The notes beneath the pieces were generated by a model, which was given only the letters and a program-made list of their open reading frames with translations, was not told the DNA's origin and did no database searches. A DNA stretch of 42,193 bases from Atopobium sp. oral taxon 810 str. F0209. GTDB taxonomy: Bacteria; Actinomycetota; Coriobacteriia; Coriobacteriales; Atopobiaceae. Below, piece after piece: positions 1 to 42,193 of this stretch. The stretch is taken from assembly GCF_000466405.1 (NCBI RefSeq), contig NZ_KE952967.1, positions 1 through 42,193 of the forward strand. The letters run 5' to 3'. Numbering within the stretch: the first letter of the stretch is position 1; each line of letters starts with the position of its first letter. Position numbers and translations under genes: made by a program.

Positions 1-82
1 TCCACTGGATGAAATAGAACGTGGCGTTTGGCAAGCAGGGCTCCACTGGATGAAATAGAATGTGGCTTTTGGCAAGCAAAGC
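1..82. repeat. Two tandem copies of a 41-bp unit at the window edge
   Basis: Positions 1-41 and 42-82 are the same 41-bp unit (TCCACTGGATGAAATAGAA... ending GGCAAGCA...GC) differing at about four bases. A decayed third copy may begin near 83. The period is too short for the 36+30 CRISPR arrangement seen at the other end of the window. The array probably continues to the left of the window, so its size and nature cannot be judged. Confidence 0.75.
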
Positions 83-153
83 CACTCCAGTTGAAACACT
101 GCAAGCGCTGTTCTATATAAGGAATGCAAACAGACACACTTTTTTGCCTAATA

Positions 154-657
154 TCACGCAATATAGGAAGAGGCCTTCTTGGGAGTCTTGCCTTTGAGCG
201 TGCTGTGATAGTAGGCGTAAGTCAAGGGCGGTTCATCATTGAGGTTTTGCGCATCAACAAGCTCACCCACAAAGAGCATATGCGTTCCCACATCAAGCTT
301 CTGAACAACCCTGCAGCAAACAAGACATGCAGCATGTTCAGGACAATACGGATCGCCATCAAGCGTCTTAAGACATTCCACCCCATCATACTTGTCAAAA
401 TCGGTTGACGTACGGAAGCCAAAACGACCAATAAAGGGCATATCAGCCGTCTCGGTCAGAGCGACCAACGCAAAGTGGCCTGCTTCCTCAATCACGCTCT
501 CAGTGTGGTTTTCTTTGTTCACTACAACCTCTACCTGCAAAGGCAGCGATGTCAGCTGCAGGCCGGTATTAATAATGCAGGCACCGTAATCATCTTCAGT
601 AGCTGCCGATACTACATAAAGACCCGAACTAAACTTAAATAAAGCAGTTGCGTCCAT
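154..657 (-). CDS. Flavin reductase-like domain protein
   Basis: The 167-residue product beginning MDATALFKFSSGLYVVSA resembles small flavin reductase-like (FMN-binding split-barrel) proteins of anaerobes. Features are the N-terminal strand with a G-L-Y-V-V-S-A motif, the central 'NTGLQLTSLPLQVEVVVNK' stretch typical of the FMN pocket, and 'FIGRFGFRTSTDFDKYDG' followed by a Cys-rich turn (PYCPEHAACLVCC). Members bind FMN and pass electrons from NAD(P)H or to a partner in the cytoplasm; the partner is not visible here. The start at 657 is chosen because GGGGAGGAAGT lies directly before it. A longer frame reaches back to 744 but has no ribosome site and an unconserved-looking leader. The gene stands alone on the minus strand. 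Family assignment is by recognition of sequence style, not by alignment. Confidence 0.7.
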   Translation of the reverse strand: MDATALFKFSSGLYVVSAATEDDYGACIINTGLQLTSLPLQVEVVVNKENHTESVIEEAGHFALVALTETADMPFIGRFGFRTSTDFDKYDGVECLKTLDGDPYCPEHAACLVCCRVVQKLDVGTHMLFVGELVDAQNLNDEPPLTYAYYHSTLKGKTPKKASSYIA

Positions 658-770
658 ACTTCCTCCCCAAGCTCTTTTTGTTGAGCAAGCAAACCAGAGC
701 CGCCCCTCTGCGACTGCTGTGACGGAAATCTCCGCTTTCAGCAACTCATATCAAAAGTTGAGGTTTAGCT

Positions 771-797
771 TTCTGCTCTAGCGTAGCAAAAGCAGAA
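771..797. promoter_or_regulatory. Inverted repeat upstream of the flavin reductase gene
   Basis: TTCTGCT (771-777) and AGCAGAA (791-797) form a 7-bp inverted repeat with an inner CTA/TAG pair. It lies about 115 bp upstream of the flavin reductase start on the minus strand. It could be an operator or part of a leader hairpin; there is no T-run, so a terminator is unlikely. Confidence 0.3.
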
Positions 798-835
798 CGG
801 TAAATTATGCAAATGTCCGCTTTTTCGGCGCGCGT

Positions 836-873
836 AAAAAATCAGCCGAGAGGCAATAAGCTTCTCGACTGAT
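836..873 (-). terminator. Rho-independent terminator of the transporter gene
   Basis: ATCAGCCGAGA (841-851) pairs with TCTCGACTGAT (863-873), 10 of 11 positions, with an 11-nt loop. Read on the minus strand the stem is followed by six T (836-841). It lies 27 bp past the stop codon of the transporter gene at 900-1589 and fits its terminator. Confidence 0.8.
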
Positions 874-899
874 AAACACATCTTATGCAAGCTTACATC

Positions 900-1589
900 C
901 TAGGCAATAACTGGTTCGCCTTCGCCCATTACACGGCGCGCCAGATACAAAAAGGGCGTATCAATAAAGCTGATAATAGTCTCGATAACTGAGACACTGA
1001 TAATCATAACAAGCAGGTCGGGCATGCTATACAGACCACCAAAAGCAAGGAACATAAAAGCAAAATTCTCAATTACGTTTGCACTTGTATCGGCAATATT
1101 TTCGCGTAGCCACAACAAACGATGTCCAATGCGATCGCGCAGGCGACTATAAATCTGAACAGACAGCCAGTTGGCAGCAACCAAGCAAACTACACTTGCA
1201 CCCGTTGTACGAATTGACATCGAGAACGTTGTCATCAGTGCAGGCATTGCCATATCAAAAGAAGATAGCTGGTATAGCAGGGTAATCTGCGCACCAATAA
1301 TATAGGTAAGCAAAGCCGCCACCTGCAGTTTAACTGCTTTTATGGCAGCCTCATGTCCATATACCTCATTCAAAATATCAGTTGCCAAGAAATTTGAAGC
1401 AAACCAAACGTTACCTAGAGTCGAGACGACACCGACAAAGTCACACATAACGCAGGCCTGGATCTCTGCCAAAATCGACGCAACCGCCATCCATACATAG
1501 AGACCAGGTTTGCCAAAAAACTTTGCAACCATTACCAAAAGTGAAAAACAGACCACCGATTCAGCGGCAAGCATGAATACGTTGTACAT
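900..1589 (-). CDS. Queuosine precursor transporter (YhhQ/VUT family)
   Basis: This 229-residue integral membrane protein has about six hydrophobic segments and family hallmarks: 'VWFASNFLATDILNEVYG' near residues 62-79, then 'WLSVQIYSRLRD', 'ENIADTSANVIEN' and a C-terminal 'ETIISFIDTPFLYLARR'. These match the VUT/YhhQ family (formerly DUF165), energy-coupled importers of queuosine precursors such as preQ0/preQ1 for tRNA modification. The N-D-I-L-N-E-x-Y-G and D-T-P-F motifs are the clearest signs. The ATG at 1589 follows a GGGGGG ribosome site at 6-nt spacing that is itself locked in a hairpin (separate entry). A strong terminator follows. No queuosine biosynthesis gene is nearby, consistent with a salvage lifestyle. 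Family is confident; substrate is inferred. Confidence 0.9.
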   Translation of the reverse strand: MYNVFMLAAESVVCFSLLVMVAKFFGKPGLYVWMAVASILAEIQACVMCDFVGVVSTLGNVWFASNFLATDILNEVYGHEAAIKAVKLQVAALLTYIIGAQITLLYQLSSFDMAMPALMTTFSMSIRTTGASVVCLVAANWLSVQIYSRLRDRIGHRLLWLRENIADTSANVIENFAFMFLAFGGLYSMPDLLVMIISVSVIETIISFIDTPFLYLARRVMGEGEPVIA

Positions 1590-1595
1590 CTAGTT

Positions 1596-1629
1596 CCCCC
1601 CAATAGTGTTCCTTCGTACCACACGGGGG
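1596..1629 (-). promoter_or_regulatory. Hairpin enclosing the ribosome site of the YhhQ-type gene
   Basis: On the minus strand CCCCC (1629-1625) and GTGT (1624-1621) pair with GGGGG (within 1601-1596) and ACAC (1609-1606). The loop is 11 nt and a four-base bulge (TATT) lies on one side. The G-run is the only ribosome site for the gene starting at 1589, so the fold would block translation. PreQ1 riboswitches commonly precede this transporter family, but I could not match this leader to a known preQ1 consensus. It may be an unrelated regulatory hairpin. Confidence 0.5.
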
Positions 1630-1735
1630 CATATTTTCGCATAATTGTGCGGTGCACTACAACACAAACATGACCCTAAAACCCCTACTTGAATAATAAG
1701 AGTCAGCACCGTTGTGGTAAAAAGCTCTGTCAAAA

Positions 1736-3730
1736 TTAGCGACTAAATCCGCCACCACCGCCGCCAAAGCCTCCGCCTCCACCGCCAGAAAAGCCACCGC
1801 CTCCGCCAAAGCTGCCGCCTCCGCCACCACTTGCAGCGCTTACTGCGTTACGGGCACTATCAAGTGTGTTGTTAAACGCATGCGAAAAATAATCGCTACC
1901 AGAAAGCCTCGATGCGCCAGCAACACTTCCCTGAGGATGGCAGTACCAATAACGACTACCGTCAAAGACGGGGTCAGCCCAAATCTCGGGAGCAATCTCA
2001 TTGAGCTTGTCAGCAAGCTGTTCAGAAATACCAAAGATATAAGCGTAAACAAAAAGTTCACCCCACACTTTGGCATCTGTCACTGCACGCCCTTCCACAT
2101 CGGTAAAGTCGCACAACCAACGCTTGAGCGCCTTGGAATGAGCTTGAATTTCGCTGGCTTCACGCGAACGTCGTGGCATCGCAAAGGCAAGCGCAAACAT
2201 AAAGACGGCACCTGGCAGCATTCCTAACAATGGACTGAAGTTACCCATAAATACCGAAAACATCACCACGGCAAAAAAGAGGAAACCCGAAAGAATAATC
2301 ATGATATCCCTAAGGTTTTCTCCCTTCTTTTCAAAATAGGCAGCACGTATAACGGGAGCATTGATGGCTTCCTGCCACCTTTCTGCTGCCTTGAGGAAGA
2401 CTTCGGGCTGTTTGTCTGCAAAGTCCTCAATCTCATTGAAACTAATGGACTTTTCGCCCTGTGCACAATCATTGAAAATAAACCTCAGCGTTGCTTTATC
2501 GATAGCATCAAGAGACTCGTAGGCGGCTGTACCTTTGCCCTCCACCCATTCCAAACGATACGTTTGCTCATTGCTACAACGGCCAAATTTGCGACGACGC
2601 ATATAAGTAGCAGGTTCAAGTCGCACAATTCCCCTGTTGCTGAGGTGCATCAGGCTTGCCACAACATCGTTGATATCCTCATTATTCCAACGCCAAATAC
2701 GCGCAATAATCGCTGGGTGCAAGTCTTTATCGGGTACATCGCGCCAATATTCTTCCTTAAAATCTGGCGTATATTCTTTGCCATAACGCAGAAAAAGTAT
2801 CACGCTGGCTACAATCATTCCCAGTGAAACCACCACTGGCACAATAAGCATCAGCGCACTTACAATGCGTTGTTTTGTCGCATCGGACTGCCATTGCCTC
2901 TCTTCTTGCTCAATTTTCGGACGAATCTTTGTGCTGTGTGTCCGCGCCTCACTCACATTTGGCACCCAAGTTTGAGGAAAAGCGATACGCATTTCAGCGA
3001 AGCTGCCAGTGCTTACTCGGGGAATGCTATAGCCAATCGTCCCTTGTTTGTTAAAGTTGACGCTGCCACTTAAGTCCCCATGGCCAAAGGCAAGAACATT
3101 GCTGCCACCCTTGATCTGCTCACCTGTAGCTATCGGCAGATGTACCGTCGCTTTAATATTGTGCGTATCAACGTCCCAACCAGCGGGAATAAACTGCCAG
3201 TAGAGCACTCCTTCATCCGCATAGCGATCAATTACATTGGTATAGCTAAAGTCAAACACAAAGGTCTTGGTACTATCTTTTGTCGTGCTAAAAGCATAGA
3301 TAGTGTTATCAGCCTCATCGTAGGCAAAATGCCCACTCGCAGGACCGCCACTATAACGCCAAGTTGGCATAAACTCAGTCTGTTGAAGAGCAGTTTTCTT
3401 GCCATTTGAATCAATAACCGACACTCCATGGAGCACAACCTCGCTACCTGCGGGTGGATCTAACTTCTTTGCTGTCAGCGTAAATTTACCTGCAAATTCG
3501 TACTCACGCGCATCAACCACATGCAGACTGCCATCCGAGCCCACCGTCGCATCAATGGTATCGCTGAGACAACGATGTTCGTGAGAGGAATGCAGCCATA
3601 TGCCACCACCTGCAAGTGCCTGACGACCCAGCTCTACTATCGCAGGAGATAGTGAGCTAAACAGCATGGCAAAGACAAAAACTGCGAGTATCGTAGGTTT
3701 GAAATGAAAGCGTTTGTTTAAGCTAGCCAT
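1736..3730 (-). CDS. DUF2207 membrane protein with Gly-rich tail
   Basis: A 664-residue protein with an N-terminal signal anchor (residues about 13-30), an extracytoplasmic beta-rich domain (DUF2207, about 40-280), a membrane segment near 290-315, a cytoplasmic part, two more membrane segments near 480-525, and a C-terminal tail that is almost pure Gly/Ser with aromatic residues (from about 630: SGGGGGSFGGGGG...). This layout and the tail are typical of the DUF2207 family usually found beside LemA. The precise function is unknown; a role at the cell envelope is inferred. It starts two bases after the lemA stop codon, so the two are surely co-transcribed and probably translationally coupled. 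The Gly-rich tail is usual for the family and not a sequencing artefact. Confidence 0.9.
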   Translation of the reverse strand: MASLNKRFHFKPTILAVFVFAMLFSSLSPAIVELGRQALAGGGIWLHSSHEHRCLSDTIDATVGSDGSLHVVDAREYEFAGKFTLTAKKLDPPAGSEVVLHGVSVIDSNGKKTALQQTEFMPTWRYSGGPASGHFAYDEADNTIYAFSTTKDSTKTFVFDFSYTNVIDRYADEGVLYWQFIPAGWDVDTHNIKATVHLPIATGEQIKGGSNVLAFGHGDLSGSVNFNKQGTIGYSIPRVSTGSFAEMRIAFPQTWVPNVSEARTHSTKIRPKIEQEERQWQSDATKQRIVSALMLIVPVVVSLGMIVASVILFLRYGKEYTPDFKEEYWRDVPDKDLHPAIIARIWRWNNEDINDVVASLMHLSNRGIVRLEPATYMRRRKFGRCSNEQTYRLEWVEGKGTAAYESLDAIDKATLRFIFNDCAQGEKSISFNEIEDFADKQPEVFLKAAERWQEAINAPVIRAAYFEKKGENLRDIMIILSGFLFFAVVMFSVFMGNFSPLLGMLPGAVFMFALAFAMPRRSREASEIQAHSKALKRWLCDFTDVEGRAVTDAKVWGELFVYAYIFGISEQLADKLNEIAPEIWADPVFDGSRYWYCHPQGSVAGASRLSGSDYFSHAFNNTLDSARNAVSAASGGGGGSFGGGGGFSGGGGGGFGGGGGGFSR

Positions 3731-3732
3731 GG

Positions 3733-4284
3733 CTAAAACTTAATCTTGGGAACAGCGCTGGCGCTTTCCGCAGCCTCAAAAAGACTACGTTCTTCAAAAC
3801 CCATGGTACCCGCAAAAAGCACGGCAGGAAAACTCTGAATGGCATTATTAAAGCGCATTACCGTGTCGTTATAACTTTGGCGCATGTAGCTTACCTTGTC
3901 CTCGGTGCTCGACAGCTCGCCCTGTAGCGCAAGGAAGTTGGTATTTGACTTGAGCTCAGGATAGCTTTCTACTACAGAAAATAGCTGTCCCAAACCTGCC
4001 GTTAGCTGGTTTTCTGCCTCCACACGCTCACTTGCGCTGTTTGCGTTTATGCAATTCGCACGCGCTATGGTTAGTTTTTCCAACGTTTCTTTTTCATGCG
4101 CCGTATAGCCTTTGACTGTCTCTACGAGATTTGGAATCAAATCTAGACGACGCTGCAACTGCACATCAATTTGCGACCAAGCGTTATCAACACGATTGCG
4201 CAGTTTTACCAGCTTGTTATACGTTAGAACCACCACAAGTACGATAAGTGTTACAACTACCGCAATAATCAAAATGCTTGGCAT
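3733..4284 (-). CDS. lemA: LemA family protein
   Basis: 183 residues: one N-terminal membrane helix (about 3-22), then a long alpha-helical domain with the LemA signature 'LRNRVDNAWSQIDVQLQRRLDLIPNLVETVKGYTAHEKETLE' region at about 28-68 and 'SYNDTVMRFNNAIQSFPAVLFA' near 138-159. LemA proteins are membrane-anchored with the helical bundle outside; their molecular role is not established. The start at 4284 has AGGAAG four bases upstream. It lies 42 bp downstream of the D-2-hydroxyacid dehydrogenase stop with no clear terminator between, so the three genes 5286-1736 may form one transcript, with LemA and DUF2207 the tight pair. Confidence 0.95.
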   Translation of the reverse strand: MPSILIIAVVVTLIVLVVVLTYNKLVKLRNRVDNAWSQIDVQLQRRLDLIPNLVETVKGYTAHEKETLEKLTIARANCINANSASERVEAENQLTAGLGQLFSVVESYPELKSNTNFLALQGELSSTEDKVSYMRQSYNDTVMRFNNAIQSFPAVLFAGTMGFEERSLFEAAESASAVPKIKF

Positions 4285-4326
4285 AACAACTTCCTCTCTC
4301 TCCTTGAGCGGGAAAGCTCTCCTTTG

Positions 4327-5286
4327 CTACTCAGCACACAGGCGACGTGCAGCCTCAACCGCGTGAGACACCATCTCTCCCACCGCTTGTTCGGTATAAA
4401 ACGCCATGTGCTGCGTAAGTACCGTATTGGGAAATTGGCGCAGATACGCCATATCCCTATTAGCAACAATATCGTTGACAAGGCTGTGATGATAGATGGA
4501 TGCTTCGTTGGTAAAGACGTCCATTGCCAACGCGCCGATTTTGCCTGTCTCGATGCCTTCAATCAAGCTGGGGACATCCATGAGTTCGCCGCGAGCAGTA
4601 TTGACCAGCACGACACCATCACGCATGCGAGCAATAAAGTCTGTGTCCACCATACCCTGCGTATTGCTTGTCAAAGGCACATGAAAACTTAAGACATCGC
4701 TTTGGGCAAGCAGATCTTCTAAGCTGACTGCTTGCACACCAGCGGGAACGTCACGAATACCCGCTGGATCGTATGCAAGGAGCTTGCAGCCAAATCCCGA
4801 AAGACGCTGCAATACCGCACGACCAATACGCCCCGCGCCAACAACGCCCACGGTGAGCGAAGATAAGGTACGCCCCTGGAGTCCTGCCAACGAATAGTCA
4901 TTGACGTTTTGACGATACACCGCTGGCTTATATTTGCGCAGCGCGATGAGGAGCAACATGATGGTGAAATCCGCTACGCTATCAGGCGCATAGCTGATAT
5001 TCGACACCGCAATTCCCAGGCGTTGAGCCACATCGAGGTCGATATGATCCATACCAATAGAGCGAGTAACCAAGCAGTTTACGCCCTGCTCTTTTATAGC
5101 CGCCAAGAGGTTTTCATCGTAGTGAACACGTCCAAGAATGAGCACGGCATCCGCACCATTGCAAGCATCAAGGTTATCTGCAGTCAGAGCATCTGATCTC
5201 AACTCAAGCTCAATGTCGGGCAGCTTTGCCTGCCGAGCAAACTCAGCTTGCTCATCAGCTCGAACTTCAAAAGCTACGATTTTCAT
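4327..5286 (-). CDS. D-2-hydroxyacid dehydrogenase (D-lactate dehydrogenase / VanH-like)
   Basis: 319 residues in the D-isomer-specific 2-hydroxyacid dehydrogenase family, NAD-dependent cytoplasmic enzymes that interconvert 2-oxoacids and D-2-hydroxyacids. The Rossmann motif G-A-G-R-I-G is at residues 150-155, the catalytic Arg in 'NTARGE' is R232, the Glu is E261 and the acid-base His is H293 ('LTQHMAFYTEQA'). The 'H-M-A-F-Y-T-E-Q-A' end and 'TRSIGMDHID' (75-83) point to the D-lactate dehydrogenase/VanH branch rather than 3-phosphoglycerate dehydrogenase. Length is typical. No vanA/vanX genes lie nearby, so a fermentative D-lactate dehydrogenase is the simplest reading. The start has GGGGCAGG just upstream. 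Confidence 0.88.
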   Translation of the reverse strand: MKIVAFEVRADEQAEFARQAKLPDIELELRSDALTADNLDACNGADAVLILGRVHYDENLLAAIKEQGVNCLVTRSIGMDHIDLDVAQRLGIAVSNISYAPDSVADFTIMLLLIALRKYKPAVYRQNVNDYSLAGLQGRTLSSLTVGVVGAGRIGRAVLQRLSGFGCKLLAYDPAGIRDVPAGVQAVSLEDLLAQSDVLSFHVPLTSNTQGMVDTDFIARMRDGVVLVNTARGELMDVPSLIEGIETGKIGALAMDVFTNEASIYHHSLVNDIVANRDMAYLRQFPNTVLTQHMAFYTEQAVGEMVSHAVEAARRLCAE

Positions 5287-5377
5287 AACCTGCCCCTTTG
5301 CGGAACTTGTACGTCCCTATTATCGTACCGTTTTTATATACGATTTCTGACTTTAAACACTAATGAGGCGAAAGCAT

Positions 5378-5491
5378 ATGAAACCTGTTAACCATCAAGA
5401 TATGCTTGCTGGACAGCTGAAAGAATGTCCACATAATTACGTGTCACGGTCTCCAATTGAATCTATATTGTGTGAACCTGCTACTGTATAA
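5378..5491 (+). CDS. Possible 37-residue small protein
   Basis: An open frame of 37 codons (starts MKPVNHQDMLAGQLKECPHN) preceded by GAGG nine bases upstream. It sits in the divergent region between the dehydrogenase and the broken LTA-synthase-like gene. It has no membrane helix or recognised motif. It could be a small real protein, a leader peptide or a gene remnant. Nothing else is seen in 5287-5554 apart from this and promoter-like AT-rich DNA. Confidence 0.25.
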   Translation: MKPVNHQDMLAGQLKECPHNYVSRSPIESILCEPATV

Positions 5492-5554
5492 ATCTAAACG
5501 GCTCACATAAAAACCCATGTCGCAGCCAAATATAAGCTCTCGGCAGGAGGAACT

Positions 5555-7204
5555 ATGACAGCACTCCTAGCTATGATTGGCACTTGGATCCTCACAGGAG
5601 GTCTATTTGCAGCAGCTGATATTGCAACTGCCAAAAAACGAAGTTGGAAAAGTTGTCTGGGCCTATTTATTGAGGATGCACTACTTGTAAATCTCGCAAC
5701 ACTTTTTGTGTTGCGCTTTGGATTGGCCTACGAAATTATCATAGATCCCACCTCATATCTCACATCCTTCTGTTGGAAATTATATACAGCTTGCCGTAGT
5801 TTGCGGCGTACTATATCTGCTCACAAAACTTAGTATGCGCGGAACTTTGATGAGTAAACCAGACCACGAAAGTGTTGGGCACAAGCGTACCATTCTGATG
5901 GTAATTGCCTTTATTTTTGCGTTTATAGGATCAGTTGCCCTATTTGGAGCTTACTGGTTTCATGACTATACTGGCGAGATGACCGCCGAACAGATTCTTT
6001 TCAATTTTGCCTCACCTGTTGGAGGAGCCCCAAAAGCTGCGATGCTCGATATGTACTCGCGTCCCGTGTTTTTAGTTGTATTCACTATGAGCTTGCTGGG
6101 TATGTTGCTAGTTGTGCCAGTAAAAATTAGCATTACAGCAAGCAGGCACACGCTCTTTTTTACTCGCAAGCAACGTCAATTTTTTACTATAGTTGTATGC
6201 TTCATTCTTGCAATTTTTGGCATAAGCTATGCGTATCAGACCCTCCACGTTGACGATATGATCAAGCAATACAGCTCTAAGAGCGGCTACTTCATTGATA
6301 ATTACGTTGATCCAGCATCAGTCAAACTGAGTTTTCCAAAGCAGAAGCGGAATCTCGTGCATATTTATGTTGAGTCGGTTGAAACATCATATTTGGACAA
6401 GGCTCATGGAGGCTACATGGATAAAAATCTTATGCCTGACCTCATGGAGCTTGCACAGACAGGGATACATTTCTCCCATACAAATTATGCCTTCGGTGGT
6501 CCACATCAAGTTTGTGGAACGGGCTGGAGCGTAGCCGGCATGATCTCCACTTTGCAAGAAAGAAGGGGCTTATTTCTCCCGATTACATGGTGTGGTGGGG
6601 ATTTGAGGACAACAAGTTATATGAATATGCAAAAAGTGAGATGATGCGCCTTTATAACGAAGGAAAACCGTTCTGCTTCATGATGGAAAACGCTGATACA
6701 CATTGTCCTGACGGCTTCAAAGAACCCGAAACCAAGGACATATTTGGCAATCAGTATGCTAATGTTATCTTTCACTCTCAAAAGCAAGTAGCTGATTTGA
6801 TTAGGTGGATTCAGGCACAACCCTTTGGATCTAACACAACCATCGTAGTTACTGGTGACCATCTTTCTATGGACGGTAACTTCTTCAAGGGCTGGGATCC
6901 AAGCTATGAGCGTACTACCTTCAACATGTTTATCAACCCTGCGTTTACCAACAAGGACTTTCAGACAACAAATCGACAGTACACATCCTATGACTATATG
7001 CCTACCATTCTTTCCTCATTAGGAATAGCAATCGAAGGAGAACGTCTGGCATTGGGTACTAATCTTGCTTCTCAAAAACAGACACTTGTTGAGCGTGATG
7101 GTCTTGACCATGTCAACGAGGAAACTTCACTCTACAGTGATTTTTACGTCGAAAACCTTTTAACGAAACCTGATAAAAAATCTTCTCTTGTAAAACAGTT
7201 TTGA
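5555..7204 (+). pseudogene. Broken LTA synthase-like sulfatase/phosphoglycerol transferase gene
   Basis: Three overlapping frames together read as one membrane-anchored alkaline-phosphatase-superfamily protein (LtaS/MdoB type, extracellular phosphoglycerol or phosphoethanolamine transfer). Frame 1 (5555 to about 5765) gives the first membrane helices. A one-base shift near 5760-5765 moves into frame 2, where 'HPSVGNYIQLAVVCGVLYLL' continues sensibly to 'CGTGWSVAGMIST' (about 6550). The text then jumps into frame 3 at 'KKGLISPDYMVWWGFED', so roughly 100 residues normally lying between these motifs are missing. The C-terminal part keeps the metal-binding 'VVTGDHLSMD'. The ribosome site GGCAGGAGG before 5555 is intact. 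One frameshift plus a frame-changing internal deletion make the gene non-functional; the deletion is not at a homopolymer and looks genuine. Confidence 0.85.
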
Positions 7205-7228
7205 TAGACCTCGCATGTCTATTATTTC
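7204..7228 (+). terminator. Short hairpin after the LTA-synthase-like pseudogene
   Basis: ATAGAC (7204-7209) pairs with GTCTAT (7217-7222) over a 7-nt loop, followed by TATTTC. It overlaps the stop region of the pseudogene and is a weak intrinsic terminator candidate. Confidence 0.4.
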
Positions 7229-7293
7229 AAAATCTATAGTGTGGTACGAGTGGGTTCTTTCCGCCACTACGTTAATGTCCTAGATATACTGCT

Positions 7294-7536
7294 TTATGGC
7301 TGGTTGCATTCATGTTCTGCTGAGGCGGCATCTTTCTTCAAAACCAAGCGAGCAAAGTCCTCAAAGAAAAAACTACTCTCTTCTGCCGCATCTCCAACAA
7401 GATTAAAAAAGCAGCTAGGAATTTCTTTTTCTTTTAGATTCTTTGCAATACATGGGACGCAGCCTTTATCATGATTTGAAGGATGCATCGGACAAGCAGT
7501 ATCCCTACACGTACAAAATGAACCTAAATAACCCAT
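7294..7536 (-). CDS. Small Cys-rich protein, DUF6485 family
   Basis: 80 residues with a Cys-rich core: 'FCTCRDTACPMHPSNHDKGC', then 'VPCIAKNLKEKEIPSCFF' and an acidic C-terminal helix. The spacing (CxC...C...C..C...PxCFF) matches DUF6485, a family of short proteins in anaerobic Firmicutes and Coriobacteria that probably bind a metal or Fe-S centre. The function is unknown. The start is supported by GAGG eight bases upstream. The overlapping plus-strand frame at 7241-7474 has no such pattern and is rejected. The gene stands alone. Confidence 0.75.
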   Translation of the reverse strand: MGYLGSFCTCRDTACPMHPSNHDKGCVPCIAKNLKEKEIPSCFFNLVGDAAEESSFFFEDFARLVLKKDAASAEHECNQP

Positions 7537-7628
7537 ATTCCTTACCTCTTTTTGAGAAATTACTCATATATTGGGCATTCATATTCAATTCTAAATTTAA
7601 ACGTAAGTATATCATGCAATTTTATTAA

Positions 7629-8076
7629 CACCTCACTCAACATCGTGTGTGTTTGCTCGCACTTCAAGATGATTCACTGATAGGGTAATAATCTAGCTGC
7701 ATTCTCAGCTGCAACATTTGTCGTTCTACTTGCTTAATGCAGCAGTTATAGCGCGTTGTTACGTTTTGCAACGAGCGCTTATAGAATCCAGTACTTTGCG
7801 CGTACATTGAACGTTGCAGATATGGATATCCATGGCTAGGGATCTCACAGCACATACGACGTAGCGGAAAAGATCTATCATGAATTCATTCAAGGGTATT
7901 TCGGTGCAAAGGATTGCAGTGTGTTTGCAGCCGCTACCACTGAGGTGTCTTCCTCTTCCATGGGGCAAGCGCATTCGCACCTTTGCTGCCAGCCTGTCTT
8001 AGAGTGCGTAGTCGAACTAAGAACCCAGCACGTACGCCATGCGGAAATCAACAAATTTCACGTGAAAGGAGGCACT
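7629..8076. other. 448-bp stretch with no intact gene; possibly decayed coding DNA
   Basis: No frame here has a good start and ribosome site. A plus-strand frame from about 7842 reads 'SHSTYDVAEKIYHEFIQGYF' and then 'GAKDCSVFAAATTE' without a stop into the YdcF-like gene's frame. A minus-strand frame at 7855-7664 ends 'IKQVERQMLQLRMQLDYY', vaguely like the C-terminus of MerR regulators. Both look like remnants, but I recognise neither securely. The promoter of the downstream gene must lie here. Confidence 0.35.
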
Positions 8077-8847
8077 GTGCTTGCAAATATTCTTTTAATT
8101 ATGGGCGCACTTCTTGCTGCTTATGGTCTCAGCATCATGCTGGTGTGGTCAGGCACGATCTTCTTTTTGGTATGGCTTGCGTTAGCAATGATCGCCACAG
8201 GTATAGGTATCATGATGCGTCGAGGACTGTGGCAGCATCTCCCTTCTCTACTTCGCAAAGCGCTAGGTGCAGCCACTATTATAGGGCTGCTTGTTGTGAT
8301 AAGCCTTTCAAGCTATGTGATGCACAAATCCAGAACTTCCACGCCCAATAAAGCCCCCGACAACTTAGAGTGGATTATCGTTTTAGGTGCGCAGGTGCGA
8401 GGAGATGGCAGCCCTAGTACGGTGCTACGCTATCGGCTTGATTCGGCAATCGCCTATCTTGATACACATCCCAACTGCCAGGCTATCGTTTCAGGTGGAC
8501 AAGGTCTTAACGAACCTACTTCTGAAGCTGAGTGCATGGCAAATTATCTACTAAGTCATGGAATTGCACAGGAACGCATCGTGCAAGAGGCAAAGTCTCG
8601 CAATACCGTTGAGAATATTTTGTTCTCAGCTCAAGTACTTAAAGAGCATGGAGCTAACCCGCACCATGTTCCTATTGGCATTGTGACAAATGACTTTCAT
8701 ACGTTCCGCGCCACAGCTATAGCACATAAGCAGGGTCTTAAAGCTGCTGTTGGGATTTCTGCTTACTCACTGCCATGGTACTTGCCAAATAACCTGTTGC
8801 GCGAGTGTCTTGGCATCGTAAAAGATACCATTGCTGGCAATATGTAG
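8077..8847 (+). CDS. YdcF family (DUF218) membrane protein
   Basis: 256 residues from a GTG at 8077: two or three N-terminal membrane helices (about 1-75), then a DUF218 domain with 'WIIVLGAQVRGDGSPSTVLR' starting near 95, 'AIVSGGQGLNEPTSEAECMA', 'SRNTVENILFS' and 'IGIVTNDFHTFRA'. YdcF/SanA-like proteins are implicated in envelope polysaccharide metabolism and bind nucleotide-like ligands, but no reaction is established for most. I choose the GTG because AAAGGAGG lies four bases upstream; the same frame runs back to 7921 but that part looks like unrelated remnant sequence. The gene is monocistronic, followed by a 122-bp gap before the alcohol dehydrogenase. Confidence 0.85.
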   Translation: MLANILLIMGALLAAYGLSIMLVWSGTIFFLVWLALAMIATGIGIMMRRGLWQHLPSLLRKALGAATIIGLLVVISLSSYVMHKSRTSTPNKAPDNLEWIIVLGAQVRGDGSPSTVLRYRLDSAIAYLDTHPNCQAIVSGGQGLNEPTSEAECMANYLLSHGIAQERIVQEAKSRNTVENILFSAQVLKEHGANPHHVPIGIVTNDFHTFRATAIAHKQGLKAAVGISAYSLPWYLPNNLLRECLGIVKDTIAGNM

Positions 8848-8969
8848 CAGCCACCTGACTAATGACACCATTTCACGTGAGGACTTTATGAAATAAAAGA
8901 TACCTGATCTAAGAATCCAATTAATGAGAATTTCTCTTTAGAGTTTAAATTCACGATATGGGGGATATC

Positions 8970-10139
8970 ATGCTCAACTTCAAACACGACATTCCTACAA
9001 AGCTCTATTTCGGTAAAGGTCAACTGGAGCATCTCACCGAAGAACTCAGTCGCTTTGGCACAAAAGTGCTACTCGCCTATGGTGGAGGTTCCATCAAGCG
9101 CACTGGTCTGTATGACAAAATTAGAGTAATGCTTGATAAGGGCAATTTCACCGTCTTTGAACTGGATGGCATCGAGCCCAATCCCCGTATTGAAAGCGTG
9201 CAGCGTGGCGTTGAAATCTGTCGCGCAAACGATGTTGAGGTTATTCTTGCTATAGGCGGAGGCTCTACCATTGACTGCTCCAAGGCTGTTGCTGTTGGCA
9301 CCTTCTACGAAGGTGATTTGTGGGAAATGGTCACCAATAGCAAACCTGGGCGTAAGGCGTTGCCGCTCGTAGATGTACTGACTATTGCTGCTACGGGTTC
9401 CGAATTTGACGGTGGTGGTGTTATCTCCAACCTCACCCTTAACGACAAGATGGGCGCATCGTTTACTTATCCTGCAGTGTCTTTCTGCGATCCAGAACTC
9501 ACCTTTACTGTACCTGCTTATCAAACAGCTGCCGGTTCTGCTGATATCATGAGCCACATCTTTGAAGGCTATTTCTCAAAGACATCCGACAGTGATTTAT
9601 CCGACGGTATTGCTGAGACCATCCTTAAATCTGTCATCAAGAATCTCCCTATTGCGCTGGCCACCCCAGATGACTACACTGCCCGTGCCAATCTCATGGC
9701 CAACTCTTCCGTTGCCTGCTCTGGCATTCCCGAATATGGCAAGCAGAGCACCGCATGGCCTTGCCACGCCATGGAGCATCAGTTATCTGCCTACTATGAC
9801 ATTACGCATGGTGTTGGTTTGGCCATCCTTACCCCACGTTGGATGCGCCATATCTTGGTTAAAGACTCTACTGTTGCACTCCCCCGCTTCGTACGCTTTG
9901 CTCGCAACGTGTGGGGGTTGGAGGGTGATGATGAGATGGCTCTCGCAAAGGCCGGCATTGACCGCCTAGAGCAGTTCTTTGGCGAAGTGGGCATTCCTAT
10001 GACTCTTACCGAATTGAATATTGATCGTGCACACTTTGATGAGATGGCTGCCAAAGCCAATAAGGGCAATCGCCTTGCCTCTGCCTTCGTACCTCTCAAT
10101 GAGGAAGATGTAAAAGCGATCCTTGAAGCCTGTCTCTAA
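8970..10139 (+). CDS. Iron-containing alcohol dehydrogenase (butanol dehydrogenase-like)
   Basis: 389 residues of the group III Fe-dependent alcohol dehydrogenase family, YqhD/BDH branch: cytoplasmic NAD(P)H-dependent reduction of aldehydes to alcohols in fermentation or aldehyde detoxification. The nucleotide loop 'AIGGGSTIDCSKAVA' spans 94-108. Expected metal ligands are present: D192 and H196 ('ADIMSH'), H266 ('PCHAMEHQL') and H280 ('DITHGVGLA'). The start at 8970 (MLNFKHDIP) is favoured because GGGGGA precedes it at usual spacing; an in-frame ATG at 8958 lacks a ribosome site. Length is normal and there is no damage. The substrate cannot be read from sequence. Confidence 0.92.
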   Translation: MLNFKHDIPTKLYFGKGQLEHLTEELSRFGTKVLLAYGGGSIKRTGLYDKIRVMLDKGNFTVFELDGIEPNPRIESVQRGVEICRANDVEVILAIGGGSTIDCSKAVAVGTFYEGDLWEMVTNSKPGRKALPLVDVLTIAATGSEFDGGGVISNLTLNDKMGASFTYPAVSFCDPELTFTVPAYQTAAGSADIMSHIFEGYFSKTSDSDLSDGIAETILKSVIKNLPIALATPDDYTARANLMANSSVACSGIPEYGKQSTAWPCHAMEHQLSAYYDITHGVGLAILTPRWMRHILVKDSTVALPRFVRFARNVWGLEGDDEMALAKAGIDRLEQFFGEVGIPMTLTELNIDRAHFDEMAAKANKGNRLASAFVPLNEEDVKAILEACL

Positions 10140-10194
10140 ATTAAATTGGGTTAAATAGAGGTTTATCGTAAGCGTCAAAAGCAGAGCATGTCTG

Positions 10195-10256
10195 TAGACA
10201 ACTCCGTGAGTAATCCAGCATGAAGGTGGAAAACTCTTGGAGTTGTCTATTTCTTG
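10195..10256 (+). terminator. Long inverted repeat after the alcohol dehydrogenase
   Basis: TAGACAACTCC (10195-10205) is perfectly complementary to GGAGTTGTCTA (10239-10249), with an inner GAG/CTC pair, and is followed by TTTCTTGTTCT. The 33-nt loop is long. It probably terminates the dehydrogenase transcript, and it also marks the edge of the IS66 remnant, whose stop codon lies within it. Confidence 0.5.
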
Positions 10257-11235
10257 TTCTGCCTCTTGAGTCTGCAGTCCTCAGGTATCGATGCTGACCA
10301 AGGCAGAAAGCCATCCAGCACCTCATCAGTAAGCTCGCCTGCATTAGGAAGTTCAGTGAGCAGCGTCTCATCGAGCTTGGATTTGGGCAGGGCGCGAGGC
10401 AGCTGCTCTTTGGCCCATGAGCCAAAGCCTTCCATGAGGGGTCTTAAGACTTGGTCGCGTTCGGCTTTTGCACATCACCTGAGGTCATGCCGTTAAAGGC
10501 CTCATCGGCCTTGAAGATTGCGTCTATCAGCTGGCGTCCCTTGAGGGCTATCGAGCATGCCTTTCTCGCTAGCGAGTCGGAGCCAGCTGACTTTACTACC
10601 TCATCAAACTTGCGGCGTAGGTGCACGAGGCATGCAGTGTTGGTCACTTGAGGTCCCAGCCTGAAGTAAGGCTGGTGGCCGTCTGTGGTGAGGTATCCGC
10701 TCCAGCTGCCAAGGAAGTTGCGGACGACCTGTCCCGAGCGAGTTGGGCGGTATTCGAATATGTAGTTGGGTGCCACACGCGCTGGTGCGCAGAACAGCCA
10801 CATTCTTGACTGACTTTGAGGTGCCTTTCCTGGTTCTTTTAGCACCTGTACAACTGTCTCATCGGCGTGGATGTAGTCGTATGAAAGGAGGTGTGTCTTC
10901 ATCCTCGCATGTATCTTTGTAAGCCAGCACCTCCAGATGTTAAGCACCCAGTTGGACATGTCCTGCCGCGAAATTTCAAGGCCAGCTGTAGCCATGTCCT
11001 GCTCTATACGATAAAGCGGCATAGCGTTTACAAACTTACCATGTAGCACATAGACAATAAGCGATGGATGTACGAAAGAACCTGGTATGGGTGGTGTGGG
11101 CATGGGGGCGCGCATGATGCTTACAGGTAAGGTGCCGTCCTTTGCATTTGTCTGAGAGCAGCTTTTGCAGCTGTAGACGTGCCTATGGTGTTCTATGACC
11201 TCAAAGTGGACGGGAACGAGTCTTATCTTATCCAT
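10247..11235 (-). pseudogene. IS66 family transposase remnant
   Basis: Two minus-strand frames are pieces of an IS66 transposase. 11235-10444 carries the end of the zinc-binding region ('HHRHVYSCKSC'), the 'YIHADETVVQVL' catalytic-domain motif and 'YLTTDGHQPYFRL'. 10435-10247 carries the usual C-terminus ('LTDEVLDGFLPW'). The N-terminal HTH/leucine-zipper part and the 'NRAERxIK' segment that should join the two pieces are missing, and the frame changes between them near 10440. No companion IS66 ORFs or terminal inverted repeats are seen, so this is a dead fragment. Its left end abuts the VanZ gene, with only two bases between. Confidence 0.9.
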
Positions 11236-11237
11236 AG

Positions 11238-11648
11238 TTATAATGCACTACGCTTTGCAATAAGCACAGCTAACGCAATACCAACTACGCCGCCTAAGGT
11301 ATTTGTAATTAAATCAGTTATATCGCTTGCCCCGATTGATAGCACATACTGCGTAATTTCAAAGGACAAACTTAAGGATACGACAAGAAGTGCTTCTCTT
11401 AATACATGTCCATGAAAAGCTTTATGAAGAAGAAAACCAAAGGGAACGAATACCAAAATATTCAAGAGCGCCTCAAAAAGAGGAAAATCGCCTTCGAAAA
11501 CATTTTCATAATGGAACGGAATAAGGTTTACTTCCCTGACCATATGGATATCTTCCAAGGAAAAGTTCGTCTTGAAGATGACTATCCAAACAAGCAGTAG
11601 CAGGTAGACAAAAAATGCTGCTTTTGCCAACCAAGCATTTCTGTTCAT
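11238..11648 (-). CDS. VanZ-like family membrane protein
   Basis: 136 residues with four predicted membrane helices and the VanZ pattern: 'LIPFHYENVFE' after helix 1, 'LLNILVFVPFGFLL' (about 62-75), 'SFEITQYVLSIGASDITDLITNTLGGVVGIAL' near 99-130. VanZ in Tn1546 gives low-level teicoplanin resistance by an unknown mechanism; most relatives are chromosomal and of unknown function. The start has AAGGAG eight bases upstream. The stop lies two bases from the IS66 remnant, so the extreme C-terminus may have been altered by that insertion, though the domain itself is complete. Confidence 0.88.
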   Translation of the reverse strand: MNRNAWLAKAAFFVYLLLLVWIVIFKTNFSLEDIHMVREVNLIPFHYENVFEGDFPLFEALLNILVFVPFGFLLHKAFHGHVLREALLVVSLSLSFEITQYVLSIGASDITDLITNTLGGVVGIALAVLIAKRSAL

Positions 11649-11736
11649 CTGACACTCTCCTTAATGAGCGAAAATATGCCATATTGCGTAGGCAATTAGA
11701 CGATCAAACATTCTAAGTAAACACCAATGAAAAAAA

Positions 11737-14700
11737 TTATTTCAACTGTTCATCTAGATGGATACATCCAATCTGCCCGAGCATATCCATGCAGTGTATT
11801 GCATCCATAGATAGATGTCCGCCATTAGCCATCTTAGCTTTACTGATTAGTTGAATTCCTATGTCTTCATATTCTGGCGAAAATGGATGAGCATCATTTT
11901 TTGCAATTTCGCATAGAACATTGACAGCAAGTTCTGGATCATAAGTCGATAGTTCTATGAGTTTTTCACCTATTACATAAATTGAAATTTCATGAGGGTT
12001 AGCTTTAAGCTCTCTCAAAACTCGTGAACCCCACCAATTAACAGGATAGAAGCCAGAGATGATAAGGCTTTCAATCCCTTTAAGTGCAGATCCACTGCTA
12101 TGATTCACAAGAAATTTTGAATGATAATCCCATAACAATCCAACCCTATTAATTACATCCTTAGAAAGGCTCCCATCACTGCTAACCATGCCACATAATT
12201 TACCTAGAACATATCCCATATGATTCGCATCCGCGATCTTTCTCCAAGTATCTAATACCAGATTCTCATCATCAAGAAAGCCAGAAACATATCCAACATA
12301 AAGCCAATGTCCTATCAAAGATAGGCAATCTTCATGCAGTCCCCGGAAACCTAGAACATAATACTCTGGCCCATTTTCTAAAGAAGAAATCATTGCCGGC
12401 GATAAAATTTTAAAAAGTTGAAAGGTGGGATAATAGATCGCAAGTACAGTCGTCAGAACGATTTGTTGATATTTATTTGCTCCGGATTTCCCGAACAGAT
12501 CAACGTAATTTTTTTGAATCCAGCTCGGCTCGACATTCATAATATAAGGGATCGATTTTCCAATAGCTGCGGCATCCGCAACACTTTCTGACCTGCTAGG
12601 AAGATAACGCTCTATGACTGATAAAGCGCTTGCTTTCCGATTGCCATCTTGAAAAGTCCCAAGCCATTTTGCTATGCCCACGAGCGCAATAGGTCGAATA
12701 GTATTCAACGCAAGCGTAACGGGATCCATATTATCCCCGCCATATTTCTCTTCATACTGCGCGTTTGGCTCATCAGAATCTGCAAACTTGAGCAAAGCAT
12801 TTAGCAGTAGATTTGCTTGGTTATTTGTTAGCTGTTCTCCATAGCCTTCGATGAGTCTGTTTGCAAATTGCGCAGCTTCTCTTCTAAGGTTAAGGTAGTT
12901 ACAATCATCCCCAAGAAAATCCCCTTTATTCTCCCATGATACTGCTTCCGACTTCTGAGATGCATTTACTATCATTTCGAGTGAATCATCAATTGGAATA
13001 GCTTTACCTTTAGAGGCAGCAATACTCATACCGTTCATAATTTCACGTTGATATGCTATATGAAGCATACCAAGCTTTTTTCCATACCCTGAAAAGAGAT
13101 CAGGACAGCGCTCTAGTGCTTGTGACAACTGTTCAGCTTGGCCCTGATACGTCACTAACTCCCGCTTATCAGTTTCAGATGGATGCCACTCCACTAGATG
13201 ATTGATTAATCTTTCCGTCCCCATTTCGAGCATTAAAGACGAATCTATCGGACTATTTGGAACAGTGATTGTCTCAGTAGAAAAAATATGTCTCACCGAA
13301 TAATTAGTCTCTGAAAATTCTTTTGACAGTTCATCTAAAGTCTCTTTCCCCTTAACACCAAGTGAATCTCGTCCAATAAGACATAGGGCACGATGTTGCC
13401 AGTGCCGCACACGTATTTTGAGATCAGCCTCAGCAAGTTCTGAACAATTCGTTTGATATTGTGCCAATTTCTGCAAACTGCCCTGAAGAACACACTCATC
13501 AATTTCCCCCGGGTTGACTACATTAAGATTTTGTGCGAGCAGAAAAAGTGGATAGAACTCTGAGTCGAACTCACTCTCAGTAATAAGATCAGACAGCAGT
13601 AACTCACGAACGTGTTTTACAACGCTGGTGTCCACACTATGACTTTCAACACGTTTTTGTAATATCGCATGCTCTACAAACATTGCACAGCGAACTATTA
13701 ATGGATTACTACTCTTTTTTCGAACCCAGCATATTGCCTCGTCTGGATCATCATCAAAACATACACGTAAAGAGTGCACCATTTGATAAATCACTTCATC
13801 TGGTACCGATTGAGAATGATTCTTACAAGAATCTTCAACAGACGTAATTCGATATGAACTTTTTTCTCCATTAGCAGTTTGATAGAGAATACCTTCTGAA
13901 AACGAGCAGAACAGCTCCCTTCTGAGCCTAGGTGTCATTAACTCGATGACATTAGTGAGCTGTTCCATGCACTTTGAATACTTATATTCAGGAATGAGAG
14001 AATGTATTCTATAGAAGTTTGTTCCATCAGCTCTAGGGCTAAAACATGCAACAAAAAGTCTCTTCCCCACAGATCTTGCTTTTTTCATATCTGAAGTCAT
14101 TAAACGACAAATAAGATTCTCTACTTCGGAAGCTATCCAGAAATACCCATCCGCACAAAATCCTGATTCAGCCCAATCGACAACATAATCTGCAAACTTT
14201 ACAACACAATCTATTGGCAATTTAACAGAGATTTTTATCGCCTCACAGCGAATCACAGGGCTTCTTGAGTGACTGGCTTCTATGATCGCATCTGTTACTC
14301 CATTGGAGTCCAGATCCACAATTCTTTTTAAGTAGATTGCTTCAGGCCAGTCAGGATAATAATTCATATCATTTAGAGTAATATTTTTAGGGGTAAATAC
14401 TTTGTTTCGTAGCAATGCTTGAAGCCACATAGGATTAGACAATTCTGAAAAAAAGATAAAACGCAATCCTGAATTCCCCACTAGTGATAGGGCGGTTTTC
14501 AGATTCTCATCTGAAGGGATGAGATATTGCCCATCATCCGCTTGTGTATTTGTGGTCTCGAGAATACCTTTTAACATCTTTTTTGAGTCAAAAAAGTATC
14601 CAAGTCTACTCGACAAAGAATTTTCAAAACACAAAAACTCAGTAGAAACCTTATCCTGACTGGGAAGTTTAGTTATCGTTTTACTTAAATGAACATAGCC

Positions 14701-15195
14701 CATGAAAAAATTATGAGCTTCCTTCCAAGGAATATATACTGGATTGTCTTCAATCCTGCCAATAGTTGCCAGAAAAATTTTGTTATTACTATTAGCATTT
14801 CCCGCTTTTACCGCTTTTCTATACTGTTCAACTGTTTTCGCTACATTTGCAGGGATAACTGCCACAACTGAGCCCTTTTTGACAAAGAATGTTGATTCAT
14901 CACACTCTGTAAGAAGAACATTGTTCAACTCTTGACGTTTTTCGAGTTCTGAACCTAATTTGTTTGAGCAAAAAGAATCTCCTTTATCAAGATAATCTGG
15001 AAGCCGATTCATCAGTTCGCGTACACAATGGCTAATTCTCATTAAATCAAATTCTGCCGAATTTGATTCAGGAGAATAGGACCCCACTAAATCAACCGCA
15101 TACTCATACATCTGAGCTAAAGTCGGTGTAGAAAGAGATTTAAGACCTAGTGTTATTCTGTTGCGAAGAGCGATTCGGGCATCACTTGTCTTCAT
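11737..15195 (-). CDS. Large solitary protein of unknown function (1152 residues)
   Basis: A single uninterrupted frame of 1152 codons that I do not recognise. It has no signal peptide, membrane helix, Walker motif or nuclease motif I can point to. The composition and many short amphipathic helices suggest an all-alpha solenoid (HEAT/ARM-like) throughout. The N-terminal 90 residues contain 'YEYAVDLVGSY' and 'HCVRELMNRLPDYLDKG'; this kind of start is seen in large helical proteins of phage-defence loci, which is a weak hint only. It lies alone between an IS66 remnant/VanZ gene and 600 bp of non-coding DNA, and appears AT-richer than the housekeeping genes, as expected for acquired cargo. ATG 15195 has GAGGT about 11 bases upstream. 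Confidence 0.85.
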   Translation of the reverse strand: MKTSDARIALRNRITLGLKSLSTPTLAQMYEYAVDLVGSYSPESNSAEFDLMRISHCVRELMNRLPDYLDKGDSFCSNKLGSELEKRQELNNVLLTECDESTFFVKKGSVVAVIPANVAKTVEQYRKAVKAGNANSNNKIFLATIGRIEDNPVYIPWKEAHNFFMGYVHLSKTITKLPSQDKVSTEFLCFENSLSSRLGYFFDSKKMLKGILETTNTQADDGQYLIPSDENLKTALSLVGNSGLRFIFFSELSNPMWLQALLRNKVFTPKNITLNDMNYYPDWPEAIYLKRIVDLDSNGVTDAIIEASHSRSPVIRCEAIKISVKLPIDCVVKFADYVVDWAESGFCADGYFWIASEVENLICRLMTSDMKKARSVGKRLFVACFSPRADGTNFYRIHSLIPEYKYSKCMEQLTNVIELMTPRLRRELFCSFSEGILYQTANGEKSSYRITSVEDSCKNHSQSVPDEVIYQMVHSLRVCFDDDPDEAICWVRKKSSNPLIVRCAMFVEHAILQKRVESHSVDTSVVKHVRELLLSDLITESEFDSEFYPLFLLAQNLNVVNPGEIDECVLQGSLQKLAQYQTNCSELAEADLKIRVRHWQHRALCLIGRDSLGVKGKETLDELSKEFSETNYSVRHIFSTETITVPNSPIDSSLMLEMGTERLINHLVEWHPSETDKRELVTYQGQAEQLSQALERCPDLFSGYGKKLGMLHIAYQREIMNGMSIAASKGKAIPIDDSLEMIVNASQKSEAVSWENKGDFLGDDCNYLNLRREAAQFANRLIEGYGEQLTNNQANLLLNALLKFADSDEPNAQYEEKYGGDNMDPVTLALNTIRPIALVGIAKWLGTFQDGNRKASALSVIERYLPSRSESVADAAAIGKSIPYIMNVEPSWIQKNYVDLFGKSGANKYQQIVLTTVLAIYYPTFQLFKILSPAMISSLENGPEYYVLGFRGLHEDCLSLIGHWLYVGYVSGFLDDENLVLDTWRKIADANHMGYVLGKLCGMVSSDGSLSKDVINRVGLLWDYHSKFLVNHSSGSALKGIESLIISGFYPVNWWGSRVLRELKANPHEISIYVIGEKLIELSTYDPELAVNVLCEIAKNDAHPFSPEYEDIGIQLISKAKMANGGHLSMDAIHCMDMLGQIGCIHLDEQLK

Positions 15196-15551
15196 GGCTG
15201 CTATTACCTCTCTATTAGTAAAGGATATTTCTCAAGTTGATTGGTTTACATTGCTCACCAACTGAAACTACAAATTCAAAGTTATCAGTAGATGCTAACT
15301 ATATTTTTCTACGACAGAAGTAACGGTAGCCATCTATCCATTCTTACCAATCTAGACCGTTGTAAGCTCTACATTAAATTGGCTTATTCTCTTTCATTGT
15401 TTTAGTCAGCATAAAGAAAAATTGCTATACAACAACGACACTAATGGCAGAGGATGCACAGAAGCAACTAGTCAAATAACTATCACATCCGTGCTAAAAC
15501 ACTATCGATTGGATAATTCGAATCTACCCACACTGTTGGTGCTATAACTCA

Positions 15552-15574
15552 AGAGCAGCCATGCTCTGTTTTTC
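15552..15574 (+). terminator. Orphan plus-strand terminator
   Basis: AGAGCA (15552-15557) and TGCTCT (15562-15567) form a 6-bp stem with a 4-nt loop followed by GTTTTTCT. No intact plus-strand gene lies upstream, so it marks the end of a lost gene or an unseen small RNA. The rest of 15196-15622 shows no gene; it should contain the promoter of the 1152-residue protein. Confidence 0.5.
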
Positions 15575-15624
15575 TATGCAAAAAGGGTAAGTTGTCAAAC
15601 CATGAGATGCTGCGTCAGGGTTAA

Positions 15625-15789
15625 GCCATTGAATCTATTTTGCCTTTCTTTGAGGTATTGGCACTCCCCTAGAATAAGATCTCTGAAATTGCGCGGTCTA
15701 CTTACGGTGTATTTGATACTGGTCTTGCTCTGTATAGCCTGACACCTGCAAGGCTTTTAACTCATCTACTGGCACTCTACTGCAGTTAA
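15625..15789 (+). pseudogene. Short decayed coding remnant
   Basis: A plus-strand frame reads 'AIESILPFFEVLALP', a TAG stop, then 'NKISEIARSTYGVFDTGLAL' and further residues to a TAA at 15787-15789. It has no start or ribosome site. The stretch looks protein-like but I cannot name the family. It sits just ahead of the XRE gene's promoter. Confidence 0.3.
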
Positions 15790-15822
15790 ACTACAGGTGT
15801 ACCAATCTAAACCAACGGTCGG

Positions 15823-15851
15823 TTGAGTGGACAAATAATAATTCATACGAT
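15823..15851 (+). promoter_or_regulatory. Sigma70-type promoter for the XRE regulator
   Basis: TTGAGT (15823-15828), 17-bp spacer, TACGAT (15846-15851). Transcription would begin near 15858, about 20 bp ahead of the XRE start at 15880. Confidence 0.5.
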
Positions 15852-15879
15852 GCAATTATCGGCTGAAAGGAGCAATACC

Positions 15880-16305
15880 ATGGAAAAGCAAACAATGGGA
15901 ACGATAATTGCATCAAAGCGTAAAGCTGCAGGAATGACCCAACTTGAATTGGCAGACAAGATGGGTGTCACCGACAAAGCCGTATCCAAATGGGAACGCG
16001 ATCTGTCCTTCCCAGATGTCAATTCGATCCCCAAACTCGCAGAAGTGCTCGGCGTCACAGTCGAAGAACTCATGCAGTGCAAAGAGCAAAACTTGAATTC
16101 CACATCTCCGAGCAAGGTTAAGGAGACTATTGGCTTGATACTCTCTGCCGTTCCCCTCGCGATGGGTGTTGCCGTTGTTGTCCTCAAGCTGCTTGGCCAG
16201 TTAGATGTAAAAAGCGGCTTTACTATGTTGGGCATCGGCATGACTTGCATTGGTATCAAGATGTTCCAGCCAGATGGAGATAGGGCTGGAACTCGTGAGG
16301 TGTAG
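15880..16305 (+). CDS. XRE family transcriptional regulator with membrane segments
   Basis: 141 residues. An N-terminal HTH_3 domain (about 7-62: 'IIASKRKAAGMTQLELADKM', then 'VTDKAVSKWERDLSFPDV') is followed by a linker and two hydrophobic segments (about 88-107 and 115-130). This is the common HTH plus membrane-tail architecture of small Gram-positive XRE proteins, likely a DNA-binding regulator tethered to the membrane. The start at 15880 is chosen over 15823 because AAAGGAG lies seven bases upstream. The target is unknown; the downstream oxidoreductase fragment, starting straight after the stop, may once have been the regulated gene. Confidence 0.88.
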   Translation: MEKQTMGTIIASKRKAAGMTQLELADKMGVTDKAVSKWERDLSFPDVNSIPKLAEVLGVTVEELMQCKEQNLNSTSPSKVKETIGLILSAVPLAMGVAVVVLKLLGQLDVKSGFTMLGIGMTCIGIKMFQPDGDRAGTREV

Positions 16306-16620
16306 CTGTGGGAAAGCCTAATAAGTGGAGAATACAAAGCACAAGGAACACTCATCATCTCGCTTACCACTGGTGCACCTGAGACGATGTATTCCCATGA
16401 GAGCAACATAGGACACACAATTGAGGAACTTTGCTACCCCATCATGGCAACGTGCAAGCTTACTGGGATGGAATATGCTGGCACGGTATACACAGGTGGT
16501 GTGTCCTACCAAACCCGTACTGACGAGATGGCACTTGCAAACATGAAGGAACATGTGACACAGCATGCCTAGCGTCTGCTGGATCTTATCGAGATGCTTT
16601 TGCCAGCCTTACGGCTATTG
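16306..16620 (+). pseudogene. C-terminal fragment of an NAD(P)H oxidoreductase (MdaB/KefF-like flavodoxin fold)
   Basis: The frame directly after the XRE stop reads 'GEYKAQGTLIISLTTGAPET', 'GHTIEELCYPIMATCKLTGM' and 'EYAGTVYTGGVSYQ', which is the C-terminal half of a flavodoxin-fold NAD(P)H:quinone-type oxidoreductase. A TAG at 16570-16572 interrupts it, after which 'RLLDLIEMLLP' continues in frame. The N-terminal FMN-binding half is absent and there is no start codon with a ribosome site. It is a gene fragment left by deletion, possibly fused end-to-end with the regulator gene. 16621-16914 shows nothing beyond AT-rich promoter-like DNA. Confidence 0.75.
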
Positions 16621-16914
16621 ACTTGCATAACTTATACAACAAGAAATCCGTCGCATCTAAATTTAATTGCGACAAAAAATATCGAACACTAGGAAACCGC
16701 AGTGGATATCATCAATTAATTAGTCTGAAGGACGTCCCTATCTAGTCTTAATTAAAAATAAATTCACATGTTTTCAAGAAAAGTCATAAAAGCTCAGTTT
16801 TTTCAACTTATGTGTGTCGTAATAAACACAGCTGTGTCGAATTCCAATAACCACACGCGACGATTCTAATACATCCCCTTTACTATTAAGTGATCTGCAA
16901 TAGGAGGGAATGTA

Positions 16915-17688
16915 ATGAATTTTACTGTTAACAATGAGGGGTTTCCAATTAAAGCAGTTTTTGACAATCAAGATGTATGGAATATCTTGGTGCCACTTTT
17001 GCGACATTGGGCATCGCTAGCAGCAAACAGCACTACAAGAAAGATTGTCTTTCTCGCAGCACCTCCTGGAGCAGGTAAAACAACACTTGCGCTTACACTT
17101 GCACAAATTGCACGCAGCCCACAATCAATCGGACTTCCTTGTGACACATTTAAAAATTTATGCATTGAAGTGCAGGGGATCGATGGTTTTCATCTGCCTA
17201 ATGCTTACCTCACCACCCACACGTTCGTCGAAAACGGTCAAGAGCGCACACTTTTCTCGCGTAAAGGCGCTCCTTTTACTTACGATATTGAAAAACTCAT
17301 TCGTCTACTTATGCAAGCTCGCAGTCTGAAAACAACAGACCCTTGGCCACGTTACTCACGAATAAAGCATGATGTTATTGAAGGTGATAGAGGAATTATT
17401 GGCAATCTACTATTACTGGAAGGAAACTACCTACTGCTTCCTAGTGGACCATGGAGCAAACTAACACAGCTCTGCGACGAGAGCATCATGCTCTCAGCAA
17501 ACGAAGAAATACTTCGGAATCGCCTCATAAACAGAAAGATTCAAGGTGGTCTCTCACAGACCGAAGCTGAATTATGGTACGAACAGAGCGATGGCTCCAA
17601 TGTACGGACTGTACTTGCGGCACACCAAACAGCCACTCTAGAACTGCGCCTTACCTGTAATGGGCGGCTTGAAGTATCAAGCTCTTAA
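16915..17688 (+). CDS. Nucleoside/nucleotide kinase family protein (YggC-like P-loop kinase)
   Basis: 257 residues of the uridine kinase/pantothenate kinase-like P-loop group. Walker A is 'AAPPGAGKTTLA' near residues 48-59; 'VQGIDGFHLPNAYL' (about 87-100) is the D-G-F-H substrate/metal motif of this family; 'LLLLEGNYLLL' near 165-175 is the second conserved core. Relatives such as E. coli YggC are annotated as putative sugar or nucleoside kinases in sugar-use loci. Here it lies next to, but oriented away from the direction of, the PTS operon, so a joint role is possible but not shown. AGGAGGG sits six bases before the ATG. The frame is complete. Confidence 0.85.
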   Translation: MNFTVNNEGFPIKAVFDNQDVWNILVPLLRHWASLAANSTTRKIVFLAAPPGAGKTTLALTLAQIARSPQSIGLPCDTFKNLCIEVQGIDGFHLPNAYLTTHTFVENGQERTLFSRKGAPFTYDIEKLIRLLMQARSLKTTDPWPRYSRIKHDVIEGDRGIIGNLLLLEGNYLLLPSGPWSKLTQLCDESIMLSANEEILRNRLINRKIQGGLSQTEAELWYEQSDGSNVRTVLAAHQTATLELRLTCNGRLEVSSS

Positions 17689-17833
17689 AACAAACGATAG
17701 GCAAATTAGACGTTAACATTCTAAAGGCAGGGACTGTTCTCACGCCTTACAGATCAACCTCAAATACTCAAGCTCAGCAACTATTCCATTACGCTTGGAA
17801 AAGTCGATTACACAATTCTTATACCAATACATG

Positions 17834-17865
17834 AAAAAGAGTCATAGACATCAAGTCCATGACTC
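17834..17865 (-). terminator. Terminator of the PTS operon
   Basis: GAGTCATAGAC (17839-17849) pairs with GTCCATGACTC (17855-17865), one mismatch, 5-nt loop; on the minus strand it is followed by five T (17838-17834). It lies about 37 bp past the last gene of the operon. Confidence 0.85.
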
Positions 17866-17901
17866 CTCGTGAAACCTAATTTAAATGTGCGCACACTGAA
17901 C

Positions 17902-18879
17902 TTACTCGCTCACAACAGCATCCATCGTATACTTCATGTCACTACCCAATTGATACACATTATGTGTATAAACAAGAGTGCCAAAGAAATCCTTCTTACT
18001 GTCATACCAATCTGGATGTGCGATGATTAGCTCGCAGGTATCCAGCAAATATTGCAACGTTGCAGCATGTAAATCCCAAGTACCATGCCCAGGAAACACT
18101 CCCGATATTTTATCAAACCGAGGCTGCAGAATCATAAGCGCATCACGAAACGCGTTGACAGTGCAATACTCACCATGATCTGGATCTGCAGTTGGACCAA
18201 ATGCGCTAGTTACATCACCAATAAAAATACAACCAGTTTGATGGTCGAAAAACCCACTCTGTCCAGCCGTATGACCTGGCAAATGCACAGCCTCGACTAT
18301 ATAGCCTTGCCCCAAGTCGAATGTATCAGCATTTTTAAACGTGCAAATCTCGTACTCATGGAATGGAGGTAAATCTGCCACATCGAACCAAGTGTATTTA
18401 GGTTTACCTGCATCATCAAGCGCCCAGTCAGTAAAAAAGGTGGGTGTCATATTTTTCTTAAGTATCTGAGCGTCATTCTCGTGAATGAATACCTGATCAA
18501 AATAGTAATTTCCACCAATATGATCAATGTGATGATGTGTATTTACACATATTATTTCTTTGCCTTTAGCTAAATATTCAGCTAATGCACGTACATTTCC
18601 AATGCCATCATTTGTATCAATAAGCATCGCACGCTCAGGTCCCACAATTAAATAATTCCACATCTCACCAAATCCATTGCCATCTGAATAGATAGCCCAA
18701 CAATTATCACGAAATTGGTATGCTTCAGAATAGGGATTTATCTCAGGATAAAATTCTCTAAGCGAGCTGAACTCACGCAATACCTTAAGGAAAGACCAAC
18801 GTGATGGTTTTTCGTCCTCGGGAAAAAGGACACGGCTCTTTAGTTCGCTTTTAATGGGGCGAGGCGTCATATCAAGCAT
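17902..18879 (-). CDS. Metallo-beta-lactamase fold hydrolase
   Basis: 325 residues with a complete metallo-beta-lactamase core: 'NTHHHIDHIGG' gives H115, H117, D119, H120; downstream 'HLPGHTAGQSGFF', 'FIGDVTSAF' and 'GVFPGHGTWD' supply the remaining metal ligands. This is a two-metal hydrolase of unknown substrate, probably cytoplasmic. The start at 18879 is preferred because GGGAGGG lies five bases upstream; it overlaps the Nif3-like stop by eight bases, so it is translationally coupled. As the last gene of the PTS operon it may act on the imported sugar's phosphorylated product or a by-product, which is inference. No kinase, isomerase or glycosidase of a normal catabolic pathway is in the operon. 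Confidence 0.88.
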   Translation of the reverse strand: MLDMTPRPIKSELKSRVLFPEDEKPSRWSFLKVLREFSSLREFYPEINPYSEAYQFRDNCWAIYSDGNGFGEMWNYLIVGPERAMLIDTNDGIGNVRALAEYLAKGKEIICVNTHHHIDHIGGNYYFDQVFIHENDAQILKKNMTPTFFTDWALDDAGKPKYTWFDVADLPPFHEYEICTFKNADTFDLGQGYIVEAVHLPGHTAGQSGFFDHQTGCIFIGDVTSAFGPTADPDHGEYCTVNAFRDALMILQPRFDKISGVFPGHGTWDLHAATLQYLLDTCELIIAHPDWYDSKKDFFGTLVYTHNVYQLGSDMKYTMDAVVSE

Positions 18880-19747
18880 GGATGCCCTCCCTTGTAACAT
18901 ATTCATAAGTATCTGTCATGCCCACAAAGGTCACTGGTATATCGCTAGTCCCAAGCGCCGTGGGTAACCAAGTAACCATATATTCCATGCCAGGTTCCTC
19001 AAGGTTAAAATGACCCACAGTAATGGCACACTTACCCTGTCCAAGCATTCCCGCATCACGAATATACTCACAGGTCGTAAAATCAACAAATTCCATTGTT
19101 ATCAGTGCATCAATGCTGTGTGCATCTACATAGTTAATTTCGTTTGTATCATTAGGTGTGCCAAAAATGTGCATTGGTATATGAACACGCCTTATGCACG
19201 CATCAGCATCACCTGTGATGCGTGTACCATTAAGTCCAAGCTTCTGTACTAGCAACGTAGCAAGCTCACGCCCACTCATCTCTGGAATCTCAAACTCCAT
19301 AGGCATTGATGTATCACCTATGCGATACTCGAGCCATCCAAGTTTGGCGGCAAAGCCATAAAAAATTCCATCAACCAAGCTATCGTTACTATCAATAGGA
19401 ACTTTCGAGTGGATATAGTCGTGACAGCGCCACACTACACCACCCCATTTATCAAGTAGATTTTTCTTGCTAAGGTAAGTCGTATTTCCAGCAATAATAT
19501 CTTGATGATCACCATGATTCCAAAACAATGCCTCATGCGAAATGATGAGATTAGCACCAAGATTTTGCGCATTCCGAATAACATCAGCAGTAGGCCAAAT
19601 GCACGTTACGATACCAGTACATTCCTGATTTGTGCCACCATATAAGACCTTATCACGGGTGGTGGCATCATTAATTTTTTCACCAGTCTCATAATTGAGT
19701 CCACCACAGAATGCTTTAACGTGATCAATAACGTCTGAAATAATCAC
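18872..19747 (-). CDS. Nif3-like dinuclear metal centre protein
   Basis: 291 residues in the Nif3/DUF34 family (GTP cyclohydrolase 1 type 2/NIF3). 'GANLIISHEALFWNHGD' near 64-80 carries the family's H-E/H-P-type metal site, and 'AITVGHFNLEEPGMEYM' near 243-259 the C-terminal H...E pair. Members form hexamers with a two-metal centre and have unknown or debated activity. The GTG at 19747 overlaps the EIIA stop (GTGA), showing translational coupling. Its presence inside a sugar PTS operon is uncommon and suggests a dedicated hydrolytic step, together with the metallo-beta-lactamase protein that follows. Start codon choice is forced by the overlap. Confidence 0.85.
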   Translation of the reverse strand: MIISDVIDHVKAFCGGLNYETGEKINDATTRDKVLYGGTNQECTGIVTCIWPTADVIRNAQNLGANLIISHEALFWNHGDHQDIIAGNTTYLSKKNLLDKWGGVVWRCHDYIHSKVPIDSNDSLVDGIFYGFAAKLGWLEYRIGDTSMPMEFEIPEMSGRELATLLVQKLGLNGTRITGDADACIRRVHIPMHIFGTPNDTNEINYVDAHSIDALITMEFVDFTTCEYIRDAGMLGQGKCAITVGHFNLEEPGMEYMVTWLPTALGTSDIPVTFVGMTDTYEYVTREGIHA

Positions 19748-20145
19748 TCGTCATCTTCCCCTTCCTCAACAATCAGAGTGTTTATCAGCTGTATTGACTG
19801 CAAACAAGTATTAATCTCCTGTTGAATCAACTCATTACTTAGGGGTTCATCGGTAAGACACAGCTCAAGCGCTAGCGCAACATTAACCCCGGCAACTAGA
19901 AAAACATGTTCTCCTACATAAGGAACAAATGCCTGGTTAACACTTCCCTGCATAATGTCCGTAAGGATTAAAACTTCATCTGAGGGGTTGAAACTAGCAA
20001 AAAGATTTTCAACTGTATCGGTAAGTGGCATGTCGTCCATATAAGCACAAATGACATGCGGAATATTTTTGTTGCCCAAGAACTCAAGCGTATCGGCAAG
20101 CCCCTGAGCAAAACCGTGATGCGAAGCCAACACGATTTGTCTCAT
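19744..20145 (-). CDS. PTS mannose/fructose/sorbose family EIIA component
   Basis: 133 residues. 'IVLASHHGFAQGLADTLEFLG' at residues 4-24 is the EIIA-man start with the phosphorylated His (H10 in the HG pair, aligned by the family pattern). 'VLILTDIMQGSVNQAF' and 'LVAGVNVALALEL' follow as in ManX-type IIA domains. It accepts phosphate from HPr and passes it to EIIB in the cytoplasm. The ORF is open to 20214, but AAGGAA before 20145 and the start of homology fix the start there. It is a separate IIA, not fused to IIB. An acidic tail (EEGEDDE) ends it, overlapping the Nif3-like gene. Confidence 0.92.
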   Translation of the reverse strand: MRQIVLASHHGFAQGLADTLEFLGNKNIPHVICAYMDDMPLTDTVENLFASFNPSDEVLILTDIMQGSVNQAFVPYVGEHVFLVAGVNVALALELCLTDEPLSNELIQQEINTCLQSIQLINTLIVEEGEDDE

Positions 20146-20167
20146 GTTTTTCCTTCCGTAAACAAAC

Positions 20168-20202
20168 ATATGCGGCCAGCAGCACTTCAGCCAGCCGCAT
20201 AT
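20168..20202 (-). promoter_or_regulatory. Hairpin between EIID and EIIA genes
   Basis: ATATGCGGC (20168-20176) and GCCGCATAT (20194-20202) are perfect complements around a 17-nt loop in the only sizeable gap (69 bp) inside the operon. On the minus strand it is followed by GTTTGTTT, a poor T-tract. It could be a partial terminator, an RNA processing site or a 3'-end stabiliser setting a different EIIA level. Confidence 0.5.
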
Positions 20203-20214
20203 AAAAAGGGGCAA

Positions 20215-21093
20215 CTAAGCTAAGATGCCAAACGCAGAGCAAATACAACTTACAACAATGATACCGAGAATAATCCAGTTGAGCTTAACACCCTTTTTGA
20301 TAAGGCGGTAAACAACAAACGCAGTGATAACGCCTAGGAGATTGGGGAAAATCGCGTCTAATACACCTTCCTGCACGCCTAGCGAAATTTCACCGAAATG
20401 AAATGCAAGTGGTGTTGAAATTTTTACTGCGGAGAAAATCAGTGAGCCTACAACTGTGAGACCAAGAATGGACGCCGCATCGGTAAGTATGGAGATCCTA
20501 TCAGCAAGACCAGTAATGAGCTGAGCGCCCGCAGCATAGCCCTGCGCGTAATTTTGCCAACGCCAAGCAAGAATTGCCATCCAAAGAGCCATCCACAATA
20601 AGATGCCAACAGGGTTGCCCTCCATAGCCATATAACCCGCAATGGAACCCAAGATTGTCATTGGAAGAATCCAGATAAATACGTCACCTATACCGGAGAG
20701 CGGACCCATTAATCCGACTTTTAAGTCGTTCTCGGCTTCCATACCAGCTAAGTGCCCTTTGTCCTCTATAGCTAGCCCAGCGCCAAGCAAAAGACCTGAC
20801 ACAGGAGGAGTGGCGTTAAAGACACAGTCAAGTTGATTGAGCATGGCAGTATGAAATGCCTCTTTGTCACCACCATAAATCTTGCGAAGCGCATAATATG
20901 CAGCAAACGCAGCACAAGGTGCATTCTGTGTGGCATATGCGTAAGATACAGTATCCATAAGCCACATGCGGCGACTGCAAATCTTTAGATCGTCTTTAGT
21001 CAAAACAGGCTCATATGATCCGTCGGGAAGCGGCTGTGGGACTGGAGCTTCATCGAAATCTTTAAAATCTGCGGGCTTGAAGAAATTACTCAT
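20215..21093 (-). CDS. PTS mannose family EIID membrane component
   Basis: 292 residues from MSNFFKPADF. It shows the EIID pattern 'WLMDTVSYAYATQNAPCAAF', 'AFHTAMLNQLDCVFNATPPV', 'VGLMGPLSGIGDVFIWI' and C-terminal hydrophobic helices. With EIIC it forms the sugar channel of the mannose-type PTS. The start at 21093 overlaps the EIIC stop by eight bases (ATGAGTAA), showing coupling. The ORF upstream to 21168 lies inside EIIC and is rejected. The sequence is complete; substrate specificity cannot be told. Confidence 0.93.
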   Translation of the reverse strand: MSNFFKPADFKDFDEAPVPQPLPDGSYEPVLTKDDLKICSRRMWLMDTVSYAYATQNAPCAAFAAYYALRKIYGGDKEAFHTAMLNQLDCVFNATPPVSGLLLGAGLAIEDKGHLAGMEAENDLKVGLMGPLSGIGDVFIWILPMTILGSIAGYMAMEGNPVGILLWMALWMAILAWRWQNYAQGYAAGAQLITGLADRISILTDAASILGLTVVGSLIFSAVKISTPLAFHFGEISLGVQEGVLDAIFPNLLGVITAFVVYRLIKKGVKLNWIILGIIVVSCICSAFGILA

Positions 21094-21874
21094 CTTCGAG
21101 CTCACCCCCATTCTGAACGACATCAGCAGCAATAAAGCTCTTATCGGACTTAAGGCGGAAATACTCAATAGCTACGACAGCACCGAGCAGAGCAATGGGA
21201 AGTACACCGAGATTTAGATAGGCGGCCAAAACATAGCCAGCGATTAGAAATGCATAGAACTTATTGACGGGCATAAAGGTAAGGAGCATCGCGAAACCGG
21301 TAACAGGCAAAATACCCGCGGCGATAGTAAGGCCACCTGTAAACCAAGCTGGCATAATTGCAAGCACAGAATCAATAGCGGCTTGACCAAAGGCAAGCAC
21401 AATTGCCATAGGCAGAGCACCTTGCAAGAATAGATAAATGTGAGAAAGGAAGAAAGAGCGGAGCATCTTGTTGTATTCACCCGCAATCGCATGTTTACGG
21501 ATGACGGAGAACACCCAAGAATTGTAAATCTTAAAAATAACATCAAGCTGAACATATAGCATCGCTACGGCAACGCCCACAGCAAGACCTACTGATACGT
21601 CACTACTTCCTGTAATACAGGCGAGCACAGTTGCTACCATGCCAGCCATGCCGTAATCAGGAGCAGAAGATCCACCAAGACCTGCTGCGCCCATTGACAT
21701 CAGCTGGATAGTACCTCCTACAATGAGTCCAGTATTGGGATCTCCGAGGACAATACCCACCAGCCAGCACATAAGAGCATGTTGGAATGGGAACAGCTGT
21801 GTGGAGTACTGGTCCATAGCACGGAAGCCAGCTAAGAACACAATCAGGATAAATTGAAAAACATTTACTTCCAT
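21086..21874 (-). CDS. PTS mannose family EIIC membrane component
   Basis: 262 residues, polytopic, starting MEVNVFQFILIVFLAGFRAMD. 'GDPNTGLIVGGTIQLMSMGAAG' (about 45-66) is the conserved EIIC loop, and 'VGLAVGVAVAMLYVQLD' and 'AGYVLAAYLNLGVLPIALLG' are membrane segments. It pairs with EIID to move sugar. The start has GGAAGG about ten bases upstream and lies 15 bp after EIIB. The gene order IIB-IIC-IID-IIA differs from manXYZ-type fused systems and fits separate-subunit PTS operons controlled by LevR-like activators. Confidence 0.93.
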   Translation of the reverse strand: MEVNVFQFILIVFLAGFRAMDQYSTQLFPFQHALMCWLVGIVLGDPNTGLIVGGTIQLMSMGAAGLGGSSAPDYGMAGMVATVLACITGSSDVSVGLAVGVAVAMLYVQLDVIFKIYNSWVFSVIRKHAIAGEYNKMLRSFFLSHIYLFLQGALPMAIVLAFGQAAIDSVLAIMPAWFTGGLTIAAGILPVTGFAMLLTFMPVNKFYAFLIAGYVLAAYLNLGVLPIALLGAVVAIEYFRLKSDKSFIAADVVQNGGELEDE

Positions 21875-21889
21875 GATTACCGCCCTTCC

Positions 21890-22378
21890 TTATATCGAAA
21901 TATATTCAGAGATAGGTACTGACTTGTCGGTTGTCATATAACGAACTTCAACTTTGACACCTGCCTCGACAATTTTTTTATAAATTGGGACTTCCTCCTC
22001 ACGGATAAATGCTCTTCTACCTGCCTTATAGCCAGGCGTCCCTTCGGGAGGAAGTTCAGTTAAACCAAGCGTGAGAACAGGAATCTTTTGACCTTGTTCA
22101 ACTAAATCCAGAAAGGTCTGAGGGTCACGCGCAATTACAAAAACCGTATGATCGTCATACTTTCCATTTTTGAAATTGTTGTACGCCACCTCGTGTGTAA
22201 TGATTGAGAGAGCCTGACCAGAAGGCTTGGACATCTTCATAGCGGTCTTACGCACCGGATCGTTTGCAGTTGCGTCATCGATAATCATGGTTCTCTGCGT
22301 GGCATAAGTGGGACACCAAAAACCTTGGACAATGCCATGCAAAAGGCGATAATCGATTCTTCCAGCCACAATGCTCAT
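21890..22378 (-). CDS. PTS mannose family EIIB component
   Basis: 162 residues. 'RIDYRLLHGIVQGFW' (7-21) is the EIIB-man signature with the phosphorylated H14. It takes phosphate from EIIA and phosphorylates the sugar as it emerges from the EIIC/EIID channel. The ORF is open to 22585, but AAAGGAG seven bases before 22378 and the start of homology fix the start. As first gene of the operon it lies about 50 bp behind the -24/-12 type promoter. Sequence is complete to 'ISEYISI'. Confidence 0.93.
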   Translation of the reverse strand: MSIVAGRIDYRLLHGIVQGFWCPTYATQRTMIIDDATANDPVRKTAMKMSKPSGQALSIITHEVAYNNFKNGKYDDHTVFVIARDPQTFLDLVEQGQKIPVLTLGLTELPPEGTPGYKAGRRAFIREEEVPIYKKIVEAGVKVEVRYMTTDKSVPISEYISI

Positions 22379-22440
22379 GTCTCGACTCCTTTCTGTCGAC
22401 CTATCTATACAGCTTGGACAGACCTCATTCGCTGGCGCCG

Positions 22441-22456
22441 TGCACGTAAGGTGCCG
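22441..22456 (-). promoter_or_regulatory. Sigma54-like -24/-12 promoter of the PTS operon
   Basis: On the minus strand 22456-22441 reads CGGCACCTTACGTGCA against the consensus TGGCACNNNNNTTGCW: both GG and GC are present at the exact spacing and only positions 1 and 12 differ. Transcription would start near 22429, about 50 bp before the EIIB start. Mannose-type PTS operons with a LevR-type activator normally use this promoter class. Confidence 0.65.
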
Positions 22457-22535
22457 TTCAAATTTAAGACCAGGGTACAGATCTGTTACCTGCGGAAGCT
22501 TCACAAAAAGTGATTGCGCCACAAGCAACGTTCTG

Positions 22536-22599
22536 TCGACACTTGGAAATGAACTTATGAAAGAATTACTTGCTAAAATCGACACAGGAGTTCGACACT
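22536..22599 (-). promoter_or_regulatory. Three TCGACAC boxes upstream of the PTS promoter
   Basis: TCGACAC occurs at 22536-22542, 22580-22586 and 22593-22599, the last two spaced 13 bp apart. They lie 80-158 bp upstream (minus strand) of the -24/-12 element, the usual place for an activator's enhancer sites, and between the promoter and the activator gene. Binding by the LevR-type protein is inference. Confidence 0.45.
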
Positions 22600-22644
22600 A
22601 TGAAAACGCTAACAGATTTGTCGCTTTTTCTATTTTATGTATAT

Positions 22645-25392
22645 CTACTCATCTTCGAGAGTAACTTCCAACTCACAAGTCACATCGCCATGCTCAAGAG
22701 TGTCTAGCGTAAGCATGTGGTGTACATAAGCAATCTCAGATACAGGGATCTCCACTTTATAGCGACGACACATATCGTGGAAAGCGGTATAGAACCAATC
22801 GATAAACTCGTGATTTTTTTGCTCAAAGCTTTTCTCGTCAGGATAGGTGTTCACAAAACTCTTAGTAACTAAACGTTCGATAAGGCCACACAGATGCACA
22901 TATACCGCAATTCTTCTGCGGTCATCAATCATGATACCTGACAATCTTGAGAGCTCTCTCATCGCATGGTCAGCTTCAAGGTAGAGCATCTCTGGATTAA
23001 GTATCGTAATTGATTCTGCAGCACTTCGTAATGTAAGATTTCGCAATAGACGAGAGTGAAAATCGTCCATTTCTTTAGAACTCAATACTTTAGATAAAAC
23101 ACGATCTAAATCTTCAGATGACCCAGAATACAGAATGTCTTCTAAGGGGATAAAGGGTACTTGTAAAATCCCTGGATTCATAGTGCCGACTAGCGCATGC
23201 ACACGATGAGCGTTAAATACTGCTGCTTGGTCTCCGCTACGTACAAGCTCATCATAGTCGCACGTAATCAAATTTACAGGTAGCTCTTCAGGGAGACTAT
23301 CTTGGACAAGTTTCCTAATATTATCGGCAGCACGGCTGCCAGCTTCAGAACAAAATGCAATCACATCATCCTTTTCGGATGAGCAGATTACATGATATGT
23401 TGGCCAACAAAGCTCAAGACTTTGATCTAAGAACTCTTGAAAGTCCCTATCTGATGACAACGCATTACCAACTCCAAGTGCCAAGCTAGTCGAGACGTTG
23501 TTAAATACGTACATGCTGCCCCTAAAGTCACGCGTTATAGCAGCACTTACCTGCTCGAGAGACCCCATATCCACCAAAATCACCACGCGGTCGCAAAAAG
23601 AAAAGCGTTCTAAAAGACGTGAAAGAGGTGTAATAATGTCTTTGATTTCTTGGTCATACGTCATATCAATAGCTTCAAAGACCCGTTTATGCAGAATCCT
23701 GTTTGCTGCATCGGCAATACTTGTCGCCGTAGCATACCCATGACAAATAACTACACCTAAAGAATCCCTCTTTGTTGGATTGGTGCCAATTGCTTCGATG
23801 ACCTCAATTTCAAGCATTACTTTGGTAAGTTCGTCAAGTTCAGTCCCCAAAATAGTTCGTACCCGGGCTGAAATTTGAGCTATGACAACAGTCGCAATCT
23901 GAGAGTCACGTGTAAATATGGATGCTAAATCACACAACTCATCATGATATTTTCGGCGCCACAGCGTCAACAGGTCCCCACCCCACAACTGCATTACCAG
24001 AGCCTGCGAAAGCAATCGTGTAACCTTGCGACTCAATTCAATTCCATACTCCTCATTGACCTGCTCGATAACTGGGGTAAGAATACGTTCGTAAGAGGCT
24101 ATTCGAGGGTTCACGATTACGTCATCAAAGTTACGAAGATCTTGGCTAGCATGAAGCTCCTCAATACAAGCAATCGTCAATTCATCAAACGTAATGGTGC
24201 CCGCTTTAAAATCGTCATAGGAATCAACCATTTGTTGAAAGAACTGCATCGATTGTTCGGCAGGATCAAGTGATGCAAGGTTGTTGTCAGAAACCAACTG
24301 GTCATCATCTGGAAGAGACGTATTGGCGGTCAAGATATTGGTTGGCAAATTATATACGTGTATCACCAGATTGTCTGCATCACGGTTGAGATATGCCTCT
24401 GCACAACAACTGGTTACAGTTGTTCTCAAGCCATTAATATTCTCGTCAAAGTTTGCAGCCGTGAGCGCACGAAGAGCACCCCTACTAATAGCAATATCCG
24501 CCGCAATTCGTTGGCCTTCGATACGCAAATAATGCATAACAAGAGCCATACGTTCGCATTCTCCTCGCTCTGCATAAGAAGGAAGCGACACGATGACAGG
24601 TACGAGATGTGAAATTGCTGAAAGAATTTTATTGCTTAGCGAACGCGAGCTTCCCAAAATGAAACGTGTGGGAGGCACACTGCCAACCTTAGACTGAACA
24701 ACTATACGATCCTCTGTCATATAACCAAGTAGTTGCTCGTTTACCGCTTGCGAAAGGTGGTCTACGCGCTCAATGTACACCACGCCACCCGCGGCTTGTT
24801 GTACGGCTCCCATTCGTTCCGACGTACCAAAAATATCAGCCATTATTGTGGAGTCATTATCGTCATACCGTGAACAATCCACTACCACAAAACGCGCACT
24901 ACGCGGAAGAATTCCACTATTAATTCCATACTCATAGGTAAGACGTGCTAAAAACGCCTTGCCAGTGCCATGAGCTCCCACAAGCAAAGCAGGAAGACCA
25001 CTAGGAGGATAGCTGATGGCACTTCGAAGCTGTTCAATGCATACGCTAAGTGAAAGATCTCGACCAATCGCCTTCTCAAAGTCATGACGCTCAGGAACAC
25101 CAGACTCTTCTAGCAACTCTTGCATTGAACTATATTCCATATATTTGATAGATGCCTGAAGATAACGTTCAAGACCACGTCGATGTAAATATAAAACGGG
25201 ACGAGAGTTAATTTTAACTACCAGTCGATCACGTACAAGCTCGTTGAGATACTGACTCGCAAGATTGCGACTAATGTGGCATTGTCCGGCAATCCTATTT
25301 GTCGTAAAGACATCGGTACTTTCAGGATTTAGATTACGTGTGGCCTTTTCAATGTACCAAAGGACCTCACTTTTTGTTTCCGGCATGCCCAT
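22645..25392 (-). CDS. LevR-type PTS-regulated transcriptional activator with degenerate AAA+ domain
   Basis: 915 residues. N-terminal winged HTH (about 25-75), AAA+ domain (about 100-345), PRD (about 430-535), an EIIA-like domain with 'VVICHGYATATSIADAANRI' whose H551 is the likely phosphorylation site, and a C-terminal PRD (about 800-905). Such proteins open sigma54 polymerase complexes at PTS promoters and are tuned by HPr/EII phosphorylation. Walker A is present (GAHGTGKA, 139-146), but the region that should hold the GAFTGA sigma54-contact loop is shortened by about ten residues ('DIFGTSERMGAVQQAAGG'), and Walker B reads 'VVYIER' instead of hydrophobics followed by D-E. Its ATPase and sigma54 contact may therefore be altered or lost. 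It is transcribed in the same direction as, and just ahead of, the operon it should control. Confidence 0.9.
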   Translation of the reverse strand: MGMPETKSEVLWYIEKATRNLNPESTDVFTTNRIAGQCHISRNLASQYLNELVRDRLVVKINSRPVLYLHRRGLERYLQASIKYMEYSSMQELLEESGVPERHDFEKAIGRDLSLSVCIEQLRSAISYPPSGLPALLVGAHGTGKAFLARLTYEYGINSGILPRSARFVVVDCSRYDDNDSTIMADIFGTSERMGAVQQAAGGVVYIERVDHLSQAVNEQLLGYMTEDRIVVQSKVGSVPPTRFILGSSRSLSNKILSAISHLVPVIVSLPSYAERGECERMALVMHYLRIEGQRIAADIAISRGALRALTAANFDENINGLRTTVTSCCAEAYLNRDADNLVIHVYNLPTNILTANTSLPDDDQLVSDNNLASLDPAEQSMQFFQQMVDSYDDFKAGTITFDELTIACIEELHASQDLRNFDDVIVNPRIASYERILTPVIEQVNEEYGIELSRKVTRLLSQALVMQLWGGDLLTLWRRKYHDELCDLASIFTRDSQIATVVIAQISARVRTILGTELDELTKVMLEIEVIEAIGTNPTKRDSLGVVICHGYATATSIADAANRILHKRVFEAIDMTYDQEIKDIITPLSRLLERFSFCDRVVILVDMGSLEQVSAAITRDFRGSMYVFNNVSTSLALGVGNALSSDRDFQEFLDQSLELCWPTYHVICSSEKDDVIAFCSEAGSRAADNIRKLVQDSLPEELPVNLITCDYDELVRSGDQAAVFNAHRVHALVGTMNPGILQVPFIPLEDILYSGSSEDLDRVLSKVLSSKEMDDFHSRLLRNLTLRSAAESITILNPEMLYLEADHAMRELSRLSGIMIDDRRRIAVYVHLCGLIERLVTKSFVNTYPDEKSFEQKNHEFIDWFYTAFHDMCRRYKVEIPVSEIAYVHHMLTLDTLEHGDVTCELEVTLEDE

Positions 25393-25768
25393 CGTTTGGT
25401 CGTTCCTTCCGTTCCTTCCTTATTAATAGGGAAAAGACGAATCCGATCTAGAATAGAATCGTGACTCCATTCAAAGGTGCATAACAAGGTTTATATAATA
25501 CGTAAAGCAAATCTATTCACATAACGCAACAGTATTACCACAGCACATGCAATTGACTCATATAGATTGCGGTAAAGTTTAAGACTCGCTGTTCTTGTCG
25601 GTGACAATGCCACTAGATGTGCAATCTCAAAGACGATGAGCAGTGACCGATGCGCGCTTTGTCCCCCGGCATCGCACGTCGGGTATCCCCGTTCCCAAGC
25701 CGACTTCGATGGCGAACCCTGCTCACCGAGCAAAAATGTCAAGGAGAGACGAAGATTCCGAAGCGATG
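25393..25768. other. Non-coding stretch at the border of a GC-rich insert
   Basis: 25393-25490 holds the upstream region of the LevR-type gene, including a repeated GGAA motif (AACGGAAGGAAC twice). Base composition changes from AT-rich to clearly GC-rich at about 25640, and I take this as the left edge of the acquired segment carrying the next two genes. The long antisense frames here show no protein-like features. Confidence 0.5.
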
Positions 25769-25777
25769 TGCTATAGT
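25769..25777 (+). promoter_or_regulatory. Extended -10 promoter for the cyclodeaminase leader
   Basis: TGC followed by TATAGT (25772-25777) is an extended -10 element. The -35 region is poor. Transcription would begin near 25784, giving a leader of about 140 nt that contains the structured element. Confidence 0.5.
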
Positions 25778-25800
25778 ACGGCCAACCGAATAGTTGTGTC

Positions 25801-25897
25801 CTCGGAGACCCCGGTACTCCGAGCAAGGGCACCGAAGCCAACGTCTTGTTAGGGCAGTCGCGCATGCGGCTGAGAGACGCGGCTTCGGTGCCCTTTT
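25801..25897 (+). ncRNA. Structured leader RNA with terminator (candidate riboswitch/attenuator)
   Basis: Three stacked elements are readable. A hairpin CTCGGAG (25801-25807)/CTCCGAG (25817-25823). A perfect 13-bp stem GGGCACCGAAGCC (25827-25839)/GGCTTCGGTGCCC (25881-25893) followed by TTTT and CGTTTT. Inside it, CGTCT/AGACG, an internal loop (TGTTAGGG against AG) and a 7-bp stem CAGTCGC/GCGGCTG with a GCAT loop. The 13-bp stem with T-tract is an intrinsic terminator lying before the ribosome site, so transcription would stop unless the fold is changed. This is how riboswitches and attenuators act. I could not match it to a known class, and no leader peptide is evident. Confidence 0.6.
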
Positions 25898-25925
25898 CGT
25901 TTTCCGGGAAGGATTGGAGAGTGCA

Positions 25926-26948
25926 ATGTTCGACTTCAGGATCTTGAGCAGAGATGACGTCGCCAGCCTGCTTGACATGGACAGCGTCATAGCCTCCAAC
26001 AAGGAGGTGTACCGTCAGCGCGCGCTCGCACAGACCGAAACCTGGCCAACCATCTTCAACGTGTTCGAAGAGGGAAAGGCAGACCTCGACATCAAGAGCG
26101 GCTGGCTCAAGGGCAGCCATGCCTTCGGCCACAAAACCGTTGGCTGGTACGGGGATAACCCCGCCAAGGGGCTGCCAGCGCTGGTGGGACTCATCTGCGT
26201 GTACGACGACGTGACGGGTGCCCCGCTGGGCGTCGTGGACGGCACCTACATCACGGGCATCCGGACAGGTGCTGCTGGCGCCATAGGAGCGCAGGCGCTC
26301 GCACGCCCTGACTCGCGCGCCCTCCTCATGGTCGGGACAGGCAATCAATGCGCGTACCAAATCGCCGCAACACTCACGCTGATGCCGCAGATAGAGCGCG
26401 TGTTCGTCGCCAACCCGCACAGACCAGCCACCACCCGCGCCAAGGTGGGGGCGCTGGGCGACGAGCTCGCTGCCCTCGGCGTGAACGCCTCGGGAGTGGG
26501 ACTTGTCGCCATCACCAGCGAAGGGGAACTTAAGGATGCCTGCGCCAAGGCAGACATCATCATCACGGCCACCATGTCCCGCAAGCCCATGATCAGGCGC
26601 GAGTGGGTTTGCCCTGGCACGCACCTCTCTTGCATCGGCGCGGACATGGAGGGCAAGGTGGAGGTCGACCCGCTCATTGTTGCCGACGCCCTGCTTTTTG
26701 TGGACGACACCGCGCACTGTATCGAGGCTGGGGAGATAGAAGTCGGCATCGAGCAGGGAGTCTTCACCGCCGACCACATCGCAGGCGAGATCGGCCAGCT
26801 TCTGTGTGGATCCAAGGAAGGTCGCACGAACGACGAGCAGATTACCGTGTTCGACGCGACAGGGATGGCTCTGCTCGACATCGCCTGTGCAAAGAAGGCG
26901 CTCGAGTTGGCTCACAGCTGCAATCTGGGCGTCACTGCCAGCATCTAG
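25926..26948 (+). CDS. Ornithine cyclodeaminase / mu-crystallin family protein
   Basis: 340 residues from MFDFRILSRDDV. The family pattern is clear: 'SLLDMDSVIASNKEVYRQRA', the substrate-side 'GWYGDNPAKGLPALVGLICV', 'TYITGIRTGAAGAIGAQ' and the Rossmann start 'ALLMVGTGNQCAYQIAATL' (about 120-138). These NAD-dependent cytoplasmic enzymes include ornithine cyclodeaminase, ketimine reductases and amino-acid dehydrogenases. The exact reaction is not predictable, and pairing with the next gene argues for amino-acid degradation or a diamino acid pathway. Start 25926 has GGAGAG six bases upstream; the frame upstream runs through the leader RNA and is rejected. High GC and codon choice set it apart from neighbours. 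Confidence 0.88.
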   Translation: MFDFRILSRDDVASLLDMDSVIASNKEVYRQRALAQTETWPTIFNVFEEGKADLDIKSGWLKGSHAFGHKTVGWYGDNPAKGLPALVGLICVYDDVTGAPLGVVDGTYITGIRTGAAGAIGAQALARPDSRALLMVGTGNQCAYQIAATLTLMPQIERVFVANPHRPATTRAKVGALGDELAALGVNASGVGLVAITSEGELKDACAKADIIITATMSRKPMIRREWVCPGTHLSCIGADMEGKVEVDPLIVADALLFVDDTAHCIEAGEIEVGIEQGVFTADHIAGEIGQLLCGSKEGRTNDEQITVFDATGMALLDIACAKKALELAHSCNLGVTASI

Positions 26949-26994
26949 TATCCAAGAGACAAAAAGAACAACCGCAGCAGAAAGGAACGAAGCC

Positions 26995-27996
26995 ATGACC
27001 AGAGAGACCGTAGAGGTGCCCGACTTTTCCGCCGCCGACGTGGACGCAGCCTACACACGCCTGAAAGATCATCTCGCGCCCACACCCGTGGTTCAGAGCT
27101 ATTACTTGGGAGGGCCGCTCTCGGGAATTGACGACGGCCGCGAGTACTTCTTCAAGCTGGAGAGCATGCAGCGCGCAAAGAGCTTCAAGATCCGCGGGGC
27201 GCTCAACAAGATGCTCACGCTGACGGACGAAGAGAGGGCTCGAGGCGTGGGCACTGTAAGCAGCGGCAACCACGGCAGCTCGGTCGCCTACGCAGGCTCG
27301 ATGCTGGGCATATCCGCCACCGTGATCGTGCCTGAGACATGTCCCCAATCCAAGCAGGACAAGATTCGTTACTTCGGCGGCACCTGTCTGCCGATGGGTA
27401 AGGATTACGATGAAGCCCACAAGCTGGGCATGCGCCACATTGAGGAGTATGGTCTCACCTACGTGGACGCCTACTACGACGACCCGCTCATCTACGCTGG
27501 CCAGGGTACAGTCGCCGTGGAACTCCTCGCCCAACTGCCGGCGGCAGACTGCATCGTAGTGCCCGTTGGCGGTGGCGGGCTCTCCACGGGAATCGCCGTG
27601 TGGGCCAAGACACAGCGCCCGAATATCTGCATCGTGGGCGTGCAGACCGAGGCCTGTCCGGCCATGTGGGCCAGCTGGCGCGATGGGAGGTTCTATGACG
27701 AGTACCCCATCGGTCCCACCCGCTGCGACGCGACCGTAGGCGGCGTGGGTGCTCTCGCCTACATGCGCTTGCGCGACGTGATGGACGAGCTGATCGTCGT
27801 GACAGAGGATGAGGCGGCGTCCGCGTGCGCGTTCATGGCGCGTGAGGAGAAGCTGGTGGCAGAGGTCGCATCCTGCATGACGGTGGCCGCCGTGCGCGAC
27901 CACCGCGAGCAGGTGGGAGGATCTCGCGTGGCACTCGTCATCTCCGGCGGCAACATCGACGGTGCCACTCTCGATGAGGTCCTGCGTCAGTACTGA
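26995..27996 (+). CDS. PLP-dependent threonine/serine dehydratase family protein
   Basis: 333 residues of fold-type II PLP enzymes: 'SFKIRGALNKML' holds the PLP-binding Lys near residue 63, 'SSGNHGSSVAYAG' the phosphate-side loop, and 'VPVGGGGLSTGIAVW' the Gly-rich PLP phosphate site. There is no C-terminal ACT domain, as in catabolic threonine dehydratases, serine racemase-like and diaminopropionate-type lyases. The ATG at 26995 has AAAGGAA nine bases upstream; the frame reaching back to 26806 overlaps the previous gene and is rejected. It follows the cyclodeaminase-like gene by 46 bp, so the two are one operon under the structured leader. Together they could convert a hydroxy- or diamino acid to a keto acid. 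Confidence 0.88.
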   Translation: MTRETVEVPDFSAADVDAAYTRLKDHLAPTPVVQSYYLGGPLSGIDDGREYFFKLESMQRAKSFKIRGALNKMLTLTDEERARGVGTVSSGNHGSSVAYAGSMLGISATVIVPETCPQSKQDKIRYFGGTCLPMGKDYDEAHKLGMRHIEEYGLTYVDAYYDDPLIYAGQGTVAVELLAQLPAADCIVVPVGGGGLSTGIAVWAKTQRPNICIVGVQTEACPAMWASWRDGRFYDEYPIGPTRCDATVGGVGALAYMRLRDVMDELIVVTEDEAASACAFMAREEKLVAEVASCMTVAAVRDHREQVGGSRVALVISGGNIDGATLDEVLRQY

Positions 27997-28534
27997 GCAC
28001 GCCGTCCTCCGACCGCCCATATGGTCGTATCCGACATGCTTAGGCTACCGTCGATGCCCATGGCGACGTACCGCAGGACTCCGGACACTCCGGCAGAGAG
28101 CGGACAGCGGGATTACGAGCCGAAGTGCGCTGCCCCCGTCACTTCGTCTCGTTCCCACCAGAGGGCATGCGTGAGAGGTTGAGGTTCTAGTACCCTCTTG
28201 TCCAATCTGCGTGGGCATCTGAGACCACATTTGGCCCAACTATTTGTGCCCACCGTTGCGCTATTCGCAAATTGCTCTACGCTATTTTATTTCGTTCCTT
28301 GAATAAGGAGTTCCTGACTCCCCCACCATAATCTTATGAAGGACTAAATGCGTACGGAAGCATCCTTTTTATGACCGTCTTTGTAACGACAATAGCAGTC
28401 ACACTTATATGGAATAGGAAAAGGTAAATGACGGTTTCAGAAGCTTGGAAGCCAACCGACGCTAGCAATTTACCTCTACTCTTATGTGCGCCTGCTGTGC
28501 TACAACGTAACATAGCAGATAAGGAGGTAATTTC
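27997..28534. other. Gap of 538 bp: right edge of GC-rich insert and a gene remnant
   Basis: GC-rich DNA runs to about 28200 and then turns AT-rich. GTGGGCA (28211-28217) and TGCCCAC (28247-28253) form an inverted repeat with a long loop and no T-tract. A stop-bounded frame at 28328-28427 reads 'GLNAYGSILFMTVFVTTIAV' with a basic end, like the last membrane helix of an ABC permease (PotC-like), with no start codon; it is probably a remnant. The antitoxin promoter must lie at the right end. Confidence 0.4.
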
Positions 28535-28759
28535 ATGGATGCTACAATGACAGTACGCTTGAACAGCGATGAAAAAGCTTTAATTAACTCATATACGCGT
28601 GTTTTTGGTACCACCGCCAGCCAACTTATGCGCAAGGCCACACTTGAGATGATTGAAGATCAAATAGACATAGATACATTTAAAGCAGCAAAACTAGAGT
28701 ATGAGGCTCATCCTGTGAGTTAGAGCATTGATGAGGCAAGGGATATGCTTGGCCTATGA
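28535..28759 (+). pseudogene. RelB/DUF6290-like antitoxin with premature amber stop
   Basis: The first 62 codons (28535-28723) read as a RelB-like ribbon-helix-helix antitoxin: 'MTVRLNSDEKALINSYTRVF' followed by 'GTTASQLMRKATLEMIEDQ' and 'EYEAHPVS'. A TAG at 28721-28723 stops it, but in the same frame 'SIDEARDMLGL' follows and ends in a TGA at 28757-28759. That overlaps the toxin ATG, as in intact relBE pairs. The lost tail is the toxin-contacting end in this family. AAGGAGG precedes the start at good spacing. The short form might still bind DNA. Confidence 0.8.
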
Positions 28760-29029
28760 ATAGCTATGAATTGAAAATCTCACGCAAAGCCCTAAAGCAG
28801 CTTTCAAAACTAGATAATAAACGTGATGTTCAGATTATTCTTGCATGGCTAGAAAAAAATTGAAGGTTGCGAAAACCTACGTTTACATGGCAAGGCATTA
28901 GTTGGGAACTACGCTGGAGCATGGCGTTATCATATTGGAACCTATAGAGCACTCTGCGAGATACACGACAATGAACTTATTGTTTATACGTTCGAGATAG
29001 CACACAGAAGAGAGGTCTACAAACGCTAG
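28756..29029 (+). pseudogene. RelE/ParE-like toxin with +1 frameshift in an A7 run
   Basis: From the ATG at 28756 the frame reads 'MNSYELKISRKALKQLSKLD' and on to 'AWLEKN' and a TGA. Reading one base later after the run of seven A (28853-28859), the protein continues as 'EGCENLRLHGKALVGNYAGA', 'WRYHIGTYRALCEIHDNELI' and 'VYTFEIAHRREVYKR', a full RelE-fold C-terminus with the usual basic residues. Six A instead of seven would restore an intact toxin of 90 residues. This may be a real inactivation, a slippage-controlled toxin, or a sequencing error. The toxin would be an mRNA-cleaving ribosome-dependent RNase in the RelE family. Confidence 0.85.
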
Positions 29030-29060
29030 GGCTCAATCAACTATATTGCGTCCCTTAACT

Positions 29061-29750
29061 TCATATCGTGTATGCCCTTGGCACTCCGATTTTCTCTCCG
29101 ACTCTCTCTACAAGACTCCTGAGCTTTTCGAAGTTCTCGGGATATTGCCCGTAGCCATCAAGAAAAAAGCGGCGGTAATAGCCTTCGCGCGTTACTGTGA
29201 GATTCCAATCTTCTAAATCTGTGATGAGGTAGTCACGTTCAAACTGGTATTGTGGCCGGCGCCAACCCAAAACACCAATTCTCTGGATAGAAATATCAAA
29301 AGACTTGGCATCATTCCTACTTAGAGTACCTGTAGCACAAAATGGCTCCATGACAAGATTGACCGTAACATCGTAGTCGCCGTCATCGCGTTTTTGGAAA
29401 CAATAGGAACGGACCATTGTCCCAACCATGCAGCGCCATTCTAGCTTAAGCTCCTGAATACTCCGCCCATACAAGGGAACCGCTGAACTACTAGTGTCGT
29501 GAAGCGATTTGATAGTAAAAAAGTAATACGGGAGACCTACATCCATGTTTGTATGCACCGACTGGTCAAGTCTAAGGCCATGCCACGCACACTCTCTACA
29601 TAGAGAGTCATGCAACGCGAACATGTCAACTGATTCACAGTTGCAGCCGCACCTCCGCGCGAGACATGCTGTCGAAGTTTGTGACCCAATGCCCATTTCC
29701 TTGATTTTGCTCACCATGGTTTTCAGCAGCTTGTCATAATCTGACTTCAA
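29061..29750 (-). CDS. Cys-rich hypothetical protein next to the DpnII system
   Basis: 229 residues, not recognised. It starts with TTG at 29750, supported by AAAGGAGG seven bases upstream; no ATG start fits. Residues 29-56 hold a Cys/His cluster ('CLARRCGCNCESVDMFALHD', then 'SLCRECAWHG') that looks like a small zinc-binding module (CxxxCxC, CxxC). The rest is a mixed alpha/beta domain rich in Trp, Tyr and Arg with 'RPQYQFERDYLITDLEDWNL'. It is oriented as the restriction-modification genes and lies between them and the broken RelBE pair, so a defence-island role is possible but only by position. Confidence 0.75.
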   Translation of the reverse strand: MKSDYDKLLKTMVSKIKEMGIGSQTSTACLARRCGCNCESVDMFALHDSLCRECAWHGLRLDQSVHTNMDVGLPYYFFTIKSLHDTSSSAVPLYGRSIQELKLEWRCMVGTMVRSYCFQKRDDGDYDVTVNLVMEPFCATGTLSRNDAKSFDISIQRIGVLGWRRPQYQFERDYLITDLEDWNLTVTREGYYRRFFLDGYGQYPENFEKLRSLVERVGEKIGVPRAYTI

Positions 29751-29868
29751 GACAATCCCTCCTTTGATAGCTATTCCAGCTGCTGACTAATATTTAGATT
29801 CGGGAGTGCAAGCACCGCGTCCAGTCCATTTGTAGTCTATGGTCTCACATGGCCGAATCAAGCTCATT

Positions 29869-29891
29869 ACCGCCAGAACAGCGGTTTTTTT
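29869..29891 (+). terminator. Weak plus-strand terminator
   Basis: ACCGC (29869-29873) and GCGGT (29881-29885) form a 5-bp stem with a 7-nt loop followed by a run of T to 29891. No plus-strand gene ends here, so it may end an unseen transcript or guard against read-through. The rest of 29751-30045 shows only an inverted repeat CCCATCG/CGATGGG (30005-30031) just past the nuclease gene, without a T-tract. Confidence 0.35.
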
Positions 29892-30045
29892 CAATCTTAT
29901 TTGAGTCTACGTACTTTGATTTTGCCAAGCTCTACCTTTCAGCTATTGGATATGTATGCACAACTGCATCCACAATACGATGATTTGGATGTTATTGCCC
30001 ACCACCCATCGATACCCTTTGCCCCGATGGGCGGGTTTGAAGTCA

Positions 30046-30969
30046 TTATTGGACAAAAAGCCTCTTGAACGTGCCTTCCTCAAGTTCGTTGAGGTTGTAA
30101 ATTGTATCCATGATTTCGAATGTCTCGCGGAGGTTGTTACGTGCACTCTTCCAGCCACCGCCGTCCGTCACCCAGACAAACTGGAAGCCGGGAATACGCT
30201 CGGACTCCTGGGCCATCTCCTTGTAGGAGCGGGACGTCTCGTTGAGCTTAGAGCCGCCACCAGAGTAGAAGTTGGTCTCGATGCCAAACAATCCCTTGGC
30301 CGTGCGCACAACGAAGTCGAACCTCTTCTCTACGGTGCCACTGTTGGTGATTTCCGATAGGTCGATGCCCCAGAAGCTTTGCATGGTGCTGGTATATAGT
30401 TCCTTGTAGTAGACGCCGACCTCTTGCGGGTTACCGTCGATTATCTTTCTTCCCTCACTGTTGCGACAGGCCAGTCCTGCCGTGCGAAGGTAGCCCTCCA
30501 CCAAGTTCTCCATGAGGTGCCCACCACGGTTCTTGCGCCCGTTAGAGTCGAGACCGACCTCAACGCCCATCACATAGTCAAGAAGATTGGTAATGTAGTG
30601 GCTCTCCATCAGCTCGAATAGGCCAGTAGAGCGCATGAAGTCGGCATAATCCTGCGGCCTGTTGGATTTCTTCTTGCCTCCAAACTGGAACTTTGTGAGC
30701 ATGCCGACCTCGTAGATGGGGACCTCAGTCGCCCGCACCGCGATGAGCGTGGGCACCACGTTGAGCACATCCGGATACTTTTTCACAAGCGCAAGGAAGT
30801 CGGACTCGATGCTTTTGGAACCTAGAAGCGAGTTCATTAGGTGAAGCTCAGAGCGCCACTTCTCTGTGTTCGCGATGGCCTTGTCGAAGTCAACATAGTA
30901 GTCGTAGCTGGCAATGACGGGTTTGAACTGGCCTAGCCAAGTGTCGAAGTCTCTGGTGTTGCGAGTCAT
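30046..30969 (-). CDS. dpnB: DpnII-type restriction endonuclease (GATC)
   Basis: 307 residues of the R.DpnII family, which cut unmethylated GATC. The C-terminal catalytic part has 'VEKRFDFVVRTAKGLFGIET' continuing 'NFYSGGGSKLNETSRSYKEM', a PD-(D/E)xK variant with D...ExN that is typical of DpnII, preceded by 'GGHLMENLVEGYLRTAGL'. The start at 30969 overlaps the stop of the methylase gene (ATGA), so translation is coupled after both methylases, which protects the host on first entry. The frame upstream to 31185 is rejected because it lies in the methylase gene. Length is near that of the pneumococcal enzyme (288). Confidence 0.93.
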   Translation of the reverse strand: MTRNTRDFDTWLGQFKPVIASYDYYVDFDKAIANTEKWRSELHLMNSLLGSKSIESDFLALVKKYPDVLNVVPTLIAVRATEVPIYEVGMLTKFQFGGKKKSNRPQDYADFMRSTGLFELMESHYITNLLDYVMGVEVGLDSNGRKNRGGHLMENLVEGYLRTAGLACRNSEGRKIIDGNPQEVGVYYKELYTSTMQSFWGIDLSEITNSGTVEKRFDFVVRTAKGLFGIETNFYSGGGSKLNETSRSYKEMAQESERIPGFQFVWVTDGGGWKSARNNLRETFEIMDTIYNLNELEEGTFKRLFVQ

Positions 30970-31733
30970 AGTGGCACCTCTTCCCTTCTCAGCCGCTCTG
31001 CGGCAATTTGTAGATACTCTTCCAATGCATCTATACCTGTGGATTTGCGTGCGAGCCGTTTTGCGGCGACGCAGGTTGTGCCACTCCCCACGAAGGGATC
31101 GAGCACCGTCGCACCTTCCCGTGTCGAAGCCTGAATAATTCGTTCGAGCAGGTAGAGCGGCTTCTGAGTAGGGTGCTTGCCACACGCCTTCTCGGACCTA
31201 GGCGTGAGCGTTCCCTCCCAGACGTCCTTCATCTGCTTGCCACCGTTAATCTCCTTCATGAGCGTGTAATCGAAGTAGTGTTTGGCCCTCTTGTCGTCCT
31301 TCCTTGCCCAGAGCACGGTCTCTGTGGAGTGCGTGAAGCTGCGGCAGGCGAGGTTTGGAGGCGGGTTGAGCTTTCGCCAGGTGATGTTATTGAGAATGCG
31401 GAAGCCCTCCTGCTCCAATGCCATGCCACAGGAGTAGATGTTGTGGAAGTTCCCACTTATCCAGATGGTGCCGTCGAGTGTGAGGACGCGGTAGCACTCG
31501 CGTATCCAGCGTCGGTTAAACTCGTGCTTGCCATTGACGCCCATGCCGCGATCCCACTCACCTTTGTTCACGCTGACCTGCTTGCCACCCGAGCAGGAGA
31601 TGCCGTCGTTCGAAAGGAAGTAGGGTGGGTCGGCAAACACCATGTCAAACGAGCTGTCGGGAATTTCCGCCAGAACGTCAAACACGTCGCCCAGAACGAG
31701 CTTGGAGCTTTCGTCTTCGTAGTATGCCTGCAT
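30966..31733 (-). CDS. dpnA: DpnA-type adenine-specific DNA methyltransferase
   Basis: 255 residues of the N4/N6 (beta-class) methyltransferases. Catalytic 'MVFADPPYFLSNDG' (DPPY at 35-38) is N-terminal and the SAM motif 'LDPFVGSGTTCVAAKRL' is C-terminal, the order expected for DpnA. In DpnII systems this second enzyme methylates GATC and, unlike DpnM, can modify single-stranded incoming DNA during transformation. It starts two bases after the dpnM stop. The sequence looks intact. Confidence 0.93.
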   Translation of the reverse strand: MQAYYEDESSKLVLGDVFDVLAEIPDSSFDMVFADPPYFLSNDGISCSGGKQVSVNKGEWDRGMGVNGKHEFNRRWIRECYRVLTLDGTIWISGNFHNIYSCGMALEQEGFRILNNITWRKLNPPPNLACRSFTHSTETVLWARKDDKRAKHYFDYTLMKEINGGKQMKDVWEGTLTPRSEKACGKHPTQKPLYLLERIIQASTREGATVLDPFVGSGTTCVAAKRLARKSTGIDALEEYLQIAAERLRREEVPL

Positions 31734-31735
31734 GG

Positions 31736-32581
31736 CTAATCCAGATAGTTCGTGACGATGACCTCGGTGCCATGGCGCTTCGAGGCCTTGGAGTTGATGG
31801 CACGGGCGACGTCCACAACATCAATGCGGTAACCCTCGTACAGCTCCCGAATGAGCGGCGTATCATGGTTGGTGAGCATAACCAGGCAGCCCCTCGAGTC
31901 GAGGTCGCGATAGAGCGCAGCGAGCCTGCGGTGGTCTTCCTCTAGGAAGCCTTCCTTGGTGTACGCCTCGAAGGTCGTTTCGTTGAGGAGAACGTAGGGA
32001 GAGTCGAGGAACACGAAGTCGCCAGCTTTCGCGCCTGACACGGCAGCCTCAAAGTCCCCACATGTCAGATTTGCATAGCCCAACGCTTCTGACACCGCCT
32101 TTGTGTTAACCGGGTCGAAGGAGGCTCGAACGGAGTTGTTGTACGGCACGTTGAAGGCACCTTTGGCATTCACACGATAGAGGCCATTGAAGCAGTGCTT
32201 GTTGATAAACACCATGAGCGCAGCAGTCTCGGTTGTGTAGGAGCTGGAGGTCAGCAGCACGTTGTAGCGGTCGCGCATGGCGTAATAGTATGCCTTTGCC
32301 TCCGACTTGTCCGAAGGCATCGACCCATCGATGTCGGAGAGCACCTTCACATAGACGTCGTGCTCGTCGCGTACCCGCTCGTAGAGGTTGATCAGGGCGC
32401 GGTTGAGGTCGTTGATGGTGGCCTCTCTTGGCTGCAGGTGAAAGAAGAGGGCCCCGCCACCGAGGAACGGCTCATAGTAGTGACCATACTTGTCTGGGAG
32501 GCGGTCATCAATGCGGTCAAGGAGCTGGCGCTTGCCGCCTGCCCACTTGATGAGAGGTGAGGGGATTTCGGTCGTGCGCAT
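31736..32581 (-). CDS. dpnM: DpnM-type Dam family adenine methyltransferase
   Basis: 281 residues of the Dam/alpha-class GATC methylases. 'PLIKWAGGKRQLLDRI' (9-24) and 'YYEPFLGGGALFFHL' (35-49) are the SAM-binding motifs, 'NGLYRVNAKGAFNVPY' the target-recognition side. The catalytic motif reads 'FLDSPYVLL' with D-S-P-Y at 193-196 instead of the usual D-P-P-Y. Asp, second Pro and Tyr are kept, so activity is plausible. It is first in the operon dpnM-dpnA-dpnB, and GC content of the three genes is higher than the flanks. AGGTAG precedes the ATG. Confidence 0.93.
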   Translation of the reverse strand: MRTTEIPSPLIKWAGGKRQLLDRIDDRLPDKYGHYYEPFLGGGALFFHLQPREATINDLNRALINLYERVRDEHDVYVKVLSDIDGSMPSDKSEAKAYYYAMRDRYNVLLTSSSYTTETAALMVFINKHCFNGLYRVNAKGAFNVPYNNSVRASFDPVNTKAVSEALGYANLTCGDFEAAVSGAKAGDFVFLDSPYVLLNETTFEAYTKEGFLEEDHRRLAALYRDLDSRGCLVMLTNHDTPLIRELYEGYRIDVVDVARAINSKASKRHGTEVIVTNYLD

Positions 32582-32678
32582 GTACTACCTGTTCTCGCGA
32601 AAAATCATGAGTCTCAATTCTACCAGTTGCGCATGGGATTTTGCGGCAACTTTGCGCTGATAATCAGCAACAAAACCA

Positions 32679-32698
32679 ATTCGGCACGATTCGGCACG
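32679..32698. repeat. Tandem 10-bp repeat between divergent dpnM and the zinc-ribbon gene
   Basis: ATTCGGCACG is present twice in direct succession (32679-32698) and followed by a partial third copy (ATCTGGCG). It lies about 100 bp upstream of both divergent genes and could be an operator for a controller of the restriction system. Confidence 0.4.
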
Positions 32699-32795
32699 AT
32701 CTGGCGAAGTTCTGTCATCTGGCGGGCATTTACGTGTCACGTGGCGGTATCTGCGACAATGGCACTGGACCATACCCTATTGTCAGGAGGATGAG

Positions 32796-32975
32796 ATGTT
32801 CGGTAGCAAGAAAGCGTCAATCAAACACGACGGCTACGAGAAAGGGACGCTTTACCGGACTTGCCCGCACTGTGGGAAGAGGAAGCCTCTTTCTGAGTTT
32901 GGCTTGCGTGCCATGAAGCCCGGTGGCTCTGTGCGGGAGCAGTCCTGGTGTAAGGCATGCCGGTCGGAGCGATAG
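32796..32975 (+). CDS. 59-residue zinc-ribbon protein
   Basis: A short complete gene: 'MFGSKKASIKHDGYEKGTLY' then 'RTCPHCGKRKPLSEFGLRAM' and 'SWCKACRSER'. The C-P-H-C ... C-K-A-C pairs and 'KPLSEF' are those of the zinc-finger segment that usually sits in front of HNH nucleases; here there is no HNH domain after it. AGGAGG lies five bases before the ATG, so it is very likely translated. It is divergent from dpnM and in line with the AlbA_2 and AbiH genes, 72 bp before the former. It may be a controller, a DNA-binding helper or a truncated HNH protein. Confidence 0.7.
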   Translation: MFGSKKASIKHDGYEKGTLYRTCPHCGKRKPLSEFGLRAMKPGGSVREQSWCKACRSER

Positions 32976-33047
32976 ACGTTCTATCCTGCAATGGTCGCCT
33001 GCACTTGGATTACTCGCCTAGGGCATACACAGATAGGATTGACGTAG

Positions 33048-34262
33048 ATGATGAAAAACGTATCCGAGATAACGCCTATTGTCGAGAAATTGCGTTCTAC
33101 CCATAAGGAAGGCAATTACTGGGACTTCAAGCGTGAATGGCATTCTGACAAAGCAGAGCTTCTTTACGACATTATTTGTCTTGCCAATAACATCGAGCAA
33201 GACACAAGCTACCTCATAATAGGCGTGGATGAGAACCAGAACCATATAGCCGTAGATGTGAGCAAGGACGCCAACAGGCGGGATACAAATACGCTTACAT
33301 ACTTCCTGTCCCATAAAAAATGGTACGGAGGGATGTGGCCAAACGCGTATGTTGAGAATATCACACTTGATGGTGTCGCTGTTGATGTTGTTGTCATTGA
33401 GATAAACCGAGAACATCTGCCGTATATGCTAGAGCAAAAGTACGGACAAAATATACGTCCATATGCCATATACCTTCGCCGCAATGATGCGAATACACCC
33501 ATTAATGATGCTGCCAAGTTTGACGAGGCGGCTAGGGTTTGGAAGCGCCATTTCAGGCTAGATCTTGAGCCAGGCAAGCGAATCCAGGTGTTGCTCAACG
33601 ATGTTGCTGGCTGGAAAGACCGGCCAAACAACGGCGATTGGCTTGTCGAAAAGTACTATGAAAACGAGCCACAATACTCACTGAAGTATGAAATTGACAG
33701 TAATAACAGCGGGTATGAGTTCTATCTATGCAACCAAGCGGATTCACGACCGAATTGGGGTAATTGCGATTTGCAATATGATGGGACAACAATCGAACGC
33801 TTCCAGCTAGCGGGTTTGGATGGAATGCGTTACATTACACCTGTGCCTGATAAGGCATATTTTGATTGGAACGATAGACCCCATCGAGATAGAGACTTGG
33901 TATATCGTTACTTCGATATGACTTCACTTAGATGGGTTTTACATCGATTCTTTTACTCGGATGGACCACTTAGCGATGAAACGTTGGCACACGACCTTTT
34001 CATGGAATGCGTGCTTGTCTTTCTTGATGAATATGAAAGAAGAGCGTTCGAAGATTATCTTAGGACACGGGAGCAGGATTTCTTGAAGCGAGTAGATGAG
34101 ACCGAGCAACCTTATATTGATCAGTCGGATTTTGTAGATCTAAGTGATCGTGCTGTCCATGTATACGCCAATAAACTTAAACAGGCTAAAATCCTACGAG
34201 CCATGCTCGCAGAGTATCGAGCAACGTCTCCCAAAAATACTCTGACGAATACTGAAAGGTAG
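33048..34262 (+). CDS. AlbA_2 (Schlafen-like) domain protein
   Basis: 404 residues. The first 150 are an AlbA_2/Schlafen-type domain: 'KEGNYWDFKREWHSDKAELL', 'YDIICLANNIEQDTSYLIIG', 'VDENQNHIAVDV', then 'PYAIYLRRNDANTPI'. The E-x-x-x-x-D/E-F-K and N-x-x-G-x-x-x-x-G elements are the family core, here with 'YLIIGVDE'. Proteins with this domain include DNA/RNA-binding regulators and tRNA-cutting Schlafen relatives. The C-terminal 250 residues, with Trp/Tyr-rich beta segments and an acidic helical end, are not recognised. It lacks the usual helicase-like C-terminus. It lies 7 bp before the AbiH gene, so the two are an operon and likely one defence unit. Confidence 0.85.
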   Translation: MMKNVSEITPIVEKLRSTHKEGNYWDFKREWHSDKAELLYDIICLANNIEQDTSYLIIGVDENQNHIAVDVSKDANRRDTNTLTYFLSHKKWYGGMWPNAYVENITLDGVAVDVVVIEINREHLPYMLEQKYGQNIRPYAIYLRRNDANTPINDAAKFDEAARVWKRHFRLDLEPGKRIQVLLNDVAGWKDRPNNGDWLVEKYYENEPQYSLKYEIDSNNSGYEFYLCNQADSRPNWGNCDLQYDGTTIERFQLAGLDGMRYITPVPDKAYFDWNDRPHRDRDLVYRYFDMTSLRWVLHRFFYSDGPLSDETLAHDLFMECVLVFLDEYERRAFEDYLRTREQDFLKRVDETEQPYIDQSDFVDLSDRAVHVYANKLKQAKILRAMLAEYRATSPKNTLTNTER

Positions 34263-34269
34263 GACGTTT

Positions 34270-35892
34270 TTGGTTCCAGAAACACCCAGTAGCGAAATTT
34301 CCAATAACGAGGTTCCCAGCAAAACTATACGCATTGACGGGCAAAGTAAAGATGCTGATGTCAATTTAATCAAAACTGTTGGCACTATCGATATGGGTGG
34401 AGTCAAGTCAGCTTTGGACTCTGGTGCACCGAAAACCCTCATATCCAGCGGGCTGCAGGCAGCCATCAATTCTGGTGCCTTTGCAAAGGCCACAAACAAC
34501 ATGAGTGGGATTGCAAGCTCTTTCAACACCGGAGCTCTCAAAGCCGCAAGCGAGGCAATCAGCGGCACCTATGGAGACATCGGTAAGCGCTTTTCCTCCA
34601 TCCTCGATGACGCCAAGATCAAGGGGCTTGATATTGACTCGATAACACCGAAGCTTGCTGCGGCAAAATACTCAATACCTGATTACTCCATACCTGATTT
34701 GAACTATCAAGTGGCAGGATACACTACGTATTGGCAGCAGCTCATCATTATCGGCAACGGGTTCGACCTGCAATGCGGGTTGCGATCCAAGTTCGGTGAC
34801 TTCTTCAAACCTCGATTCGATCGGATTGAGCTAGTAACTGACTATAAGGCCGAAACCTGGTCCAAGCTTGTCGAGGAATCCGACCTAACGCTATGGGACT
34901 TCATACTCGAAGCAAACATCGACTCCCCCTGGTGCGACATCGAGGGGGCCGTTGAGAGGTGGGTACTTTCTGCAAGTGCCAGCAAGGACAAGGATTCACC
35001 TTTTTCAAAAGCTGTCGAACACGTCAAGGTTCAGCCCTTCATGGACGGGACATACACCCTCGTAAACGGGCGTTTGAAGAGCGAACAAGATGACGAGAAC
35101 CACATGCTAGGGAACCTAGCCCGCTATGTTTGGACGGTAGACCGCTCGGTTACCTCGGATGGTTACAGCCGGGACAAGTTCATGACCCTTCTAAGGGTCG
35201 ATCTTTTGCGGCTAGAGCAGGCTTTTGCTAAATACCTTGCCGAGGAGATTGCCAGCAATGATGGATATGTCGGTAGGTGCAAACGGCTGTATGAGATGCT
35301 CGAGAGAGACGGCAAGAAGACTGGTGATGACTACGAGACCTCGACATCCGTGCTCAGCTTCAACTACACCGAGCAAATGAAGAGTTACTTCGACGGTGGT
35401 GAGGACGGCGCTTTTGTCAACATACACGGCAAGCTTGGAGGTCAAATCATCTTTGGCATCGACGGGAAAGACTGCATGGACAACCCCGATGCGGTCTCGT
35501 TTACCAAGACATACCGCCTGATGCAGATAGGCGGATCCCGCACCGACAAGCTAATTAACACTGCCAACAGTTCCAACCTGCAAAACGCCACCGATGTCAT
35601 CAAGTTTTACGGCCACTCGCTTGGCAAGGCGGATTACTCATACTTTCAGTCAATATTCGATGGTGTTGACCTCTACGAGAGCAAAACTGTCCTCGTCTTC
35701 TACTATCCCTACAGTGCGAAGGAAGGTGCCGAGGCGAACAACGAATGTTGGCGGACTGACATCACCAACAAGGTCAATGACCTGTTGGTTGCATATGGCA
35801 AGACGATGGACAACCAGGATCACGGAAAGAACCTCATGCACAAGCTTCTGCTTGAGGGAAGGCTGCTGATTCGAGGTGTACAGTTGGACTGA
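34270..35892 (+). CDS. AbiH family abortive-infection protein with repetitive N-terminal extension
   Basis: 540 residues. From residue 158 it is a bacteriophage abortive infection AbiH-family protein: 'LIIIGNGFDLQCGLRSKFGD' at the start, 'VLSFNYTEQMKSYF', 'VNIHGKLGGQIIFGIDG' and 'FYGHSLGKADYSYFQSIFD' near the end. These are the N-G-F-D, F-N-Y-T, H-G and G-H-S-L landmarks of the family. Residues 1-155 are extra: a low-complexity helical segment with three spaced motifs 'LDSGAPK', 'INSGAFAK', 'FNTGALK' and a 'YSIPDYSIPDLNY' stretch. The probable start is TTG at 34270, close behind the AlbA_2 stop. AbiH blocks phage in lactococci by an unknown mechanism. Confidence 0.88.
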   Translation: MVPETPSSEISNNEVPSKTIRIDGQSKDADVNLIKTVGTIDMGGVKSALDSGAPKTLISSGLQAAINSGAFAKATNNMSGIASSFNTGALKAASEAISGTYGDIGKRFSSILDDAKIKGLDIDSITPKLAAAKYSIPDYSIPDLNYQVAGYTTYWQQLIIIGNGFDLQCGLRSKFGDFFKPRFDRIELVTDYKAETWSKLVEESDLTLWDFILEANIDSPWCDIEGAVERWVLSASASKDKDSPFSKAVEHVKVQPFMDGTYTLVNGRLKSEQDDENHMLGNLARYVWTVDRSVTSDGYSRDKFMTLLRVDLLRLEQAFAKYLAEEIASNDGYVGRCKRLYEMLERDGKKTGDDYETSTSVLSFNYTEQMKSYFDGGEDGAFVNIHGKLGGQIIFGIDGKDCMDNPDAVSFTKTYRLMQIGGSRTDKLINTANSSNLQNATDVIKFYGHSLGKADYSYFQSIFDGVDLYESKTVLVFYYPYSAKEGAEANNECWRTDITNKVNDLLVAYGKTMDNQDHGKNLMHKLLLEGRLLIRGVQLD

Positions 35893-35923
35893 TACTTTTC
35901 ATTGCCCCACTTTGTGACGTGCC

Positions 35924-36005
35924 ATCGGGTAGAAGGTGCGCCGTTAATCGACACGCCGTCCTCCCACACCACCGTGCCTACCGTTCGGTACACGGCGGTT
36001 CTGTA
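35924..36005 (-). ncRNA. Group II intron domains V and VI
   Basis: Domain V on the minus strand is the GAACCGCCGTGTACCGAACG hairpin with its partner CGGTAGGCACGGTGGT, and domain VI follows (GGAGGACGGCGTG ... CACCTTCTACCC) to the 3' splice end. These are the catalytic core and branch-site helices. Confidence 0.7.
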
Positions 36006-36007
36006 AC

Positions 36008-37456
36008 TTAACACCTGACAAGATTATATCTTTCGACAAAGGTGACCCATTCTAGCTCCGCGAACTTAGCGTTGCAAAGCGACGTTGCCAGAATCCAGCT
36101 ACCTGCTACCCGCCAGTAGGACTTGCGGGAGTTGGCTCACTCGTAGGCCTTCTGCCACGACACTCTCAGCTTCACAAGCGCCCCGAACTTGGTGCGCACC
36201 CTCTTCCAACCCTTCCAGTACACACAGCGGATACGCTTGCGAAGCTATGCGTTCATTTCCTTGAGCAGTGCAGACATGTCCGCAAGGCGGAAGTAGCCCA
36301 CCCAGCCGTTTACCATCCACGTGAGGCGTTGTCGCCTGTAGGTAAGCGACCAACCATTTGAGCACGCCGTTATCTCGCATACTTTGGCCTCAGGCTTGGC
36401 TTTCGACGTGCGGTGAACGCGGAAGTACAGCTCATCTTTCGAGCGGTAGAACCCGTAGCTGAGGTATTTCACCTCCAGGTCGTGTGCGCTTATATGGGTC
36501 ACGTAGGATTTCTTACGGTTCACCTTAAAGAAGAGCTTTCCTTCAATGAACTTAGTGAGCAACTCCATCGCCCTCTCGGCGGCCTTTCGGCTCTTCTTAA
36601 GGACGATGAGGTTATCGGTGTAGCGCACAAAGTGGTGACCACGCCGCTCAAGCTCGCGGTCTAGCTTATTAAGCAAGATGTTTGCAAGCAAAGGTGATAG
36701 TGGACCCCCTTGTGCTGTTCCCTCCTCGGCTCTCTGCACGGCTCCTTCCACCATATCTTTCGCTTTGAGGAAACGGTGAACTAACGACACTACGCGACCG
36801 TCTTTTACGACGTCAGGCAGCACCTGTACCAGCTTGGATTGGTTCACGGTATCAAAGAAACGCTCAAGGTCTATTGAGCACACCCACTCGTTGCCCGCGT
36901 CTGCTAACTCCTTGATGCGCATGATCGGCACCGTGTGCTGATCTACCTAGCCTAAATCCGAAACTGGAGTCGCTGAAGGGTGGCTCGAACACCGGGGTGA
37001 GAACCTGCACCACCACCTGTTGCACCATCCTGTCCACCACGGTTGGAATTCCTAGAAGCCTCACCTTCCCGTTGTCCTTGGGAATCTCGGCCCTCCGCAC
37101 CGGCTGGGGTCTATACTTGCCCCGCACAAGCTTTAAGACGAATGCGTCGTAGTTCTCGTTCGGCCAGGCGTTGAGCTCTGACACCTGCATCCCACCCGCG
37201 CCGACATGCGCACGACTTTCACGTATGCCTGTCGCATATTGTCACGGTCACATATGCATTCGAGCAGGCGTACATTCCCTTCCATACAATCTTGTCTGGC
37301 GTTGAGGTCGCTTTTTCCTTTGTTCGGTGCACATGCCGACGCTCCCGGATACTCTCGGAATTCCGTCCCTACCATCTCCGGGTAGCCTTCACCTGTAAAC
37401 AGGTTTAGTTGTCTGTCGTTTACCGTGCCCACGGTTTCTATGAGTGCTCCCTCCAT
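36008..37456 (-). pseudogene. ltrA: Group II intron reverse transcriptase/maturase, inactivated
   Basis: Three frames together give an LtrA-type protein. The N-terminus starts at 37456 (MEGALIETVGT). After a frame change near 37190 comes 'RRAEIPKDNGKVRLLGIPTV', then another near 36930-36960 leads to 'VCSIDLERFFDTVNQSKL' and 'EEGTAQGGPLSPLLANILLN'. The catalytic Y-A-D-D box is 'RYTDNLIVL', losing an essential Asp. A TAG at 36245-36247 and a TGA further on interrupt the maturase end ('WVGYFRLADMSALL' | 'RCVYWKGWKRVRTKFGALVK'), which finally stops at 36008. Both chemistry and frame are lost. Confidence 0.9.
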
Positions 37457-38028
37457 TACGGTTCGGTCCTTCGCGTGCGCACGGGCGCCCACTACTATGG
37501 CTTCTGCTGACTCCTCATAGCAAGCTTTACGCCGTAAAGATAAAATTCATTACCTTCTACGTCTATGAGGCCTCCCGAGGTAAGACGTACTTCTTTCCCT
37601 TCATCTACCTGCCGCATCTACGCTGTGAGTTTCCGTGCAGCTTTTGGGCTTTGACTTGTGTAGCAGCCTCACCCACCCACATACGCCTCATGCGATTTCT
37701 GTTCGTCAGGCCAAAGGTTTGCCTCCTGCTTCCTTCAGATTCCACCTCACGGTGGACACCCTTGCTCTTGGCTATGCACTTCCCGCTGCCGGGTGTGCTA
37801 GGGACTTTCACCCATAAGAAGTACGCCATGCTCGGCACACTAAGACGCATTGAAGCGCTATGTGTTGCAGTGCATCTCAAGGTCTTATTCCCACTCAATA
37901 GCTGCACTTGCGCATTGCGTATCGTTGCATGCCATCTTGTATTACCTCGTGCCATCTTGTCCGAATTAATCGCGAATCAGGGGTTGATTCAATTCCCCGG
38001 AAATAGTTACTTCGCATTTCCCGCCAAT

Positions 38029-38659
38029 TTACACTAAGGACAAGTGCCGGCAATCATTCCTCGTTTCGCCTGCTGGAATGATGATCTTAAGTTTCTTGGG
38101 AATGGTCTTCAGCGGGTCGCCCAGGCAGATCTCATGGTGGCGAAGCTCGTTGCCGAAGTGGAGTATCCCTGCGACTCGGCGAACTCGTGTATATTTGCCG
38201 CGATCTCGCGTTCGTCATCGTACAAGCCAAGGTGTATGCACTGCACGTACGTTCTCTCATCGGTGCGGACAAGTTCGACCTTCTCGAAGTCGCCCTTCTT
38301 CTTCCAGGTTACCTCAGCCTTCGCCTAGGCGAACTCATCTTCGGTCACAAAATCAGACATGCGGATGGCAGAGAGAAATTCGAACGTACCCTTGCGAGCA
38401 TAGTCTGCATCGTTCACTCTGGGCTGCCATCAAAGCCCTCAAGCAGCGACGTCACAAAGTCAAAGTAGCTTTCCATGCGATGGTCGTCTTTCTTGGATAT
38501 CTTTACCGCGTAAGCAATGCCGTAGAGCGGAGGCATGGATTGTTTGTATTCACCGTTCTCGTCGTTGGGATCGCCGTGCCCGTGCACGACGATGATAGTC
38601 GCCGACGGAACCTCAACAATCGAGGGCTTCTTGACATGTTTGAAGACTGTTGATGTCCT
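38029..38659 (-). pseudogene. Decayed GyrI-like small-molecule-binding domain gene
   Basis: Minus-strand frames read 'KKPSIVEVPSATIIVVHGHG', 'DPNDENGEYKQSMPPLYGIA', 'YAVKISKKDDHRMESYFDFV', then after a stop/frameshift near 38424 'FEFLSAIRMSDFVTEDEFA', a TAG, 'KAEVTWKKKGDFEKVELVRT', 'YVQCIHLGLYDDEREIAANI', and after another shift 'HHEICLGDPLKTIPKKLKII'. This is the GyrI-like domain protein found in many Gram-positives, with at least one amber codon and two frameshifts. The first codons are lost at the terminal CRISPR repeat. None of the overlapping plus-strand frames is protein-like. Confidence 0.8.
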
Positions 38660-38695
38660 GTTGGATTACCAGTCAAAATAGCACTATTCCAAAAC
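38660..38695 (-). repeat. CRISPR repeat A (degenerate, terminal)
   Basis: A 36-bp copy (GTTGGATTACCAGTCAAAA then TAGCACTATTCCAAAAC) differing from the other copies at four bases. It is the leftmost copy; beyond it lies the GyrI-like pseudogene. Read on the minus strand repeats begin GTTTTGG, as in type II systems, so the array would run leftwards and this decayed copy would be its trailer end. Confidence 0.85.
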
Positions 38696-38750
38696 ACAAG
38701 TCGTTCTAGAGTCCCAAGAATTTCCAAGGATCTGTGCACTCTTACTTAAA

Positions 38751-39188
38751 TCAATTTGAAATGCCTGATAGCAAGAAATCTAACGCAGTTTTATACTTGT
38801 CAACTCGCTCTAGGTCCTTATGCGAAATCTCGGAAAGTTGCTCAAGTTTCATATTGTGTTTTAAGTCAGCGATCTTAACCATGGTTGCGAGTTTGTTAGT
38901 AGCAACTCGTTCGATATATTCAAAATATGGCACACCTTTCTGATGAGTAAGAACCATAACAGCATCTACCACATCTGTACAAAGGCCTGCAGCATAAAGG
39001 TCATCAGACGTGATATCAGTATCTTCGAGTGTATCATGCAACCATGCAACTGCCTTAGCGTTATCACCACTCACATGAGCAGCAACATAAGCAGGGTGTT
39101 CAATATAGGGCTTACCTGCTTTATCTACCTGCCCAGCGTGCGCTTTAGTTGCTATTTGCTGCGCGATTTTCTCTTGCTGCAATGCCAT
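38751..39188 (-). CDS. HD-domain (RelA/SpoT-like) phosphohydrolase, probably phage-borne
   Basis: 145 residues with the HD pattern of MESH1/SpoT-like hydrolases: 'KAHAGQVDKAGKPYIEHPAY' (14-33), 'AVAWLHDTLEDTDIT' with the H-D pair near 50-51, and 'MVKIADLKHNM' with the third metal Asp near residue 107. It is a candidate ppGpp or nucleotide pyrophosphohydrolase. The gene lies wholly between CRISPR repeats A and B in a 718-bp insert and overlaps a phage-like small gene, so I take it as phage cargo. The ATG at 39188 overlaps that small gene in another frame. Confidence 0.85.
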   Translation of the reverse strand: MALQQEKIAQQIATKAHAGQVDKAGKPYIEHPAYVAAHVSGDNAKAVAWLHDTLEDTDITSDDLYAAGLCTDVVDAVMVLTHQKGVPYFEYIERVATNKLATMVKIADLKHNMKLEQLSEISHKDLERVDKYKTALDFLLSGISN

Positions 39189-39353
39189 CTAAAGCCTCCT
39201 GCTCGGTTATTTCATCAACCCAACGCTCGCCTACCCACATATCAGCTAGATCTGGATCTTCAAGCCACTTTTTTGTAGCCAGTCGTATCTAAAGAGGTTG
39301 CCAGAAATCTCACGAATATATAAAGGAGCGTTACACCCTTTATAATATCTCAC
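39145..39353 (-). pseudogene. Small phage-like protein with a frameshift at A6
   Basis: A GTG at 39353 with GAGGAGG upstream starts 'MRYYKGCNAPLYIREISGNL' and 'FRYDWLQK'. At a run of six A (minus strand, near 39263-39268) the sensible reading shifts to 'KWLEDPDLADMWVGERWVDE' and 'ITEQEALDGIAAR', ending at 39145. Seven A would keep it in one frame. The family is unknown; the context is the phage insert between repeats A and B. Confidence 0.5.
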
Positions 39354-39413
39354 AAAGCAGCCTCCTCAATTCCTACTGGCATAAGGACCTTATTAGAGTT
39401 CTCTACCATCCTT

Positions 39414-39449
39414 GTTGGATTACCAGTCAAAACGACACTGCTCCAAAAC
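39414..39449 (-). repeat. CRISPR repeat B
   Basis: A 36-bp repeat copy with one difference (CGACACTG for CGGCACTG). Phage-like DNA lies directly on both sides: 718 bp to repeat A and 1681 bp to repeat C, instead of 30-nt spacers. Confidence 0.9.
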
Positions 39450-40056
39450 AAGTACACGAAAACGAACCACTTGTTAAGGCTAAAAAGGGCGATGATACTG
39501 CCTTCAGTGTTAACTATGAGCTGGTGAACTCAAAGGCATATCATGACCAGTTCGAAAGTCTTGACTTGCCAAAAGACGTGCGGGAAAGCCTGTACAAGTG
39601 GACAGGGGAAATTCTCAATGATACAGACGGGACACCATTTGAACGTATGATGGCAATTGATATCTGCACTGGTGAACACGTGGCAGACACTATGAAATAT
39701 AAGCCAAGGAAGTTTGAGGTTACCTTTAATAGTGAAGATCAAGAAAAAATCTTCAGCATAAAGGTTTTGTTGCTTTTCTTCATAACCACCCAGGCAGCTC
39801 ATATCCATCGGTGGCTGATGTTCTTTCGGCTGTAATAAACGAGAACGTTGGCGTATCAGTGGTTGTAGGTCATGACGGTAGCGTATATACAATCTATTCT
39901 ATTAGTTCTGACGGGTTAACAAAAAGATGGAATAAATTACAGGAAAAGGCTAAGGCACTTACGGTTCAATCAGAAGAAGCTAATATGATTGCTCATAAGT
40001 GGCTGCGTGATAAGAAGAATAGGGGGTCAAAATGGTTCAAGATAGTAAAGATTTAG
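39450..40056 (+). pseudogene. Phage protein with JAMM/JAB (MPN) metallo-protease-like domain, truncated and frameshifted
   Basis: The reading frame is already open at repeat B and continues 'VHENEPLVKAKKGDDTAFSV', 'SLDLPKDVRESLYKWTGEIL' and 'ICTGEHVADTMKYKPRKFEV'. After a run of six A (near 39746) the frame shifts to 'HKGFVAFLHNHPGSSYPSVA', then 'DVLSAVINENVGVSVVVGHD', ending at 40054-40056. H-N-H-P-x4-P-S-x2-D is the JAMM zinc motif. Such domains occur at the end of phage head-morphogenesis (MuF-like) proteins, and a scaffold gene follows, so a virion role is likely. Seven A would give one intact frame. The N-terminus is missing at the repeat. Confidence 0.7.
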
Positions 40057-40223
40057 CAAATTCAGATATGCGGCTTCCCGATTCCATCATCTGGGGTGCT
40101 GATGATCGCAATTGGACATTTGACCCTGAGAAGCCTTATATGGGTATGTCAAAACATGCCTACGACATTGCTATGAAGCATACCCCTAAACCTTCTAGGA
40201 GTAACAATGGGAGCAATGAATAA
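40032..40223 (+). CDS. Small phage-like hypothetical protein
   Basis: 63 residues (MVQDSKDLANSDMRLPDSII...), starting inside the end of the JAMM gene in another frame, 25-bp overlap, and followed at once by a terminator. It has no recognised motif; 'WGADDRNWTFDPEKPYMGMS' is aromatic-rich. The overlap and the terminator make it plausible as a translated phage gene. Confidence 0.5.
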   Translation: MVQDSKDLANSDMRLPDSIIWGADDRNWTFDPEKPYMGMSKHAYDIAMKHTPKPSRSNNGSNE

Positions 40224-40244
40224 TCATTTGCTCAGTGTAAATTA

Positions 40245-40269
40245 AGCCACTCTTCAGGGTGGCTTTTTT
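40245..40269 (+). terminator. Rho-independent terminator
   Basis: AGCCACTC (40245-40252) pairs with GGGTGGCT (40257-40264), one G-T pair, TTCA loop, followed by six T. It ends the JAMM/small-protein transcript. Confidence 0.9.
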
Positions 40270-40287
40270 CATGCCGAAAGAAGGCAC

Positions 40288-40545
40288 ATGAAGCTGACCA
40301 TCTGGCACGCTAGTTGATGTGGCCCGTGCAAGGGGACGCTGCAAACACTCGTGCCGCTTCTGGATGATGAGGCTATACCTTATAACCTCGTTGATGTTGA
40401 TTGGCACCCTTGCGCAGCACAGAGCAGAAGCGTTGATTACCTTCCAACGATTGCCGTCGATGATGGGGAACAAGAAATATTCCGTTGCAGAGGGCTTCCC
40501 AATGAGGAAGCAATACAAGCGATTCTTGACATGTTTGAAGACTAA
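40288..40545 (+). pseudogene. Phage thioredoxin/glutaredoxin-like protein with TGA at the active-site Trp
   Basis: From ATG 40288 the frame reads 'MKLTIWHAS', a TGA at 40315-40317, then 'CGPCKGTLQTLVPLLDDEAI', 'PYNLVDVDWHPCAAQ', 'YLPTIAVDDGEQEIF' and 'GLPNEEAIQAILDMFED'. The TGA stands exactly where the Trp of the thioredoxin W-C-G-P-C box belongs. 85 residues would be produced by read-through. It carries the redox CxxC site and the cis-Pro (LPT), so it would be a small disulfide reductase. The stop could be a point mutation (TGG to TGA), a selenocysteine-like recoding site or an error. A terminator follows immediately. Confidence 0.8.
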
Positions 40546-40569
40546 GCCGTTCGGGAGAGCGGCTTTTTT
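40546..40569 (+). terminator. Rho-independent terminator after the thioredoxin-like gene
   Basis: GCCGTTC (40546-40552) pairs with GAGCGGC (40557-40563), GGGA loop, followed by six T. It begins at the base after the stop codon. Confidence 0.9.
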
Positions 40570-40651
40570 CTTAGACCAAGCGTTGATGTCTTAAAAAGCT
40601 ACGGGGAGGTTAGCGGCTGACCTTAAACAGCTGGATTAGAAGGGATACACA

Positions 40652-41130
40652 ATGGACGAGCAGACCAAGCAGGAGCATAAACAAGAGCCTAAGAGCGACC
40701 TTAAGTACACCGATGCTGATGTAGACAAGATCATTGAGCGTAAGTTTGCTAAGTGGCAAAAACAGCAAGATGAGAAAGTTGCAGAAGCACAGAAACTTGC
40801 TGAGATGAACGCTACTCAGAAAGCTGAGTATGAGCGCGATCAGCTCCAGAAACACCTGGACGAACTTGAGCGTAGCAACGCAATCTCTGACATGGTCTCT
40901 GAGTCTCGCAAGCAGCTCTCGCAGAGGAACATCGATCTTCCTGATGAGCTTGTGCAGATGCTTGTTGCTGATGACGCAGAAACAACTAAGGCTCGCGTTG
41001 ATTCGTTTGCCGAAACGTTTGAGGCTGCTGTTGCTGCAGCAGTACAGGCAAAGCTCGCGGGTAATGCGCCGAAAAAAGGCAATGCTACACCACTTACCAA
41101 AGCTCAAATCATGAGCATTCCCGACCGTGC
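40652..41130 (+). CDS. Phage scaffolding protein (DUF4355-like), truncated at a CRISPR repeat
   Basis: The native part is residues 1-159: 'MDEQTKQEHKQEPKSDLKYT', then 'YTDADVDKIIERKFAKWQKQ', a long charged coiled coil and 'LPDELVQMLVADDAETTKAR', followed by an Ala-rich helix and 'NATPLTKAQIMSIPDR'. This is the usual layout of DUF4355 phage scaffold proteins, which assemble the procapsid. The frame runs on through repeat C as 'LDYQSKRHCSKT' to 41179, which is translated repeat DNA and not part of the protein. GAAGGG lies eight bases before the ATG. The capsid gene that normally follows is absent because the array repeat interrupts. Confidence 0.85.
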
Positions 41131-41232
41131 GTTGGATTACCAGTCAAAACGGCACTGCTCCAAAACCCATTCACAGTAGAGCTTGTAGCAGCGGCAGTTG
41201 GATTACCAGTCAAAACGGCACTGCTCCAAAAC
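41131..41232 (-). CRISPR. CRISPR unit: repeats C and D with one 30-nt spacer
   Basis: Two identical 36-bp repeats (41131-41166 and 41197-41232; GTTGGATTACCAGTCAAAA ... CTGCTCCAAAAC) flank a 30-nt spacer (41167-41196). Repeat length, spacer length and the GTTTTGG start on the minus strand fit type II systems, for which Cas9 in Coriobacteriia is established. Transcription is expected leftwards. The spacer reads open as 'PFTVELVAAA' and could be from a phage structural gene. No cas1, cas2, cas9 or tracrRNA is found in the window. Confidence 0.92.
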
Positions 41233-41342
41233 TGCGTGCTTGTGCATTGTGCAAAACTGTGGTTGTGCAAGGCAATACCAAGCACAGGGCACCTTGACAA
41301 CCGAATAGCCACATCAACCACAACCAGAAAGGAGGTAAGCCC
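41233..41342. repeat. Three TTGTGCA boxes upstream of a small phage gene
   Basis: TTGTGCA occurs at 41240-41246, 41247-41253 (tandem) and 41263-41269. They lie about 75-100 bp before the small gene at 41343, in AT/GT-rich DNA with a TTGACA at 41292-41297, and could be operator sites of a phage control region. Confidence 0.4.
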
Positions 41343-41432
41343 GTGGACTTGCAGAGCATCACGCTCCGCTATGTAATCATCCTGGCGGATGGTAGGCGGG
41401 TAAGGGTAACTATTACCATCCCCGCTAAATAG
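41343..41432 (+). CDS. 29-residue small phage-like protein
   Basis: GTG start at 41343 with AAAGGAGG seven bases upstream; reads 'MDLQSITLRYVIILADGRRV' and 'RVTITIPAK'. It is all beta-prone and has no known family. The strong ribosome site and the terminator just behind it argue that it is translated. Confidence 0.5.
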   Translation: MDLQSITLRYVIILADGRRVRVTITIPAK

Positions 41433-41438
41433 CGGAAA

Positions 41439-41482
41439 CCCTAGATAGACGCTGGTTAACAGCCCAATGCGTCTATCTAGGG
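41439..41482. terminator. Perfect 14-bp inverted repeat between convergent genes
   Basis: CCCTAGATAGACGC (41439-41452) and GCGTCTATCTAGGG (41469-41482) are exact complements around a 16-nt loop. It lies 7 bp after the small plus-strand gene and 28 bp before the stop of the minus-strand HTH fragment. It probably acts as a shared terminator, though there is no T-tract; a protein-binding site is an alternative. Confidence 0.6.
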
Positions 41483-41509
41483 TCGTGATGCTCACTATAG
41501 CAGACCATG

Positions 41510-41690
41510 CTAATCACGCGGGTCTATCTCGATGCGATCGCCCCCGTCCTCACTCTCAAGAATGAGACGGTAGCCACACACACTAGCGATATCAGCTAGC
41601 ACGGTTGCGCTCATCCCGCCTTTTCGACGTAAAGCAGAATCAAGGTAAGAATGAGCTTTTCCCATCGTAAGAGATGCAGAATAAGGCGAC
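41510..41690 (-). CDS. XRE-type HTH protein fragment (phage or host), cut at repeat E
   Basis: The last 60 codons of an HTH protein: 'SLTMGKAHSYLDSALRRKGG', 'MSATVLADIASVCGYRLILE', 'SEDGGDRIEIDPRD'. This is the second half of the short XRE domain common in actinobacterial regulators and antitoxins. Its N-terminus would lie to the right but the frame enters repeat E at 41691. It could restart at ATG 41665, but no ribosome site is present. It is therefore truncated by the repeat junction. Confidence 0.6.
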
Positions 41691-41726
41691 GTTGGATTAC
41701 CAGTCAAAACGGCACTGCTCCAAAAC
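41691..41726 (-). repeat. CRISPR repeat E
   Basis: A 36-bp repeat identical to C and D, 458 bp to the right of D. It separates a truncated HTH gene (left) from a truncated phage regulator gene (right). Confidence 0.9.
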
Positions 41727-41955
41727 GGATCTACTAGACGAAATCGCCAAGCATCACTCATACGAGTGTGAGCAAGTCGTACAGCAGCACTGGATGGAAG
41801 GCATCACATGGGAAATGGTGACTCTGAAAATGGGTTACAAGACACGTGATAGGGCATATCGAAAAGCAGATGCAGCGTTTGGCTGGGCTGACCTACACTT
41901 TGATATTGTGTGGGTAAAATCAGACCAGCTAGCTCTTGTGAGATTGGAGCAGTAA
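41727..41955 (+). CDS. Phage late-regulator-like protein (ArpU/RinA type), N-terminus cut at repeat E
   Basis: The reading frame is open across repeat E and native from 41727: 'LLDEIAKHHSYECEQVVQQH', then 'WMEGITWEMVTLKMGYKTRD', 'RAYRKADAAFGWADLHFDIV'. The W-x-x-G-x-T-W-x-x-V-x-x-x-M-x-Y pattern followed by 'RAYRKADAAF' is a C-terminal HTH as in sigma-like phage regulators. The stop overlaps the next start (TAATG). The N-terminal half is absent. It lies at the right end of the window in continuous phage DNA. Confidence 0.65.
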
Positions 41956-42191
41956 TGGACGAAAATCAAAATCAGACGGTGGCGGAAATCGCTGAGGAAA
42001 TCAGATCTAAGCTACCCAATGAAAAAGAAATCTTCGACCGCGAAAAAGTAGGAGATGCGCTAGTAGAAATCGCTGACCTGCTGGAAAATCGCGGGCTAAA
42101 TCTTGCTGAATGCGCTGAGGTTGGGCGTATGCTAATGCTTTGGGCAGGGTTTGAAATCGCTCTTAATGGCAACGAGTTACAAGCAAAATAA
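41955..42191 (+). CDS. Small phage-like hypothetical protein
   Basis: 78 residues (MDENQNQTVAEIAEEIRSKL...), acidic and helical, with 'ADLLENRGLNLAECAEVGRM' in the centre. GGAG lies six bases before the ATG, which overlaps the stop of the preceding gene, showing a phage operon. The family is not recognised. It ends two bases before the window edge. Confidence 0.7.
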   Translation: MDENQNQTVAEIAEEIRSKLPNEKEIFDREKVGDALVEIADLLENRGLNLAECAEVGRMLMLWAGFEIALNGNELQAK

Positions 42192-42193
42192 AC

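Follow-up and report, generated by a model that had tools for sequence, protein, structure and literature searches.

Operon and genomic setting

The window, a stretch of 42,193 nt from Atopobium sp. oral taxon 810 str. F0209 (contig NZ_KE952967.1, positions 1 to 42,193), carries a two-gene operon on its plus strand. The first gene (25926..26948) belongs to the ornithine cyclodeaminase/mu-crystallin family (COG2423 type; Pfam PF02423, E 1e-60). The second (26995..27996) is a PLP-dependent threonine-dehydratase-like gene (Pfam PF00291, E 3e-69). NCBIfam equivalog cut-offs were reached by neither operon protein. The gene pair lies in a stretch of ~60-67% GC with flanks of ~40-47% GC, and the GC content breaks near 25.6 kb. 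Operon and leader form a GC-rich island (25600-28250), the closest protein relatives of which are found in Firmicutes. Both look horizontally moved.

The nearest upstream gene is on the opposite strand (22645-25392, minus). The divergent region (21890-25392, minus) holds an activator of the sigma-54 type that carries EIIA-man and PRD domains and is distantly DagR-like, and then a mannose/sorbose-family PTS IIB gene. On the other side of the operon, positions 28536-29030 (plus) read as a small RelB/RelE-type toxin-antitoxin pair, with the second gene apparently broken in frame near 28860. Adjoining ORFs at 30046-31733 (minus) resemble, by their translations, a DNA adenine methyltransferase and a DpnII-like restriction endonuclease. 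Group II intron domains were detected by Rfam at 37466-37756 (minus; RF02001, 147.9 bits; RF01998, 39.6 bits).

Structure of the leader

A sequence-only reading of this DNA had placed a structured leader at 25784-25925, with a 7-bp hairpin, an enclosed arm of 5-bp and 7-bp helices, an 8/2 internal loop, a G-U pair, a GCAT loop and a T-tract. All of these elements were recovered at that place. The main stem was also perfect, as described, but it measured 15 bp, not 13.

Folding gave the following arrangement, all on the plus strand. Hairpin 1 (25801..25823) has a 7-bp stem, CTCGGAG/CTCCGAG, and a 9-nt loop, ACCCCGGTA (25808-25816). After a single nucleotide follows the terminator hairpin (25825..25895), with its outer stem (25825-25839/25881-25895; AAGGGCACCGAAGCC/GGCTTCGGTGCCCTT) and a 5-bp inner stem (25842-25846/25875-25879). 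Above the inner stem lies the internal loop (25847-25854/25873-25874). Its 5' side, the bulge TGTTAGGG (25847..25854), is the proposed ligand site, and the GGG of this bulge (25852-25854) the proposed pseudoknot partner. The top hairpin (25855..25872), CAGTCGC-GCAT-GCGGCTG, has a 7-bp helix with one G-U pair. The T-rich tail of the terminator, TTTTCGTTTT, was read from the sequence at 25894..25903.

The leader fold was exceptionally stable (z = -4.1), with none of 200 shuffles equally stable. Perfect 13-bp inverted repeats (gap ≤60) were found at three sites in the window, versus none in five dinucleotide shuffles of it. CCCCGG followed by TTAGGGC, wherever placed relative to the loops, arose in 38 of 200,000 dinucleotide shuffles of the leader. 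A possible extended -10 promoter element, TGcTATAGT (25769..25777, plus), would put the transcription start near 25784; this candidate has no -35 match and was unlisted by the consensus scan.

The same leader in Bacillaceae

Cyclodeaminase homologues were gathered from the window's family, from named genomes, and from the family and order of Psychrobacillus. An intact cyclodeaminase-dehydratase pair was found in six Bacillaceae genomes, and each of them has the leader (L036/L137 of Psychrobacillus, L138, L139, L140, L141 and L148). These leaders have a common layout: a hairpin whose loop contains CCCCGGG, then a long terminator stem that has the asymmetric bulge (A/G)UUAGGG, is crowned by a top hairpin and is followed by a T-rich tail. 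The CCCCGG loop and the TTAGGGC bulge sit in the same structural places in the window and in the six Bacillaceae leaders, and in each of them the CCC of loop 1 is complementary to the GGG of the bulge. The gene order is also identical in all six, with 49-51% (cyclodeaminase) and 56-60% (dehydratase) identity to the proteins of the window. Terminator stems and top hairpin are paired in every homologue. An unpaired inner arm in homologues had been named beforehand as the outcome that would speak against a selected structure; the inner arm is paired in all six.

The marks of the leader were found in 0 of 42 cyclodeaminase loci that lack the dehydratase partner, among them the Emergencia and Clostridium aminobutyricum cyclodeaminases, which are equally similar to that of the window (50-51%). 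A scan of 148 partly overlapping records on both strands, 1.1 Mb in all, met the combination CCCCGG..TTAGGGC in these leaders alone. Two more distant cyclodeaminase-dehydratase neighbours (L035 and L038, ~30-36% identity) were without the loop marks, and a comparison of the leader DNA with 100 relatives returned short chance matches only. In the window's family, one dehydratase homologue standing by itself (L156) adjoined neither a cyclodeaminase nor the RNA. One Bacillaceae copy of the operon (L142/L153) has no leader RNA, and the first 104 codons of its cyclodeaminase are replaced by transporter-like sequence.

With its strong 15-bp stem and T tail, the element could be an ordinary intrinsic terminator, a remnant of a lost upstream gene or a stop for stray transcription, with an incidental inner structure. 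Terminators of upstream genes do precede other cyclodeaminases, and the GC content does break near 25.6 kb. However, the nearest upstream gene points the opposite way, which places the terminator, if it is no remnant, in the plus-strand operon's leader, and a second phylum has the same loops and extra hairpins ahead of this gene pair. We consider an ordinary terminator improbable. The candidate riboswitch that had been suggested in front of the operon is instead strengthened: six Bacillaceae genomes have the RNA ahead of this gene pair, its loops conserved and its stems altered yet paired.

Covariation

Base pairs were counted in a hand alignment of five distinct leaders (34 pairs), which was used because automatic alignments misplaced the loops; such an alignment leans to structure. 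Standard pairs occupied 151 of 154 cells, while controls with the 3' partners slid by 1-3 columns reached 36-52%. In this alignment, 22 of the 34 pairs changed on both sides: 6/7 in hairpin 1, 10/15 in the outer stem, 3/5 in the inner stem and 3/7 in the top hairpin, where most of the remaining pairs are absent from the shorter Bacillaceae hairpins. Within Bacillaceae alone, three pairs changed on both sides, so the signal is mostly a contrast between two lineages, the window and Bacillaceae. Independent of this is the contrast between loops of unchanged sequence and stems whose sequence has diverged without loss of pairing.

Searches with RNA family models

The window and the leader were searched with the Rfam 15 covariance models, including T-box, lysine and other riboswitches. 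The leader had no match at the gathering score or up to E 10. This bears on the idea of an attenuator driven by a leader peptide, a tRNA or an RNA-binding protein. A short open frame does run across part of the leader, with its end in the bulge region, but it has neither a ribosome site nor a run of a single amino acid, a T-box or other Rfam match was lacking even at E 10, and what is conserved in Bacillaceae are RNA loops. The probability left to such an attenuator is negligible.

For guanidine-IV RNAs, the Rfam result carries little information, because the clear guanidine-IV leader of locus L080 was likewise unmatched at the gathering score. For Gd4v, a variant of guanidine-IV, neither a match nor a model was seen in Rfam 15. 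In locus L080 (positions 496-1824), the leader is followed by an ORF resembling a B3/B4-domain (tRNA-editing-like) protein and then by an SMR exporter gene.

As a guanidine-IV reference set for the window's bacterial class, L057 and L080, both near SMR exporter genes, were combined in one model (R2). It returned 36 matches at E < 1e-6 in genomes of the class, and 30 of these loci were read (L090-L119; six further places make up the 36). The genomes of the class thus hold at least 36 leaders of guanidine-IV type. Weak R2 matches (L120-L135) were folded and rejected as chance, being mostly coding-like sequence. Against the window, R2 gave no match up to E 10, and none in G000. Two further models were built from the window. 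In a model of the window alone (R1), the long terminator stem dominates, and its best foreign match (L087) was a plain terminator. A model of the window and Psychrobacillus (R3) yielded no further member in 398 genomes of the class; since R3 also failed to recover the Psychrobacillus copy, and its match to the window is circular, it is not counted as evidence.

Relation to guanidine-IV riboswitches

Guanidine-IV leaders of the window's class have related loops, CCGCCGGG and GUUAGGCC, the latter at the place of the bulge. Across the 30 loci, the loops read CCGCCGGGU and GUUAGGCCUnnGAA, compared with ACCCCGGUA and GUUAGGGC in the window; this consensus was partly imposed by the search expression, with C13, C14, G18 and A20 not imposed. 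The candidate kissing bases are GCC/GGC in the guanidine-IV leaders of the class and CCC/GGG in the window and in Bacillaceae. The kissing pairs of the Clostridium botulinum guanidine-IV riboswitch include A29-U72 and C30-G71 (PMC7736828, PMC11611296). By this comparison, the end pair of the pseudoknot appears as G-C, A-U and C-G, and one pseudoknot pair would have changed from G-C in the guanidine-IV leaders to C-G in the window.

The leader shares with guanidine-IV (mepA/GGAM-1) RNAs the overall layout, the loop-2 core GUUAGG.C, a CCGG in loop 1, the loop-loop complementarity and the use of a terminator as platform. The ON mechanism is presumably also the same. It differs in its shorter loop 1 and in a gene context without exporters. 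Many guanidine-IV leaders of the class (L090, L105, L112, L116) carry an (A/C)ATAG element up to ~10 bases before hairpin 1, and GAATAG stands ahead of hairpin 1 in the window (25788-25793).

A true guanidine-IV riboswitch sensing guanidine would account for the loop GUUAGG.C and the two-hairpin terminator layout, both common to the guanidine-IV leaders of the class. The leader nevertheless has a top hairpin, which guanidine-IV RNAs lack, and it was undetected by R2; on these grounds it is not guanidine-IV proper. The operon is also without an exporter gene, and guanidine sensing by this leader seems very improbable. The guanidine-III riboswitch (RF01763) is likewise pseudoknotted and precedes SMR exporters in the same bacterial class, but its fold and sequence are different and the window has no match to it.

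Assignment to Gd4v

Lenkeit et al. 2022 (PMC9788692) present Gd4v as an orphan riboswitch very similar to guanidine-IV, with an unknown ligand. It has two hairpins joined by a loop-loop pseudoknot. The second hairpin is a terminator that carries a further hairpin at its top (D2), and Gd4v is proposed to be an ON switch. The hosts named there are Actinobacteria and Firmicutes. Among its gene associations, the transaminase PRK07324 stands at over 50%, with GNAT and MATE genes also present and COG2423 in some operons. According to the same paper, the compounds tried gave negatives or weak guanidine binding only and none switched the RNA, and the D1 nucleotide separates the two motifs, being G throughout guanidine-IV but never in Gd4v (PMC9788692).

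The leader of the window resembles this description in its architecture: two hairpins, of which the 3' one is a Rho-independent terminator; a possible pseudoknot between loop 1 and the bulge, judged by complementarity; and a hairpin on top of the terminator at the place of D2. The operon also holds a COG2423-type gene, as some Gd4v operons do. At the presumed D1 position (probably the G of GAA in loop 2), the window has U or G, depending on whether U25847-G25874 is counted as a pair. Two differences stand beside these. The operon is without the PRK07324 transaminase, the commonest Gd4v gene, and has the cyclodeaminase first and the threonine-dehydratase-like enzyme second. The Bacillaceae hosts of the leader also seem less gut-bound than most Gd4v hosts.

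In our view the leader is likely to act through transcription termination as an ON riboswitch of the guanidine-IV superfamily, with Gd4v as the most likely subclass, a likeness drawn from the described architecture rather than from the published alignment. Membership in Gd4v is probable, not proven. The earlier reading had found the RNA impossible to assign to a known class; that view is superseded, given that architecture and loop sequences match the published guanidine-IV/Gd4v group. The leader is best read not as a new kind of RNA, but as a member of a described orphan group, and one whose gene context is informative.

Alternatively, the leader might belong to a separate subclass of the guanidine-IV superfamily, outside both guanidine-IV and Gd4v proper, and sense a metabolite of the cyclodeaminase-dehydratase pathway. 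The uniformity of CCCCGG(G) and (A/G)UUAGGGC over two phyla, tied to one gene pair, favours this, as does an operon without transaminase, acetyltransferase or MATE gene. Both the D2 hairpin and the COG2423 association have, however, already been described for Gd4v, so a separate class is not needed and we regard one as unlikely. Somewhat less doubtful, though still a minor possibility, is that the leaders of cyclodeaminase-dehydratase operons have a ligand class to themselves within the guanidine-IV/Gd4v superfamily and respond to an amino acid or imine of the enzyme pair. If true, this would add to the cases in which a single RNA scaffold has been re-tuned to another ligand.

Proposed mechanism

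For guanidine-IV, a kissing loop is reported to prevent full closure of the terminator, within a narrow sensitive period before the terminator is transcribed (PMC7736828, PMC11611296). This logic fits the Gd4v-like leader, because a single nucleotide lies between hairpin 1 and the outer stem; for the same reason, a kissing complex should not coexist with a closed outer stem. In folds of growing transcripts, hairpin 1 and the inner arm with the bulge were complete at ~25879, and the 3' arm of the outer stem begins at 25881. The terminator dominated once this arm was made, with -32 kcal/mol before and -59 kcal/mol after.

By analogy with guanidine-IV, from which ligand binding, kissing and the ON direction are all inferred, the switch may work as follows. 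Without ligand, hairpin 1 would form first; the arm bearing the bulge TGTTAGGG and its top hairpin would follow, and the 15-bp outer stem would close into a terminator, leaving the operon off. The ligand would bind at the proposed kissing contact between CCC in loop 1 and GGG in the bulge, briefly after ~25879 and before the outer 3' arm exists. The kissing complex would exclude the closed outer stem, and the polymerase would read into the cyclodeaminase and dehydratase genes. In the MFE folds of growing transcripts, GTGTCC (25796..25801, plus) was pairable with GGGCAC (25827-25832). This pairing might hold hairpin 1 and block the 5' arm of the terminator. Equivalents exist in Bacillaceae and shuffles matched in 7-20% of trials, making it a weak candidate for an antiterminator.

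Implications for the ligand

A natural guess for the ligand is a nitrogen-rich amine or amino acid handled by the two enzymes; the earlier reading had put forward ornithine, threonine, serine, diaminopropionate and lysine as candidates. That distant relatives in Bacillus have this RNA ahead of the same two genes is a new clue to what Gd4v senses. An operon of two enzymes that accompanies the RNA in two distant lineages narrows the chemistry to a step of the PLP-dependent dehydratase/ammonia-lyase type and one of the cyclodeaminase/imine-reductase type. The substrates and products of the enzyme pair would be a direct route to the ligand.
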